Source: Flavobacterium turcicum (GTDB lineage Bacteria; Bacteroidota; Bacteroidia; Flavobacteriales; Flavobacteriaceae). From it: a stretch of DNA of 64,000 bases. Numbering within the stretch: the first letter of the stretch is position 1; the number at the start of each line of letters is the position of its first letter. The stretch lies in assembly GCF_011365745.1 (NCBI RefSeq), contig NZ_JAAOBY010000001.1, forward strand, positions 1-64,000, written 5' to 3'. The notes below the pieces were generated by a model. It ran no database searches. It saw only the letters and a program-made list of their open reading frames with translations, and was not told the origin of the DNA. The translations under genes and the position numbers were made by a program. Positions 1-64,000 of this stretch are shown one piece after another.

Positions 1-77
1 GTGCGCTTTAAGTAGCGTGATTCTTGAGGGTTTTCCATAAGGATACTTTTTGTGTATCGCTATTTTAGGACGGGACA
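1..77 (-). other. Possible 5' end of a gene leaving the left edge
   Basis: Two minus-strand frames are open from an ATG to the window edge: one from position 77 (26 codons, beginning MSRPKIAIHKK) and one from position 38 (12 codons). Neither is long enough to recognise. The strong hairpin at 86-122 lies just upstream of both. A plus-strand gene ending at a stop at 38-40 or 13-15 would fit that terminator equally well. The flanking sequence is needed to decide. Confidence 0.2.
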
Positions 78-85
78 TAAAGGTT

Positions 86-123
86 AAAAAAAAGCTTTCG
101 AAATGTTCGAAAGCTTTTTTTTT
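86..123. terminator. Strong bidirectional intrinsic terminator
   Basis: A perfect inverted repeat (86-102 with 106-122, loop ATG) has an A-tract on its left and a T-tract on its right, so it can work on either strand. It separates whatever lies to the left from the galactose operon. Confidence 0.85.
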
Positions 124-168
124 GCACCAGCATGACCTTGATTGAAGTAGTCTGGTTTTTACTGCTAT

Positions 169-206
169 AATGCTTCACATAGTAATTAAATGCAATGTGA
201 AGCATT
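169..206 (-). terminator. Hairpin after the symporter gene
   Basis: A perfect 12-bp stem (169-180 with 195-206) with a 14-nt loop starts 7 nt beyond the stop codon of the symporter gene. There is no clear T-run on the minus strand, so it may stabilise the 3' end or act as a weak terminator. Confidence 0.5.
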
Positions 207-212
207 TATCTT

Positions 213-1883
213 TTACCAAAAAATAGTATAGAATGCAGCAATTAATGACAAAACAATTAACATTCCTACTGTAAAGGCAGGGCTCATTTTAAACATTGCT
301 CGGTCAATTTCAAGACCATTAGTTTTAACACCTCTTGACATTTCGTACAAACTAATACTCACCATACCGATTATACAAATTAAGAATACAAATCCCATAC
401 GGTCAATAAACGGAATTTCATACAATCCATCTGCATTTGGTACTGCAAACCCTGTTGAATATAAAAATGATAAATCAACAACAGCGGGCATAAATTTGAA
501 AGCAAGCGATAGTAAGAAACCACCAATGGTAGCAAACAAAGCCGCATTTGAAGTTGTTTTTTTCCAGAAGAAACCAAGAATAAACATGGCAAAAACTCCA
601 GGGCTTACGAAACCTGTATACTCTTGAATGTATTGAAATCCTCCTTTTTTATCAATTCCTAAAAATGGAGCCACAACTACAGCAATCAGCATCGCAACTA
701 TTATTGCTTTTTTACCAACGTTAACTAATTTTTTTTCATCAGCATCCACATTTAGTTTTGTTTTGTAGATATCTAATGTAAAAATAGTCGCAATGCTGTT
801 CGCTTTTCCAGCAAGGGAAGCTACAATTGCCGCTGTTAATGCTGCAAAAGAAAGTCCTTTTAAACCAACCGGAAGTAAATTCAACAACACAGGATAAGCA
901 CGATCTGGATTTAAAGTACCGTCTTGTAGCATCTCGGAACCAAAATATCCTTTTTGATACAATACAAAAGCAGCTATTCCAGGCAATACAACAATAATAG
1001 GCATTAACAGTTTTAAGAAAGCAGCAAACAAAATTCCGTTTCGCGCCGTTTTAATATCCGCTCCTAATGCTCGCTGCGTGATGTATTGGTTACAACCCCA
1101 ATAATTGAGATTGATAATTAACATACCACCAATCAAAACAGAAAGTCCAGGCAAATCCATATAATTCGGATTCGTTTTTTCGAAAATCATGTGGAAATGA
1201 TCGTTAGCCTCAGTAGTCATAAAGTTGAAACCATTAATAACTCCTGTTGTTCCAAACTCCTCGGCAACCAAATTCAGGGCTAGATAAGTAGTTACCAATC
1301 CTCCTAATATCAAAAAGAAAACTTGAATAACATCTGTATAACCAATAACCTTCATACCGCCTAGTGTAATCATAACCGCGAAAAACGCCAAGAAAATCAT
1401 ACACAGAGTCAAATTCAGTCCAGAAATACTACTAATTGCCAAAGCACCTAAATACAAGATTGAAGTCAAATTCACTAAAACATATAACAACAGCCAAAAC
1501 ACAGCCATAATCATTGCCACATTGCTATTATACCTTTGATTAAGATACTGCGGCATGGTGAAAATTTTATTTTTTAGATATACCGGTATAAAGAAAATAG
1601 CAACAATAATTAAGGTAAAAGCCGCCATCCACTCATAAGTAGCAATGGCTAGTCCCATCTTGAAACCACTTCCGCTCATTCCAATAAACTGCTCCGCACT
1701 AATGTTACTCGCAATTAATGAAGCACCAATGGCCCACCATGTGAGTGATCCCTCGGCTAAAAAATAATCCTTACTACTGGTTTCTTCTTTTTTCTTCTTG
1801 CGATAAATCCATACTCCATAACTCACAATTAAGATGAAGTAGAAGAAAAAGACAATGTAATCTTGAATAGCTAATGTTTGCAT
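213..1883 (-). CDS. Sodium:solute symporter (SGLT-like sugar transporter)
   Basis: This 556-residue polytopic inner-membrane protein belongs to the sodium:solute symporter family. It shows about 14 hydrophobic segments, and the family-typical N-terminal stretch with SLIASNISAEQ after the first helices resembles SGLT-type sugar carriers. It is the last gene of the galactose operon, starting 3 nt after galT ends. Together with galM, galK and galT upstream this makes galactose (or a galactoside) with sodium the likely substrate, but this is inferred from context. A hairpin follows the stop codon. Confidence 0.9.
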   Translation of the reverse strand: MQTLAIQDYIVFFFYFILIVSYGVWIYRKKKKEETSSKDYFLAEGSLTWWAIGASLIASNISAEQFIGMSGSGFKMGLAIATYEWMAAFTLIIVAIFFIPVYLKNKIFTMPQYLNQRYNSNVAMIMAVFWLLLYVLVNLTSILYLGALAISSISGLNLTLCMIFLAFFAVMITLGGMKVIGYTDVIQVFFLILGGLVTTYLALNLVAEEFGTTGVINGFNFMTTEANDHFHMIFEKTNPNYMDLPGLSVLIGGMLIINLNYWGCNQYITQRALGADIKTARNGILFAAFLKLLMPIIVVLPGIAAFVLYQKGYFGSEMLQDGTLNPDRAYPVLLNLLPVGLKGLSFAALTAAIVASLAGKANSIATIFTLDIYKTKLNVDADEKKLVNVGKKAIIVAMLIAVVVAPFLGIDKKGGFQYIQEYTGFVSPGVFAMFILGFFWKKTTSNAALFATIGGFLLSLAFKFMPAVVDLSFLYSTGFAVPNADGLYEIPFIDRMGFVFLICIIGMVSISLYEMSRGVKTNGLEIDRAMFKMSPAFTVGMLIVLSLIAAFYTIFW

Positions 1884-1886
1884 TTG

Positions 1887-2963
1887 TTAAATGGTTTTTG
1901 GTTTTTGGTTGGTTTTATAGTGAATGGTTGGCAATGCTCTTAATATGGCTGCACTTTTTTCTGGTGTAATATCCCGTTGCGATTCGCCCATCATTTCATA
2001 TCCTACCATGAATTTTTTAACCGTTGCCGAACGTAACAAGGGCGGGTAAAAATGCATGTGGAAATGCCACTCAGGATGCGCATCACCATCAGTTGGCGAC
2101 TGATGAATACCTGACGAATACGGAAAAGAAGTTTCGAAAAGGTTATCATACTTAGTTGTCAACTGTTTCAACATCAGCGCAAAATCAGCGACTTCGGCTT
2201 TGGTAAAAATAGTTATTTTATTTACATTACGCTTACTAATAATCATCGTTTCATAAGGCCAAATGGCCCAGAACGGAACTAAAGCTACAAAATGTTCGTT
2301 TTCGATCACAATTCTTTCTTGAGAACGCAACTCCTCTTGCACATAATCCTGCAAAAGTGTGCGCTGGTACTGGTCCCAATATTTTTTCAGACTAACTTGT
2401 GTTTTTTCAACCTGAGTTGGTAAAGACGATTGTGCCCAAATTTGCCCGTGCGGATGCGGATTACTGCAACCCATCACACTGCCTTTGTTTTCAAAAATTT
2501 GCACATGATTGATGTATGGTACAGCACCTAAATCTGTATACTCGCGCTGCCAAGTGGCAATTATATCTTCAATTTCATGTCCCTCCATTTCTGGCAAAGT
2601 CAGATGATGTTTGGGTGAAAAACAAACGACTCTAGAAATTCCTCTTTCTGGTTTAGCTTTAAAAAACAGTTCGTTTTCATCTTCCTCAAAATAGATTTTT
2701 TCTTGTTTTAAAGCTGCAAAATCATTCTCAAAAACAAAGGCATTTTCATACTCGGGATTAACTTCTCCGTTGGCACGAACGTTACCCGGACATAAATAAC
2801 AAGTTGGGTCGTACTCTGGTAGTTTTTCTGTTGCTACAGATTCATTTTGGCCTTGCCAAGGTCGTTTAGAACGGTGGGGCGAAACCAAAACCCATTCATT
2901 TATTAAGGGATTGAAACGCCTATGTGGATCTTCGTTGATATTAAAATTTTTCATGCTATTCAT
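1887..2963 (-). CDS. galT: UDP-glucose--hexose-1-phosphate uridylyltransferase
   Basis: This Leloir pathway enzyme exchanges UMP between UDP-glucose and galactose-1-phosphate in the cytoplasm. The 358-residue protein is full length for GalT. The active-site motif NPHPHGQ lies at residues 168-174, with His172 the expected uridylylated nucleophile. Cys55 and Cys58 (CYLC) with His119/His120 match the family's structural zinc site. A second Met at residue 4 is an equally possible start. The gene is 107 nt downstream of galK, and that gap holds one copy of a repeated element. It sits 3 nt before the symporter gene. Confidence 0.96.
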   Translation of the reverse strand: MNSMKNFNINEDPHRRFNPLINEWVLVSPHRSKRPWQGQNESVATEKLPEYDPTCYLCPGNVRANGEVNPEYENAFVFENDFAALKQEKIYFEEDENELFFKAKPERGISRVVCFSPKHHLTLPEMEGHEIEDIIATWQREYTDLGAVPYINHVQIFENKGSVMGCSNPHPHGQIWAQSSLPTQVEKTQVSLKKYWDQYQRTLLQDYVQEELRSQERIVIENEHFVALVPFWAIWPYETMIISKRNVNKITIFTKAEVADFALMLKQLTTKYDNLFETSFPYSSGIHQSPTDGDAHPEWHFHMHFYPPLLRSATVKKFMVGYEMMGESQRDITPEKSAAILRALPTIHYKTNQKPKTI

Positions 2964-3048
2964 TTTCTATTTTTAACACCTCTCAATTGAAGAGTATTTT
3001 ATAACACAAGTTAGCTGCGCACGCAGACATATTTTATGCTTAAAAATG

Positions 3049-3069
3049 GATGTAATCAGTGTTACGTTT
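3049..3069 (-). promoter_or_regulatory. Repeated intergenic element, copy 1 (galK-galT gap)
   Basis: On the minus strand this reads approximately GTAACACTGATTACATC. It matches 6787-6807 at 18 of 21 positions. It lies immediately after the galK stop codon and about 85-105 nt before the galT start. No TAnnTTTG box adjoins it. Its function is unknown; operator, RNA-processing signal or internal regulatory site are all possible. Confidence 0.4.
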
Positions 3070-3070
3070 T

Positions 3071-4246
3071 TTAATGTTTCAGAGGTTCATACAAAGAAGT
3101 GCCGTTTCCGATTTTAACATCATAAATCTTTAAATCGATACCGAAAGTAGCTTTATAACCTTCAACTAATTTCGTTTTTATTGCATCTTCTTCTCCTTTT
3201 TTAATCAAATTAATGGTGCAACCACCAAAACCGCCACCCATTAAACGCGAACCTACAACGGCCTTTTCGTTTTTAACAAAATCAACTAAAAAATCCAGCT
3301 CGTTGCAACTCACTTCATATTCTTGAGATAATCCTTCGTGGGTTTCAAACATCAACTGTCCTAAAGTTTCTATAGCACCATTATCGAGCGCAGTACAAGC
3401 TAAAGTTACTCTTTCGATTTCTTTCACCACAAACGAACATCTTTTAAAAACGTCGGCACTCATAACATCTTTCAGCTCGTGTACATGCTTTAAACGACAA
3501 TCTCTAAAACTATTGATTTCTGGGAACTTATTTTTTAAAAGAGACAACCCTTCTTCGCATTGTTCTCTTCTTTGATTGTAGGCCGAAGTCATCAAGGAGT
3601 GTTTCACATTCGAATCAAATAAAATCAAAGCATAATCATTAAAGTCAGCCGTGTGGTATTCGTATTCTAAAGTTTTACAATCGATTTTAATCACTTTATT
3701 TTCGAGTCCCATTACACTCGAAAACTGATCCATGATACCACAATTAATTCCTACCCAATGTTCCGCTTTTTGACCCATAAGTGCCATATCGATAGGTTTT
3801 ATTTGCAAATCAAAAAGTGAATTAATTCCATATAAAAAGCCACATTCAAGCGCTGCCGAAGATGACAAGCCGGAACCAACTGGAATATTACTGCTAAACA
3901 CACAATTAAAACCTTCAAAATTAAATCCATTATCCTGTAATTGTTTGATCACTCCCAGAAGATAATTTGTCCATTCAATTTTGCTATAACTAACATCTGC
4001 CGAAAGATCAACCACCAATTCTTCATTCAAATCCAACGCTATAATTTTAGATTCGTTTGAATTATTTTTGGCAAAAGCAAAGCAAATAATCTTATCAATG
4101 GCAGCGGGCAAAACATAACCATCATTATAATCAATATGTTCTCCGATGATATTAATTCGACCTGGAGAAAGCACTACTTTTTCAGGAGTTGAACCAAATT
4201 TTTCCTGAAAAAAAGCACTCGTTTTTTGTATTACTACATCATTCAT
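3071..4246 (-). CDS. galK: Galactokinase
   Basis: This is the ATP-dependent kinase that makes galactose-1-phosphate, a cytoplasmic GHMP-family enzyme. At 391 residues it is the usual length. The galactokinase signature GRINIIGEHIDYNDG spans residues 29-43, the nucleotide-binding loop PVGSGLSSS spans 122-130, and the catalytic pair corresponds to Arg30 and Asp173 (GIMDQ). The GHMP C-terminal motif GGGFGGC is also present. It lies 53 nt downstream of the beta-galactosidase gene on the same strand and precedes galT. Confidence 0.96.
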   Translation of the reverse strand: MNDVVIQKTSAFFQEKFGSTPEKVVLSPGRINIIGEHIDYNDGYVLPAAIDKIICFAFAKNNSNESKIIALDLNEELVVDLSADVSYSKIEWTNYLLGVIKQLQDNGFNFEGFNCVFSSNIPVGSGLSSSAALECGFLYGINSLFDLQIKPIDMALMGQKAEHWVGINCGIMDQFSSVMGLENKVIKIDCKTLEYEYHTADFNDYALILFDSNVKHSLMTSAYNQRREQCEEGLSLLKNKFPEINSFRDCRLKHVHELKDVMSADVFKRCSFVVKEIERVTLACTALDNGAIETLGQLMFETHEGLSQEYEVSCNELDFLVDFVKNEKAVVGSRLMGGGFGGCTINLIKKGEEDAIKTKLVEGYKATFGIDLKIYDVKIGNGTSLYEPLKH

Positions 4247-4299
4247 AAACTTCTTATTTTATTGTATTATTGGCTTGCTACGCCTTTTGCTTGGCTTGA

Positions 4300-6723
4300 T
4301 TATTTAACAAGCAAATCGATAAAACCACTTTTTAAACCGGCTCCGCTTACCTCTAATTTCGCTGTTCCAGCACTTGTTTTTGATTGTACTAAAACCACTA
4401 ATTTTCCGCTAAAAAGTTTCATTGTATCATTATGAAACATTTCGAGCGAGGTCGCATCACCATTACAAGCCGCTCTGTACGATGCCGCACCTGAAACTTT
4501 AAACTTTAATTGATTTGTAGCTGTTGGGCACGGAATTCCATTTTTGTCAACCACTGAAACCGTAACAAACGAAATATCTTCACCATCAGCCGACATTGTT
4601 TTTCGCTCCGCCTCAAGTACAATATGATGGGGTTTTCCTGCGGTTTGAATTTGCTCCTCGGCCACTGCTTTACCGTTATCATCTAGGGCAACTACTTTTA
4701 CTATTCCTGGCTCGTACTTTACATCCATCCACATCAGGCGGTAGCGATTTTGTGGTGTGCTGTTATTTTTTTTCAGCACACCCATACTTTTGCCATTGAT
4801 AAAAAGCTCAGCACTGTTATAATTGGTGTAGACAAAAACAGGTGTTGTTTGCCCCTCGCGGCCTTCCCAATTCCAATGGGGTAAAATATGCAGCGTTGTA
4901 TCCTTAGTATTCCAGCGACTGCGATACAAATAATATCGATCTTTGGGTAAACCCGCTAAATCATTGATTCCGAAATACGAACTTCGTGACGGCCAACTTT
5001 CGTCGTAAGGTGTCGGTTCGCCGAGATAATCAAAACCGGTCCAAACGAATTCGCCAATTACCCAAGGTTTATCATCTTGCAACACAAAATCTTCATCCGG
5101 AACATTTGACCAACTGCAGGCTTCTAAATCATACGATGAAGATTGAAAATCGGGATATTGCTTCATTTTTTCTTGAACAACAGGAAATTTGTAAATGCCC
5201 CGTGAACTTACTGTGGAAGCCGTTTCGGAGCCCAAAATAAAACCTTGAGGGAATTTTTTTTGAGCCTCATCATATAAATGAACGCGGTAATTGAGTCCAG
5301 GAATGTCAAGTAATGCTCCAAAACCTGATTCGATAGTAGCTTTTACCTGATCCATTCCAACGGTTACCGGACGAGTTGGATCTTCTCGATGAAATATTTC
5401 TTGCAACCATTTGGCTCTTTTAACGCCTTCTTCGCCCCACTGATCAGGGACTTCGTTACCGGAACTCCACATCACAATCGAAGGATGATTTCTGGTAGCT
5501 CGAACTAAATTTACGATATCTTTCTCTGCATATTCTTCAAAAAAACGATGGTAGCCATTATCTACCTTTGGCTTAGCCCATTCATCAAAACTTTCTGCCA
5601 GGAATAAGAAACCCATTTCATCGGCCAACTCTAATTGTTCGAATGACGGCATATTGTGTGAACTTCGGATGGCATTGCAACCCATGTCTTTCAGAATTTG
5701 CATTTGTCTACGAAGCGCCGCTTTGTTTACAGCAACTCCAAGCGGTCCCAAATCGTGGTGCAAACAAACACCTTTGAACTTAGTCACTTTTCCATTTAAG
5801 CTAAAGCCTTTGGCTGCTTCATATTTGATAGACCTTATTCCGAATACGGTAGTATTTTCATCTTTTAACTGATCACCAACGAACAATTGCGACACTGCTT
5901 TGTATAAATACGGACTTTCGGGACTCCACAATTTCGGTGTTTCAACTTTTATATTTTGATCGAACTCTTGACCAAACGGCACTGTAGCTTCGTCAGAACC
6001 AATTTTTTTACCATCGGCATCAAAAATGGTAGTGAGTAAACGCGTGTTTTCTCCTGATACTTTCGTTTTAATGTTCACTTTTGCAACAGCATCTGTAACA
6101 AGTGGTGTAGTTACAAACTGTCCCCATTGATCGATACTTTCTTCATTCTTGATGATCACGCTTACATTTCGATACAATCCTGCACCCGGATACCAACGTG
6201 AAGCAAATTCTTTATTGGAAAGTTTTACCGCTAAAGTATTATTGCCTTCTTGTGCCCATTGCGAAATATCAAAATAAAAATAACTGTAACCGTATTTCCA
6301 CTCGCCTACTTTTTTTCCGTTCCAGTAAATTTCAGGCTCACTCATGGCTCCTTCAAAAAGTAAAATAACTTTTTTACCTTTTACATCTTTTGGCAAAGTC
6401 ACAGTATTACGGTACCAAGCACTACCAATGTGTGGCAAAGCTCCTGTTCTACCTGTTTTTTCGGTTGCTACAGTTTCTCCGTTTTGAACGATGGCTACCT
6501 TTTGGATATCAACATTTTTGTCAAAAGGACCGTAGATTGCCCAATCATGCGGAACGCTCACTCTTTGCCATTTGGCATCGTTAAAAACGACTTTTTCTGC
6601 GCCAGCGTGATCGCCTTTTTGAAATTTCCAATTGGCATTTAACACCTTAACTTCTCTTGATTGAGAAAATGCAGCTTGTGTAAAAGCTAAAATTACAACT
6701 AGAAAACAGAACAATTTCTTCAT
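4300..6723 (-). CDS. Glycoside hydrolase family 2 beta-galactosidase, secreted
   Basis: This 807-residue GH2 enzyme has an N-terminal signal peptide (about residues 1-20), so it is probably periplasmic. Order: jelly-roll sugar-binding domain, immunoglobulin-like domain, TIM barrel, then C-terminal beta domains of the DUF4982 type. The acid/base Glu is in the motif SSGNEVP near residue 424 and the nucleophile Glu in GSETAS near residue 500. Its place between endo-galactanases and galactokinase supports galactose release from galacto-oligosaccharides, although GH2 also contains other specificities. A 126-nt upstream gap carries the second copy of the repeated element. Confidence 0.9.
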   Translation of the reverse strand: MKKLFCFLVVILAFTQAAFSQSREVKVLNANWKFQKGDHAGAEKVVFNDAKWQRVSVPHDWAIYGPFDKNVDIQKVAIVQNGETVATEKTGRTGALPHIGSAWYRNTVTLPKDVKGKKVILLFEGAMSEPEIYWNGKKVGEWKYGYSYFYFDISQWAQEGNNTLAVKLSNKEFASRWYPGAGLYRNVSVIIKNEESIDQWGQFVTTPLVTDAVAKVNIKTKVSGENTRLLTTIFDADGKKIGSDEATVPFGQEFDQNIKVETPKLWSPESPYLYKAVSQLFVGDQLKDENTTVFGIRSIKYEAAKGFSLNGKVTKFKGVCLHHDLGPLGVAVNKAALRRQMQILKDMGCNAIRSSHNMPSFEQLELADEMGFLFLAESFDEWAKPKVDNGYHRFFEEYAEKDIVNLVRATRNHPSIVMWSSGNEVPDQWGEEGVKRAKWLQEIFHREDPTRPVTVGMDQVKATIESGFGALLDIPGLNYRVHLYDEAQKKFPQGFILGSETASTVSSRGIYKFPVVQEKMKQYPDFQSSSYDLEACSWSNVPDEDFVLQDDKPWVIGEFVWTGFDYLGEPTPYDESWPSRSSYFGINDLAGLPKDRYYLYRSRWNTKDTTLHILPHWNWEGREGQTTPVFVYTNYNSAELFINGKSMGVLKKNNSTPQNRYRLMWMDVKYEPGIVKVVALDDNGKAVAEEQIQTAGKPHHIVLEAERKTMSADGEDISFVTVSVVDKNGIPCPTATNQLKFKVSGAASYRAACNGDATSLEMFHNDTMKLFSGKLVVLVQSKTSAGTAKLEVSGAGLKSGFIDLLVK

Positions 6724-6786
6724 TTGTGAAATATTTTTTGAACCATATAAGTCATGTAAGATCAGATAAGTTTGCTACTAATTGTA

Positions 6787-6807
6787 GATTTAATCTGTGT
6801 TACCTTT
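6787..6807 (-). promoter_or_regulatory. Repeated intergenic element, copy 2 (GH53-GH2 gap)
   Basis: Minus strand approximately GTAACACAGATTAAATC, 18/21 identical to 3049-3069. It lies 64-84 nt upstream of the beta-galactosidase start and about 45 nt after the preceding GH53 stop. It is preceded on the minus strand by CTGGTA, a string also found in the galM promoter repeat. Confidence 0.4.
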
Positions 6808-6849
6808 ACCAGATATGGTTAATTTATTTTGCATTTTAATACCGATTGA

Positions 6850-7890
6850 CTACTCTTTGAAAGCATCTAAAGCCATTGAGGGTTTTCCATCTGATTGCCA
6901 AGCGCTCAAACTGTAACCGCTCCATGATTTGGCTCCTTGCGGTTCCCAATACATGACGCCTAATCCTTTTTGGTTCGGGACGGCTTTCACGGCTTTGATA
7001 GTTTCTGTTAATAATTCAAAAGTGTTTTGAGGTTTATCATCCTCGCCGCCTACTTCAACCACCATAACTTCTTTACCGTAGCGAGAAACCATATCATTTA
7101 AATTAAAAGCTAAATCTGAAATAGTTTCTGAGTAGTCTTTTTTAATCCAAAACGGATAATACGATAAACCAATCACATCATACTTGACCTTGAAAAGCGT
7201 AGCTTGGTCAAAAAACCAACGGAATTTTTCATTGTTATTTCCCTCATCAAGATGCACAATTACTTTAATTTTTGGGTCGATTGCTTTTGTGGCTTCGTAT
7301 CCTTTATTAAGTAGTTGGGCTAGTTGTCCAAAATTTGAGGTTTTACCTTCAGGCCAAAGCATACCGCCAGGAATTTCGTTTCCAACTTGGACCCATTCTG
7401 GAGTCACTTTTGCCGCTTTTAGCAAACGTAGTACTTCAAAAGTATGATTGTAGACATCGGTCAAAAGTTGCTCAAACGAATGATTTTCCCACGCTTTAGG
7501 TTTAAATTGTTTAGCCGGATCAGCCCAAGAATCACTATAATGAAAGTTAATCATGATGCGCATTCCCATTTTTTGAGCACGAACTGCCATTGCAACGGTT
7601 TCGGCAGGGCTGCAATGGCCGCTGGCCTTGTCATCATTTGGATTTACCCAAACTCGCAAGCGAACGGAATTCATTCCGCGGGCTTTCAAAAGTTGCAGAG
7701 CATCTTTGGGCTTTCCATCCGTATCGTAAAATTTGTAACCCGTAGCTTCCATTTGTGGCAACCAGCCTACATCGGCACCTTTGGCGAAAGCCGGAACAGT
7801 CGAAGCTATTTTCTTTGTTGAACTACAAGAAAAAAATAGGAATTGCAAGGATACTAAAACTATAAGATGCTTGATGTTTATCATTTTCAT
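6850..7890 (-). CDS. GH53 endo-beta-1,4-galactanase, lipoprotein
   Basis: This 346-residue protein is a GH53 arabinogalactan endo-beta-1,4-galactosidase. It has a lipoprotein signal with lipobox ending FFSC (Cys22), so it is probably membrane anchored. The catalytic acid/base is Glu172 in QVGNEIPGG and the nucleophile is probably Glu279 in VVEVGGE. The barrel motifs FHYSDSWADP and GLSYYPFW are typical of the family. Residues after the Cys (SSTKK) are not acidic, so surface export is not indicated. It is the second of two tandem GH53 genes, 11 nt after the first, and it would shorten pectic galactan for the GH2 enzyme. Confidence 0.92.
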   Translation of the reverse strand: MKMINIKHLIVLVSLQFLFFSCSSTKKIASTVPAFAKGADVGWLPQMEATGYKFYDTDGKPKDALQLLKARGMNSVRLRVWVNPNDDKASGHCSPAETVAMAVRAQKMGMRIMINFHYSDSWADPAKQFKPKAWENHSFEQLLTDVYNHTFEVLRLLKAAKVTPEWVQVGNEIPGGMLWPEGKTSNFGQLAQLLNKGYEATKAIDPKIKVIVHLDEGNNNEKFRWFFDQATLFKVKYDVIGLSYYPFWIKKDYSETISDLAFNLNDMVSRYGKEVMVVEVGGEDDKPQNTFELLTETIKAVKAVPNQKGLGVMYWEPQGAKSWSGYSLSAWQSDGKPSMALDAFKE

Positions 7891-7901
7891 CTTTTAACCT
7901 T

Positions 7902-8996
7902 TTATTGTGCAAAAGCTTGTAAAACAGGCAAAGCTTTATTGTTAAAATCATAAAAAGCTTGGTTCTCAAAAGTAGATCCATTGGTAGCTTGATTCCCTTT
8001 GAAAGACACCCATTCGCCACCCCAATAGGCAAACCCTTGACCATATTCTGATGCTTTAACAAGATTTTTAATAGCTAGTACAAAACTTTTTTGACCATCA
8101 GGCGTTGCAGGATAACCAGCTACCAACTGCGATTCAAGCCCCACAATATTGTTGGTGTAATCATTCCAAGTTAATGTAAATGGGTAAGCAGTCTCGGCAA
8201 TGAGTACCTTTTTAGCAAATGTTTTTCCCAAAGCATCAATCGTTGTTTTTACATTATTGATGTCTTTTCCGTGCCATATCGGATAGTAGGACAAACCGAT
8301 ATAATCATAATCGACACTTTTTACTTTATTGAAGAACCAATTCGTATCCGAGGAAGAAACTCCTGCATAATGAATCATGATTTTCGTAGAAGGTTGCGCA
8401 GCCCGAACCGCTACACTTGCCGCAGCCAACAAGGATAAACTTTGCGTTTCTTGGCTAATCAAATTACCTTGAGGCCAAAGTAAACCGCTATTTATTTCAT
8501 TTCCTATTTGAATAATATCTGGCTTAATCTCATTCATTACCGTTGTAGTGTAGGTTGTTACAGCTGTTTTAAGAGCAGTGAATGAGAGTGATTTCCACTC
8601 AGCTGGCGTTTCTTGCGCTCCTGGATCAGCCCAAGTATCAGAATAATGAACAGTCAACCAAACTTTGAAACCCGCTTGTTTTGCTTTTTGTGCTAGTGTC
8701 TTCACTTCAGCTAAACCAGAACGTCCGTTGCTAGGATTATTCCACAAACGAATTCGAACAGTATTGCATCCTGAATTTTTTAAGGTAGTTAGCATGTTTT
8801 CCGGCTGGTTGTTGGCGTTGTACAACACTTTTCCTGACGCTTCTAGTTCAGGTAAATACGAAATATCAGCTGCTCGTATAAATGTATCAACAACTGCAGG
8901 AGGCGCTACCTCAACTTCTGTTTCATTACTATTAGAACAAGAGAAAAGGGAAGCAATTGCAATGATTTTGATTAAAAAAGCTTTTTGTAGTTTCAT
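7902..8996 (-). CDS. GH53 endo-beta-1,4-galactanase, lipoprotein
   Basis: This 364-residue GH53 protein has lipobox LFSC (Cys20) followed by SNSNETEVEV, an acidic stretch that resembles lipoprotein surface-export signals of Flavobacteriia. Catalytic residues by motif are Glu167 (IGNEINSGLLWP) and Glu269 (IAETAYP). The HYSDTWADPG motif is shared with its neighbour at 6850-7890. The two are clearly paralogous but diverged. It starts 2 nt after galM ends, so the genes are co-transcribed. The likely role is the first cut of galactan, possibly at the cell surface (inference from the signal). Confidence 0.92.
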   Translation of the reverse strand: MKLQKAFLIKIIAIASLFSCSNSNETEVEVAPPAVVDTFIRAADISYLPELEASGKVLYNANNQPENMLTTLKNSGCNTVRIRLWNNPSNGRSGLAEVKTLAQKAKQAGFKVWLTVHYSDTWADPGAQETPAEWKSLSFTALKTAVTTYTTTVMNEIKPDIIQIGNEINSGLLWPQGNLISQETQSLSLLAAASVAVRAAQPSTKIMIHYAGVSSSDTNWFFNKVKSVDYDYIGLSYYPIWHGKDINNVKTTIDALGKTFAKKVLIAETAYPFTLTWNDYTNNIVGLESQLVAGYPATPDGQKSFVLAIKNLVKASEYGQGFAYWGGEWVSFKGNQATNGSTFENQAFYDFNNKALPVLQAFAQ

Positions 8997-8998
8997 TT

Positions 8999-10051
8999 TT
9001 ATAATGCTTTAAATTTGTAAATAGTTTTATGATAGTACAGTTCGCCCTTATCTAATTCACAAGAAGGAAAATGCGAGTGATTGGGCGCATCTGGAAAATT
9101 TTGAGTTTCAAAACAAACACCGCTCAAGGCTGTATAATCGGCGCCTTCTTTTCCTTTTAATTGCGAAAAACAATTTCCGCCCACGTACACATGAACAGCT
9201 GGTTGATTTGTGAAAACCGACATCTTTAAGGTTTTGGTACTGTTGTACAAGCTGGCAGCATATTCTTTAACTTGATTTAAGACGAAAGTATTGTCTATCT
9301 TGCTTGGGCAAAGTCTACCCTCTGAAAAATCAAAAGGGCAATTGGCCACATTTAAAAATTTACCCGTTGGAATTCCAGACGAAATCGTGTCTAAAATGCG
9401 TTGCGACTTAATTTTTAATTCATGATTCACAACTGTTGCTGCTTGCCCATCTAAATTAAAATAACTGTGATGCGTCAAGTTGATAATGGTTTTCGCAGTT
9501 GTATGGGCAATATACTCTAATGCCAATTCATTCGTTTCAGTTAAAGTATAAGTTAAATCAATATGTAACTCTCCCGGAAAACCGTTATCGCCATCAGGAC
9601 TTATGTGACTTAAAGTAACCGAAGGGTTTTTACCTTCTGTTCGTTTTTTGATCACCCAATTTTTTTGACTGAAACTATTTGATCCGCCGTGCAATGTATT
9701 TCCGTTCGAATTGGTACCCAAATTAATTGTTGCTCCGTCCAGCGAAAAAGCACCCTCGTTGATACGACCTGCAAACCGACCTATAGTAGCCCCAAAATAA
9801 GGTGCACTTGGCAAATCAAACGATTTGAGGTATTGTTCTAAAGTTTCGAAACCCAAAACCACATCTACACTACTCTCATCCTTTAATGGCACTTTCAAAC
9901 TAGTTAGCGTAGCACCGTAAGTGATAATTTTGGCTACAAGACCATTTCCATTTTTTAGTTCACATTCAAAAACAGCTGATCCATCGGCGAGAACACCAAA
10001 CGATTTGACAGCAGAATTAGAATTAAAATGTGATTTATGTTTTATTTTCAT
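8999..10051 (-). CDS. galM: Aldose 1-epimerase (galactose mutarotase)
   Basis: This enzyme interconverts alpha and beta anomers of galactose ahead of galactokinase. The 350-residue protein carries HGG at 121-123, the catalytic His195 in NLTHHSYFNL and the catalytic base Glu315 in FETQNFPDAPN. No signal peptide is evident, so it is probably cytoplasmic. It is the first gene of the minus-strand galactose operon. A TAnnTTTG box at 10077-10084 lies about 25 nt upstream, and a direct repeat lies beyond that. Confidence 0.94.
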   Translation of the reverse strand: MKIKHKSHFNSNSAVKSFGVLADGSAVFECELKNGNGLVAKIITYGATLTSLKVPLKDESSVDVVLGFETLEQYLKSFDLPSAPYFGATIGRFAGRINEGAFSLDGATINLGTNSNGNTLHGGSNSFSQKNWVIKKRTEGKNPSVTLSHISPDGDNGFPGELHIDLTYTLTETNELALEYIAHTTAKTIINLTHHSYFNLDGQAATVVNHELKIKSQRILDTISSGIPTGKFLNVANCPFDFSEGRLCPSKIDNTFVLNQVKEYAASLYNSTKTLKMSVFTNQPAVHVYVGGNCFSQLKGKEGADYTALSGVCFETQNFPDAPNHSHFPSCELDKGELYYHKTIYKFKAL

Positions 10052-10076
10052 GCTAAAATTATGAAATATGAAAAAT

Positions 10077-10084
10077 CAAAAATA
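10077..10084 (-). promoter_or_regulatory. -7 box of the galM operon promoter
   Basis: The minus strand reads TATTTTTG, matching TAnnTTTG. The predicted transcription start is about 20 nt before the galM ATG. The -33 region falls at about 10104-10106, where it meets the direct repeat at 10106-10122 and is itself not a good TTTG match, as might be expected for a regulated promoter. Confidence 0.55.
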
Positions 10085-10105
10085 AAGGAATTGTCAAATT
10101 ATACA

Positions 10106-10122
10106 TACCAGTACCTACCAGT
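10106..10122. promoter_or_regulatory. Candidate operator: two TACCAGT copies spaced 10 bp
   Basis: TACCAGT occurs at 10106-10112 and again at 10116-10122, exactly one helical turn apart, between the divergent GntR-type regulator and galM. It abuts the -33 region of galM and lies just upstream of a TATCTTG sequence at 10128 that may serve the regulator. Position and spacing suggest a binding site for the regulator; this is inference. Confidence 0.45.
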
Positions 10123-10153
10123 TTTTGTATCTTGCACTAAAATTAGCATACAA

Positions 10154-11152
10154 ATGAAATTAATTTCGATTCAAAACAACATTGGAATTCCAAAATACAA
10201 GCAAATTGTCTCCTCAATTGAACAAGTAATTGCCGACAAAAAAATTAAAAAAGGAGATGCTCTTCCATCTGTAAACAAGGTCTGTATGGAGTTTTCATTG
10301 TCTCGAGATACCGTTTTACAAGCTTACGAGGAATTAAAAAAGAGAGGGATAATTTATGCCATTCCTGGAAAAGGATACTACATCAAAAGTATTGAAACTA
10401 CTATCAAACAAAGGATTTTTTTACTATTTGATGAGTTAAACATCTTTAAAGAAGACTTATACAATTCGTTTTTAGAGAGCATTGGAGCTGATGTACAAGT
10501 AGATATTTTTTTCCATCATTTTAACCCAACTGTTTTTCAGAAACTAATTAATGATAGCAACGGAAATTACACTAAGTATATCATTATGCCAACCAGTTTA
10601 GCAGATGCGGCGGCTTGTATAAAAACCCTACCAGTTAATGAAGTATTTATCCTAGACCAAACCAACGCCGAATTATCAGACTACCCAGCGGTGTATCAAA
10701 ATTTTGTAAAAGATATTTATAATGGATTACTCAAGGGGCAAAACCAGTTGAGTTCCTACCAAAAATTAATTATGATTTTTCCTGGATTTCGAGAACCTTT
10801 GGGAATGAAAACAGGTTTTGAAAAATTTTGTTCAGACTTTGGTTTAAGCCACGAAATTATCACCAAAATGCAAAACCGCACCATTCAAAAAGGCGAAGTA
10901 TACATTATTCCGAGTGATCGAGATTTAGTTGAAGTAATCGAAAAAGCAAAAACACAACAATTACAACTAGGTATTGATTATGGTATTATTTCCTATAATG
11001 AAACTCCTTTAAAAAAAGTAGTTGAAAACGGAATCACCACCATTTCTACTGACTTTAAACTCATGGGAAGCTTACTAGCCGATATGATTTTGAAAGGAAA
11101 AAAAGGACAAATTGAGAATAAAAGCGCATTGATACTTCGGAATTCTTTGTAA
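10154..11152 (+). CDS. GntR-family regulator with sugar-binding-like C-terminal domain
   Basis: From the ATG at 10154 the protein has 332 residues. Residues about 10-80 form a GntR winged helix (GDALPSVNKVCMEF, SRDTVLQAYEELKKRGI, PGKGYYI). The rest resembles the periplasmic-binding-like effector domain found in AraR-type regulators, ending in the LADMILKG pattern typical of LacI/AraR C-termini. An in-frame start at 10037 would overlap galM, so 10154 is preferred. The gene is divergent from the galactan operon, which it probably controls in response to galactose or an oligosaccharide. Confidence 0.88.
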   Translation: MKLISIQNNIGIPKYKQIVSSIEQVIADKKIKKGDALPSVNKVCMEFSLSRDTVLQAYEELKKRGIIYAIPGKGYYIKSIETTIKQRIFLLFDELNIFKEDLYNSFLESIGADVQVDIFFHHFNPTVFQKLINDSNGNYTKYIIMPTSLADAAACIKTLPVNEVFILDQTNAELSDYPAVYQNFVKDIYNGLLKGQNQLSSYQKLIMIFPGFREPLGMKTGFEKFCSDFGLSHEIITKMQNRTIQKGEVYIIPSDRDLVEVIEKAKTQQLQLGIDYGIISYNETPLKKVVENGITTISTDFKLMGSLLADMILKGKKGQIENKSALILRNSL

Positions 11153-11157
11153 TAAAA

Positions 11158-11185
11158 AAAATCCGCTTCTTTCGAAGCGGATTTT
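11158..11185. terminator. Terminator shared by the regulator and tRNA-Leu
   Basis: A 12-bp perfect stem (11158-11169 with 11174-11185, loop TTTC) has a long A-run on its left, giving a T-run on the minus strand after the tRNA, and a short T-run on its right. It lies between the convergent regulator and tRNA genes. Confidence 0.8.
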
Positions 11186-11186
11186 G

Positions 11187-11266
11187 TACCCGGAGCCGGA
11201 GTCGAACCGGCACGGTTTCCCACAGGTGTTTGAGACCAGCGCGTCTACCAATTCCGCCATCCGGGC
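11187..11266 (-). tRNA. tRNA-Leu (anticodon CAA)
   Basis: The minus strand folds as a tRNA. The acceptor stem GCCCGGA pairs with TCCGGGT (a G-U at the first pair). The D-arm region contains GGTAGACGC, the anticodon loop CTCAAAC gives anticodon CAA, a variable arm follows as in class II tRNAs, and the T arm contains GGTTCGACTCC. The discriminator base is A and CCA is not encoded. The intrinsic terminator follows directly. Confidence 0.95.
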
Positions 11267-11402
11267 TTAGCAGACCGAAACGACAACAGCCGTTTCACGC
11301 AATAAAGAGACAAATGGTGGTAGCCAAGTGCCTTTATCTTTAACACGGTGCAAATGTAAAAAATATATTTAATAGTCCAACAAAAAATACTTAATTTTTT
11401 CC

Positions 11403-11432
11403 TTTCAGAGTTGAATAAATTTCATAAATTTG
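11403..11432 (+). promoter_or_regulatory. Promoter of prs
   Basis: A TAAATTTG box at 11425-11432 matches TAnnTTTG, with TTTC at 11403-11406 as a possible -33 element 18 nt upstream. Transcription would begin near 11438, giving a leader of about 115 nt. Confidence 0.55.
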
Positions 11433-11433
11433 C

Positions 11434-11475
11434 ACCTCGGTAAAAACACAACACACAACTAACTACAACCGAGGT
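11434..11475 (+). promoter_or_regulatory. Inverted repeat at the start of the prs leader
   Basis: ACCTCGGT (11434-11441) is perfectly complementary to ACCGAGGT (11468-11475) with a 26-nt A/C-rich loop. It overlaps the predicted transcription start and so may be an RNA hairpin at the 5' end or a DNA site. Its role is unknown. Confidence 0.35.
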
Positions 11476-11551
11476 AAATACATAAAAAGAAGCCAAAATA
11501 CAGTTTGGATTTTTTGAAACAATTTTAACTTCGGGATTAAACAACAACTAA

Positions 11552-12493
11552 ATGTCACACCTAGAACCAGAAGCTAAAATATTTGCTTGTTCGCAAAGTG
11601 TTTATCTTGCTGAGAAAATAGCAAAAGAATACGGAATTCCTTTAGGGAAAATCACCATGTCAAAATACAGCGACGGTGAATTTCAACCTTCGTACGAAGA
11701 GTCAATTAGAGGATTACGCGTATTTATTGTTTGCTCTACTTTTCCAACAGCAGATAATTTAATGGAATTATTACTAATGATTGATGCTGCAAAAAGAGCT
11801 TCAGCCAGACACATAACTGCTGTAATTCCTTATTTTGGCTGGGCAAGACAAGATAGAAAAGACAAGCCTAGAGTTCCGATTGGAGCTAAGTTAGTAGCTA
11901 ATTTATTAGATGCTGCGGGCGCAACAAGAGTAATGACCATGGATTTGCACGCTGATCAAATTCAAGGATTTTTTGAAAAACCAGTAGATCACCTTTTCGC
12001 ATCTACTATCTTTTTACCATACGTAAAAAGCTTAGAACTTGACAATTTAACAATTGCTTCGCCTGATATGGGTGGTTCAAAAAGAGCTTATGCCTATTCT
12101 AAATTTTTAGAATCGGATGTAGTAATTTGCTACAAACAGCGAAAAGCTGCCAACGTGATTGACACGATGGAACTAATCGGAGAGGTTAAAGGTCGCAACG
12201 TCATTCTTGTGGATGATATGATTGATACCGGAGGCACTTTGGCGAAAGCCGCCGATCTAATGATTGAAAAAGGAGCTTTGAGCGTACGTGCTATTTGTAC
12301 ACACGCCATTCTATCTGGTGATGCTTATGAGAAAATTGAAAACTCTAAGTTGAGCGAATTAATAGTTACCGATTCTATTCCGTTAAAGAAAGAGTCAAAC
12401 AAAATAAGAGTGTTGAGCTGTGCTCCACTTTTTGCCGAAGTAATGCACATGGTACACCATAACAATTCGATTAGCGGAAAGTTTATCATGTAA
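11552..12493 (+). CDS. prs: Ribose-phosphate pyrophosphokinase
   Basis: This enzyme makes PRPP from ribose-5-phosphate and ATP for nucleotide, histidine and tryptophan synthesis. At 313 residues it is the expected length. It contains the divalent-cation motif DLHADQIQGFF and the PRPP-binding loop VILVDDMIDTGGT. The leader is about 115 nt with a small inverted repeat at its beginning. It is followed after 126 nt by rplY; the gap contains a palindromic repeat rather than an obvious terminator. Confidence 0.96.
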   Translation: MSHLEPEAKIFACSQSVYLAEKIAKEYGIPLGKITMSKYSDGEFQPSYEESIRGLRVFIVCSTFPTADNLMELLLMIDAAKRASARHITAVIPYFGWARQDRKDKPRVPIGAKLVANLLDAAGATRVMTMDLHADQIQGFFEKPVDHLFASTIFLPYVKSLELDNLTIASPDMGGSKRAYAYSKFLESDVVICYKQRKAANVIDTMELIGEVKGRNVILVDDMIDTGGTLAKAADLMIEKGALSVRAICTHAILSGDAYEKIENSKLSELIVTDSIPLKKESNKIRVLSCAPLFAEVMHMVHHNNSISGKFIM

Positions 12494-12495
12494 TT

Positions 12496-12583
12496 TTTAG
12501 TCCCTAGTGATTAGTACTTAGTAGAGTGGCTATGATCTAGAGTCAAAAACTAAGGACTTAGAACTAGCAGCTAAGGACTTAAA
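12496..12583. repeat. Imperfect palindromic intergenic repeat (prs-rplY)
   Basis: The left arm contains TAGTCCCTAGTGATTAGTAC and the right arm repeats the units CTAAGGACTTA and ACTAGCAGCTAAGGACTTA, roughly inverted to the left arm. It is built from variants of a 7-8 bp unit. It could form a long imperfect hairpin in the prs-rplY transcript. A similar design with different units is seen between atpD and atpC. Confidence 0.55.
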
Positions 12584-12619
12584 AAAAGAGTTTAATTAAT
12601 AACTATATAAATATTTAAA

Positions 12620-13231
12620 ATGAAATCGATTACAATTAAAGGATCAGAAAGAGAAAGCGTGGGCAAAGTAGCTACTAAAGCCTTACGTAATGCTGGATTG
12701 GTTCCTTGCGTATTATACGGAGGAAGTCAAGCAGTTCATTTCTCAGCAGAAGTAATGGCATTCAAAAACTTGGTTTACACTCCAAACGCGCACACAGTTG
12801 TGATCGATCTTGGAAACGGAAAATCATTCAATGCTGTTTTACAAGACATTCAAGTACACCCAGTATCTGACAAAATTTTACACATTGACTTCTTTCAAAT
12901 CTTTGATGACAAAGAAATCACTATGGAAGTTCCTGTGAAAATCGTAGGAAAATCTAAAGGTGTTATGGCAGGTGGTGATTTACGTATGAACAACCGTAAA
13001 TTAAAAGTAAGAGCGCTTCCTAAAGATCTTCCTGATTTTGTTGAGGCTGACATTACTCCACTTGACATGGGTAACAAATTGTACGTTACTAAAGTACCTA
13101 CACCAAACTTCAAAATCATGCACCCAGACAACACAGTAATTTGTCAAGTGAAGATTTCTCGTGCGGCTATGAAAGCAGCTCAAGAAGCAGCAAAAGCAGC
13201 AAAAGCTCCTGCAAAAGGAAAGAAAAAATAA
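12620..13231 (+). CDS. rplY: 50S ribosomal protein L25 (CTC form)
   Basis: This 203-residue protein has the L25 5S-rRNA-binding domain (about residues 1-90) followed by the C-terminal CTC/TL5 domain (about 95-180), and ends in an Ala/Lys-rich tail. This longer form is usual outside the short E. coli L25. It follows prs and precedes pth, a common neighbourhood in many bacteria. A terminator with a T-run follows at 13252. Confidence 0.95.
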
Positions 13232-13251
13232 TTTTTTTCAATCATACATCA

Positions 13252-13283
13252 AAGCGTCAGTTGCAAAACTGGCGCTTTTTTTT
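13252..13283 (+). terminator. Terminator after rplY
   Basis: An 11-bp stem with one G-U pair (13252-13262 with 13267-13277, loop GCAA) is followed by a T-run. Confidence 0.85.
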
Positions 13284-13342
13284 GCTTTTTAGTTTTTGAT
13301 GTCAATTTTAAGGAGCAGCTAAACTATTTTATTACAGCTATT

Positions 13343-13435
13343 TTGTCCCGCTTTCCGTTACAATCTTTTTGTCCGCAAAAAAATGCGCACAAAAAGGATT
13401 TTCACTCCAATCGGGGCTACGACACACTACTTTTG
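13343..13435 (+). repeat. Possible dispersed Flavobacterium intergenic sequence
   Basis: This is a non-coding-looking stretch from CCCGCTTTCCG to ATCGGGGCTACGACAC. From memory it resembles sequence that recurs between genes in Flavobacterium genomes, where it is often mis-called as a short ORF. No second copy is in this window. It ends in a TAnnTTTG box (13428-13435) with no recognisable gene right after it. Confidence 0.35.
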
Positions 13436-13505
13436 CATCTCAGACGATTGCCTAAGCAAAGCTTTAAATATCGGCAACAGCATAGCCATTTTATTGAATT
13501 AAGCT

Positions 13506-13513
13506 TACTTTTG
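13506..13513 (+). promoter_or_regulatory. -7 box of pth
   Basis: TACTTTTG ends only 4 nt before the ATG at 13518, so transcription is predicted to start at or next to that ATG. Either the mRNA is leaderless or translation starts at the in-frame ATG at 13578. Confidence 0.5.
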
Positions 13514-13517
13514 CAAC

Positions 13518-14144
13518 ATGATACAATGGATTTTAAATCTTTTCTCAACCTCAAAACAAGAGACCAATAGCAATAGCATGAAGAAATTTTTAATAGTAGG
13601 ACTTGGCAACATCGGTGCCGAATATGTAAACACTAGACACAACATCGGTTTTAAAGTACTTGACTTTTTAGCCAAAAAAGAAGGCATTCAATTCGAAACC
13701 GTAAAACTTGGCGCATTAGCAAAATATAGTTTTAAAGGTAGAGCCTTTTTCTTGCTTAAACCCAACACCTATATGAACCTGAGCGGCAAAGCCATCAAAT
13801 ATTGGATGGATCAAGAAAACATTCCGCTGGAAAACATCTTAGTCATCACTGATGATTTGAACCTTTCATTTGGCACCATTCGCATTCGTCAAAAAGGAAG
13901 CGATGGCGGACACAACGGTTTAAAAAACACCAATCTCGTACTTAATACGCAACAATACGCTCGTTTTAGATTTGGAATTAGCGACGAATTTAAAAAAGGA
14001 AAACAAGTAGATTATGTGCTTGGCGACTGGAACGATGCAGAACAAGCTGCCTTACCGGAACGTTTAGAAGTAGCTAGCGAAATCATAAAATCATTTGGAA
14101 CAGCTGGTATTGAGATCACTATGACCACATATAATGGAAAATAA
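13518..14144 (+). CDS. pth: Peptidyl-tRNA hydrolase
   Basis: This enzyme releases peptides from peptidyl-tRNA dropped by ribosomes. The 208-residue frame contains LIVGLGNIGAEYVNTRHNIGF with the catalytic His, the motif KPNTYMNLSG, and GSDGGHNGL. Bacterial Pth proteins usually begin near MKKFLIVGLGN, which is the ATG at 13578 (188 residues). The first 20 residues are an extension that may or may not be translated, because the promoter box sits just before 13518. Confidence 0.94.
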   Translation: MIQWILNLFSTSKQETNSNSMKKFLIVGLGNIGAEYVNTRHNIGFKVLDFLAKKEGIQFETVKLGALAKYSFKGRAFFLLKPNTYMNLSGKAIKYWMDQENIPLENILVITDDLNLSFGTIRIRQKGSDGGHNGLKNTNLVLNTQQYARFRFGISDEFKKGKQVDYVLGDWNDAEQAALPERLEVASEIIKSFGTAGIEITMTTYNGK

Positions 14145-14256
14145 AAGACAGGCAAGCCCTTTTGGGATAAAAAAAATTAGTAATTTTAAAATCTAATTTC
14201 ATTTTGTACAAATAAAAGAATGGCAAAATAAGTTGAAACGCAAGCCAAAACCATGT

Positions 14257-14264
14257 TAATTTCG
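14257..14264 (+). promoter_or_regulatory. Weak -7 box before the M43 protease
   Basis: TAATTTCG differs from TAnnTTTG at one position, and a TTG lies 22 nt upstream (14232-14234). The start codon follows about 35 nt downstream. Confidence 0.3.
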
Positions 14265-14299
14265 TAAATAGTACAACTCACGTCCCAAAAATACCACAC

Positions 14300-16345
14300 A
14301 TGAAAAAATTTACTTTCCTTTTGTTACTTATTATAGTTGCACATCACTCGAGTTATGCACAATCAAATGTAGAAGTAACTCTTTTTGGTAAAAAAAAGTC
14401 CGTACAAGCAGGAAAAGTAATTCGTTGTGCGTCGACAGAATATGAGGAATATTTAAAAGCATCAAACCCACAGCGACTTTCAACACAAGAATTCGAACAA
14501 TGGCTTGCGCCAAAAGTACAACTAGAACAAGCTAGAAAGAGAAACTCAAACAAAACAGCAAAGACTAGTGCAGTAATTACAATTCCTGTTGTTGTCCATG
14601 TAATTCATAATGGCGACGCTGTAGGCAGTAACGAAAATTTGTTTGCAGAACAAATTTTTTCTCAAATTCGCGTATTAAATGAAGATTTTAGAAGAAAAGT
14701 AAGCACCCCAGGATTCAACACCAATCCGGTAGGCGCTGATACTGAAATTGAATTCGCATTAGCCAAAAGAGATCCTGCTGGAGTTTTTACAAATGGAATA
14801 AACAGAGTAAATTTAGGAAAAAGTAGCTGGTCAGATGAAGAAATCAAAAACACATTAAAACCTCAAACACAATGGAACCCCGAAAAATATTTAAATATTT
14901 GGGTAGTCAACTTTACACAAACCGGTGTATTAGGTTTCGCTCAATTCCCGACCCAATCAGGACTTAATGGATTAAATAGCGATGAAACAGATGCTAATAC
15001 TGACGGAATTGTGGTACAATATCAATATTTTGGGTCAAAATCCTATTTCCCATCAGGCACATATGGCCCTATTTATGATCAAGGCAGAACAGCGACTCAT
15101 GAAGTAGGGCATTATTTAGGACTTCGACATATTTGGGGCGATGGGAATAAAAGTATTGACGGGTGTACTGTTGATGATTTTTGCGAAGATACTCCTAATG
15201 CAGCCACAGACAATGCTGGCTGCCCAACAAACGTAGATTCCTGCATCAACTCTCCTGGATTAGACATGGTAGAAAACTACATGGATTATACCGATGATAT
15301 TTGCATGAATATATTTACTGGAGACCAAAAAACAAGAATGATTACCGTAATGAATAACTCACCACGCAGAGCATCATTAAAAACCTCAGATGCGCTTACT
15401 CCTGGCGTGATACTAAATCATGATGGTGCAATTGCAATTTCTAACTTAAACATTCAAAAGTGCAGCAACAGTTTTACTCCTGTAATTATTTTAGAAAACA
15501 AAGGAAATGCCGCACTAACTGCTGCTACAATTCGTTACAGTATTGACAACACCAATTTACAAACCTTAAATTGGACTGGTAATTTAGACACAAATGCATC
15601 TGTAACCTTAACATTAAATACACTAACAACAAGTGGTGGAACTCATAATTTTAACGCAACAATTTTAAATGTTAATAACACAACAGATCAAAATACTGCT
15701 AATAACAGCGCCGACCAAACTTTTAAAATTGACAAAAACATTGCAAGTACCATAGTCAATTTTACCCTACAAAATGATCGATTTGGCTCTGAAACTACTT
15801 GGTTACTTACTAATTCAGCAGGTACCATTTTATATAGTGGCGGACCTTACACTGATATTGCAAGAGCACAGCCTCTACCCGCTCCAGTAAAAGAAACATT
15901 TGTCTTAGCAAATAATGACTGTTATACTTTTACCATAAATGATGATGCCGCTGACGGGGTGTGTTGCGATTGGGGCGAAGGATCTTACACCTTGGCCACT
16001 CCAACCAATGAAGTAATAGTGACTGGTGGCGCTTTTTTAGATACAGAATCAACCAATTTTAGAATAGGAACTCTTGGAACAAATTCAATTGATACACTGC
16101 AAAATACTGTGATTTATCCTAATCCAACAACAGATATCCTAAACGTTAGCTTTGACACTAACAGTCTTGATTACCCAACATCATACAACATCATCAATCT
16201 TTTAGGGCAAACAATACGAACAAAAACAATAGATGTTAAGCAAGAATTACAAATTAATGTTGCCAACTTAGCACAAGGCATGTACTTTTTACAACTTGTC
16301 AAAAACGGATCAAGTAGACAAACCATTCCTTTCGTTAAGAAATAA
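14300..16345 (+). CDS. Secreted M43-family zinc metalloprotease with T9SS sorting domain
   Basis: This 681-residue protein is a pappalysin/cytophagalysin-type (MEROPS M43) metalloprotease. It has a signal peptide (about 1-20), a propeptide-like region, and the catalytic motif HEVGHYLGLRH with zinc ligands His267, His271 and His277 and Glu268, followed by a Met-turn in VENYMDYTDD. A beta-sandwich region follows, and the C-terminal 75 residues begin VIYPNPTTD and end in a Lys, a typical type A sorting domain for export by the type IX system. It is expected to be secreted or surface attached. The gene stands alone, with a terminator right after it. Confidence 0.93.
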   Translation: MKKFTFLLLLIIVAHHSSYAQSNVEVTLFGKKKSVQAGKVIRCASTEYEEYLKASNPQRLSTQEFEQWLAPKVQLEQARKRNSNKTAKTSAVITIPVVVHVIHNGDAVGSNENLFAEQIFSQIRVLNEDFRRKVSTPGFNTNPVGADTEIEFALAKRDPAGVFTNGINRVNLGKSSWSDEEIKNTLKPQTQWNPEKYLNIWVVNFTQTGVLGFAQFPTQSGLNGLNSDETDANTDGIVVQYQYFGSKSYFPSGTYGPIYDQGRTATHEVGHYLGLRHIWGDGNKSIDGCTVDDFCEDTPNAATDNAGCPTNVDSCINSPGLDMVENYMDYTDDICMNIFTGDQKTRMITVMNNSPRRASLKTSDALTPGVILNHDGAIAISNLNIQKCSNSFTPVIILENKGNAALTAATIRYSIDNTNLQTLNWTGNLDTNASVTLTLNTLTTSGGTHNFNATILNVNNTTDQNTANNSADQTFKIDKNIASTIVNFTLQNDRFGSETTWLLTNSAGTILYSGGPYTDIARAQPLPAPVKETFVLANNDCYTFTINDDAADGVCCDWGEGSYTLATPTNEVIVTGGAFLDTESTNFRIGTLGTNSIDTLQNTVIYPNPTTDILNVSFDTNSLDYPTSYNIINLLGQTIRTKTIDVKQELQINVANLAQGMYFLQLVKNGSSRQTIPFVKK

Positions 16346-16369
16346 CAATTTATGTACTATTTTATATCA

Positions 16370-16397
16370 AAGGGCCGAAGTTTTCGGTCCTTTTTTA
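16370..16397 (+). terminator. Terminator after the M43 protease
   Basis: A 9-bp stem (16371-16379 with 16383-16391, one G-U pair) is followed by a T-run. Confidence 0.8.
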
Positions 16398-16417
16398 ATT
16401 ATATCAATTGTATAGCG

Positions 16418-16425
16418 TAAATTTG
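16418..16425 (+). promoter_or_regulatory. -7 box of ribF
   Basis: TAAATTTG matches TAnnTTTG. It lies downstream of the in-frame ATG at 16408, so that ATG cannot be the start of a transcript from this promoter. This supports the TTG at 16447 as the real ribF start. Confidence 0.5.
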
Positions 16426-16446
16426 CAGCATTATAAAACCCTTGCT

Positions 16447-17376
16447 TTGAAGATTTTTCATTCTATAAACGACTTTTCGACTACCAAAAAAACGATTTTG
16501 ACTCTTGGAACTTTTGATGGAGTACACTTAGGCCATAAAAAAATCCTTCATAAACTGACTCAAAATAACGCCAACAAAGAATTTGAAAGTTTGGTACTTA
16601 CTTTTTTTCCGCACCCGCGAATGGTTTTACAAGAAGGCTCAACGATACAACTTTTAAATACGATTACAGAAAAAGTTGCATTAATCGAAGAATTAGGAAT
16701 AGAAAACATTGTCATTCATCCTTTTGACGAAGCCTTTTCAAGACTTACCGCCGAAGAATTCGTTAGAGATGTTTTGGTTGACAAATTTCAAATACACAAA
16801 ATTATAATAGGCTACGATCACCGATTTGGACGAAATAGAACTGCTGACATCGATGATTTGATTGGTTTTGGACTTGAATACGGGTTTGAAGTGGAACAAA
16901 TTTCTGTTCAAGAAATTAATGACATCTCTGTAAGCTCAACAAAAATTAGAACAGCTTTACTCGAAGGCAACATGAGCTTAGCCAACAGTTATTTAGGTTA
17001 CGATTACTTTTTAACAGGCACCGTTGTAAAAGGCAAACAATTAGGACGTACAATTGGCTATCCTACAGCCAACTTACAAATACCAGAGAAATTTAAACTC
17101 GTACCGCAAAACGGTGTTTATATTGTACAAAGCCAAATACAAAACAAACTTGTGTATGGTATGATGAATATAGGTAACAATCCAACTGTGGGAGGACAGC
17201 AACAAACTATTGAAGTTTATTTCCTAGACTTTGAAGCCGATTTGTACCAACAAAAACTTCAGATTTCAATCTTACAACGTATTCGATCCGAGAAAAAATT
17301 TGACACCATCGAAGATTTAAAAAATCAGTTGCATAAAGACGAGCAAACTGTTTTAGCATTCATAAACAAAATCTAA
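16447..17376 (+). CDS. ribF: Bifunctional riboflavin kinase / FAD synthetase
   Basis: This enzyme converts riboflavin to FMN and then FAD. The N-terminal nucleotidyltransferase domain shows LGTFDGVHLGHKKIL, GYDHRFGRNR and ISVSSTKIR. The C-terminal kinase domain shows GTVVKGKQLGRTIGYPTANL and NGVYIV. From TTG 16447 (LKIFHSINDF) the length is 309 residues, normal for RibF. The upstream in-frame ATG at 16408 is judged unlikely because a promoter box lies after it. Confidence 0.94.
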   Translation: MKIFHSINDFSTTKKTILTLGTFDGVHLGHKKILHKLTQNNANKEFESLVLTFFPHPRMVLQEGSTIQLLNTITEKVALIEELGIENIVIHPFDEAFSRLTAEEFVRDVLVDKFQIHKIIIGYDHRFGRNRTADIDDLIGFGLEYGFEVEQISVQEINDISVSSTKIRTALLEGNMSLANSYLGYDYFLTGTVVKGKQLGRTIGYPTANLQIPEKFKLVPQNGVYIVQSQIQNKLVYGMMNIGNNPTVGGQQQTIEVYFLDFEADLYQQKLQISILQRIRSEKKFDTIEDLKNQLHKDEQTVLAFINKI

Positions 17377-17423
17377 GATTTTATACTATCGTTCGATTTT
17401 TTTAATTAAATTTGGTATTAACC

Positions 17424-17440
17424 TCTCTTTATCAAAGAGA
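17424..17440 (+). promoter_or_regulatory. Small hairpin before the membrane protein gene
   Basis: TCTCTTT (17424-17430) pairs with AAAGAGA (17434-17440). It immediately precedes a TACTATTG sequence (17441-17448) that resembles a -7 box. It could be an operator-like palindrome; role unknown. Confidence 0.25.
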
Positions 17441-17470
17441 TACTATTGTCAAACTAAAAAATTTAGCGGT

Positions 17471-17926
17471 ATGAAACTTCCAAAAGAATTAACAAATGGA
17501 GTACTTATCATTGTAGGTATTGGACTCTATTTCTTGGCGATGGAACTATTGGGCTTAGCCGATAGTCACATTTTACGTGTATTTAATGTGCTGTTCATTT
17601 TTTATGGCACTAATCGAACTCTTCTATCCAACTATGCCGAAGGCAAAACTACCTTAGCTGCAAATGCTGTTTCTGCTTTATTAACCGCTTTAATAGGTGT
17701 TTTGTTAAGTATCGTAGCGCTTGTTGGCTACAGTTATGCTAAAGGAGGAGAAGAGTACATTGGTTCTTTATCTAAAACATTTTTATTTGGTGGTGAGCCA
17801 TCAGTTATGACGTATTCAATTTCTCTTTTGTTCGAAGGAGTTAGTTCTGCAGTAATAGTAACTTTTATGCTTTTACTATATTGGGATGCCCGCTTTACTT
17901 CGAATAAAAAAATAGCAAAGACGTAA
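17471..17926 (+). CDS. Small membrane protein of unknown function
   Basis: I do not recognise a family. The 151-residue protein has about four predicted transmembrane helices (roughly residues 10-26, 34-48, 62-88 and 112-143) with a short charged N-terminus and a Lys-rich C-terminus. A small hairpin and a -7-like sequence lie in the 94-nt upstream gap, and a terminator follows, so it is probably a single-gene unit between ribF and bioB. Confidence 0.8.
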   Translation: MKLPKELTNGVLIIVGIGLYFLAMELLGLADSHILRVFNVLFIFYGTNRTLLSNYAEGKTTLAANAVSALLTALIGVLLSIVALVGYSYAKGGEEYIGSLSKTFLFGGEPSVMTYSISLLFEGVSSAVIVTFMLLLYWDARFTSNKKIAKT

Positions 17927-17948
17927 ATCTTCATCAAAAAACTTAATC

Positions 17949-17984
17949 ACCTCGCTACAGCACAAGCCTTAGCGAGGTTTTTTT
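17949..17984 (+). terminator. Terminator after the small membrane protein
   Basis: A perfect 9-bp stem (17949-17957 with 17970-17978) and a T-run. Confidence 0.85.
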
Positions 17985-18099
17985 ATATCTATTTCCAGAC
18001 AAAACTTTTCCTGGCTACAAAATTAAAAATAGTCTTTAAAGCAGTGGGATGAATTGAAAAAGGCCTTCAAAGCACTAATTTCATTTCGGCTGTTTAAGA

Positions 18100-18130
18100 T
18101 TGGTACTTTAGAACAATTTAACTACTTTTG
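18100..18130 (+). promoter_or_regulatory. Promoter of bioB
   Basis: TTG at 18100-18102, a 20-nt spacer, then TACTTTTG at 18123-18130, a good match to the Bacteroidetes promoter. Transcription would start near 18136, before the ATG at 18152. Confidence 0.6.
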
Positions 18131-18151
18131 AAGCATCAAAAATTCGTATCA

Positions 18152-19237
18152 ATGAGCATTACAAAACACAATTGGACTAAAGACGAAATAATCGCCATAT
18201 ATAACAAACCTTTAATGGATTTGCTTTACGAAGCAGCATCTATACATAGAGAACACCACGACCCTAATGTAGTACAAGTTTCTACTTTACTTTCAATAAA
18301 AACAGGTGGTTGCCCTGAGGATTGTGGCTACTGCCCACAAGCAGCGCGCTATCATACCGATATTGAGGGCAACGATTTAATGTCAGTTTCACAGGTAAAA
18401 GCACAAGCTTTGCGCGCAAAATCTGGAGGATCGTCACGTGTATGTATGGGCGCCGCATGGCGTAACGTAAAAGACGGGCCGGAATTTGACCAAGTACTTG
18501 AAATGGTGCGTACCATAAATAAACTGGATATGGAAGTTTGTTGCACACTTGGTATGATTACCGAAAACCAAGCACAGCGACTTGCAGAAGCTGGTTTGTA
18601 TGCATACAATCACAATCTTGACACAAGTGAAGAATATTACAAAGAAGTAATCTCAACACGTGGTTTTGAAGACCGAATTCAAACTATCGAAAACGTTCGT
18701 AAAACCAATGTAACTGTTTGTAGCGGAGGAATTATTGGAATGGGCGAAAGCATCGAAGATAGAGCAGGAATGTTAGTTGCTTTGTCTACATTGAATCCAC
18801 AACCAGAATCAGTGCCAATTAACGCCTTAGTTGCGATAGAAGGAACTCCGATGGAAGAAGAAAAACCAGTTGAAATTTGGGAAATGATCCGAATGGTAGC
18901 TACTACCAGAATTATTATGCCTGAAACTCAAGTGCGTTTATCAGCAGGTAGAATGAACATGAGTCGCGAAGGACAGGCTATGTGCTTTTTTGCTGGAGCT
19001 AATTCGATTTTTGCAGGTGACAAATTGTTAACCACACCAAATCCAGATGTAAATGAAGACATGAAAATGTTTGAAATGCTTGGATTAAATCCTCAAAAAC
19101 CGTTTACAAAAGTATCGCAACCGCAAACTGTTGAAGCAGAAGATTCACAATTTGTACCTCTTGGCGAAAAACCAAAATGGTCAAGACCAGGTCACACTAT
19201 TGAACGTAATCTAGAAGCATCTGCTAAAGAAAAATAA
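18152..19237 (+). CDS. bioB: Biotin synthase
   Basis: This radical-SAM enzyme inserts sulfur into dethiobiotin, the last step of biotin synthesis. From the ATG at 18152 it has 361 residues. The SAM [4Fe-4S] motif CPEDCGYC places Cys54, Cys58 and Cys61 as cluster ligands, and downstream motifs such as YNHNLDTS and CSGGIIGMGE are typical of BioB. The TTG in frame at 18128 lies inside the -7 box and is rejected as a start. It is about 13 kb from the bioFDA operon and transcribed separately. Confidence 0.97.
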   Translation: MSITKHNWTKDEIIAIYNKPLMDLLYEAASIHREHHDPNVVQVSTLLSIKTGGCPEDCGYCPQAARYHTDIEGNDLMSVSQVKAQALRAKSGGSSRVCMGAAWRNVKDGPEFDQVLEMVRTINKLDMEVCCTLGMITENQAQRLAEAGLYAYNHNLDTSEEYYKEVISTRGFEDRIQTIENVRKTNVTVCSGGIIGMGESIEDRAGMLVALSTLNPQPESVPINALVAIEGTPMEEEKPVEIWEMIRMVATTRIIMPETQVRLSAGRMNMSREGQAMCFFAGANSIFAGDKLLTTPNPDVNEDMKMFEMLGLNPQKPFTKVSQPQTVEAEDSQFVPLGEKPKWSRPGHTIERNLEASAKEK

Positions 19238-19250
19238 TAGTTATACACCA

Positions 19251-19296
19251 AAACAATTAGCCATCTTGTATTGCACAAGATGGCTAATTGTTTTTT
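19251..19296. terminator. Bidirectional terminator between bioB and the delta-60 protein gene
   Basis: A very long perfect stem (19251-19269 with 19275-19293, loop ATTGC) has A-residues left and a T-run right. It serves the converging genes, and its right edge reaches the stop codon of the minus-strand gene. Confidence 0.9.
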
Positions 19297-22200
19297 AAGG
19301 AAGTATCACTTTTTTAAAAAACACTTCCCCATCCAAACCTTTTACCTTTAAAATAGCAACTTGCTGCGAAATTGGCAATAGCTGAATGCTGCAATGCGTT
19401 GTTTGAATGTCTTTTTTATGATATATTTCTTTTCCATCAATGCCATACAACCATAACTCATCAATAATTTGATTGTGCAAACCAACAGTAATTGTTTTGC
19501 TATTTTGAATAACAGTTAGTCCATTTTTTTCCTTCACAAACTCCGAATTACTTAAGTTTTTATCTGTAAATCGCAGCAGAAAACGATCATTAAATAAGCC
19601 TTTTTCAGAAGTGAATTTATAGCCCTCGGTTGCGAGTGGAACAATAGTTTGACTCACTTTATCTTCAACAAAAATAATTTTGTCCTGTAAAAAACCATCT
19701 GCATGATCTATTTTAAGCACAAATGTACTTGCCGCAGCAGTGCTAAAACCTAGTTTAAAAACATCAATATCATTAAATGGCAATCCATTAGCCTGAATAG
19801 TTAGGTTTTTATCCTCATTGATGCTATAAAAATCTAAAGCAGCGTTCCCGTTAAAGGAAATTCCATCATAAGCCAAATCAAATTGATTTGTTGCTGCCTC
19901 GCTATACCCTACTAAAATTTGTTTGAATGCACCTTGTTCATTAGTTAAGTTTAACCAAAGCCGATGTTTATCTGTATCATCCTCTTTCTTGTCTTTTGCA
20001 TTCTTGATTTTAAAAAAATCTTCATTACCTGAACTTTCGCGCATTGAATTATCAAAAACAGCATTACCTCCAGTGTTAATCCCAAGCGCAAAGAAGGATT
20101 GTCCAGATGCTATTTTACCTTTTGGAACTAATGTATTAACTCCCAAATTTAAAGCGGCTGTACCCACACCACCAAACAAGTTGTAGGCAGCATAATCGCC
20201 TGAATTGTAGTTATAGTTGGTGATAGCTGTATTGTGTGTCCAAAAATACAATGTGCCCCCAATGATAGTTTTGTTTCGATCTAAAAACAAGTCGGCATTT
20301 AAAGTTGATGGATACGGATTACCAATTAAGTTGAAGGTACTGGCTCCAACAATTGGAATATTGTATTGACCATTATTGGGAATACCTGTAAATACTGCTT
20401 CGTAAACTGCTGGAACGGTTTCTGAAAAATTTAATGGACTCCGAATGATATACCCTTTTCCTACCGTCATGACTGCATTAGGTAGTTCGCCAACCCACTT
20501 ATTTAGCACGGAATTGTATGAAAAAAGTCGGTCTTGCGGAGCATTTGGCGATACATCAGCCAATACATGACTGGCAACGGGCGACGACCAATACGTATAA
20601 TCTGATTTTACAATTGGAGTGGTCTTTCTGTGCATTTTCATTTGCCCAGAATTTACCACATGATTTTCTTCTTGAAAAAGCACACCCGTATTTTCTAAAA
20701 TTAAAGTACCTGTACCAGCATAGTCAAACACCAAATTTAGAGCTGCTGATGAAGCTACTGTCACCGTTGAAATCGAATTAATGCTACAAGAGCAAGCATT
20801 AAGTGTATTTGCAATTGAATAATTAGCATTAATAAATAACGATTTTTCTGAAGATGGGAAGCCGTTTGACCATAAAAGGCCATCCCATGTTGAGCTATTA
20901 GTACATAACTTTAAGCGTGCAACTCGATGCTTAGTAATTCCTGAAATTGAGTTAAAATTACCTCCAATTATCAATTTATTATTGATGGTAATTGCCATTG
21001 CAAATAAAGTATTATTAAGTACAGCCGAAAACGTAGCGTCAATTTGTCCATTACTTAAAGTTCTTATGAGACGTTTAACACTTAAACCATTGTACGTACC
21101 AGCAAATGTGCCCCCTATAAGCAATCTGTCGTCTGGCTGAACTACAATTGCCCTTACATCGCCTGTGCTAAAACCAGACCCCATATTAAAACTACTATCA
21201 AAAGTACCGTTAGATTCCAATCGAACTATCCTTTTTGCTGCATTCCCATTGTAATTAAAAAAACTACCTCCTAATAGTATTTTTCCATCGGATTGAAAAG
21301 CGATTGTATAAACGGTTTTATCCAGTCCCAAACCCGATACAAAACTTGAATCTAAGCTGCCATCAGACAAAAGACGTGCAACACGAGCTTGTGCCGTACC
21401 ATTAAAATTAGAAAACTGACCACCCAAAAGCAACTTCCCATCAGACTGAATAACGACAGTTTCTACAATGGCATCAGCTCCTAGACCAACATTGAAGGTT
21501 GGATCTAAAGAGCCATCATTAAGTAACCGAACTACTCTATTTATTGGGATGCTATTGTATGACGTAAAATTTCCAACTACGATCATCTTACCATCAGCTT
21601 GCAAGGCCAAATCATACACTTGATTATTAAAACCGCTTCCTGTACCAAAACTTATATCTACATTTCCGTCAGCAATTATTCGAACAATTCTACCACAAGT
21701 TGTTCCATTGTATGTAGTAAAAGCACCTGCAAATACTATTTTTTGATCTGTTTGCACAACGGCTGTTTTAATGGTATTATTTGCACCTGATCCCAAAAGA
21801 TTAAACGAGGGATCTACAGCGCCTGAGGGCAACAAACGAGTGATTTTCGAACATAGAAAACCATTGAACTTTGAAAAATTTCCAAAAACTAAAGCGGTAT
21901 TATCTGCCAACGGTATAAGCCCTAAAACCGAATTATCAAACCCTACACCTGCCGTTAGGTAAGCAATGTCTAGTACACCATTAGTGTCAAATCGAGCCAA
22001 TCGTCCTTGATTTTGCGAATCGAAAACTGAAAAAGAACCACCAGCATAAAAATTTCCAAAACTATCCTCAGCGAAACTGTAAATAGATCCCGATGCCGGA
22101 CCTACTCCAAGATCAAAATTACTTGCTACAGTTCCATTTGCAATCAACAATACAATTCGATTCACATCAACAGCGTTATAAGTACTAGAAAATGATCCGC

Positions 22201-23152
22201 CCACAAAAATGGAGCCTGAAGTATTTACTCGAACCGATTCAACTACCCCATTGGCAAAACCTGTACCTGATAGAAAACTTGAATCGATAGAGCCATCTGT
22301 ATTTAGTCGAATAATTTTTTGTGCCGTAGCAGCATTATAAGCTAAAAAACTTCCTCCAACGATAATTTTACCATCTGCTTGAATTGCTAAAGCGGAAACA
22401 GAATTATCAAAACCAGAACCTTGTATGAATGAAGGATCTACAACTCCTGTTGAATTTAAGCGAATAATTCTACCGCAAGGAGTTCCATTATACGAAACGA
22501 ATGATCCTGCAAGTATTATTTTCCCATCCGTTTGTAATTGCACCTCTTCAACCAAAGAGCTAGCTCCAACCGAAGTAACAAAAGTAGGGTCTAAACCGCC
22601 AGTAGGTAAAATTCTCGCTACTCTATTGGCTGTGACTCCATCATATTTAGTAAAGCTTCCTACAATAATAATTCGGCCGTCCGCTTGCTCTGCCATATTG
22701 TAAATAATACCACTACTAGCTGCTACGGTGGTATTAAAAGTTAAATCTAAACTTCCATCGCTATTGAGTCGAATTAATCTATTAGCCGGTAGACCGTTGA
22801 ATGTTGTAAATGATCCACTTAAAATAATTTTTCCACTAGCTAGTAACAAAATACTATAGACTTTTCCATTTAGACCCAAACCCGTATTGAATGTAGGATC
22901 CTTAGAACCATCAGGCAATAAGCGACAAATTTGCGGCGTAGATGCACCATTGAAATTTAAAAAATCTCCGCCAACTAGCATCTTACCATCCGGCTGCAAA
23001 ACAGTTGTTCGAACTATACCATCAAAACCATCACCAAGCAAACCATCATCATACGTATTAAACGTGGGGTCAGAAATTCCTTGCTGCGCAAAACTCACAT
23101 GGAAAAATAGTGATGCTATTAAAATAAAACCGAAGAGTAAAGTTTTTTTCAA
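19295..23152 (-). CDS. Large secreted protein with 14 delta-60 repeats and shared C-terminal module
   Basis: This 1285-residue protein has a signal peptide (about 1-22). Residues about 45-750 hold 14 consecutive repeats of about 50-53 residues with the delta-60 pattern (V..Q.DGK...GG.F....G....R..RL..DGS.D..F); 14 would fit two seven-bladed beta-propellers. Residues about 750-1285 are a module shared with the two neighbouring giant proteins, including SDYTYWSSPV, IGNPYPS and FNDRFLLRFTDK. The end resembles a type IX sorting domain, without the usual YPNP start. Probably cell-surface or secreted; ligand unknown. Confidence 0.85.
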   Translation of the reverse strand: MKKTLLFGFILIASLFFHVSFAQQGISDPTFNTYDDGLLGDGFDGIVRTTVLQPDGKMLVGGDFLNFNGASTPQICRLLPDGSKDPTFNTGLGLNGKVYSILLLASGKIILSGSFTTFNGLPANRLIRLNSDGSLDLTFNTTVAASSGIIYNMAEQADGRIIIVGSFTKYDGVTANRVARILPTGGLDPTFVTSVGASSLVEEVQLQTDGKIILAGSFVSYNGTPCGRIIRLNSTGVVDPSFIQGSGFDNSVSALAIQADGKIIVGGSFLAYNAATAQKIIRLNTDGSIDSSFLSGTGFANGVVESVRVNTSGSIFVGGSFSSTYNAVDVNRIVLLIANGTVASNFDLGVGPASGSIYSFAEDSFGNFYAGGSFSVFDSQNQGRLARFDTNGVLDIAYLTAGVGFDNSVLGLIPLADNTALVFGNFSKFNGFLCSKITRLLPSGAVDPSFNLLGSGANNTIKTAVVQTDQKIVFAGAFTTYNGTTCGRIVRIIADGNVDISFGTGSGFNNQVYDLALQADGKMIVVGNFTSYNSIPINRVVRLLNDGSLDPTFNVGLGADAIVETVVIQSDGKLLLGGQFSNFNGTAQARVARLLSDGSLDSSFVSGLGLDKTVYTIAFQSDGKILLGGSFFNYNGNAAKRIVRLESNGTFDSSFNMGSGFSTGDVRAIVVQPDDRLLIGGTFAGTYNGLSVKRLIRTLSNGQIDATFSAVLNNTLFAMAITINNKLIIGGNFNSISGITKHRVARLKLCTNSSTWDGLLWSNGFPSSEKSLFINANYSIANTLNACSCSINSISTVTVASSAALNLVFDYAGTGTLILENTGVLFQEENHVVNSGQMKMHRKTTPIVKSDYTYWSSPVASHVLADVSPNAPQDRLFSYNSVLNKWVGELPNAVMTVGKGYIIRSPLNFSETVPAVYEAVFTGIPNNGQYNIPIVGASTFNLIGNPYPSTLNADLFLDRNKTIIGGTLYFWTHNTAITNYNYNSGDYAAYNLFGGVGTAALNLGVNTLVPKGKIASGQSFFALGINTGGNAVFDNSMRESSGNEDFFKIKNAKDKKEDDTDKHRLWLNLTNEQGAFKQILVGYSEAATNQFDLAYDGISFNGNAALDFYSINEDKNLTIQANGLPFNDIDVFKLGFSTAAASTFVLKIDHADGFLQDKIIFVEDKVSQTIVPLATEGYKFTSEKGLFNDRFLLRFTDKNLSNSEFVKEKNGLTVIQNSKTITVGLHNQIIDELWLYGIDGKEIYHKKDIQTTHCSIQLLPISQQVAILKVKGLDGEVFFKKVILP

Positions 23153-23290
23153 AGGATTAACATTTTAATTTTACAAAAAACATGTATTAATCTGCCATAC
23201 AAATCAATACAATATAAAATTAATCACATTGGAACTTTTACACAATACCCACATTTAGTGATATTTACAAAAAATTAATTTATTTTTTAC

Positions 23291-23326
23291 ATAAAAAAAG
23301 CCCATTCAAATTAGAATGGGCTTTGT
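23291..23326 (-). terminator. Terminator after the glycine-rich/PA14 protein gene
   Basis: An 11-bp stem built on GCCCATTC/GAATGGGC (23297-23307 with 23314-23324) gives a T-run on the minus strand. The same stem core ends the next gene to the right (28660-28697). Confidence 0.85.
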
Positions 23327-23345
23327 TAAATAAGGTATTTTTATT

Positions 23346-26300
23346 TTACTTAAAAATTGTTTTTGTAGTGTACAATGTGCCGTCTTCAAGAACAGTCTTT
23401 ACAATTAAAACTTGATCGCTCGAAGGAAGGTTCTCGATGACCAATTCTTTATTTGCTATGTCTTTTTTGAAGTAAATTTGCTTCCCTAAAATGGAATAAA
23501 TAACAACCGAATTGATGTCTTCTTTGCCAGCAGTTACTTTTAATTGCTTATTTTTTACAGTTACTAGCACAGTATTAAAATCAGTAATTACATCTTCTAC
23601 ACCAAGAGTCTTATCCGTGTAACGCAAAACAAAACGATCATTAAAAGTTCCTTTTGTAGTTTGAAAACTATAAGGAGACGTTTTTAGATTATGAATCGTA
23701 TTGGTGTTTTTGTCTTCTAAAAAGACATTTTGAGTGGTAAATAATCCATCCAAATTATCAATGCTAATTGAAAATTCACCATCAATGGTAGAGCTGTAAC
23801 CTAATGGAACCAAATCGTTTTGCTCAAACGGAAGTGCACGACCTTGAATTACGTAGTTAGTAGATTTGTTTACGCTATAAAAATTAATAATCGCATTGGC
23901 ATTAAAACTTGGTCCATCAAAAGCAGCATCAAAATCATTAGTAGCACCATCTATGTACCCAACTAAAGTTTGCTTAAAAGCATTTTGTTTGTTGGTCAAG
24001 TTCAACCAAATTCTGCTTCTGTCAACTACTGCACTAACTTTTTCAGTTTCTTTAGTTCTAAAAAACTGAGAATTGTTCAAGTAACCAGTACCAATACGCA
24101 TATCATTATTAAAAGTAACAGGGGTTCCAGCAGCAGCGATACTTGTAGTGAAAAACGATTGACCAGCAGCGATCATTCCATTCGGAATATTAGGGTTGCT
24201 AAGCAACTTATCTGGATCACTTATAGCTACTGTTCCAACTCCTCCTGTACGGTTAAAACTAGCATAATCGTCCTGAATATAAACCAAATCTCCTGAACCT
24301 TCATTCAAAGTTCCAACTTTATTACGAATTTCTGTATTATGTGTCCAAAAATAAATGGTGCCACCTAAAACTGTTGAATTTGCATTTAAAAATTTAATAG
24401 CATCGATTGCGGAAGGATACGGATTCCCGATCAAATTAAAGGTCCCTGGTCCTCCAACTGCTATTGTTTTTACTCCATTGTTGGGTGCTCCAGAAAATGT
24501 AGCTACGAATGTTGAAGATGGTGGATTAAGTCCAGGAAAAAACTCTGGAGCTCTAATAATATACCCCTTTGCTACATCCATTATTTTAGTTGATGGTGTT
24601 TCTACAAACCATGTACCTCCCGGTACAAAAGACCAAAAACGTCCCAAATTTGTATTTGGAGAAACAGCCAATAAGTTTTGCCCTATTACCGGACTTGACC
24701 AATAGGTGTAATCCGATGCTTTACGAACGACAGACGTTATTCTTTTATAATTAATAACACCACTATTTACCGCAGCATCATTAACTTGAACCAAACTAGA
24801 GGCATTTTCGAAAGTGATGGATCCTGAGGTACTTACATTTAATTCATTTTGTAATTTTAATGTAATCCCAGTATTAACGATCACATTAGTATTAGGACTA
24901 ATTGTACAAGAGCAAAGTTCCGTATTATTTGCCAAAGTAATAGGGCTTGCAGTAGCTGATGTAATTACTCCAAGCTTGGCAATAGTAGGTGGGCTCGTCC
25001 AAGAACTTCCATTGTAAGTAGTAGTTACTAAACTGTTAATCGCAGCACTTCCTGTTGCAAGAGAAGAACAAGTTCCGTTAGACACTGTAAAAGTATAGCT
25101 TTGGCCTTGGACTAATCCCCCGATCGTTGTGGTTGTCCCTGAACCTGACAAACCAGTTAAGCCAGATGTCGCTGGACTTGCTGTAATAGTCCATGTACCA
25201 CTAGAAGGTAAACTACTCAAAGCAATACTTCCTGTTTGAACCGCGCAAGTAGGTTGCGTGATAGTTCCTAAAGTTGGAACCACTGGAATTGGTTGTGGCC
25301 CAATTAAAACGTTTCCAGAAGTATTATTGCCACACAAAGCAGCCGAAAACAAGCGGTTTTGCGGTATAATTTCTAATGCCTGACTCGCACTTAACCATGA
25401 TAATTGGGCTACTGCTCCAACTCCTCTCTCATAATACTCTAAAACGATTTCATATTTTGTACCTGCTACAAGACTTATCGTTCCATTATCGATTGTAGGA
25501 CCGTGATCTGTCCAATTATTTATGACTTGAACTCCATTTACTCGCAACCTGATACCATCATCACTATTTGTTCTAAAAGTATAAGTTTCAGTAAATGCTG
25601 GTTCAACAAAACCAGACCATCTTATAGAGAAATTATCATTCCCAATAGCAGCACTTGGGCTTCCAGTACCATAATTGTTATCTATCACTGCATCAGTACG
25701 AATTAAAGTTGGGGTACCAGTTAACCCTACATTATTGTAGTACTCGCCTTTTAATCCATTAGTTAAATTGTCAATTGCAAATGTATAAGTGTTAGGCGCA
25801 AGATTAGTAATTGTAGTGCTCGCTCCTGTTCCCGTGGTAATAACATTTCCGGGTAATCTAGTTAAAACCCATGGTGTAGATGGTAATCCATTCAAAACAA
25901 CACTTCCTGTTGCAACAGTGCAAGTTGGTTGTGTTATAGTACCTACTGCAGGTGCTGCCGGAGCAATAGGAATAGGATTAATTACTACAGTTGTGGAAGC
26001 TACAGAACTACAGGCTACAGGTGGATCTAATCTTGCTTGCGGAATAATCTCTTCTATTTGACTTGGACTTCTCCATCTCAATCGTGATGTTGCCCCGCCA
26101 CCTCTCTCAAAAAACTCTAAAACAACATTGTATTTAGTTCCAGCCACAAGGTTTATTGGAGTTGAAATATCGTCTGTAGCGCCATGAATTGTCCAGTTAT
26201 TTATAATTTGAGCACCATTAACCCACAATCTTATCCCATCATCACTGGTTGTTTCAAAAATATAAGCCTCAGTATAAAGTGCTTCTACTGTACCAGTCCA

Positions 26301-28181
26301 TCTTACTGAAAAATCATCAGCATTAACGCCTGGTCCAGGGCTTCCTCCCCAATTAAAATCTACTGTAGCATCTGTTCTGGTTAGTACTGCAGGCCCTGTA
26401 AGATCAACTGTATTAAAATAAGTCCCTTGTAAACCCTTACCCAAATCTGTTACCATAAAGGTGTAAGATCCAGGAGCAAGACCAGAAATAGTTGTAGTTG
26501 TACCTGAACCAGTTGTAGTGACATTTCCTGGCATCGTGTTAACAGACCATTGTCCGGCAGGAAGGTTATTTAGAACCACACTTCCTGTTGGAGTTGAACA
26601 AGTAGGCTGTGTTCGAGTACCAATAGTTGGAGCGGCTAACTGAACAGGTACAGGATTTATAGTAAAATTGGTAACTGCAGAAGTACACCCACCATTAGTT
26701 GCAGTAATTGTGTAGTTTCCCGGATTAGCAGTCACATTTGCACCAGAACGTGTTATACCGGCAGATGGTGAAAATGTATAGCTGTTAGCAGCATTAAAAT
26801 TAGAAATTGTGAAACTACCTGTACTAGTTGTACAAGATGGCTGTGTAATTGTACCTAATACTGGGGTAGAAGTTCCACCTGCAACAAAAGATGTTACATT
26901 AGAATTTACACTTACACCACACCCCAAATTATTGTTACGAACTCTATAGTAATATGTAATACCAGCTGTAAGGCCAGTAAGTGGATAGCTGATAACATTA
27001 CCAACGTTTAGATTTTCAAAACCAGGAACAAAAGTCCCCGTATTAAAGGTATTTGTAGTAGCAACATCTAAAAAGTACCCGCTAACAAAGGTGTCATTTT
27101 GCCATTGAGCCGTCCATCCTGAACAAGTTGAGAAACCTGCAAAGGCAGTAGGAGTTATTGGTTGGTATACATTTACAGTATTAGAAACATTATTAGTCGT
27201 TATAGAATTATTACAAGTACCCGAGGCTAAATTACTTACCCTTATGGTAGTAGAATTATTAGCACCTAATATTCCGAGATCTGCGGTAAATTGTCCTGTA
27301 CCAGCTGTAGTTACAGTCATAGGTGCTGTATATGTCGTAGAATTCCCATTGAAACTTAAACTATACGCTACTGAATATGTACCTACTGGCAAACTCGTTG
27401 CTGAACCGCTAAGTGTAACCAAAGTCACTCTATTTGTAGTACATACTGTGGAGACAGCTATAGTGCTTGATAAAGAATATGATGGACAAGCCCAACTTAA
27501 AACTACTCTTCCTGCTCCTCCCGATCCTCCGATTCTAGAGCCACCACTTTGAGAAGTCCTAGCTCCACTACCACCTCCACCAGGCATATCACCACTGTTA
27601 CCGTTATTTGTACCAGATGTAATCGCTGTGCCTCCTGCTCCGCCAGAATTAGCGCTTGCTCCACCTGCTCCAGATGCAATACCAAAACCCGTATCACCGT
27701 TTTCACCAGTAATTCCAGCAATTCTGGTGGCGCCAACTGATGCAGCTAGCGAACCACCTACACCACCTGATGATCCGCCTGGATTAGATTGGCCTCCTAG
27801 TCCCCCTGCGGCACTAACAGGATAACCTGTAATTGTGGATGCAGTACCGTTTCCTCCATTACCTCCAAGTGAACCAACACCCCCAGCCCCAACCGTTATA
27901 TTTAAAATTTGGTTAGGCACAACTGTAATAATACCACTTACAAAAGCACCGCCACCGCCGCCACCGCCGCCACGTGCTGATAAAAATGCTGCGTTGTTTG
28001 AGCCACCGCCTGCGCCACCGCCTCCCCAAGCTTGAACAGTAATACTAGTTACACCTGCTGGGACTATAAAAGTTCCAGAACTTGGAAATAGTTGTGTACT
28101 TTGTCCAAAAGAAAACAGAGAAACGAAGAAAAAGAATGCTGTTAGGTAGCTATTAGTGATCGAAAAGTATTTTTTTTCCAT
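23346..28181 (-). CDS. Giant secreted adhesin-like protein: Gly-rich domain, two PA14 domains, shared C-terminal module
   Basis: This 1611-residue protein starts with a signal peptide (about 1-26). Residues about 45-230 are extremely glycine-rich. About 240-560 are beta-sandwich-like. Two PA14 domains lie near 581-717 and 808-944 (each with SDDGIRL.VNG and NNWT.HG). Four segments of the type CxxxTGSVVLxxLP resemble SprB-like repeats. The last 550 or so residues match the other two giant proteins and end in a type IX sorting-like domain. PA14 domains often bind glycans, so an adhesin or carbohydrate-binding role is inferred. Confidence 0.85.
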   Translation of the reverse strand: MEKKYFSITNSYLTAFFFFVSLFSFGQSTQLFPSSGTFIVPAGVTSITVQAWGGGGAGGGSNNAAFLSARGGGGGGGGAFVSGIITVVPNQILNITVGAGGVGSLGGNGGNGTASTITGYPVSAAGGLGGQSNPGGSSGGVGGSLAASVGATRIAGITGENGDTGFGIASGAGGASANSGGAGGTAITSGTNNGNSGDMPGGGGSGARTSQSGGSRIGGSGGAGRVVLSWACPSYSLSSTIAVSTVCTTNRVTLVTLSGSATSLPVGTYSVAYSLSFNGNSTTYTAPMTVTTAGTGQFTADLGILGANNSTTIRVSNLASGTCNNSITTNNVSNTVNVYQPITPTAFAGFSTCSGWTAQWQNDTFVSGYFLDVATTNTFNTGTFVPGFENLNVGNVISYPLTGLTAGITYYYRVRNNNLGCGVSVNSNVTSFVAGGTSTPVLGTITQPSCTTSTGSFTISNFNAANSYTFSPSAGITRSGANVTANPGNYTITATNGGCTSAVTNFTINPVPVQLAAPTIGTRTQPTCSTPTGSVVLNNLPAGQWSVNTMPGNVTTTGSGTTTTISGLAPGSYTFMVTDLGKGLQGTYFNTVDLTGPAVLTRTDATVDFNWGGSPGPGVNADDFSVRWTGTVEALYTEAYIFETTSDDGIRLWVNGAQIINNWTIHGATDDISTPINLVAGTKYNVVLEFFERGGGATSRLRWRSPSQIEEIIPQARLDPPVACSSVASTTVVINPIPIAPAAPAVGTITQPTCTVATGSVVLNGLPSTPWVLTRLPGNVITTGTGASTTITNLAPNTYTFAIDNLTNGLKGEYYNNVGLTGTPTLIRTDAVIDNNYGTGSPSAAIGNDNFSIRWSGFVEPAFTETYTFRTNSDDGIRLRVNGVQVINNWTDHGPTIDNGTISLVAGTKYEIVLEYYERGVGAVAQLSWLSASQALEIIPQNRLFSAALCGNNTSGNVLIGPQPIPVVPTLGTITQPTCAVQTGSIALSSLPSSGTWTITASPATSGLTGLSGSGTTTTIGGLVQGQSYTFTVSNGTCSSLATGSAAINSLVTTTYNGSSWTSPPTIAKLGVITSATASPITLANNTELCSCTISPNTNVIVNTGITLKLQNELNVSTSGSITFENASSLVQVNDAAVNSGVINYKRITSVVRKASDYTYWSSPVIGQNLLAVSPNTNLGRFWSFVPGGTWFVETPSTKIMDVAKGYIIRAPEFFPGLNPPSSTFVATFSGAPNNGVKTIAVGGPGTFNLIGNPYPSAIDAIKFLNANSTVLGGTIYFWTHNTEIRNKVGTLNEGSGDLVYIQDDYASFNRTGGVGTVAISDPDKLLSNPNIPNGMIAAGQSFFTTSIAAAGTPVTFNNDMRIGTGYLNNSQFFRTKETEKVSAVVDRSRIWLNLTNKQNAFKQTLVGYIDGATNDFDAAFDGPSFNANAIINFYSVNKSTNYVIQGRALPFEQNDLVPLGYSSTIDGEFSISIDNLDGLFTTQNVFLEDKNTNTIHNLKTSPYSFQTTKGTFNDRFVLRYTDKTLGVEDVITDFNTVLVTVKNKQLKVTAGKEDINSVVIYSILGKQIYFKKDIANKELVIENLPSSDQVLIVKTVLEDGTLYTTKTIFK

Positions 28182-28715
28182 GAAGATAAAAATTAGAGTT
28201 AAAGAAATTACTTCAACTTTACTTACAAATTAATAATTAATCGGGATTACTTCAAAATATAGTTGTTTATCAACACGTAAACTCGTTGAACGACTTTTTT
28301 ACATTCAATTACCTAACATTTAAACCATTATTTCAAATCTACTTAATGGTCAAAATTAAACGGACTTTCAGGTTTCTGTTTCACTCATTATTTTACTTGA
28401 AATAGATACCTTCGGAATGAAAATTGTTAGCATTTTAACTTCAACAAAAATAAAAAAAACATAAAACCTTATAAATCAACTCTTAATTCACAAAGAAAAT
28501 ATTTAATAATATGAAAACAAACTTCCTTAACAAAAATATAATAATACAGTATATTCGTCCTTTTTAGAAAATCATAACAGTTATAACGTAGTTATATATC
28601 CGAAAATAATTGCTGTTTAGATTTAAAAAAAGGTGAATGGCAATTAAGATATTAAACTAAATAAGAAGCCCATTCAATATAGAATGGGCTTCTTGTAGAC
28701 TAATAGTATTTTTAA
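28182..28715. other. AT-rich spacer between two giant secreted-protein genes
   Basis: This 534-nt gap is very AT-rich and shows no convincing ORF. It should hold the promoter of the 23346-28181 gene. The closest match is TAATTTG about 50 nt upstream of its start, one base short of TAnnTTTG. It also contains the terminator of the 28716-32201 gene at its right end. I see no RNA gene or clear repeat otherwise. Confidence 0.5.
28660..28697 (-). terminator. Terminator after the PA14-like protein gene
   Basis: A 13-bp perfect stem (28663-28675 with 28682-28694) contains the same GCCCATTC core as 23291-23326, which suggests that gene and terminator were duplicated together. Confidence 0.8.
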
Positions 28716-31700
28716 TTATTTGAATATTGTTTTTGTAGTATGTAGTGTATCATTTACTAAAATAGTTTTTACAATTAAAACTTGATCACTTGCAGGAAGA
28801 GTGTCAATAATCAATTCTTTTTTAGCAATAGCTTCTTGGAAATAAATTTGTTTTCCTAAAACGGTATAAATAGCAACCGATTTAATATCTCCAAGGCCAG
28901 AAATCACTTTTAATTGTTTATTTTTTGTTGTAACAACCACATCATTACTATCTGTAATTACATCCTCTATAACTTGATTTTTATCCGTATAACGTAGTAC
29001 AAATCGATCATTGAATGTTCCCTTTGTAGTTTGAAAACTATAAGGAGCTATTTTTAAATTGTGCATCGTGTTAGTAGATTTATCTTCCAGAAACACGCTT
29101 TGTTTGGTAAATAGTCCGTCAACTGTGTCAATGCTTATCGTAAATTCACCTTCAACAGAAGAACTGTAACCTAGCGGTACCAGATCGCTCGGTACAAATG
29201 GAAGTGCTCTACCTTGAATTGCATAATTTGTAGCATTATTTATACTATAAAAGTTAATTATCGCGTTCGCATTAAAACTTACACCATCAAATGCCTTGTC
29301 AAAGTCATTGGTAGCGCCTTCAATATATCCAACAAGCATTTGTTTAAAAGCTCTTTTTTTGTTGCCTAAATTCAACCAAATTCTATTTTTCTCAGGTTCT
29401 ATAGTCACTTTTTCAGAAGCCTTGGTTCTAAAAAACTGTGAATTGTTTAAGTATGATGCACCAAGACGCATATCATTGTTAAAAGTAACAAGAGTTCCAG
29501 CAGGAGCAATACTTGTTGTAAAAAACGATTGTCCTGCAGCAATCATTCCATTAGGAATATTAGGATTGGTTGGCGACTTATTCGGATCACTTGAAGCAGC
29601 TGTACCAACACCTCCGGTACGGTTAAAACTGGCATAATCATCCTGGATGTATACTAAATCTCCAGTTCCTTCATTTGTGGCTCCAACCTTATTACGGATT
29701 TCAGTATTATGTGTCCAAAAATAAATGGTACCTCCTAAAACGGTTGAATTTGCATTTAAAAATTTTACGGCATCAATTGCAGAAGGATAAGGATTACCTA
29801 AAAGATTATATGTCCCTGAAGCTCCAACAGCTATTGTTTTTACTCCATTATTCGGTTCTCCAATGAACGTAGCCTCGAAAATTGATGAAAAAAATGGGTA
29901 CGCAGCATAGTAAGAATCTGGTGCTCTAATAATAAATCCTTTTCCTATATCCATTGTTTTAATTGATGGTGTTTCTACAAACCAAGTTGCTGCCGGATTA
30001 AATGACCAAAACTTACCAGTATTTGTATTAGGTGACAGGTTCAATAAATTCTGCATTGACACAGGACTTGACCAATAGGTATAATCTGAACCAATACGAA
30101 CAACAGTTGTTTGACGTTTATAGCTGATGGTACCACTATTAATTGCAGCATCATTAATTTGAACCAAACTAGAGTTATTTTGAAACGTAATAGAGCCGGT
30201 GCTATTTACTTCTAGTTGATTTTGCAATTTCAATGTTACTCCAGAATTAACAATCAAATTCGTATTTGCACTAACGGTACAGGAACAAAGCTCGGTATTG
30301 GCACTGAGAGAAATTGGTGACGCACTGCTTGCCGTTACGACTCCTATTTTTGCTAAAGTTGGAGCGCTAGACCAATTGGAGCCATCAAAAGTGGTAGTTA
30401 CCAAATTGTTAATAGGCACAATAGCAGTTTGTACAGAACTACAAGTACCATTAGAAACAGAGAAAGTATAGTTTGTTCCTTGTGCTAATCCTCCAATTGT
30501 AGTAGTACTACCAGATCCTGTTAAACCTGTAATTCCAGACGTAGTGGGATTTGCTGTAATAGTCCAAGTTCCTGCAGATGGCAAACCACTCAAGGCTATA
30601 CTGCCGGTTGGAACAGTACAAGTGGGTTGAGTAACTGTACCAAGAGTTGGTGTTGCCGGCAAAGGATTGACCGTAATATTAAAACTAGAAGTACCACTGG
30701 TTGCACATCCGTTCACTGACGCCACTCTTAAAATTCCATTTGTTGCAGAGGCATTAAAAGCCACCGAAACAGACAAACCATCTGCTGCAGGTGTAATAGT
30801 CCAACCGGTTCCAGTATTTGTCCAACTATAGGTCACAGCATTAGGAACCGCTGCTATACTGTAGGTTGCCACACTAGCCCTACATTGACTTGACCCTCCA
30901 GAAATTGGACCTGGAACAGCTGCGGCACCTCCACTAGTAGTAACAGTAACAACACTTGAATTAAATTCACATGCCCCAGGTATTAAAGCTGAAGGCTTGA
31001 AAACACGTCTAAAATAGCGCACGTTATTTGGGGCACCAGCAACCACTGTCACTGCTGGAGCTACATAATTGGCTGCAGTTGCTCCTACAATATCAGTGAA
31101 TAAAACATTGTTTGTAGATATTTGCCATTGGTACAAAGAGTTAGTTCCACCATTTGTACCTCCTGTGCAAGAACCAAGAACGGAACCTGTTATGTTTGTT
31201 GTTAATCCTGAACACAATCTGACATTTGAGGCGCTTGTTATTGCATTGCCTGAACCATCAAAAGTCGCTAGACTGAAAGTCAAGTTATTTCCCCCTCCAT
31301 TTTCATAATAATCCAATACAATATCACTATTACCTGTCAGTCTTATAAGATTGTCGCAATAGGATGTCGTGCCCTGATCAACCCAACGGTCAAAAACTAA
31401 GACCCCATCAACATACACTCGTATTCCATCATCTCCACTAACATTCAAAGTATAGCATCCCGCAGGTCTTGTTGATCTCATTCTATACCTTACAGCAAAA
31501 GATTCTGTATAAATCTCAGCTCTTTTTACACTATTGCTAAAAACATCAAAACATGCTGTATTTCCCCCAAAAGTCGTAGTAAAACCCTCTGTGGCCACTG
31601 TATAATTACCCACATAATTTGCATTGAGAAACGGAGAAGTAGTTGAAGAAATTGGATTTGGTGAAGGAAATCCACCAGGTCTAACACCACCTCCATAATT

Positions 31701-32201
31701 ATAAACATGACCTACCCAAGTATTTACACCAAAAGCAGATTGATTATCTAACGTATTACCAACTGATAATAGAGTCAAAGTAATTACACCACCGGCTGTA
31801 TTATCATTCACGCAATTACGAGATAAGAGAACTTTTATTTCACCCGAAAGTGGAGCAGTCCAACTGTTAATAGTTGCTCCAGATGCACCAGATGCAAAAC
31901 TCCCTGCTCCAAAACTTGAATTATCGGCTGCATTTAGCAGTGTAAGACTCTCTGTATCCGCTGGAAAAACATTTCCTATAGAGAAACGATAGGAAAATCC
32001 TTGTACAACATTCAAAAGCACAAATTGACCTGCCCTTACAGCAGCGCTTGAAATCGTATTTGTAGTTCCGGGAGTATTGACACAAAAAGTAGAAGTACCT
32101 ACCGAGGTAAGAGGCGAACCAGTGTAAGTACATTGCGCCTTCATAGACATAAAAGTCATTAAAAGCAGTACAGCAAAATATAAAGTTTTTTTCATTTTCA
32201 T
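28716..32201 (-). CDS. Large secreted protein with PA14-like domain and shared C-terminal module
   Basis: This 1161-residue protein has a signal peptide (about 1-22). A PA14-like domain spans about residues 160-315 (GDDGIRVYVDG, DRWVDQG, LDYYENGGG). Beta-sandwich-like segments and one CTVPTGSIALSGLP repeat follow. The last 560 residues or so are nearly the same as in the 1611-residue neighbour (for example IYFWTHNTEIRNKVG and ALPF.P.DLVPLGYSS) and end in a type IX sorting-like domain. Close similarity of the C-termini with different N-termini points to duplication and domain swapping. Probably a cell-surface or secreted binding protein. Confidence 0.85.
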   Translation of the reverse strand: MKMKKTLYFAVLLLMTFMSMKAQCTYTGSPLTSVGTSTFCVNTPGTTNTISSAAVRAGQFVLLNVVQGFSYRFSIGNVFPADTESLTLLNAADNSSFGAGSFASGASGATINSWTAPLSGEIKVLLSRNCVNDNTAGGVITLTLLSVGNTLDNQSAFGVNTWVGHVYNYGGGVRPGGFPSPNPISSTTSPFLNANYVGNYTVATEGFTTTFGGNTACFDVFSNSVKRAEIYTESFAVRYRMRSTRPAGCYTLNVSGDDGIRVYVDGVLVFDRWVDQGTTSYCDNLIRLTGNSDIVLDYYENGGGNNLTFSLATFDGSGNAITSASNVRLCSGLTTNITGSVLGSCTGGTNGGTNSLYQWQISTNNVLFTDIVGATAANYVAPAVTVVAGAPNNVRYFRRVFKPSALIPGACEFNSSVVTVTTSGGAAAVPGPISGGSSQCRASVATYSIAAVPNAVTYSWTNTGTGWTITPAADGLSVSVAFNASATNGILRVASVNGCATSGTSSFNITVNPLPATPTLGTVTQPTCTVPTGSIALSGLPSAGTWTITANPTTSGITGLTGSGSTTTIGGLAQGTNYTFSVSNGTCSSVQTAIVPINNLVTTTFDGSNWSSAPTLAKIGVVTASSASPISLSANTELCSCTVSANTNLIVNSGVTLKLQNQLEVNSTGSITFQNNSSLVQINDAAINSGTISYKRQTTVVRIGSDYTYWSSPVSMQNLLNLSPNTNTGKFWSFNPAATWFVETPSIKTMDIGKGFIIRAPDSYYAAYPFFSSIFEATFIGEPNNGVKTIAVGASGTYNLLGNPYPSAIDAVKFLNANSTVLGGTIYFWTHNTEIRNKVGATNEGTGDLVYIQDDYASFNRTGGVGTAASSDPNKSPTNPNIPNGMIAAGQSFFTTSIAPAGTLVTFNNDMRLGASYLNNSQFFRTKASEKVTIEPEKNRIWLNLGNKKRAFKQMLVGYIEGATNDFDKAFDGVSFNANAIINFYSINNATNYAIQGRALPFVPSDLVPLGYSSSVEGEFTISIDTVDGLFTKQSVFLEDKSTNTMHNLKIAPYSFQTTKGTFNDRFVLRYTDKNQVIEDVITDSNDVVVTTKNKQLKVISGLGDIKSVAIYTVLGKQIYFQEAIAKKELIIDTLPASDQVLIVKTILVNDTLHTTKTIFK

Positions 32202-32493
32202 TATTTTAAAAACAACAATATCTTAAGGTCATTTATCCTAGCTAACAAACTAACAATCAATAAGTAGCGCAAGTTAGTTAAAGTTCTATAAATGTTAAAA
32301 AAATTCAACCTAAAAATTAAAAATTTGCTCCAATTTATTGCAAAAATTTAAAAACTTTAACTAGAAAAATTATTTATTCTATATGCAACCCTAAGATAAG
32401 AACATTTTTACTTTTATTTACTAAACAACGGCGAAGTTTTTAACTATAATTTTTATATTGAAAAATTCATCATTTCACCAAAAAGATTAAACG

Positions 32494-32501
32494 TATTTTT
32501 G
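32494..32501 (+). promoter_or_regulatory. -7 box of recX
   Basis: TATTTTTG matches TAnnTTTG, with transcription predicted near 32507. An in-frame TTG at 32499 lies within the box, so the ATG at 32532 is the better recX start. Confidence 0.5.
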
Positions 32502-32531
32502 CCATGCAAAAAACACCAATTTTACGTATTG

Positions 32532-33002
32532 ATGAAAGAAATCTATTCGATAAAAGAAGCTATCAAAAAAGCAGAGCATTACTGCGCTTACCAAGACCGT
32601 TGCCATGACGAAATGATTAGCAAACTGCGCAGTATGAAAATGTCAAGTGATGAGATAGACGATATTATCGGCCATTTAATTCAAGAAAATTTTTTAAATG
32701 AAGAGCGTTTTGCTTGTAGTTTTGCACGAGGCAAGCACCGCATAAAATCATGGGGTAAAATCCGAATTACAAATGAACTCAAGTTCCGAAATATCAATCA
32801 GCGACTGATTACAACAGCACTACAAGAAATTACAACCGAAGAATATTTGGAGACTTTTCATAAAACTGCCGACCGAGTTTGGGAAAACAGTAGCGAAAGA
32901 AACACACTGAAAAAAAGAAAAAAGTTTTGTGATTATTTACTCCGTAAAGGTTTTGAGAGCCAGTTAGTGTACGAAAAAGTGAAAGACTTAGAGGCTCAAT
33001 AA
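32532..33002 (+). CDS. recX: Regulatory protein RecX
   Basis: RecX modulates RecA filament activity. From the ATG at 32532 the protein has 156 residues, normal for the family. It shows the three-helix repeat pattern with CHDEMISKLR, DDIIGHLIQENFLNEERFACSF and SWGKIRI..EL, typical RecX motifs. Its 3' end overlaps the convergent beta-ketoacyl synthase gene by 15 nt, with no terminator between them. recA is not in this window. Confidence 0.9.
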   Translation: MKEIYSIKEAIKKAEHYCAYQDRCHDEMISKLRSMKMSSDEIDDIIGHLIQENFLNEERFACSFARGKHRIKSWGKIRITNELKFRNINQRLITTALQEITTEEYLETFHKTADRVWENSSERNTLKKRKKFCDYLLRKGFESQLVYEKVKDLEAQ

Positions 33003-34151
33003 CACGCTCACCGCATTGCCACCAAAACCAACCGCATTGACCAACACTTTTCGAATTGGTTTTTTGGACTGCTGCGCTTCCGCAAAAGGTACGCCGATAA
33101 ACGTATTGTACTGCATCATCAGGATGGCCAATTCCATACTCAAAATTCCAGAAGCGCCAAAAGTGTGACCTATTTTCCATTTATTGGTAGTCAACAGCGG
33201 TAAATCGGTACCGAAAAGTTTCTGAATGGCTTTGTTTTCAGTCAAATCGCCTTTTATGGTTCCGGGCGCGTGCATTACAATTACATCCACATCAGTGAGA
33301 GCCGTATTTTGCAAAGCCATTTGCATTGATTTTTGAAAACAAATCGCCTCTGTTGATATTGAAATATTATGTTCAAGTAACTCAGTAGCATAGCCAATTC
33401 CTTCAATGTAGGCCAATGCATTTGGCGCTTTTCCCGCTTCAAGACAACAAACTGCGGCTCCTTCACCAAGCACCATCGTATTTTTTTTCTTCTCGAAATC
33501 TAAAGCACGATTGGGCCATAATTGAACTTCAGATTCTGTTTGAGAATAGATTTTTAACGCTCGCATTTGAGCAATCGTAAAATCAGTCAAAGGCGCCTCG
33601 CTGCCACCTACCAAAAACTTATCAATCATACCAGATTGCAACCAAACATAACCATTTAAAACTGCATGTAGCGCTGTAGAACAAGTAATAGAATGTGAAA
33701 TTTCTGGACCCGAACTTTGTAAATCATGCGCTACCCAAGAGGCAATATTTCCTAGAGTAGTAGTAGGCGAAGCCAAAGTTTGCGCTTTACCAGATTGAAT
33801 ATAATCCAGATGATGTTTTTCGAATAATTCTGTCGCTCCGCGTGAAGAACCTAAGTTTATCCCAAACACGTCTGACTTATCCCAACCCGCTTTTACAACA
33901 GCGTTACGGGCAGCAATCATCGCATACAGAACAGACTTGTCGAGGAATTTGTATTTAGAATCTTCTTTACGCAATGCTTCAACCAAAGCTGCTTCTTTTT
34001 CATTTAAAGAAGCTACAAATGTTAGTGCATTATCATACGATTGCTTTGTAAAACAATGTTTATCTTGCAAATACATTTCCCAAACCGCCTTAGCGTTGCT
34101 ACCTAGAGGCGAAATTGAGGCTATTGAAGTGATGGAGATAATTTTCGACAA
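32988..34151 (-). CDS. Beta-ketoacyl synthase (KAS I/II type) at the end of the biotin operon
   Basis: This 387-residue condensing enzyme keeps the Cys-His-His triad: Cys157 in SITCSTALHA, His294 in MHAPGTIKGD and His329 in KIGHTFGASG. The start appears to be a TTG, because the next Met is far inside the conserved domain. It lies 106 nt after bioA on the same strand as bioF-bioD-bioA, with no gene between. No bioC or bioH is visible here, so a role in making the pimeloyl precursor of biotin is an attractive inference. Alternatives are general fatty acid or pigment synthesis. Confidence 0.88.
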   Translation of the reverse strand: MSKIISITSIASISPLGSNAKAVWEMYLQDKHCFTKQSYDNALTFVASLNEKEAALVEALRKEDSKYKFLDKSVLYAMIAARNAVVKAGWDKSDVFGINLGSSRGATELFEKHHLDYIQSGKAQTLASPTTTLGNIASWVAHDLQSSGPEISHSITCSTALHAVLNGYVWLQSGMIDKFLVGGSEAPLTDFTIAQMRALKIYSQTESEVQLWPNRALDFEKKKNTMVLGEGAAVCCLEAGKAPNALAYIEGIGYATELLEHNISISTEAICFQKSMQMALQNTALTDVDVIVMHAPGTIKGDLTENKAIQKLFGTDLPLLTTNKWKIGHTFGASGILSMELAILMMQYNTFIGVPFAEAQQSKKPIRKVLVNAVGFGGNAVSVLLSL

Positions 34152-34257
34152 GACTATTTTTGATTTAAGGAATGCTAAAAAATTAAAAATGCTCCGGTAA
34201 TTTGCTTTTAAAACTACTTCAGAGCATCTTCACTTACTTTGCAAATTTTCTGCAAAT

Positions 34258-35562
34258 TTAAACTATTTCTAAAGCATTTTCGATCACTTGATATACTTTT
34301 TGTAACTGCTCATCGCTAATTACGTACGGCGGCAATACATAAACAATGTTTCCTACAGGTCGTAAAACAACGCCATTGGCAATAAAAAAATCGTACAACT
34401 TGTTGCGCAAACTTCCGTAATAACTTGCCGCGCCATCGGTGACAACTTCGAGTGCAATGATAGTTCCCAAAATTCTTGTGGTAACTACTTTTGGGTGAAT
34501 TTTTATTCGCTTCTCAAAAGCCTTATGATTTTCATGAATCCTGGTAATATTAGTTTGCATTTCACCCGTTTGCAACAAAGTCAAACTCGCCAAGGCTGCT
34601 GCACAGCCAGTTGGGTTTGCTGTAAAAGTATGACCATGAAACAAGGCTTTATTGATATCATCATCATAAAAGGCGTCGTATAAATCTTGTGTAAAAGTGG
34701 TAATCGCCATCGGAATCGTTCCGCCTGTTAACGCTTTCGACAAACACATCATGTCAGGTTTTGTATCAACATAATCAGTAGCAAAGTTGCGTCCCGTTTT
34801 ACCAAAACCCGTCATTACTTCATCAGCAATGTTGAAGACTTGATTTTCCTTGCAAATTTGCATCAGTACTTCAAGTGAATTAGGCTCATACATCACCATA
34901 CCTGCCGCTCCTAAAACCAAAGGTTCAAATATAAAAGCCGCACAATTTTTTGTGTTAATGACATTTTGCAAAGCATCATAACTCTCTTGTTCGTGCCCTT
35001 TCAAAGGAACAGGAATACGCACCACATCAATAAACATTCCTTCAAAGGCTTCGACAAAAAACGAGATTCCGCTGGCTGCCATGGCGCCAAAAGTATCACC
35101 GTGAAACGCATTTTCAAAGGCAATAATAGTCGTTCGCTTTTCGCCTTTGTTGAAAAAATACTGCAACGCAACCTTAATCGCTACTTCAACAGCTGTTGAA
35201 CCGTTATCTGAAAAGAAAATCTTTTGTTGATTTTTTGGCAAAATCTCCATCAACTTTTCGGCAACAAGAACCGCCGGCTCATGTGTAAAACCACCAAATA
35301 GCACATGTTCTAATGTGGTTAATTGTTTGTAAATCGCATCAGCTATAAACCGATTGGAGTGCCCATAAGGATTGACCCACCACGAGGCAATAGCATCAAT
35401 ATACTCCTTGCCATTCTCGTCCCAAAGTAAAGCGCCTTCTCCTTTTGCTATAGCAATGGGCAAAGAAGCTGTTTTATGTTGGGTGTACGGATGCCACAAA
35501 TACTTTTGATCTCTATCTACAAGGCTAGACTTTTCCACAGCAACACTTTTTATAGTACTCAT
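34258..35562 (-). CDS. bioA: Adenosylmethionine-8-amino-7-oxononanoate aminotransferase
   Basis: This PLP enzyme makes 7,8-diaminopelargonate from KAPA using SAM as amino donor. The 434-residue protein shows the opening DRQYLWHPYTQ-like stretch (here DQKYLWHPYTQ), ASWWVNPYGHSN, FSDNGSTAVEVA, and the PLP lysine near residue 276 in LSKALTGG. It starts 3 nt after bioD ends, so the two are clearly co-transcribed. Confidence 0.97.
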   Translation of the reverse strand: MSTIKSVAVEKSSLVDRDQKYLWHPYTQHKTASLPIAIAKGEGALLWDENGKEYIDAIASWWVNPYGHSNRFIADAIYKQLTTLEHVLFGGFTHEPAVLVAEKLMEILPKNQQKIFFSDNGSTAVEVAIKVALQYFFNKGEKRTTIIAFENAFHGDTFGAMAASGISFFVEAFEGMFIDVVRIPVPLKGHEQESYDALQNVINTKNCAAFIFEPLVLGAAGMVMYEPNSLEVLMQICKENQVFNIADEVMTGFGKTGRNFATDYVDTKPDMMCLSKALTGGTIPMAITTFTQDLYDAFYDDDINKALFHGHTFTANPTGCAAALASLTLLQTGEMQTNITRIHENHKAFEKRIKIHPKVVTTRILGTIIALEVVTDGAASYYGSLRNKLYDFFIANGVVLRPVGNIVYVLPPYVISDEQLQKVYQVIENALEIV

Positions 35563-35565
35563 AAA

Positions 35566-36183
35566 TTATAAACTCAAAAGGTTGTCACGAAATAAATCAG
35601 CGTATTCTTTTATGGCATTGGCATCAAAATAAGGTTCTTGATCAATGCGGCCAATGCATTTAATACCTGTCTTGTTTAAAATAATTGATTCGGTGGCTTT
35701 GTTTTTGTTGCCACTAAAAACGATACCAGCAACCAATAGATTTCTGTTTTTCAAACATTCAATGGTCATCAAAGTATGATTGATACTGCCCAAATAATGG
35801 CGTGAAACTACTATCACTTTATAATCGGGTTGAATCAAATCAACGACGCAATCCGTATCATTTAATGGAACCAAAACCCCTCCAGCGCCTTCAATTACCA
35901 AATGATTTTTGGTTTCGGGTGAAGTTATATTACTTAAGTCAATTGTAATTTTATCTAACACGGCAGCATAATGCGGACTTGCTGGAGTTTGCAAAGCGTA
36001 GGCATTAGCATGAATCACTGTTTTATTGTTTGACAAAAGCAATTTGATTTTGTGACTGTCTGAGTCATCTAAATCTCCTGCTTGAATTGGTTTCCAGTAA
36101 TCAGCTTCGAGAGCCTCTGTAATAATTGCCGATGCAACAGTTTTACCAACATCAGTTCCAATTCCTGTTATAAATAGTTTCAT
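35566..36183 (-). CDS. bioD: ATP-dependent dethiobiotin synthetase
   Basis: This enzyme closes the ureido ring of dethiobiotin. Starting at the ATG at 36183 it has 205 residues and opens MKLFITGIGTDVGKT, with a P-loop at residues 7-15. Upstream in-frame codons to 36207 precede the conserved start and are not needed. Further motifs include KPIQAG and EGAGGVLVPL. It is the middle gene of bioF-bioD-bioA. Confidence 0.95.
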   Translation of the reverse strand: MKLFITGIGTDVGKTVASAIITEALEADYWKPIQAGDLDDSDSHKIKLLLSNNKTVIHANAYALQTPASPHYAAVLDKITIDLSNITSPETKNHLVIEGAGGVLVPLNDTDCVVDLIQPDYKVIVVSRHYLGSINHTLMTIECLKNRNLLVAGIVFSGNKNKATESIILNKTGIKCIGRIDQEPYFDANAIKEYADLFRDNLLSL

Positions 36184-36244
36184 ACTTTTCAAATAATTAA
36201 CCACCAAGCAAATGCTAGCAGTACTTTAATATTTTATCTTTTTT

Positions 36245-37402
36245 TTATGCAAAAACGTACGCACTTAGCAAAGTAAGCACTTTTTCAATTTGTTCCTTCG
36301 TGTTGTAATTATGTAAACAAAAACGAAGGCGTTCTTGGCCTTCTGGCACCGTAGGCGAAAGGATGGCTTTTACATCAAAACCTTCCTTTTGTAATTGGTT
36401 GGCAATCATTTTTACCTTGTCATTGCCCGGTATAATTGCGGATTGAATGGCAGATTTGCTACGCACAAATAAGGGCTTTACTCCCAACATGTTTTTTATT
36501 TGATTAAAATGAACAATATTCTCCCGAAGTTGAGATAATGCGGTTGCATCTTGATCCAAATGATTGTAAGCAACGAAAATCGTTGCCACCGAATGGGGAG
36601 AAAGACCGGTTGTATAAATAAAACTGCGAGCAAAATTTACCAAATAATTCTTCAAATCTTGACTACCTAAAATGGATGCTCCATGGCAACCTAATCCTTT
36701 ACCAAAAGTCATGATACGCGCAAAAACATGGTCTTGTAAGCCTAACATTTGCACCAAACCTTCCCCTTTTTCGCCAACCACTCCCAACGCATGCGCTTCA
36801 TCTACTACCAAAAAACAATCATTGTCAGAAGCAATTTGAACTAAATTAGATAAATCTGGGCTATCGCCATCCATTGAAAAAACTGATTCAGTGACAATGT
36901 AAATACTGGACGAAGATAGTTGCGTAGCTTTGGCTTTAGCGATGAGTTCTTCTAAATTTTCAAAATTATTATGCTCAAATTTAAACGACCTTGCAGCACT
37001 CATTTGAATTCCGTCACGAATGGAGGCATGACACAAAGAATCAAATAGAATAATATCATTGCGTTGCGGTACAGCACCAAAAAAACCAACGTTAGCATCG
37101 TAACCAGAATTGAAAAGCAAAGTAGTTTCTGATTGATGAAATTGTGCAATATAATTTTCAGCTGTAGCATAAACAGCATGATTACCTGATAACAAACGGG
37201 AACCCGTTGCACCATTTTGAAGCAAATTATGAGCTACTAAATACTCATGAGTTTGATGAAACAGACTTGCAGAAGCAGCAAAACCTAAATAATCGTTAGA
37301 AGAAAAATCAACACCGCCACGAGTCGAAGGCAATACGCGTAAAGCATTTTGCTCCACTCTTGCTTGTAGCTTATCCGAAAGATTTTTTGGAAATTTTTTC
37401 AT
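36245..37402 (-). CDS. bioF: 8-amino-7-oxononanoate synthase
   Basis: This PLP enzyme joins a pimeloyl thioester and alanine to form KAPA, the first step of the biotin ring pathway. From the ATG at 37402 it has 385 residues. Motifs include FSSNDYLGFA, GSRLLSGN, the DEAHALGVVG aspartate, and the PLP lysine at about residue 235 in TFGKGLGCHGAS. A TATTTTTG promoter box ends 7 nt before this ATG, which rules out the longer in-frame start at 37453. Confidence 0.96.
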   Translation of the reverse strand: MKKFPKNLSDKLQARVEQNALRVLPSTRGGVDFSSNDYLGFAASASLFHQTHEYLVAHNLLQNGATGSRLLSGNHAVYATAENYIAQFHQSETTLLFNSGYDANVGFFGAVPQRNDIILFDSLCHASIRDGIQMSAARSFKFEHNNFENLEELIAKAKATQLSSSSIYIVTESVFSMDGDSPDLSNLVQIASDNDCFLVVDEAHALGVVGEKGEGLVQMLGLQDHVFARIMTFGKGLGCHGASILGSQDLKNYLVNFARSFIYTTGLSPHSVATIFVAYNHLDQDATALSQLRENIVHFNQIKNMLGVKPLFVRSKSAIQSAIIPGNDKVKMIANQLQKEGFDVKAILSPTVPEGQERLRFCLHNYNTKEQIEKVLTLLSAYVFA

Positions 37403-37409
37403 GGTGACA

Positions 37410-37417
37410 CAAAAATA
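37410..37417 (-). promoter_or_regulatory. -7 box of the bioF operon
   Basis: The minus strand reads TATTTTTG, 7 nt before the bioF ATG, so the leader is very short or absent. No clear -33 element is seen at the expected distance. Confidence 0.5.
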
Positions 37418-37679
37418 GGCAAGTTTTATTTGAATTGAATTTTGAAGCGTCAATTCATCAAAAAGAGTGCTCTAACACATGACTACTAATTAAGGAAACG
37501 AAAAAAGAGTTTTGAATTAAAAAAATACAAATTCATTATAATTTAACATATTAAAAAGAAGAGTCATAAGGTTAGCGCTTTATTTTTACGAAAACGGTTT
37601 CGATTAATCTAAATCATAAATTTATGTTAATTTTATCTTAAAAACAATCTCAAAAAAAACAGTCTGAACAATTGTTTGC

Positions 37680-37687
37680 TACTTTCG
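37680..37687 (+). promoter_or_regulatory. Near-consensus -7 box before the 179-residue protein
   Basis: TACTTTCG differs from TAnnTTTG at one base and ends 6 nt before the ATG at 37694. Confidence 0.3.
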
Positions 37688-37693
37688 GAGCAT

Positions 37694-38233
37694 ATGAAAC
37701 GGATTGCTACTCTTTTTCTGATAGTTACGTTATTTTATAACGTACTTGGTTATTACCTGATGTTTGCCTATCAGGAAGAGCAAGCATGGGTAGCAGCGAT
37801 TGAAAAAAAAGACAATATTAATTACCAAGTTATTCAATTAAATGCCTCTTTATATTCATTTATAGAGGATACTGAATTTGAATATGTAAATGAAAATGTA
37901 GTTATCGACAAAAAAACGTATCACATATTCAAAAAAAGAATTCAAAACAATATTCTGAGCTTGTATTACCTCCCGAATTCGCATCAAGAATCAATAAATC
38001 CTGACTTACAAAATATTGTTGATCAACAATTGTTTAATGGCGGCGCCACAAAAGAATCGCCTTTAAAAAAACTTATGAAATCTTTCTTAAAAGATTATAT
38101 TCCTCAAGAAACAGCTGCCATAGTGTTTTCACCAGAAAACAAGGCAACTACTACTGAAATTGCATTATTACCTACTCCGCTTCTAATTGCAGGTTATCTG
38201 TCTGTGCCCTTCTCACCACCGGATCTGGTTTAA
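37694..38233 (+). CDS. Membrane-anchored protein of unknown function
   Basis: I do not recognise a family. From the ATG at 37694 it has 179 residues: one N-terminal hydrophobic segment (about 4-22), then a soluble, probably periplasmic part with several charged residues, ending in a Pro-rich tail (PFSPPDLV). A TTG in frame at 37676 is upstream of the likely promoter box and rejected. Divergent from bioF and 540 nt from the next gene, it seems monocistronic. Confidence 0.75.
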   Translation: MKRIATLFLIVTLFYNVLGYYLMFAYQEEQAWVAAIEKKDNINYQVIQLNASLYSFIEDTEFEYVNENVVIDKKTYHIFKKRIQNNILSLYYLPNSHQESINPDLQNIVDQQLFNGGATKESPLKKLMKSFLKDYIPQETAAIVFSPENKATTTEIALLPTPLLIAGYLSVPFSPPDLV

Positions 38234-38773
38234 GACCTTGTTAAAACCTATTTTACCTTAACTTTTTGTACAAGATAAACTTTAGCTGTTTACAAATGTG
38301 CTAAACGTAAATGCTTGCGCAATCAACAACATTGGCTTTTAGCTTGTTATTGATCTAAAGCATGGCACCTATTTCATTATAGCCGTTTTTAGCAAATATC
38401 ATTTTACAAAAAAGCAACACAAATTTTAGCTATCCTGCACAGCCAACATACAAAAATTTGACTGAGCAGTTAATAAACATAACATTTTGTGTTTACCAAA
38501 AGAGCTACTCAAGTAAATCAGGCTTTTAACAACCCAATATCTAATGGAGTTCTATTGATTTTCGAGAACTATTTTTTTTTAAAAAATCAACTCCTAAGTA
38601 ACCTAAATCAAATACAAAAAACTTCTTTTTGATAGAAGTGATGTGTATTTTATGCTTCTTGTTTTGATCACTACAAAAATCAAAATCAGGTTCTGCAGAT
38701 AAAGGATAATTGAGCATAAAAATATATCACTGCACTTAAAAGATCAAAAAATTAACCAGACCAGCAATTAAAA
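38234..38773. other. AT-rich spacer before the barrel-haloperoxidase genes
   Basis: This 540-nt gap has no convincing ORF. A weak plus-strand hairpin (AGTTCT 548-553 with AGAACT 565-570 of the 38,000 series) is followed by a run of ten or more Ts and may terminate transcription. A smaller hairpin with ACTTCT/AGAAGT arms follows near 38617-38640. No clear TAnnTTTG box precedes the next start. I see nothing else. Confidence 0.4.
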
Positions 38774-39685
38774 ATGAAAAATAAATATTTACTTGGATTA
38801 CTACTCGCTCCACTTTTTTTGTTTTCTCAAACAGAAACCGATGGATTATTTATGAGTAAAAATTATTTCTGTTTCGGAACGGTATATCAGCACAACAACT
38901 GGAATGAGTATTGGGAAGGTGACTTTAAACGTGAAAATCTTAATTTAGGAACCGTTTCGAGTTCTTCCTTGGCTGTAATGGGTAATTACGGATTAACGAA
39001 AAAATTAAATGTACTAGTAAGCCTACCCTATGTAAAAACAAAAGCTAGTGCAGGCACTTTGGCCGGCCAAGAGGGCGTTCAAGATGTCACTCTATCACTC
39101 AAACACCTAACATTTAAAAGAAAAATAAACAGAACAGCCTACACACTATATACCGTTTTGGGAGTTTCTACACCCTTATCAGATTATGCAGCAGACTTTT
39201 TACCATTGAGCATCGGTGCAAAGAGCAAAACCGCTACGCTACGCTTGATAGCTGACTATCAAAACAAACGCTTTTTCACCACATTTTCAGCTGCATACGT
39301 AAAAAGAGCTTCTATTGAAATTGATCGCAATTCCTACTTTACTACAAAACCGTATTACACCAATAGAGTAGATATGCCAGATGTAATAAATGTAAACTAC
39401 AAAATAGGATATCGAACCAATACCTTTATTGCCGAAGCCTCTTTGGAAAACATGGTGACTCAAAGCGGAGGTTTTGACATTACCAGCAATAATATGCCTT
39501 TCCCGAGCAATACCATGAATGCACTACGAACAGGTGCTTTTACAAAATACAGCCCAAAACAAAACCCTAGATTATCCTTCTTAGCAGGTTGTAATTACAC
39601 TTTAAATGGTCGAAATGTAGGGCAAACAACCTCTATTTATGGCGGCCTATTTTACATCTTGAATTTTAACAAAAAACAATCATGA
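38774..39685 (+). CDS. Outer-membrane beta-barrel protein, phenol-degradation-type (MetA-like)
   Basis: This 303-residue protein has a signal peptide (about 1-19) followed by alternating beta-strand segments with aromatic ends, closing with a strand ending YILNFNKKQS. The pattern (NYGLTKKLNVLVSLPYV, GVQDVTLSLKH) resembles the transporter/MetA-pathway barrels seen in Bacteroidetes. Its stop codon overlaps the ATG of the next gene (ATGA), so the two are translationally coupled. Substrate unknown. Confidence 0.7.
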   Translation: MKNKYLLGLLLAPLFLFSQTETDGLFMSKNYFCFGTVYQHNNWNEYWEGDFKRENLNLGTVSSSSLAVMGNYGLTKKLNVLVSLPYVKTKASAGTLAGQEGVQDVTLSLKHLTFKRKINRTAYTLYTVLGVSTPLSDYAADFLPLSIGAKSKTATLRLIADYQNKRFFTTFSAAYVKRASIEIDRNSYFTTKPYYTNRVDMPDVINVNYKIGYRTNTFIAEASLENMVTQSGGFDITSNNMPFPSNTMNALRTGAFTKYSPKQNPRLSFLAGCNYTLNGRNVGQTTSIYGGLFYILNFNKKQS

Positions 39686-41238
39686 AAAGTACATTCAAAA
39701 AAACCTCAATATACCTTTTAGCAGCAATTTCTTCGATAATTTTCACTTCATGCAATGAGGATTCAGAAGAGAGAAATAATGAATTTCAAGCTTTAAATCC
39801 GATAACACAAGATGAAGAAGCAGGAGCTTGGAAAACATTTTTATTAACTAGTCCTAATGAATATTCATTAGATGCTCCAATAGCCAGTAACAGTCCGGCA
39901 TTTACAAGAGAAATCAATGAAATAAAAAGTTTTCAAGCTAATATTACTGCTGAGCAACAAAGAATCATTCGTTATTGGAGCGTAGGTGGCGTATTGCGCT
40001 GGAATGAAATTATGCGAGCACTCGTGGCCAAACACAACCGACCGCCCTACCAAAATCCTGACGGAACCTACCCAACTCCATCAGCAGCAAATCCTTTTGC
40101 TAATCCTGAGTTTCCTTTTTCGAGCCCACCGTACGCAGCGAGGGCCTATGCCTATGTAAGCGCTGCACAACACGATGCTTTGGTTGCCACATGGTTTTAT
40201 AAAAAGCAGTTTAACAGAATTGCTCCCTTTACACAAGACAACGCGTTGCAAGTATTAGTTCCTAAAAGTACATTACCCTCCTATCCCTCTGAAGATGGTG
40301 CAATCTGCGGTGTAACAGTAGAATTACTCAAATTATTATTCCCAACAGAAATTGCATTTATTCAAGAAAAAGCAGCTGAACACCAACTGTATCGCATTAT
40401 TGCAGGCGCAAACGTGCGAAGTGATGTTGATGCAGGAATAACTTTAGGAAAAAAAATAGCAGCGAAGTTTATTGCAAGAGCAAGTTCTGATGGCGCAGGA
40501 GCCGCAATAGGAACTCCAGCGCAATGGGCACAACTAGAAAATGAAACAATTGCAAAAGGCGAAACACCTTGGAAATCTCTTGAATTGCCAGCTCGTCCGC
40601 CAATGCTACCCTTCTTTGGGAAAGTTAAATCATTTATTATGACACCCGAAATGGTAATCGCAAATAGACCAGTACCACCACCATCAACTAAATCAGATCT
40701 TTTCAAAAAAGAATTAGCCGAAATCAAATCAATAAGTCAAAATCAAACCAGAAGAAATATGGAAATTGTTACATTTTGGGCAGATGGAATTGGCACTTAT
40801 ACTCCGCCAGGGCATTGGAACGCAATTGCAGCAGAATCTTTTGTTAAATTGAATTATAGCGAAGTGCGTTGGGCTAGAAACATGGCATTACTAAATATCG
40901 CTATGATGGACGCAGCAATCAGCTGTTGGGATGCCAAGTATACCTATTATAACCCGAGGCCAACACAAATGGATCCTTCTATTAAAACAAATACTGGAGT
41001 TCCAAATTTTCCAGCTTACGTTTCAGGACATTCCACATTTAGCGCAGCAGCAAGTACTGTATTATCTCATTTAATCCCAAGTAAAAAAACCACTTTTGAA
41101 GCTATGGCAAAAGAAGCATCTGAATCCAGGATGTTAGGTTGTATACATTACCGCAGCGATTGCGAAAAAGGAATGGAGCTAGGACAAAAAGTTGGAAATC
41201 TAGCCGTGCAACGCGCCAAGCTAGATGGAGCGGAATAA
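39682..41238 (+). CDS. Vanadium-dependent haloperoxidase / PAP2-family lipoprotein
   Basis: This 518-residue lipoprotein has lipobox FTSC (Cys24) followed by NEDSEE, an acidic start that resembles a surface-export signal. The C-terminal half holds the three phosphatase/haloperoxidase motifs: K-x6-RP (KYTYYNPRP), SGHSTFSAA with His450, and SRMLGCIHYRSD with the expected vanadate- or phosphate-linked His489 and Asp493. It could be a vanadium haloperoxidase or an acid phosphatase; sequence alone does not decide. The coupled upstream barrel may help in export or uptake of its substrate. Confidence 0.85.
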   Translation: MKSTFKKTSIYLLAAISSIIFTSCNEDSEERNNEFQALNPITQDEEAGAWKTFLLTSPNEYSLDAPIASNSPAFTREINEIKSFQANITAEQQRIIRYWSVGGVLRWNEIMRALVAKHNRPPYQNPDGTYPTPSAANPFANPEFPFSSPPYAARAYAYVSAAQHDALVATWFYKKQFNRIAPFTQDNALQVLVPKSTLPSYPSEDGAICGVTVELLKLLFPTEIAFIQEKAAEHQLYRIIAGANVRSDVDAGITLGKKIAAKFIARASSDGAGAAIGTPAQWAQLENETIAKGETPWKSLELPARPPMLPFFGKVKSFIMTPEMVIANRPVPPPSTKSDLFKKELAEIKSISQNQTRRNMEIVTFWADGIGTYTPPGHWNAIAAESFVKLNYSEVRWARNMALLNIAMMDAAISCWDAKYTYYNPRPTQMDPSIKTNTGVPNFPAYVSGHSTFSAAASTVLSHLIPSKKTTFEAMAKEASESRMLGCIHYRSDCEKGMELGQKVGNLAVQRAKLDGAE

Positions 41239-41280
41239 TTAAAACTCAACTAGAATAAAACGATCATTATCAAATACATC

Positions 41281-41823
41281 ATGAACACGATACTTTATTA
41301 CAGGGCCAATTTACTCGAGGAACTTGAACAAATAAGGGAATTACAATTGCAAAATAGTAGCTCGCAATTCTCTACTGAAGAAAAAACTAAAGAAGGTTTT
41401 GTGACTGTACAACATACTGTATCTCTGCTTGAAAAAATGAATAATGCTTGTAAGCATATCATTGCCAAGGATCATACAAAAGTAATTGGATTTGCATTAG
41501 TCATGCTGCCTAGTTTTAAAGCCGAAATACCTGCTTTACAGCCACTATTTACTAGAATAGAACAACTTGTGGCTCCCGAAACGAAATACGTTGTAATGGG
41601 GCAAATTTGCATTTCAAAAGATTATCGAAAGCAAGGTGTATTTAGAGCCTTGTACCACTTTTATAGAGAACAACTTCAAGGTGAATTTGATGTACTGATT
41701 ACCGAAGTAGCAACACTAAACCAACGTTCGCTGCAAGCACATCAAGCAATAGGTTTCAAAATTATTGCTACTTACCTTGAACACGACCTCGAATGGAACA
41801 TCATAAAATGGAACTGGAAATAA
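41281..41823 (+). CDS. GNAT-family N-acetyltransferase
   Basis: This 180-residue protein has a GNAT fold pattern with the acetyl-CoA loop ISKDYRKQGVFRALY (R-x-x-G-x-x-x-A type) and a C-terminal segment NQRSLQAHQAIGFKII, common in the family. The substrate is not known. It follows the haloperoxidase gene by 42 nt and so may belong to the same transcript, which ends at a strong terminator right after it. Confidence 0.88.
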   Translation: MNTILYYRANLLEELEQIRELQLQNSSSQFSTEEKTKEGFVTVQHTVSLLEKMNNACKHIIAKDHTKVIGFALVMLPSFKAEIPALQPLFTRIEQLVAPETKYVVMGQICISKDYRKQGVFRALYHFYREQLQGEFDVLITEVATLNQRSLQAHQAIGFKIIATYLEHDLEWNIIKWNWK

Positions 41824-41857
41824 AAAAAAGCCTAACGATAAGTTAGGCTTTTTTTTG
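41822..41857. terminator. Bidirectional terminator between the GNAT gene and atpC
   Basis: A long perfect stem with A-run left and T-run right (41822-41836 with 41842-41856). Confidence 0.9.
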
Positions 41858-41874
41858 GTATTTATAACGGGAAC

Positions 41875-42156
41875 TTAATCAACTAAAACAATCACTTTAT
41901 TGTCTTTCATTTCAACAGTCCCAGAATGAATCTCTAAAGTATAGTTTTGAGCATCCAGTTTTGTAAACTTATTAGCAACATCCTTTGTTAAAGTAAGGTT
42001 TGCCGCTGCAATTTTAATCACACCTTTCTCAAGAATTGAAACAATAGGAGCGTGATTATTTAAAATTTGAAAACTTCCATCTACTCCTGGCAAAGTAACC
42101 GAAGTTACTTCTCCTGAAAACAATTTAGCCTCTGGTGATACTATTTCTAAAATCAT
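41875..42156 (-). CDS. atpC: ATP synthase F1 epsilon subunit, short form
   Basis: This subunit sits on the F1 rotor stalk. At 93 residues it contains only the N-terminal beta-barrel domain (MILEIVSPEAKLFSGEV, VTLPGVDGSFQILNNHAPIVS). The roughly 45-residue C-terminal helical domain of longer homologs such as E. coli epsilon is absent. It follows atpD after 71 nt, where a palindromic repeat lies. The rest of the ATP synthase genes are not in this window, as is usual in Flavobacteriia. Confidence 0.93.
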   Translation of the reverse strand: MILEIVSPEAKLFSGEVTSVTLPGVDGSFQILNNHAPIVSILEKGVIKIAAANLTLTKDVANKFTKLDAQNYTLEIHSGTVEMKDNKVIVLVD

Positions 42157-42159
42157 ATT

Positions 42160-42226
42160 TTTAAGTTTTCAGTCTCAGTTTTCAGTTTCAGTTACTACTA
42201 ACTGTTACTATCAACTGTAAACTCGT
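42160..42226. repeat. Imperfect palindromic intergenic repeat (atpD-atpC)
   Basis: The region is made of variants of the unit TCAGTTT: a left half with TTTTCAGTCTCAG and TTCAGTTTCAGTTAC, and a right half AACTGTTAC and CAACTGTAAACT that is roughly complementary. It could form a hairpin within the atpDC transcript. The construction parallels 12496-12583. Confidence 0.5.
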
Positions 42227-42227
42227 T

Positions 42228-43742
<1,515 letters not shown>

Positions 43743-43823
43743 TTATGTATTTATTAAATAGCTATTTAGGTTTATGAAAAGAGCCTAACCAATACATATT
43801 GATTAAATACTTTTTTCAGTGTG

Positions 43824-43853
43824 CAAAGATAATTTTTTAAAATATAAAATCAA
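43824..43853 (-). promoter_or_regulatory. Promoter of atpDC
   Basis: On the minus strand, TTG (43853-43851), a 19-nt spacer, then TATCTTTG (43831-43824). This is the best promoter match in the window. The leader would be about 80 nt. Confidence 0.65.
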
Positions 43854-43933
43854 TTATTTTTTATAAAAATTGGAGTATTTTAATAGATATGCTAGAAATG
43901 AGTCAAAAACCATCAAAGCATCGCATTATCCTC

Positions 43934-43966
43934 AAAAAAAAACCACCTGCAAAACTGCAGATGGCC
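43934..43966 (-). terminator. Terminator of the TonB receptor-SGNH operon
   Basis: A 9-bp stem (943-951 with 956-964 of the 43,000 series) has a T·G wobble on the minus strand where the plus strand would have a C-A mismatch, so it is best on the minus strand, where a T-run follows. Confidence 0.8.
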
Positions 43967-43995
43967 TTCCTAATTAACTAAATTTTATTTTTAAA

Positions 43996-45474
43996 CTACA
44001 ACGAAGCAGGGTACAAAATGCGGTACGTACCTACGTTTTTGTTTTTAAAGTTAGCTCCAAATTTTACATTTATAGCATCAGTAAATAAATTAGCAATAAT
44101 TGCATATCCTCTTGGACTTGGATGTACTCCATCTAATGAAAACATTCCTCCAAAAATAAAAGCAGAAGTTGTATTAAAACCATTATACACAATACCACCA
44201 CTAGCTAATTTATCTGTAACACCTTTCAATTCTACGAAAGCCAAACCTTTTGCAGTTGCAACTGATTGAATTGTTGCATTGTAAGCATCAGTAGCTACTT
44301 TTACTTCAGCAATTTCTTCTTTTGACAAAACCCAGTTATCAGCAAGAGGTACAGAAACTCCGTTAACAGCAGCAGCATTCCCTCCTACTAATGTACCAAT
44401 AAAACTACTTGCTGGTAAAACAATCAAATCATCAGCTGTTGCATGTCTGAAAGAAGGAATACTGAAAGAAGTTCTGTCAGTTAAATAACTATCTACAATA
44501 ACTACTGCATTGGCACCAGCTTTAAAATTGATTGTTCTTCTTGTAGCTTCAGCAGCAGTCAATAAATTAGCATTTACCATTGATTGTAAACCTGCATTGT
44601 AAGCTGCATATCCAGTATTTAACTGTGCAGCTGCAGTTGCTGTTAAATTTACTGGATTAAAAGGTACTGTTGTAAAATATGGCAAAGCCGTTACATAAGG
44701 CAAATTAGCCACAACACCTTTAGCTCCATTAGCAGTCATAGCATTTACAATTCCATTAAACGCACTTGCAAAAACATTTGGATCTGTAATATCATTACTA
44801 GCATAGGTAGCAGGATTCAAATTACCTGTTTGGTTTCTTCCTGAACCTCCAGAGGTTGCATAACCCAAAACATCATTACCACCAATCCACAAAGAAAAGA
44901 AGGTTGGCGCTTGAGCTACAGCATCAGCAACAACAGTTGTTGCAGCTGTTGAAGCAAATCGTGCAAAATACGGATTAGCAGCTCCAGTAGCTACACCAGC
45001 TACATTACCATAATTTGGAGCTACCAAATGATAACTCTTTGCACCTGGAACACCCATATTATTGAAAGGCCCAGTCAATTTAGTCGTTACTTCTGTTGTA
45101 GGCCTTCCAGGAACCGAAACTGGTGCCGCACCATTAAAAAACAATCTGGTTCCAAGAATCACATTACCATTTAACAAAAGCCCTCCTGTATTATCGTTCA
45201 TAAAGGGAGTTTTGAACTCACCTCCTCCTGCTAAAGCAAACTGTTGTGCAATAATGTTTGCATAAGAACCTTCTTGCGCTGTTTTAAAAAGAGCATTATC
45301 ACTAAAACCAGCCGCATAGGAATCACCTAGTGCTACATACTTAGTCACCACCGCAGAACCTGCTGTCAAAGGTTTTCCATCAGATGAGTTAGCATCTACC
45401 ACTACTTCCTCTTCGTTATTACACGCTACAAATGCTAACGAAGCAAATAATAGCCATTTAAAGTTTTTTATCAT
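43996..45474 (-). CDS. SGNH/GDSL-family hydrolase, lipoprotein
   Basis: This 492-residue lipoprotein has a lipobox ending VAC (Cys18) followed by NNEEEVVVD, an acidic start consistent with surface export. Block I of the family is ALGDSYAAG (Ser52), block III is IGGND near residue 197, and block V is DGVHPSPRG near residues 449-453 with the catalytic Asp and His. The substrate (an ester) is unknown. It follows the TonB-dependent receptor gene by 29 nt and so is in the same operon, suggesting it acts on the ligand of that receptor. Confidence 0.9.
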   Translation of the reverse strand: MIKNFKWLLFASLAFVACNNEEEVVVDANSSDGKPLTAGSAVVTKYVALGDSYAAGFSDNALFKTAQEGSYANIIAQQFALAGGGEFKTPFMNDNTGGLLLNGNVILGTRLFFNGAAPVSVPGRPTTEVTTKLTGPFNNMGVPGAKSYHLVAPNYGNVAGVATGAANPYFARFASTAATTVVADAVAQAPTFFSLWIGGNDVLGYATSGGSGRNQTGNLNPATYASNDITDPNVFASAFNGIVNAMTANGAKGVVANLPYVTALPYFTTVPFNPVNLTATAAAQLNTGYAAYNAGLQSMVNANLLTAAEATRRTINFKAGANAVVIVDSYLTDRTSFSIPSFRHATADDLIVLPASSFIGTLVGGNAAAVNGVSVPLADNWVLSKEEIAEVKVATDAYNATIQSVATAKGLAFVELKGVTDKLASGGIVYNGFNTTSAFIFGGMFSLDGVHPSPRGYAIIANLFTDAINVKFGANFKNKNVGTYRILYPASL

Positions 45475-45503
45475 TGTAATTTTATTTTATTATGAATGAT
45501 TGC

Positions 45504-48314
45504 TTATGGGTTGATTGTCCAAGATGCAAAATACTGCTGACCAATTAAACCAGCTCCTAAAACCTGACCATATTCTTTACCACCAATATTTGAAGCTCCA
45601 AGTTTGAATGTTGATTTTAAAGATGGGAAATTGTAATTCAATTGCGCATCGATAACTGTTGCAGAAGCGATAACTCCATCAGCAAAAGAAGATTGCCATA
45701 AGTACTCACTATTCCATCTTCCGCTCACATTAAATCCGAAATTTTTAAATAATTTCTCATTCCCAATAGATGCCTTTACTCTATGTTTTGGAGTGTTGAA
45801 ACCAGCTTCAAAACTTGGATCTTTTGATTGATCAAAACTGAATTCAGCATAGTTATAATTGGCTCCAATCTCAAATTCTTTGTATACTTTTCTAGACAAT
45901 CCAATTCCGAAACCAATTGACTCGATTTCAATTGGAGTATTAGTGTATAACTGAAAAGTTCTTGTGTTACCACTTTGTAAAGCTTGTATCGCTTTTGGAC
46001 CTTCAGGGTTAGTTAATCCACCACCATCTAGTGCTAAACCATACAATGGAGTAATCACATTTAAGTTTCCAATGAAGTTGTTGTATATATTGTAATACCC
46101 ATTGATATCAATAGAGGTTTTGTTGATAAAAGAACGATATCCTAATTCAAAAGCTTTCACTTCTTCTGGTTTAACAAGACCAGCATTTGTTTTTTTAAGT
46201 AAAGCTGGATTTCCAGCAGCAGAAAATGCTAATACAGACGAAGCAAGATATGAATTCTCATAAGCTCTTCTTCCATCAATAGTAACTGTAGCGTTTCCAT
46301 TATTGTTAGCCTGACCAACAGTACCATTAACTGGTAAAGTCTCTGTAAAACGAGTTAAGTTATCTGGAGCTGACCCAAGCAAGATAGCACTACCAACATT
46401 GAAACCAATGTATTGATCTTGAGTAGATGGATTTCTAAAACCTGTTTGGAATGAACCTCTGAAATTATGATTTTTGTTTTCCCCAGCAGAATAAACCAAA
46501 GACACTCTTGGAGAATAATTCCCATCAAAATTTTGTGCTTTATCATAACGAAGCGACCCAGTAAATTTCAATCGATCGTCAATAAATTTTTTCATCACTT
46601 GAGTATACATTCCGTACTCGTCATAACGAATTGGTCCGTTAGCATCTGTGTAAATACGACCAAAAGAATTCAATTCATATTGTCTAAAAGAACCTCCAAC
46701 TTGAATCTCAGCTACTTTGATAATGTCTTTGAAATTGTAATTTACATCTGAGTGATAAATTTTAGAATTATCAACCAACTTTGAACCAGATAAAACACTT
46801 GCTTCGTTGGTAACTTGAGCAAAAGCATTTTTAAACTCTGGAGTTCCTGGTAAAAATCTTCCTGAATCAGCTGAAGCTCTTGCTCTTGCATGCGCTTGCT
46901 CTGGAGTAAAACCTCCTAAAGTTGACTGTACGTAAGCACCGGCATATTGACCAAACCATGTTGCATCACTTTTCCACTTTCTATTTACATTAATACCTGT
47001 AAATAACATATCATATGAATTACCACCATCCTCAGTAGTAGTATAACCTCTTAAGAAAAAGTTTTTACCCTTGAATTCAATTTTATGTTGTTGCATAAAA
47101 AAGTTATTCAAGTAATATCTGTTAGCTCCTTGATAAACAGTGTTACCAAAACCAAATTTACTTTGAACAATAACCTCTAGTCTTTCGTCACCAAAAGGAC
47201 GTACATGTAACGATAAATCAATTTTTGTATTTGACACTTTATTATCTGTCAAATCAACTTCATTATAACCAGTTCTACTTACATTTCTGTTTGGTAATAA
47301 ATTTACCGCAGATGCTGGAATTATGTTTTGAGCCGCAAGAGCTTGTCCAACATTTTTAATGTTAGTAGCAACTTCGTCACCGTAAACATTGATACCATCA
47401 TAGTCAATTGAATTTCTATCAACTCCCATTCTAGTTTTATCATCATAATTTACTGCATGCCATTCCGTACCTTTCATGTAAGCAAAGTTTGCTTTACCTG
47501 CTACATATTTATTGAAAGCTTTTGCCATACGCACTCCATAATCTACGTAGTCATTTGTACCGGCTGCTTTTTGAGTAGTTTGACCAAATTTAGCATATGC
47601 TCTGATACCTTCGCTTGTAAATGGACTTTTACTAGTCATGAACAAAATTCCGTTAAATGCATTCGCACCATACAAAGCCGAAGAAGCTCCTGGTAATAAT
47701 TCAACTGACTGAACATCAATTTCTGAAACTCCTATTAAGTTTCCTAACACGAAGTTTAATAACGGAGAAGAGTTATCCATACCGTCCACTAATTGCATAA
47801 AACGAGTATTGGCTACAGAAGCAAATCCACGAGTATTGATCGACTTGAATGACATACTAGAAGTATTCATTTGAACTTCTTTCATGTTTTCTAATCCGTC
47901 ATAAAAAGATGGTGAAGCTGTTTTTTTAATTTCAGCAGTACCCATTCTTTCAATGGTTACTGGCGACTCAAGCACACGCTCTGGAGTTCTTGACGCAGAT
48001 ACCACGATTTCATCTAGTTTATTCTCTTCATCTAATAATTTGACAACAATTTTTTGAGTTGATGAAGCAACAGAAACCTTTTGAGATGCAAAACCAATAC
48101 TTGTAATTTCAATTACAAACGGTGGTTTTTTATTTGATTTTAAAGTAAAAGCACCGTCAACATCTGTCGTTGTGCTGGCAGCATCTCCTAGAAGTTTGAT
48201 ATTGGCTCCAGGAATAGGCTGGTTGTTACTGTCTGTAACAACACCTGAAATTGAATTTTGAGCAAATGTTACGCTACAAAAAAACAATGTCAAAAAAAGT
48301 AAATACACTCTCAT
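45504..48314 (-). CDS. TonB-dependent outer-membrane receptor
   Basis: This 936-residue protein has a signal peptide (about 1-18), an N-terminal carboxypeptidase-regulatory-like domain (about 20-100), a plug domain (about 115-225, beginning near DEIVVSASRTPERV), and a 22-strand type barrel ending in FASWTINP. No SusD partner adjoins it; the partner gene is an SGNH hydrolase, so it differs from a classical SusC. The ligand may be an esterified or lipid-like compound, but this is inferred from the neighbour only. Confidence 0.93.
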   Translation of the reverse strand: MRVYLLFLTLFFCSVTFAQNSISGVVTDSNNQPIPGANIKLLGDAASTTTDVDGAFTLKSNKKPPFVIEITSIGFASQKVSVASSTQKIVVKLLDEENKLDEIVVSASRTPERVLESPVTIERMGTAEIKKTASPSFYDGLENMKEVQMNTSSMSFKSINTRGFASVANTRFMQLVDGMDNSSPLLNFVLGNLIGVSEIDVQSVELLPGASSALYGANAFNGILFMTSKSPFTSEGIRAYAKFGQTTQKAAGTNDYVDYGVRMAKAFNKYVAGKANFAYMKGTEWHAVNYDDKTRMGVDRNSIDYDGINVYGDEVATNIKNVGQALAAQNIIPASAVNLLPNRNVSRTGYNEVDLTDNKVSNTKIDLSLHVRPFGDERLEVIVQSKFGFGNTVYQGANRYYLNNFFMQQHKIEFKGKNFFLRGYTTTEDGGNSYDMLFTGINVNRKWKSDATWFGQYAGAYVQSTLGGFTPEQAHARARASADSGRFLPGTPEFKNAFAQVTNEASVLSGSKLVDNSKIYHSDVNYNFKDIIKVAEIQVGGSFRQYELNSFGRIYTDANGPIRYDEYGMYTQVMKKFIDDRLKFTGSLRYDKAQNFDGNYSPRVSLVYSAGENKNHNFRGSFQTGFRNPSTQDQYIGFNVGSAILLGSAPDNLTRFTETLPVNGTVGQANNNGNATVTIDGRRAYENSYLASSVLAFSAAGNPALLKKTNAGLVKPEEVKAFELGYRSFINKTSIDINGYYNIYNNFIGNLNVITPLYGLALDGGGLTNPEGPKAIQALQSGNTRTFQLYTNTPIEIESIGFGIGLSRKVYKEFEIGANYNYAEFSFDQSKDPSFEAGFNTPKHRVKASIGNEKLFKNFGFNVSGRWNSEYLWQSSFADGVIASATVIDAQLNYNFPSLKSTFKLGASNIGGKEYGQVLGAGLIGQQYFASWTINP

Positions 48315-48652
48315 TGGGCTATAATTTGTTGGTTTATGACGCCAAAGTACAAATAATTTTGATATTAATAAAAAAGAAGCGAAAAAAATCGGGAATCAGC
48401 ATTTATAATGGTCTAATCAGACTTAATTGCTATTTCTAAAAGAATTTTTAATGTTAAATTTTAAGTATAAAAAACATAATTTCATTATGCATGCATATAA
48501 AAAATACATTAATCTTAAAAATTTTATTAAATTTTAGATATTTGACAAAAGTGCAAAAAACGTAAAAATTTATACTAATTTTCACATTTACAAAGCAAAA
48601 AAAAAGCCCCGAAAGTTGAACTTTCAGGGCTATTATAAAAAAATATTTTCAC
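48315..48652. other. AT-rich spacer between glmS and the TonB receptor gene
   Basis: This 338-nt gap has no ORF of note. It holds the upstream region of the receptor gene (minus strand, with a near -7 sequence TACTTTG about 35 nt before its start) and, at the other end, the terminator of glmS. I see nothing else. Confidence 0.45.
48596..48632 (-). terminator. Terminator of glmS
   Basis: A 12-bp stem (48605-48616 with 48620-48631) with T·G wobble on the minus strand and a long T-run after it on that strand. Confidence 0.85.
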
Positions 48653-50500
48653 TTATTCAACTGTAACTGATTTTGCTAAGTTACGAGGTTGATCAACATT
48701 ACAACCACGCATTACCGCTATATGGTAAGACAATAACTGTAATGGAATTGTAGTAATTAGTGGCGAAAGCGCATCTGAGGTTTCTGGAATCTCAATTACG
48801 TAATCAGCCAACTCGCGAACTTGCGTATCTCCTTTAGTTACTACAGCAATAATTTTTCCGCTACGAGATTTAATTTCTTGAATATTACTAACAATTTTAT
48901 CGTAATGTCCTTGCTTAGGAGCAATTACAACTACAGGCATATGCTCGTCAATTAATGCAATCGGACCATGCTTCATTTCGGCAGCAGGATAACCTTCAGC
49001 GTGAATGTATGATATCTCCTTTAGCTTTAACGCACCCTCTAAGGCAACTGGGAAATTATACCCACGACCTAAGTACAAGCAATTTGAAGCATCTTTAAAT
49101 ACAGCTGCGATTTCTTGTGCTACTTCATTGGTCTCTAAAGCTTCTTTAACTTTCTCTGGAATAATTTCTAATTCCTCAAGGTAAGCATGAAATACAGAAT
49201 TTGACAAAGTTCCTTTTGCTTTAGCTAAACGCAAGGCAATCATCGTTAAAACTGTAATTTGCGTTGTAAACGCCTTTGTAGATGCTACTCCAATTTCTGG
49301 ACCAGCGTGCGTATAGGCACCTGCATGACTTTCTCTGGAAATAGAAGAACCCACCACATTACAAACTCCAAAGACGAATGCACCATGTTCTTTAGCTAAC
49401 TTAATAGCAGCCATAGTATCTGCAGTTTCCCCTGATTGTGAAATTGCTATAACAATATCTTTACTACTAATGATTGGATTTCTATATCTGAACTCAGAAG
49501 CATATTCTACTTCAACAGGAATTCTAGCAAATTCTTCAAAAATATATTCGGCAACCAAACCAGCATGCCAAGATGTTCCACACGCAACGATTAGAATACG
49601 ATCAGCATTTAAAAATTTCTCTAAATTATCTTCAATTCCAGCCATTTGAATCAAACCTTCATTTGCATGAAGTCTACCACGATAAGTATCCTTAATTACA
49701 CTAGGTTGTTCGTAAATTTCTTTCATCATGAAGTGATCGTAACCTCCTTTTTCAATTTGCTCCAAATTCATCTGTAGCTCTTGAATAGTTGGGTTTACCA
49801 AAGAGTCATCTTTAATTTTACGAACCTTCATTGGTTTATGCAACCTAATGTTAGCCATTTCTCCGTCTTCTAAGTAAATAGCATTAGATGTATACTCGAT
49901 GAATGGCGATGCATCAGATGCAATGAAAAACTCACCTTCACCTACACCAATAGCTAAAGGACTACCTAAACGTGCCGCAACTATTTCATTTGGATTTTTT
50001 TTATCAAATACAGCTATAGCATAAGCGCCAACAACTTGATTTAATGCTACTTGAACTGCTTTTCCTAGTTTCAATTTATCTTTTTTCTGTACTTCTTCAA
50101 TCAAATTCACCAACACTTCAGTATCAGTATCTGAATGAAATACATATCCTCTTTTTAAAAGCTCTGCCTTTAGAGGCGCATAATTCTCAATGATACCGTT
50201 GTGAACAATAGCTAAATCTCCAGAATTTGATAAATGAGGATGTGAGTTTACATCATTTGGCACTCCGTGAGTAGCCCAGCGTGTATGACCCACTCCAATA
50301 GAACCTGAAATTGCCATATCTACTGATGCCTTAGCCTCGAGATCAGCGACCTTGCCTTTAGTCTTAGTAACTTGTATAGACGCTCCATCATACAGCATTA
50401 CGCCTGCACTATCATAACCTCTATATTCAAGTCTTTTCAGTCCCTTAATTACAATAGGATACGCTTCTCTGTATCCAATATATCCAACGATTCCACACAT
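48653..50500 (-). CDS. glmS: Glutamine--fructose-6-phosphate aminotransferase
   Basis: This enzyme makes glucosamine-6-phosphate for cell wall and lipopolysaccharide synthesis. The 615-residue protein starts MCGIVGYIG (Cys2 is the glutaminase nucleophile after Met removal), has TRWATHG, two SIS isomerase domains (CGTSWHAG and GRGYNFPVALEGALKLKE) and ends NLAKSVTVE, the classic C-terminus. It lies 8 nt after the DUF4270 gene on the same strand. Confidence 0.98.
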   Translation of the reverse strand: MCGIVGYIGYREAYPIVIKGLKRLEYRGYDSAGVMLYDGASIQVTKTKGKVADLEAKASVDMAISGSIGVGHTRWATHGVPNDVNSHPHLSNSGDLAIVHNGIIENYAPLKAELLKRGYVFHSDTDTEVLVNLIEEVQKKDKLKLGKAVQVALNQVVGAYAIAVFDKKNPNEIVAARLGSPLAIGVGEGEFFIASDASPFIEYTSNAIYLEDGEMANIRLHKPMKVRKIKDDSLVNPTIQELQMNLEQIEKGGYDHFMMKEIYEQPSVIKDTYRGRLHANEGLIQMAGIEDNLEKFLNADRILIVACGTSWHAGLVAEYIFEEFARIPVEVEYASEFRYRNPIISSKDIVIAISQSGETADTMAAIKLAKEHGAFVFGVCNVVGSSISRESHAGAYTHAGPEIGVASTKAFTTQITVLTMIALRLAKAKGTLSNSVFHAYLEELEIIPEKVKEALETNEVAQEIAAVFKDASNCLYLGRGYNFPVALEGALKLKEISYIHAEGYPAAEMKHGPIALIDEHMPVVVIAPKQGHYDKIVSNIQEIKSRSGKIIAVVTKGDTQVRELADYVIEIPETSDALSPLITTIPLQLLSYHIAVMRGCNVDQPRNLAKSVTVE

Positions 50501-50508
50501 AATTTACA

Positions 50509-52176
50509 CTAATTAGGTTTTGTAAAATAAATTTCAAGCTTTAGCCTTTTATCAGCTGGCACGGTCGATTTTCCACCAAAAATAATGGTTCCAAGCGGAT
50601 TCATAACGGACGCCTTAGGCACTTGTTTAATAAAACTGTTCGCATTTCTTACGGAATAAGAATTTGAAACAGCAATTGATTCGGTCACAACCACACCTAA
50701 TTTTACATTAGTGGAGTCTTTATTATTAATCAAGTTACGAATTTGATTTGTAATTCGCACTTTGTACGTTGTTCCTCTTTTTGATGTAGCATCTTTACGA
50801 ATTAATCCATCAAGAATAGATTTCGATTTTTTAGGATCAGCAGCATTGGTCGAAGGGTCTAAAGTAAAATCAACTATCGGGCGATTGTTTGTGAAATCGT
50901 AAACATAAATACGCTGCGGCTCTTTACTTGAAGCCATACTTGCAGCATCAATGTGAAATACAAGGTTTGCCTCATTAACCAACAACTTTTTACCATCTGC
51001 AGGATTTCTTAAATCATCCAATTCATCTGATATTCCGTTTGGCCCACCCAAGACACCATTTGCATCGTATCCTTTCAAGTCTGTTTTATTGAACAATTCT
51101 AAGATTGAAACAGCACCTTCTCCACCTCTCAAAAATAATTTATCATCACCTTCTGTCGTATTCCCAGTATTAGGAAGCGCATTGTATGCTGCACCTGAAG
51201 ATGAAAAATCATTAGTTAATAAACTAACAGAATTACCTCTAAGATTTAACTCAATAGTTTTCTTAACCCTTGGGATTTTTGTAGTTCCTGCAGCTGGGGT
51301 ACCATCTTCATTATATTTAATGGTTATTTTACCTTTTGTAAAATCCAACATCGCCATGTTCCCTGCACTTCCCGGAATCTTTTCAATTTTAAAATACAAG
51401 CCTCTAAAATAGTTTTTGAACACTTCATTTGAAGCCAATTTACCAGAGTTTATGGCATCAATAATCTTTGTCTTAAAAAAACTTCTATTAAGAGTTAACT
51501 GCATAGAAGGCGGCGAATAGGTCGTAGTTTTTGCATTAGTAACCGTATCTGTTGTAACCACAGAGAGCTCTTTTGAATCAAAGAAAAACTCTTCGTTTTG
51601 CGATTTATCAGCACTATTATCGTTTAGAAGCGTAGGCAGTTTTAAACCGTCAAAATCAGCATTTTGATTGCTGTAATATTTTTGTGGAGATTTGAATCCT
51701 GTAGCTGGATCTAAGTCTCTCATAAAAAAACCTGATTCATAAACACTTAACTTCATCTTGGCTTTTTCAGGACCATAAATAGAATCTAAAACATAGGTTC
51801 TCGTGCCATCAGTATTTAATTTTGTTTGTGTATTATCTACATAGTAAGGAATTGTCAAAACAACACTTTCTACAAATGGATTCGCACCTACAGAAGTAAT
51901 TACAGACTCTAATGTAAGTTGCGTATTAAAGTTTGCACTAGTTTGACCAAAATTAGAATCACTGTAAATACCCAAAGGGTTTACCTCTAAATTATTAGAT
52001 TGCACAGCATTCGTTTTTTGGGTATATCCCAAAACGCTATAGGACTGTTTACTAAGGTCAAAATTATTTTCACCTATCAAGTCACCACCAATTTCATTAA
52101 ATTCTTTATCACAAGAAGTTAAAAAAATAACACTAAACAAGAGGAAAATGTTCTTAAAAAAAGAATTGTTAATCAT
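50509..52176 (-). CDS. DUF4270-family lipoprotein
   Basis: This 555-residue lipoprotein has a lipobox ending LTSC (Cys22) and a beta-rich extracellular-type body with the opening DKEFNEIGGDLIG. It matches the DUF4270 family of Bacteroidetes, of unknown function. It sits between a glycogen-synthase-like gene and glmS with small gaps (20 and 8 nt), so it is probably co-transcribed with them. Confidence 0.85.
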   Translation of the reverse strand: MINNSFFKNIFLLFSVIFLTSCDKEFNEIGGDLIGENNFDLSKQSYSVLGYTQKTNAVQSNNLEVNPLGIYSDSNFGQTSANFNTQLTLESVITSVGANPFVESVVLTIPYYVDNTQTKLNTDGTRTYVLDSIYGPEKAKMKLSVYESGFFMRDLDPATGFKSPQKYYSNQNADFDGLKLPTLLNDNSADKSQNEEFFFDSKELSVVTTDTVTNAKTTTYSPPSMQLTLNRSFFKTKIIDAINSGKLASNEVFKNYFRGLYFKIEKIPGSAGNMAMLDFTKGKITIKYNEDGTPAAGTTKIPRVKKTIELNLRGNSVSLLTNDFSSSGAAYNALPNTGNTTEGDDKLFLRGGEGAVSILELFNKTDLKGYDANGVLGGPNGISDELDDLRNPADGKKLLVNEANLVFHIDAASMASSKEPQRIYVYDFTNNRPIVDFTLDPSTNAADPKKSKSILDGLIRKDATSKRGTTYKVRITNQIRNLINNKDSTNVKLGVVVTESIAVSNSYSVRNANSFIKQVPKASVMNPLGTIIFGGKSTVPADKRLKLEIYFTKPN

Positions 52177-52196
52177 AGGATCAAAAAAGTTTAATT

Positions 52197-53003
52197 TTAT
52201 AGCACTTCATTTTTATAGAAGTTTGTATACGCTTCTGCAAAAGCACCTTTCGCGGTGAAAGGTAAAAAAGGTTTTCCTGAAGACTCTATAAATTTTGTTA
52301 AACTTGATGAGAGGTTATCAGCAGCAATAATCACAGCATCCGAATGCAGTACGGTTGCCTTCATAATATTTTCGAAATTAGGCACTTCTAAGTCTGCAAT
52401 AGCCTCATCAGGAACACCGTCGAATTTTACTTTGTTTATCATTTCTGCATCTAGTGTACCATCAAAAGATTGACTGTAAACGGATGTAACGATTTTGGTA
52501 TCCGAAAATAAAGCTTCGTTTTTATAGAAGTGTTTCATGTAAACCGGTAGCATAGCAGCCATCCAGCCGTGTACGTGAATAATATCTGGAACCCAATTTA
52601 GTTTTTTTACTGTCTCTACAACACCTTTTGCAAAAAAGATAGCGCGTTCGTCATTATCAGGATACATGACACCTTCTTCATCAGCAAATGTGGCTTTCCT
52701 TTTAAAATATTCATCGTTATCAATAAAATAAACCTGAATACGCTCTTTTGGTATCGAAGCTACCTTAATAATCAAAGGCATATCGAGATCATTCACTACC
52801 AAATTCATCCCCGAAAGTCTAATTACTTCGTGTAATTGATGTCTTCTCTCGTTAATATTTCCATACCTTGGCATAAAAATTCTTATCTGTCCACCTTGAT
52901 CATTGATCATTTTAGGCACGTCATAAGACATTAAAGAGACCTCGTTTTCAGCGAGATACGGCACCACTTCAGATGATACATATAATATCCTCTTATCTTT
53001 CAT
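52197..53003 (-). CDS. Reduced glycogen/starch-synthase-like protein
   Basis: From the ATG at 53003 it has 268 residues and corresponds to the N-terminal GT5 catalytic half of glycogen synthase (RILYVSSEVVPYLAEN, PDIIHVHGWMAAMLP). The C-terminal glycosyltransferase domain found in full-length enzymes of about 470-490 residues is absent. The N-terminal Lys-x-Gly-Gly nucleotide-sugar loop is also not there, with AENEVSLMSY in its place. It may be a non-catalytic or regulatory relative. It heads the transcript with DUF4270 and glmS. A TAATTTTG box at 53042-53049 supports this start over an in-frame one at 53174 that would overlap panC. Confidence 0.85.
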   Translation of the reverse strand: MKDKRILYVSSEVVPYLAENEVSLMSYDVPKMINDQGGQIRIFMPRYGNINERRHQLHEVIRLSGMNLVVNDLDMPLIIKVASIPKERIQVYFIDNDEYFKRKATFADEEGVMYPDNDERAIFFAKGVVETVKKLNWVPDIIHVHGWMAAMLPVYMKHFYKNEALFSDTKIVTSVYSQSFDGTLDAEMINKVKFDGVPDEAIADLEVPNFENIMKATVLHSDAVIIAADNLSSSLTKFIESSGKPFLPFTAKGAFAEAYTNFYKNEVL

Positions 53004-53041
53004 ATTGTAATTTACTTTGTTTATTGGCAATAAAAACCACG

Positions 53042-53049
53042 CAAAATTA
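53042..53049 (-). promoter_or_regulatory. -7 box of the glycogen-synthase-like gene
   Basis: The minus strand reads TAATTTTG, about 38 nt upstream of the ATG at 53003. It is divergent from the panC promoter box at 53081-53088. Confidence 0.5.
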
Positions 53050-53080
53050 CAAAATTTTATGCAGTTATTAACTAAAATAG

Positions 53081-53088
53081 TAAGTTTG
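53081..53088 (+). promoter_or_regulatory. -7 box of panC
   Basis: TAAGTTTG matches TAnnTTTG, 23 nt before the panC ATG. Confidence 0.5.
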
Positions 53089-53111
53089 CATTTAATTTTA
53101 ATAATACAGCC

Positions 53112-53960
53112 ATGCCTATTTTCTACGGAAAAGCATCTTTGATGGACTATTTGAAATCGATACAAACACTCCATTCAACGATTGGGTTTGTCCCAACAAT
53201 GGGCGCTTTACACGAGGGTCACCTGGCTTTAATGCAAAGATCACTAGAAGAAAATACTACAACTGTGGTCAGTATTTTTGTGAATCCTACACAGTTTAAT
53301 AACCCTGAGGACTTAGCAAAATACCCACGTACACTCGATCAAGATGTAGCTAAACTTAATGCGCTAGATCCTACTATTGTGTTGTATGCACCTGCTGTTG
53401 AAGATTTATACGAGGGCATTCCTTCATCAGAACATTTTGATTTTGACGGACTGGAAAATCAGATGGAAGGACGTTTTAGACCCGGGCATTTTAACGGAGT
53501 AGGTACAATCGTAAAACGCTTATTTGAAATTGTTACCCCACAAAATGCTTATTTTGGCGAAAAAGATTTTCAGCAACTTCAAATTGTTAAAAAAATGGTA
53601 GCCAAAAATAACTTACCGGTTAATGTTATTGGTTGCCCCATTTATAGAGAATCGAATGAATTGGCCATGAGTTCAAGAAACGAGCGCTTATCTACAGAAG
53701 AACGTGCTGAAGCCGCCTTGATTTACCAAGCATTACTTGGTGCTCGGTCCCAATTTGCGACAAAAAGCACTGCAGATATTGGCAAATGGGTTACCAAATA
53801 TTTTGATAAGAACCCTCGATTTACTCTCGAATATTTTACAATTGCTGACGAAGCCACTTTAGTTTCTTGCGTTAGAAAAAATAAAAACAAAAAATACCGC
53901 GCGTTCATAGCTGTTTTAGTTAACAATATTCGCTTAATTGACACCATTTCATTAAATTAA
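53112..53960 (+). CDS. panC: Pantothenate synthetase
   Basis: This enzyme condenses pantoate and beta-alanine with ATP to form pantothenate. The 282-residue protein contains [12 protein letters not shown] (HxGH at 34-37), [14 protein letters not shown] and the KMSKS-like SSRNERLS. It is followed after 14 nt by panD, which supplies beta-alanine. Confidence 0.97.
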
Positions 53961-53962
53961 AT

Positions 53963-53970
53963 TACTTTTG
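53963..53970 (+). promoter_or_regulatory. -7 box of panD
   Basis: TACTTTTG ends 4 nt before the panD ATG at 53975, the same geometry as at pth. It overlaps the gap after the panC stop, so panD may have its own, possibly leaderless, transcript in addition to reading from panC. Confidence 0.45.
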
Positions 53971-53974
53971 TAGC

Positions 53975-54325
53975 ATGCAAATTCAAGTTTTAAAATCGAA
54001 AATCCACCGTGTAAAAGTTACAGGGGCTGATTTAAATTATATCGGATCTATTACAATTGACGAGGCACTTTTAGAAGCCTCTAATATTATTGAAGGCGAA
54101 AAAGTTTCTATTGTTAACATCAATAATGGAGAACGCTTTGAAACTTATGCCATCAAAGGCGAGAAAAACTCTGGCACTATTACTTTAAACGGGCCTGCTG
54201 CCAGAAAAGTTCAAAAGGATGACATTATCATTATCATTTCTTACGCAGGAATGGATTTTGAAGAGGCAAAAACTTTCAAACCATGGGTTATTTTCCCGAA
54301 TGAGAATGACAATTCATTGACTTAA
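53975..54325 (+). CDS. panD: Aspartate 1-decarboxylase (pyruvoyl-dependent)
   Basis: This enzyme makes beta-alanine from aspartate for pantothenate. The 116-residue proenzyme opens [16 protein letters not shown], with the self-processing site Gly24-Ser25 (YIGSITID) that forms the pyruvoyl group. Length and start match the family, so the ATG at 53975 is the right start despite the promoter box close to it. Confidence 0.96.
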
Positions 54326-54342
54326 TAAATCAAGCACAAAAC

Positions 54343-54430
54343 GCAATCACAAGTTAGGATTGCACTTTCTAATATCACCATTAAAACGTATTCCGAAATT
54401 GTATAGGAATTCGTTTTAATGGTTTTTTTA
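54343..54430 (+). terminator. Terminator after panD
   Basis: The main hairpin has 17-nt arms (54378-54394 with 54406-54422, one mismatch) and a T-run. A smaller hairpin with GCAATC/GATTGC arms (54343-54348 with 54358-54363) precedes it. Confidence 0.8.
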
Positions 54431-54559
54431 ATCCATTATATTTCGAAAACATAACAATTGAATACGTTTTAACCAATCACTTTTTGCAACTCGTAAACCA
54501 ATATTTGTGCTATCTTAGTACCTTTCATTTGCTACAGCGTAACAAAAAAAGAACCCCTT

Positions 54560-55708
54560 ATGAAACAAACCCTACTTTTATTTCTTTTTTCATTGAGTGT
54601 AATGGCACAAAAAACAAGCTTTGAGTTTGAGTCTAAGCAATTAGGTAGTACCAGAACACTTTCTATTGGGATTCCGGCATCACTAGAAAAAAACCCAAAT
54701 AAAAAATATCCTTTACTCATACTATTAGATGGAGATTATTTGTTTGATCCTTTTTACGGATCACTTAGCTATGGTGCGTATTGGGACGATATACCAGAAT
54801 GCATCGTTGTTGGAATCAATCAAAATACTGATGAAGAGCGCTACGCTGACTGTGAATTTGACGCTGAAACAGGACTTCCGAATAGTCAAAGTGCCAAATT
54901 TTATAATTTTATCGCAACGGAATTAGTTCCATTTTTAGAAAAAAAATACTCTATTGCACCCTTTCGAATCCTAGCAGGACATGATCTTACGGCAGGTTTC
55001 ATCAATTATTATTTGTACCAAGACCAATCTATGTTTGATGGATATGTGGCACTAGGAACCGAATTTGCCCCAGAGATGGAAACCAAAATAGCAACCGCCT
55101 TGAGTAAGGTTAAAAAACCTTTGTTTTATTACCATTCGAATGGTGAAGGCGATACTAAAAAAATTCAAACACCAATAAAAGAACTCGACTCACAACTCAA
55201 ACAAATCAGTAATCCAAACCTGCATTACAAGTTTGATAATTTTAGTGGCGCTTCTCATTACTCGTTAGTACTCTACTCCATTCCAAGTGCATTATATCAT
55301 TTTTTTGACACCTACAAACCAATCTCATCAACTGAATACAGCGAAAAAATTGCTGTACTTACATCAGGTTACGCAGACTATCTCCAAAACAAATACGACG
55401 TACTACAAAAAACACTCGGTATAAAAACTCCCGTCCGATTGAATGATTTTAAGGCAATAGAAGCCGCAATTTTAAAAAACAAAGCGTATCCTGAACTTGA
55501 ACAATTGGCACAAATGTCAAATAGAGATTATCCTAAATCAATGCTCGCAGAGTATCAATTGGGTTTGATGTATGAAAAAACAGGAGACACAAAAAGAGCG
55601 GCCAAAAAATATCAAAACGCTTCCCAATTAGATGAAATTGGAGATCTCACCAAAGACATGATGATCGAAAAATATGAAGATATGGTTAGCCAAACACCAA
55701 AAAAATAA
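54560..55708 (+). CDS. Esterase-like alpha/beta-hydrolase with substituted nucleophile
   Basis: This 382-residue protein has a signal peptide (about 1-16) and an esterase-D-like alpha/beta-hydrolase fold (LLILLDGDYLF, IVVGINQN). At the nucleophile elbow the expected Gly-His-Ser is Gly140-His141-Asp142 (LAGHDLTAG), while the His233 of ASHYSLV is present. The catalytic Ser is therefore missing, so the protein is either inactive or works in another way. The C-terminal part has a TPR-like helix pair (LGLMYEKTGDTKRAAKKYQNA). Its stop overlaps the start of radA by one base, so the pair is coupled. Confidence 0.85.
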   Translation: MKQTLLLFLFSLSVMAQKTSFEFESKQLGSTRTLSIGIPASLEKNPNKKYPLLILLDGDYLFDPFYGSLSYGAYWDDIPECIVVGINQNTDEERYADCEFDAETGLPNSQSAKFYNFIATELVPFLEKKYSIAPFRILAGHDLTAGFINYYLYQDQSMFDGYVALGTEFAPEMETKIATALSKVKKPLFYYHSNGEGDTKKIQTPIKELDSQLKQISNPNLHYKFDNFSGASHYSLVLYSIPSALYHFFDTYKPISSTEYSEKIAVLTSGYADYLQNKYDVLQKTLGIKTPVRLNDFKAIEAAILKNKAYPELEQLAQMSNRDYPKSMLAEYQLGLMYEKTGDTKRAAKKYQNASQLDEIGDLTKDMMIEKYEDMVSQTPKK

Positions 55709-57069
55709 TGTCAAAAGTTAAAACTACCTTTTTTTGCCAAAACTGTGGCGCACAATATACCAAATGGCAAGGGCAATGCAATTCCTGCAAAGAATGGAAC
55801 ACGATTGCCGAAGAAATTATCCAAAAACAAGAAAAAGTAGCTTGGAAAAGCGAGCCCACTCCAACTAGCAAAGCACCAAGACCACTGCGAATTGACCAGA
55901 TTGATTCAGCGCAAGAGATTCGTATGGACACTACTGATGGCGAATTGAACCGGGTTTTAGGTGGAGGAATTGTACCTGGTTCTTTAATTCTTTTAGGAGG
56001 TGAACCAGGAATTGGAAAAAGTACGCTTTTACTACAAATTTCCCTAAAATTACCTTACAAAACGCTATACGTTTCAGGAGAAGAAAGTCAGAAACAAATA
56101 AAAATGCGTGCTGAACGAATTACTCCAAGCGGAGATAATTGCTACATTCTTACTGAAACCAAAACGCAAAACATATTCAAACAAATTGAAGCCATTGAGC
56201 CTGAAATTGTAATCATCGATTCAATTCAAACTTTACATACGGATTATATTGAATCAACTCCCGGGAGTATTTCTCAAATTCGAGAAACGACCGCCGAATT
56301 GATCAAATTTGCCAAAGAAACCAACATTCCAGTGATTCTCATCGGACATATTACCAAAGACGGAAACATTGCAGGTCCTAAAATCCTGGAGCACATGGTA
56401 GATACGGTTTTGCAGTTTGAAGGCGACCGCAATCACGTTTATCGAATTTTACGCTCTCTAAAAAACCGATTTGGCTCTACAGCCGAAATAGGGATTTATG
56501 AAATGCTTGGCAGCGGATTACGGGAAGTAGCCAACCCATCAGAAATATTAATTTCGCACAAAAACGAGGAGTTATCAGGAACTGCAATTGCCTCGACTCT
56601 AGAAGGCATGCGGCCTTTGATGATAGAAATACAAGCACTCGTAAGCACTGCAGTTTACGGAACACCACAACGAAGCACCACGGGTTACAATGCTAAACGA
56701 CTCAACATGATTTTAGCAGTACTCGAAAAAAGAGCTGGTTTTAGGCTTGGCGCCAAAGATGTTTTCTTGAACATCACTGGAGGGATTTCGGTAGACGATC
56801 CCGCTATCGACTTGGCTGTAGTTGCTGCGATTCTATCTTCCAATGAAGATATTGCAGTCAATAAAGATTTTTGTTTTGCTGGCGAAGTAGGACTTTCGGG
56901 CGAAATACGCCCTGTGAATAGAGTAGATCAGCGAATTCAAGAAGCTGAAAAATTAGGATTTTCGACCATTTTTGTATCCAAATACAATAAAATCACTTTG
57001 AAAAACACAGGTATACAAATTAGAATGGTCGCCAAAATAGAAGATGTAGCGAGTGAGCTATTTGGATAA
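55708..57069 (+). CDS. radA: DNA repair protein RadA
   Basis: This RecA-like ATPase helps with recombination intermediates. The 453-residue protein has an N-terminal zinc finger (Cys10, Cys13, Cys24, Cys27), Walker A GGEPGIGKST near residues 96-105, the RadA motif KNRFG at 252-256, and a Lon-protease-like C-terminal domain. It is coupled to the pseudo-esterase gene by a one-base overlap. Confidence 0.97.
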   Translation: MSKVKTTFFCQNCGAQYTKWQGQCNSCKEWNTIAEEIIQKQEKVAWKSEPTPTSKAPRPLRIDQIDSAQEIRMDTTDGELNRVLGGGIVPGSLILLGGEPGIGKSTLLLQISLKLPYKTLYVSGEESQKQIKMRAERITPSGDNCYILTETKTQNIFKQIEAIEPEIVIIDSIQTLHTDYIESTPGSISQIRETTAELIKFAKETNIPVILIGHITKDGNIAGPKILEHMVDTVLQFEGDRNHVYRILRSLKNRFGSTAEIGIYEMLGSGLREVANPSEILISHKNEELSGTAIASTLEGMRPLMIEIQALVSTAVYGTPQRSTTGYNAKRLNMILAVLEKRAGFRLGAKDVFLNITGGISVDDPAIDLAVVAAILSSNEDIAVNKDFCFAGEVGLSGEIRPVNRVDQRIQEAEKLGFSTIFVSKYNKITLKNTGIQIRMVAKIEDVASELFG

Positions 57070-57102
57070 CTATATTTATTGTAGAAAATTTTAAATCATA
57101 AG

Positions 57103-57942
57103 ATGGAAATTCAATATTTACCTGAGCAGATAGAAACCAACAGCGATAGTGAACTACAACTGTATGAGTATTTTATTTCAAAAAGTGTCAACAAAAACAA
57201 GGTGCAACTATCTAAAAATGTTTTTAGTTTTCTGCTCAATGGCACCAAAGAACTAATCACTCAAAACCACACAACGCGAATCGAAAACGATAAATTTGTC
57301 ATTATCAAAGCGGGCAATTGCTTAATGAGCGAAAGCATTTCTTTAAGTCAAAATTACCGCAGTATGTTGCTATTTTTTTCGGATAAAGCCGTTGAAGACT
57401 TTCTAAAAAAATACGATTACAAGAACAATCACAAACAAAATAACGATCCTTTTATTATCACAGAATACGATCGCGTAATTCAAAATATTGTTAAAAGCTT
57501 GGTTCATCTTCAAACGCAACCTGTTGATTTTATCAACAAAATGCTACCGTTAAAATTTGAGGAAATCCTTCTGTATCTTGTGCAAATGAAGGGAATCGAT
57601 TTTTTATTGAATTTTGTTCATCATCAAAACCCTTCGGCAAAATCATTTGTAGATACGATGCACAAAAATGCTTTGAACAATTTAAGCATACAAGAACTTT
57701 CGTTTTTGTGTAACATGAGCGTTTCTACTTTTAAACGCAACTTTGATAAAGAATTTCAAACAAGTCCGATTCGATGGTTTCAAGAAAAGAGACTTGAACA
57801 TGCTGCTTACTTGTTGCAAACCAAAAAAATGCGCGCCTCTGATGTTTACGAAGAAATAGGTTTTGAAAATTTATCGAGTTTTGTTCAAGCGTACAAAAAT
57901 AAATTTGGAACAACTCCTAAACAATCACAAATTAATATTTGA
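57103..57942 (+). CDS. AraC-family transcriptional regulator
   Basis: This 279-residue protein has an N-terminal sensing region of unknown ligand and a C-terminal AraC DNA-binding domain (about 190-275), with LSIQELSFLCNMSVSTFKRNF and the second helix-turn-helix AASDVYEEIGF-like stretch (here RASDVYEEIGF). It lies 88 nt before the PEBP-OsmC-GlcG gene set in the same direction, so it may control them. Confidence 0.93.
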   Translation: MEIQYLPEQIETNSDSELQLYEYFISKSVNKNKVQLSKNVFSFLLNGTKELITQNHTTRIENDKFVIIKAGNCLMSESISLSQNYRSMLLFFSDKAVEDFLKKYDYKNNHKQNNDPFIITEYDRVIQNIVKSLVHLQTQPVDFINKMLPLKFEEILLYLVQMKGIDFLLNFVHHQNPSAKSFVDTMHKNALNNLSIQELSFLCNMSVSTFKRNFDKEFQTSPIRWFQEKRLEHAAYLLQTKKMRASDVYEEIGFENLSSFVQAYKNKFGTTPKQSQINI

Positions 57943-58030
57943 ACTTTTAGCAACATTTTTTGAACTTTTTAGTTTTAGAGTTTCCTGCCATATTACTGAC
58001 TTTTGTAATGTAATTTTTAAAACATTCATC

Positions 58031-58579
58031 ATGCAGAAATCAATTTTATTTTTATCAGCTGTATTACTTTTTACAGGTACTCTTTTTGCTCAAAAAACGT
58101 TTACTTTAAGCAGTAAAGATATGGGCGGATCCTTTACCATTCAAAATGAGTTTAATGGATTTGGCTGTAACGGAAACAATGCATCACCACAATTAAGCTG
58201 GACTAATGCTCCAGAAGGAACCAAAAGTTTTGCTATTACGTGCTACGATCCAGATGCGCCTACAGGAGCAGGTTGGTGGCATTGGGTAGCGTTTAACATT
58301 CCATCAAATAGTAATGAAATTGTTTCAAAAGCAGGAAATCCAGCCTTAAATTTAATGCCCGCAGGAACAATTCAAAGTACTACAAGCTTTGGCGCAACTG
58401 GTTTTGGAGGTCCATGTCCGCCCGTAGGCCACGGCATTCACACATACATTTTTACAGTTTACGCGTTAAAAACAGATAATTTAGGACTAGATGCAACTGC
58501 TAATCCAGAATTAGTTGGTTACAATCTATGGGCCAACACAATTGCAAAAGCAACTATTGTAGCACACTATAAAAGATAA
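58031..58579 (+). CDS. YbhB/PEBP-family protein, secreted
   Basis: This phosphatidylethanolamine-binding-protein relative of the bacterial YbhB/YbcL type has 182 residues from the ATG at 58031, with a signal peptide (about 1-20), so it is probably periplasmic. It shows DPDAPTGAGWWHW and GPCPPVGHGIHTYIF, the ligand-pocket motifs. An in-frame start at 57863 would overlap the AraC gene and is rejected. The next gene starts 4 nt after its stop. Its biological role is not established for most bacteria. Confidence 0.92.
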   Translation: MQKSILFLSAVLLFTGTLFAQKTFTLSSKDMGGSFTIQNEFNGFGCNGNNASPQLSWTNAPEGTKSFAITCYDPDAPTGAGWWHWVAFNIPSNSNEIVSKAGNPALNLMPAGTIQSTTSFGATGFGGPCPPVGHGIHTYIFTVYALKTDNLGLDATANPELVGYNLWANTIAKATIVAHYKR

Positions 58580-58583
58580 AACT

Positions 58584-59030
58584 ATGGGAACATTACGTAA
58601 AGCGACCGCCACTTGGAACGGTACCGGATTAGAGGGAAAAGGAACTCTAAACTCTAAAAATCAATTTTTTAACAACACTCCTTACAGCTTTAGTTCTCGT
58701 TTTGAAAATGCAGATGGCACACAAGGCACCAATCCGGAGGAGCTATTAGCAGCAGCTCACGCAGGATGTTTTGCAATGGCATTGAGTTTTGCTGTCACTC
58801 AAGCTGGTTTTACTCCAGAAGTTTTGCACGTTGAGGCCAAAGTAGCACTTGACGCTGTTGGCGATGGATTTGAAATATCAGTAATCAAACTTCATTTAAC
58901 TGGTGAAGTTAGCGGAATGACCGAAGCACAATTTAACGAATTAGCCGAAGCAGTAAAACTTGGATGCCCAATCAGCAAAGCCTTAAGTGCAACTCCAATT
59001 GAATTAATTACACAATTTACAACCAAATAA
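58584..59030 (+). CDS. OsmC-family peroxidase
   Basis: OsmC proteins reduce organic hydroperoxides with a pair of cysteines. The 148-residue protein has Cys62 in HAGCFAMALS and Cys128 in KLGCPIS, the expected positions, plus the substrate-pocket region after them. It follows the PEBP gene by 4 nt and precedes the GlcG-like gene by 10 nt, so the three are one transcript. Confidence 0.95.
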   Translation: MGTLRKATATWNGTGLEGKGTLNSKNQFFNNTPYSFSSRFENADGTQGTNPEELLAAAHAGCFAMALSFAVTQAGFTPEVLHVEAKVALDAVGDGFEISVIKLHLTGEVSGMTEAQFNELAEAVKLGCPISKALSATPIELITQFTTK

Positions 59031-59040
59031 GTTTAAAAAA

Positions 59041-59442
59041 ATGAACATTACATTACAACAAGCAGAAGCAGTAATCGCTGCAGCAAAAATCAAATCAGAA
59101 GAAATTGGAACTAAAATGGACATTTGCGTAGTAGACGCAGGAGCTAATTTAGTAGCATTCGCAAGAATGGATGGCGCATGGATTGGCTCTATTGACATTT
59201 CATTCAAAAAAGCAAAAACATCAGCATGGTTCACGATGGACACTGCAACTTTAACTCCGTTGGTAAAACCTGATGCTCCGTTGTACAACATAGAGCACAG
59301 TAATGGCGGATTGATTACTTTTCCTGGAGGTGTTGTTATCAAAAACAATGCTGGTGAAGTAATTGGAGCTATTGGAGTAAGCGGAAGCACCGTAGAAGAC
59401 GATCATACTGTAGCAGAATTTGCAGCCAAAGCGATCCTGTAA
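59041..59442 (+). CDS. GlcG/HbpS-family heme-binding-type protein
   Basis: This 133-residue protein belongs to the GlcG/HbpS family of small proteins that bind heme or related ligands (opening with a repeated A-A-x-x-x-A helix, then CVVDAGANLVAFARMDGAW and PGGVVIKNNAGEVIGAIGVSG). No signal peptide is apparent, so it is likely cytoplasmic. It is the last gene of the PEBP-OsmC transcript, and a strong terminator follows. Confidence 0.9.
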   Translation: MNITLQQAEAVIAAAKIKSEEIGTKMDICVVDAGANLVAFARMDGAWIGSIDISFKKAKTSAWFTMDTATLTPLVKPDAPLYNIEHSNGGLITFPGGVVIKNNAGEVIGAIGVSGSTVEDDHTVAEFAAKAIL

Positions 59443-59459
59443 CTTACAAAATCTAATTT

Positions 59460-59499
59460 TTAAAAGCCTAACAAACATTTGCTTTGTTAGGCTTTTTTG
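59460..59499 (+). terminator. Terminator after the GlcG-like gene
   Basis: A perfect 14-bp stem (59462-59475 with 59483-59496) and a T-run. Confidence 0.88.
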
Positions 59500-59615
59500 T
59501 TTGAAGTCTGCAAGCTAGAAGAGTTCACTCGATTATGAATAAGACTGAATAAAGTATATATTTACCATGCTTTTGCTCATCAAGAAACTGAAATAAACTG
59601 CACTAACTTACTACA

Positions 59616-60128
59616 ATGAAAACCTACCAAGACCAACTACAAATTGTACACTCCTTTCATGAAATGGGCGAAACGATTGCTGCAGCGCAGTTCTTGATTG
59701 AAGAATACGGATTGACACACCCTAATTTCAAGGGTTTTGAACTCAGAGAAAAAGCAAAACCCGATTTTATTTTAATGACTACCGAAGGACCACTTGCTGG
59801 ACCTCAAATTATTCGGATTCCTGAAAATACTTTCGAATTTCATTTGCCCTTAATGCTCAACTTGTTGCTGCACGAAATGATTCACGTGAGTCAAAAAACA
59901 CCTCAAAATTCTGTTGCTGACAAAAACGAGAGAGAATGGCAAGCGTACTATGAAATGATTTTTCATCATCAATTCCCACATATTCCAATATTGACCGATA
60001 CACACAAACGCTTTTTTGCTAACAAAGCGCTAGAATATTACACTCGTATGTGCGAAGGTTCCTTACTTCAAGAAAAATATGCCATTCAAAAACGAGAAAT
60101 AGACCAACTATTACTTGATTTAAAATAA
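59616..60128 (+). CDS. Putative zinc protein with HExxH motif
   Basis: I do not recognise a named family. The 170-residue protein has HEMIH at 86-90 (HExxH), preceded by LMLNLLL, and downstream acidic residues in the stretch NEREWQAYYE that could supply a third metal ligand. It lacks a signal peptide. The layout resembles small gluzincin-like metalloproteins, but no substrate can be assigned. It stands alone, between the terminator upstream and a 143-nt gap. Confidence 0.75.
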   Translation: MKTYQDQLQIVHSFHEMGETIAAAQFLIEEYGLTHPNFKGFELREKAKPDFILMTTEGPLAGPQIIRIPENTFEFHLPLMLNLLLHEMIHVSQKTPQNSVADKNEREWQAYYEMIFHHQFPHIPILTDTHKRFFANKALEYYTRMCEGSLLQEKYAIQKREIDQLLLDLK

Positions 60129-60271
60129 ATCATTTAACTAAGGATCGTATTGTAAACCAAAATCATAAAACCACAACAGCTACTAATTGCTAAGAATTTA
60201 TTAAACTTTAAAACACCTGAGGACTAATAATCAAAAAACTAACTATTTTAGCGGTTCCCAGTCAAGAGATA

Positions 60272-62239
60272 ATGAAAATCAAAAAGCAAAAAGTAATTCT
60301 GGCGCTAAAAATAAGTGTCGCAGTTGTAATTATATTAATTGCAGCATTTTATTTTTTTAGAGATGCCGTCCTGCAACAAACCATTGCTAAGATTTCGCAT
60401 GAAATGGAGGTAGATTACAATGCTAATTTTAGCGTTAAGTCGGCTTCATTCGACGGACTTTCGGGTTTACAATTTACCGATTTGGTTTTGGCTCCTAATA
60501 ATGCCGACACTTTATTTAAAATTCAAAAGCTAGAAACCAGTGTCAATTTATGGCAATTACTTGGTGGAAATGTACAAGTAGGCACTTTACACATCGATAA
60601 TGGTTACATTCAATTGGTAAAAAATGGCAAAAAAAGCAATTTTGATGCCTTCTTAAAAAAAGACAAACAAGCGAGCGCCGACAATGAAAAACGGGATTAC
60701 GCTGAATTTGCATACCGATTAATTTCGAAAACCTTTAATTTGGTTCCAACCGATATGGAGCTGAACAATGTGGCTTTTAAATTCAATGACAACGGCAATC
60801 AAACCAATATTCAAATTCAAAAATTGGGACTAGCCAACAAACAACTAGAAACCAACATACAAGTTCAAAACAAAACCTTCACCCAGCGCTGGCGCATCAA
60901 AGGTTTTGCCGATCCGAGAAATAAAAAGGCCGACATTCAACTGATTAATATCGATACGGGAGCTATCAGAATGCCGTATTTACAAGAACGTTTTAACCTC
61001 AAAACCAGCTTTAATTCGATACGCGTTGTTCTTGATAACATTGACAAAGACGGCGATGAAGTACGTATTAATGGCGCCATGTCGATTGCCAATTTAAAAC
61101 TCAATCATCCAAAAATAGCGAGCAAAGATGTGCTTTTTGAAAAGGCAAAATTCGACTATAGATTTGTTTTAGGATCTGATTTTATTGCGCTTGACAGTAG
61201 TTCAACAGTACAAATCAACAACATCAAAATACATCCGTATTTGGCGTACGAAACCGAGGAAGACACCATTTATAAGATGAAGATTGATTTGCCAAAAATG
61301 AAAGCGCAGGATTTCATCACCTCATTACCTGCGGGATTGTTCACCCATTTTCAAGGCATGGAGGCCAGCGGAAACTTTAGCTACAAACTCGATTTTGCAT
61401 TTAACCAAAACAAACCCAATCAGCTTGTTTTTGACAGTAAATTACAAAAAGAAAATCTTAGAATCATCAAATACGGAGAGGCGAATTTAACCAAACTCAA
61501 CGGCGAATTTGTGTACCGCGCTTTGATTAACAATGTTTTTCAGCGTGGTATTTTGGTAGGAACGGGCAACCCAAATTATACGCCTTTGGATCAAATTTCA
61601 CCTTACCTGCAAAAATGTGTATTAACTACTGAAGACCCGTCGTTCTTTTCACACCGTGGGTTTATCAACGAAGCCTTTAAACAATCGATTGTAAAAAACA
61701 TCCGAACCAAAAAATTTGCTCGTGGCGCAAGTACCATCAGTATGCAATTGGTTAAAAATGCTTTTTTGAGCCGAGAAAAAACGCTTTCGCGAAAGCTGGA
61801 AGAGATTTTACTCGTTTACATTCTAGAAAACAACCGCATTGTGAGTAAAGAACGAATGCTTGAAGTGTATTTTAACATCATTGAATGGGGGCCAAATGTT
61901 TACGGAATTGGCGAAGCGAGTCAGTTTTATTTCCAGAAAACTCCTGCCGAGTTATCGCTAAATGAATGTTTGTACTTAGCTAGAATTATCCCTAGCCCGA
62001 AGAAATTCATGTACCAATTTAACGATCAAGGACAGTTGAAAGATTTTGCAGTGAAGCAAGAAGCTTTTTTAACCAAATTAATGTTCCGACGTGGACTATT
62101 AATCCCCGAAGACACTATTTATAAAGCTTTACCGCTCTTTATTTCTGGTCCGGCACAATCATTTATCAAAATAAAAACAATCGATTCTACGCAAGTAAAA
62201 ACTGATTCGATTGCGCTTGATAATGAGTTTGATCTTTAA
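60272..62239 (+). CDS. AsmA-like domain fused to a peptidoglycan glycosyltransferase (GT51)
   Basis: This 655-residue inner-membrane protein has one N-terminal membrane segment (about 10-28), then about 400 residues resembling AsmA/DUF3971-type proteins (for example SVKSASFDGLSGLQFTDLVLA), followed by a GT51 glycosyltransferase domain. The catalytic Glu is near residue 454 in TTEDPSFFSHRGF, and RGASTISMQLVKN and RKLEEILLVYILE follow. There is no penicillin-binding transpeptidase domain. It would polymerise lipid II glycan strands; the role of the AsmA-like part is not known. Confidence 0.88.
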   Translation: MKIKKQKVILALKISVAVVIILIAAFYFFRDAVLQQTIAKISHEMEVDYNANFSVKSASFDGLSGLQFTDLVLAPNNADTLFKIQKLETSVNLWQLLGGNVQVGTLHIDNGYIQLVKNGKKSNFDAFLKKDKQASADNEKRDYAEFAYRLISKTFNLVPTDMELNNVAFKFNDNGNQTNIQIQKLGLANKQLETNIQVQNKTFTQRWRIKGFADPRNKKADIQLINIDTGAIRMPYLQERFNLKTSFNSIRVVLDNIDKDGDEVRINGAMSIANLKLNHPKIASKDVLFEKAKFDYRFVLGSDFIALDSSSTVQINNIKIHPYLAYETEEDTIYKMKIDLPKMKAQDFITSLPAGLFTHFQGMEASGNFSYKLDFAFNQNKPNQLVFDSKLQKENLRIIKYGEANLTKLNGEFVYRALINNVFQRGILVGTGNPNYTPLDQISPYLQKCVLTTEDPSFFSHRGFINEAFKQSIVKNIRTKKFARGASTISMQLVKNAFLSREKTLSRKLEEILLVYILENNRIVSKERMLEVYFNIIEWGPNVYGIGEASQFYFQKTPAELSLNECLYLARIIPSPKKFMYQFNDQGQLKDFAVKQEAFLTKLMFRRGLLIPEDTIYKALPLFISGPAQSFIKIKTIDSTQVKTDSIALDNEFDL

Positions 62240-62336
62240 ATAAAAAATTACACTATTATTGTGTAACTGAAAAAAGTTGGTGGTCAAGACAGTCGAAACT
62301 TCAAACTATTGAAATGGATTATTTGGCGATTTTTTG

Positions 62337-63233
62337 CTAGTAATCCGTATCTTCTGATAGTTGATTATATGTTTTAAAAATTTTTAATTTCGGATTAACA
62401 CTTGACAACTTTTTTAATATCAACTCGCTATCATCATTAGCTATATAGTTACCGATATGCAATTCTTCCAATGTTTCAATACCAATTAAACTTCCGAAGT
62501 TTTCAATAGATTTATTAGTAGTTATTTTTAACTTTTTCAATTTGGGCATTTTCTTAAATGGAATACGAGCAATTTGAGCCCCTGTCAAACTTATTTCTTC
62601 TAGACCGGTTAAGCTGCCGAAAATCTCAAATAAAATATGACTATTTTCATTTGAATCGCTTAATGCTATTCGTTTAAGGTTTTTTAAATTCTTTAAATTT
62701 CTATAACATATATTTAAATTGGTACCCAAATCTAATTCTTCTAAAGATGGCAAATCTTCCAAAAACGTATAATCTATAAACACATTTTCACCTTCGCCAT
62801 TATTTGAAATAGTAAGGTTAGTCAAGGCTTTTAAATTGCTTATTTTGTGCGAAATAGTATTAATTGTAGAAGAATTTATTTCTAATGTTTTCAATCGAGG
62901 CAATTTTTCAAATAATTTTGAATCAATTTTAATGCTTCCAAAGCGACAATTATCAATTTGTAATCGCTCCAAGTTATCTAAACAACATAGGTTATCTACA
63001 TTCTTTAGTTCTTTACAACTTGCTAGACGCATTTCTTTTACGTTATAAAAGTCTTTTAAATCATTTGGTATTTTTTTTACTCTGAAAAAAGTTAAATAAG
63101 TAGCATCTTCTATTTTCATAGAACCATCTTTTACTCTTTCATATGCTCCATATTCGATACCCCATTTTTTTTCTTGTGCATTAATAACTGAAACAGAAAA
63201 AAACATAAAGAACAAGAAAATTATATTTTTCAT
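62337..63233 (-). CDS. Secreted leucine-rich repeat protein
   Basis: This 298-residue protein has a signal peptide (about 1-19) and from about residue 65 to the end several leucine-rich repeats (patterns such as LKTLEINSS, LTNLTISNN, LEELDLGTN, LEEISLTGA). Length and repeat phase suggest a solenoid-type binding protein. It stands alone between convergent gt51 and a partial aldo/keto reductase. Ligand unknown. Confidence 0.8.
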   Translation of the reverse strand: MKNIIFLFFMFFSVSVINAQEKKWGIEYGAYERVKDGSMKIEDATYLTFFRVKKIPNDLKDFYNVKEMRLASCKELKNVDNLCCLDNLERLQIDNCRFGSIKIDSKLFEKLPRLKTLEINSSTINTISHKISNLKALTNLTISNNGEGENVFIDYTFLEDLPSLEELDLGTNLNICYRNLKNLKNLKRIALSDSNENSHILFEIFGSLTGLEEISLTGAQIARIPFKKMPKLKKLKITTNKSIENFGSLIGIETLEELHIGNYIANDDSELILKKLSSVNPKLKIFKTYNQLSEDTDY

Positions 63234-63399
63234 AATTGATTTTTAAACTTTACACTTAAACAATGATGCATCTGACTCTAGAGTTACAATTATATAAAGC
63301 CCAAATTCCAAAAAGTAAGTCCAAATCAAATTTTGGATAAACTATTTTAATCTTTTTTTGGCGTTCCTTCTTTTATAATCTTTCTATTTCTATCATTTT

Positions 63400-64000
63400 T
63401 TACGGAGCTGGATTAGGAATACTCGCTTGCACGGCATCAATGGCTTGCAAAATTTCATCAGAAAGTGACACTTGAATGGTATTGATATTTTGTTGGAGTT
63501 GCTCTATCGAAGTAGCTCCAATTATGGTACTGCTCACAAATGCTTGCTGCTCGATAAAGGCCAAAGCCAATTCGGTCAAGGTTAAACCATTGCGCTGAGC
63601 AATATCTTGGTATCTTTTTGTAGCCTCGGTAGATTGTGCACTGCTGTATCTGGTGTATTGCGGAAATAACGAAATGCGCGCATTAGGCTGTGCCTCACCG
63701 GATAAAAATTTACCTGATAAAACTCCAAAAGCCATTGGTGAATATGCCAGCAAACCAACATTTTCGCGCATACAAACTTCTGCCGAACCCACTTCGAACA
63801 AACGATTCAATAACGAATACGGGTTTTGAACTGTTTTTACTCGAGGCAAATTGTGGTGTTTGCTTTCTTCTAGAAAACGCATTATTCCCCACGGATTTTC
63901 GTTTGATAGTCCGATATGCTTTATTTTACCTGCTTTGACAAAACCATCTAGAGTTTCCAATACCTCGTGAATATTGTCTTGCCATTCATCCTCTTGCACT
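63400..64000 (-). CDS. Aldo/keto reductase, Tas-like, partial
   Basis: The C-terminal 200 or so residues of an aldo/keto reductase are present; the N-terminal part lies beyond the right edge. The motif IGLSNENPWGIMRF, QNPYSLLNR and GLLAYSPMAFGVLSGK resemble the Tas-type group. NADPH-dependent reduction of an aldehyde or ketone is the family role; the exact substrate is unknown. Confidence 0.9.
   Translation of the reverse strand, partial: VQEDEWQDNIHEVLETLDGFVKAGKIKHIGLSNENPWGIMRFLEESKHHNLPRVKTVQNPYSLLNRLFEVGSAEVCMRENVGLLAYSPMAFGVLSGKFLSGEAQPNARISLFPQYTRYSSAQSTEATKRYQDIAQRNGLTLTELALAFIEQQAFVSSTIIGATSIEQLQQNINTIQVSLSDEILQAIDAVQASIPNPAP

Follow-up and report, generated by a model that had tools for sequence, protein, structure and literature searches.

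A putative exported pseudo-esterase with aspartate at its nucleophile elbow, encoded directly upstream of radA in Flavobacterium turcicum

Does an esterase-like protein whose nucleophile serine has been replaced by aspartate still act as a hydrolase, and what has it to do with RadA, with whose gene its own is coupled? These questions are raised by an open reading frame of 382 codons in the window, by which we mean the whole stretch of DNA that was analysed, 64,000 nucleotides of Flavobacterium turcicum contig NZ_JAAOBY010000001.1. A sequence-only reading had suggested that the product may be a pseudoenzyme or may use a different mechanism. From the analysis presented here we consider it probable that the protein is an exported, long-lived pseudo-esterase whose pocket is retained for binding, in which Asp142 is not a nucleophile and for which co-translation with radA is operon layout only. 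No study of this esterase-like family was found in the open-licence literature.

Gene, fold and predicted export

The features of the locus, in window coordinates, are as follows.

54377 to 54430, plus strand: hairpin plus T run, probable terminator 3' of panD (folding against shuffles)
54560 to 55708, plus strand: probable pseudo-esterase gene, 382 residues (open reading frame; homolog set)
54560 to 54607, plus strand: probable signal peptide, residues 1–16, predicted; Gln17 is expected to become the N-terminus of the mature protein (Gln17 conservation)
54614 to 55315, plus strand: alpha/beta hydrolase domain, PF00756, IroE/BES-like, approximately residues 19–252 (Pfam; model; fold matches 4w9r, 2qm0 and 3gff)
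54983 to 54985, plus strand: Asp142 codon GAT, nucleophile elbow (direct reading; 215 linked homologs)
55151 to 55153, plus strand: Asp198 codon, probable triad acid (Asp in 209/215; shortly after model strand 188–195)
55256 to 55258, plus strand: His233 codon, triad histidine (His in 207/215; loop after model strand 221–228)
55328 to 55693, plus strand: C-terminal helical repeat, TPR-like, approximately residues 257–378 (TPR matches below cut-off; model helices; whole-length 4w9r match)
55708 to 57069, plus strand: radA, its start codon sharing one base with the pseudo-esterase stop

The elbow sequence was read directly as G140-H141-D142-L-T-A-G, confirming the Gly-His-Asp elbow of the sequence-only reading, with aspartate in the place of serine. 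The product belongs to Pfam family PF00756 (Putative esterase), with an E-value of 3.1e-11 and a score of 44 bits, the cut-off being 22, and the C-terminal TPR scores lie under the Pfam cut-offs, with helices present in that region of the model.

The AlphaFold model, built with 63 sequences, has a mean pLDDT of 94.9. A strand spanning residues 132–141 is followed by a helix from residue 143, which places residue 142 at the elbow; Asp198 lies shortly past the strand 188–195 and His233 past the strand 221–228. In an alpha/beta hydrolase these three positions are those expected of the nucleophile, the acid and the histidine, respectively, and Asp198 and His233 are taken as a putative pair. The top solved fold match was 4W9R (Z 42, rmsd 2.0 over 357 residues, 30% identity), followed by BES (2qm0) and the IroE-like 3gff; Foldseek also placed 4W9R first. 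Among the 50 matches listed by each structure search no dehalogenase or epoxide hydrolase was named, families further down being possible.

The earlier view of the protein as secreted is supported by its N-terminus. A hydrophobic stretch is followed by Gln17, found in all 63 tree rows described below and in 202 of the 215 full-length linked homologs, with the cleavage site being placed by eye. According to the Q-rule described for Bacteroidetes, Gln stands directly after the signal peptide in substrates of signal peptidase I (PMC5837995), and Gln17, next to the putative cleavage site, would fit this rule, in keeping with predicted export.

Residue 142 and the surrounding pocket across relatives

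Homologs were collected at several taxonomic depths. With a threshold of E 1e-3, a match of some kind was obtained in 188 of the 199 genomes sampled within the genus, around 20 of these (judged by eye) having distant relatives only. The family sample gave matches in 212 of 249 genomes at 1e-8, the order sample in 58 of 196 at 1e-12 (the best outside the family being no better than E 1.5e-29) and the phylum-wide search in 80 of 296 at 1e-20, of which 51 lie beyond the family. Among titled loci the nearest comes from F. erciyesense, with 98% identity across the protein; a plasmid search returned distant matches only, with less than 60% identity in all 11 records. After removal of identical sequences, frames shorter than 240 residues and short weak matches, 242 translated homologs were aligned with the window copy, 220 being linked (panD, an LPG_synthase_TM gene or radA adjoining) and 22 unlinked. 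Five short copies of 270–273 residues were dropped from the linked rows, giving a full-length linked set of 215 (350 residues or more), all from Flavobacteriaceae and including the window copy.

Position 142 in these 215 homologs is occupied by Asp in 159, Gly in 48, Asn in 4, Glu in 2, Ser in 1 and Ala in 1; these proportions are not unbiased frequencies, since 138 usable regions were hand-picked from the search lists, partly favouring divergent and tandem cases, and some genomes contribute more than one row. The serine nucleophile of an active PF00756 esterase is thus missing from 214 of the 215. Of the 22 unlinked relatives aligned with them, 18 have Ser, the remaining four having Gly, Thr, Arg and Glu, and all 20 class- and phylum-level relatives examined, one gene each from a hand-picked 20 of the 46 matching genomes, have Ser. 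We infer from this distribution that the serine was lost early in the lineage occupying the panD/radA neighbourhood. Orthologs bearing a normal serine would have pointed to a mutation confined to this locus; a local mutation or sequencing error was considered and rejected, as Asp is also present in a 98%-identical locus and in most homologs.

Two groups of exceptions were noted. A single full-length linked homolog (L100) has Ser142, in an elbow reading GHSFTAN with codon TCG, and retains His at 233 and Asp at 198; on its sequence it might be active, or have been re-armed. Separately, three unlinked Flavobacteriaceae proteins forming one group (L134, L135 and L136) are without both the Ser and the His, with elbows GNG, GNT and GDR, and possibly constitute a second pseudo-esterase branch.

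The aspartate itself might be thought to serve as nucleophile. Haloalkane dehalogenases and epoxide hydrolases have an invariant Asp nucleophile that forms a covalent ester intermediate, and a conserved nucleophile of this kind was suggested at the outset by the nearest ortholog set, with Asp in 45 of 46; that candidate was overturned by the wider homolog set. Residue 142 is nearly constant within the genus (Asp 109/117, Gly 7, Asn 1), such that the residue there may matter, and the combination Asp142-Asp198-His233 occurs in 153 of the 215 linked homologs. Beyond the genus the constancy fails, with Asp in 50 and Gly in 41 of 98 homologs from the other genera sampled, and the same lineage holds the 48 Gly, 4 Asn and 1 Ala forms. 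Moreover, the closest folds listed are siderophore, feruloyl and related esterases. A true Asp nucleophile in the manner of dehalogenases and epoxide hydrolases is accordingly very unlikely, and a mechanism with Asp as key residue finds no support as a property of the family, since Gly, Asn, Glu or Ala replace Asp142 while most of the pocket stays.

The looseness of position 142 was quantified on a tree of 63 linked rows, from which columns 139–146, 198 and 233 had been left out. At least 15 changes were counted at position 142, a rough count on a quick tree with SH-aLRT support only and many weak forks, against 2 at Asp198 and 3 at His233. Scored as acid or non-acid only, position 142 still changes 12 times, which also argues against an Asp nucleophile. 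An earlier tree to which 18 unlinked rows had been added gave 20 changes at this position over all 81 rows. Given its presence in only 159 of the 215 homologs and these repeated changes, Asp142 is not an essential nucleophile. On the 63-row tree, Asp57 does not change, Arg94, Gly140 and Tyr190 change once each and Asn149 three times; of the 382 columns, 121 are more stable than position 142, and the median column changes 20 times. As judged from the alignment and tree, position 142 is looser than the surrounding pocket, yet not free.

What is tolerated at the elbow may have more than one origin. The strained backbone of a nucleophile elbow is tolerated by Gly, Asn and Asp, and relief of this strain is a plausible reason for finding these three residues there. 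Equally, a single transition in an Asp codon can yield Gly or Asn, and mutation of this kind may in part have determined which substitutes occur.

The genes are nonetheless maintained. Pairwise dN/dS values, computable for 96 of 98 close pairs, range from 0.015 to 0.115 and lie around 0.05, with three Gly-Gly pairs at 0.049–0.060, so that the Asp and Gly forms are both maintained genes. The loss of the catalytic residue across orthologs, together with strong purifying selection on the gene, supports the pseudoenzyme reading. It also makes it most improbable that this is a functionless esterase gene, decaying or locally mutated; some genomes of the genus have no ortholog, as decay would allow, but the low dN/dS, the intact frame and the near-uniform Asp of the first ortholog set all speak against it.

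The histidine and acid of the triad have been retained to a much greater extent than the nucleophile. His233, which the sequence-only reading had recognised as kept, is present in 207 of the 215 homologs (the other eight having 4 Tyr, 3 Glu and 1 Pro) and Asp198 in 209, both at places matching the model strands. This is stricter than a dead site needs and could mean that some chemistry remains. One form of such chemistry would be a non-covalent enzyme, in which His233 and Asp198 jointly serve as a general base towards water or the substrate, with nothing more than small size or polarity required of residue 142. Such an enzyme would allow Asp, Gly and Asn at the elbow, and it is consistent with the retention of both His233 and Asp198 in 43 of the 48 Gly forms, with the few tree changes at these two positions, with the similar strictness of Arg94, Asp57, Asn149 and Tyr190, and with the low dN/dS. 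However, 8 of the 215 homologs are without His233, 6 are without Asp198, the solved relative 4W9R is without the His, and no replacement nucleophile was recognised at the level of sequence. We regard a non-covalent enzyme as unlikely, if still worth serious consideration, and favour a pocket retained for binding.

Coupling to radA and the gene neighbourhood

The final base of the TAA stop (55706–55708) doubles as the first base of the radA ATG, and domain checks identified the upstream genes as panC (PF02569) and panD (PF02261). The radA product comprises a zinc ribbon, an AAA ATPase and a Lon/ChlI-type C-terminus. The hairpin on the panD side has a folding energy of −20.5 kcal/mol (z −6.2 against shuffles); it was not returned by a terminator consensus scan, whose loop limit is 8 bases, the loop here being 11 bases. 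With this terminator-like hairpin standing between panD and the esterase gene, the latter and radA probably form their own transcription unit here. A sigma-70-type promoter scan gave a score below the shuffle mean.

The layout is widely shared. Among the 215 linked loci, panD lies upstream in 209, and an LPG_synthase_TM gene is present in the stretch fetched in 155, and the window is one of 58 loci with panD within 500 bases. The LPG_synthase_TM membrane gene (PF03706) is missing from window positions 54326–54559, and a search of the window's genome with a Bizionia protein, run without a positive control, gave no match. Where more than 300 bases downstream were available, radA was present within the stretch fetched in 196 of 212 loci. 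In the 186 loci with radA within 250 bases, the spacing is 10 bases or less in 134 and the same one-base overlap recurs in 81. Such recurrence of the overlap, like that of Asp142 in the linked homologs, goes far past what chance would give. In some genera (loci L083, L088, L090, L091 and L094), the neighbourhood of panD, the LPG_synthase_TM gene and radA contains two or three copies in tandem; each of these loci has one short copy (270–273 residues), and three of the five short copies are without His at 233.

Overlap and close spacing of this kind could suggest that the protein works together with RadA, or takes part in regulating it by way of translational coupling. RadA is a cytoplasmic recombination factor, whereas the esterase-like protein is predicted to be exported, and 16 of the 212 loci have no radA in the downstream stretch fetched. 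Furthermore, we looked at eight genomes of the genus, picked for a weak best match in the genus search. All eight have a full-length radA (77–97% identity), and their best matches to the family profile reach at most 118 bits, compared with 466 or more for radA-linked members; the esterase gene can therefore be missing while radA stays. In one of them (G045), radA and panD are 97% and 95% identical to those of the window and stand 86 bases apart with no esterase gene between them, a gene order that is read as either a natural deletion or a never-gained state. The order in a second (G193) is panD, LPG_synthase_TM gene, radA, and in a third (G022) the visible part of an LPG_synthase_TM gene lies upstream of radA. 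The other five show no panD or LPG_synthase_TM gene in the 1.5 kb upstream of radA; either radA stands elsewhere in these genomes or the neighbour genes lie further off. A functional partnership with RadA is thus hardly credible. The pairing of a secreted protein with radA, which the sequence-only reading had found odd, stands as a conserved gene layout: the coupling is real and widespread, but is not evidence of joint action.

Comparison with known systems and implications

The closest solved relative, 4W9R, is Coch_1243 from Capnocytophaga ochracea, the target T0852 of CASP11 and T94 of CAPRI, described in the CASP/CAPRI account (PMC5030136) as an uncharacterised protein of two domains and a putative esterase. 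It shares the two-domain architecture over the full length (profile E 6e-91), but, as aligned by sequence, its elbow residue is Glu, its counterpart of Gly140 is Ala and that of His233 is Val, which takes it further from a triad than the window protein. The siderophore and related esterases of PF00756 (IroE-like 3gff, BES 2qm0, Fes, PfeE and EstB) have the fold in common, and 3gff and 2qm0 also match the sequence profile. These esterases are named serine hydrolases, siderophore hydrolases or esterases, whereas the Ser is replaced in the window protein, and BES, at 275 residues, is too short for the helical repeat. The Ser-bearing PF00756 relatives of Bacteroidota fall in the same alignment and are mostly around 340–440 residues long, several matching the profile to position 360 with the helical part included. 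They differ in their elbows, mostly GHSxGG, and in their surroundings: the stretches fetched, those of the 20 class- and phylum-level relatives included, contain neither radA nor panD nor an LPG_synthase_TM gene.

Replacement of the serine in an alpha/beta hydrolase has a parallel in DPP6 (Asp) and DPP10 (Gly) (PMC4350108). As described in that source, the triad His and Asp of DPP10 are present and still hydrogen-bonded, both proteins are inactive, and restoring the Ser did not bring the activity back. DPP6 and DPP10 are, however, membrane-anchored members of family S9B with a beta-propeller, their partners being Kv4 channels, and the likeness is one of analogy only. In the fly, a DPP10 whose site resembles that of DPP4 is reported to be an active peptidase (PMC4873792); by that account activity can persist or vary inside such a family, which calls for caution over the single Ser form, L100.

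Taken as an exported pseudo-esterase, the protein would no longer hydrolyse esters via a covalent intermediate. The retained pocket, with its His-Asp pair, may bind a ligand or partner in the periplasm, and the helical repeat may provide a docking surface. The elbow Asp would not be a nucleophile; it would be tolerated there and might be of use locally, and co-translation with radA would represent a stable operon layout and not joint action with RadA.

Annotations as 'esterase' in this lineage may consequently be wrong. The lineage constitutes a natural experiment, in which one locus can be followed through many genera with Asp, Gly, Asn, Glu or Ala at the elbow and with natural absence of the gene beside an intact radA. 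Whether a His-Asp pair that has no nucleophile binds or catalyses can be tested with it, in a family for which the solved relative 4W9R exists. Should the protein prove to be a non-covalent enzyme, Flavobacteriaceae would have in their periplasm a natural branch of the siderophore-esterase group that works without a nucleophile.
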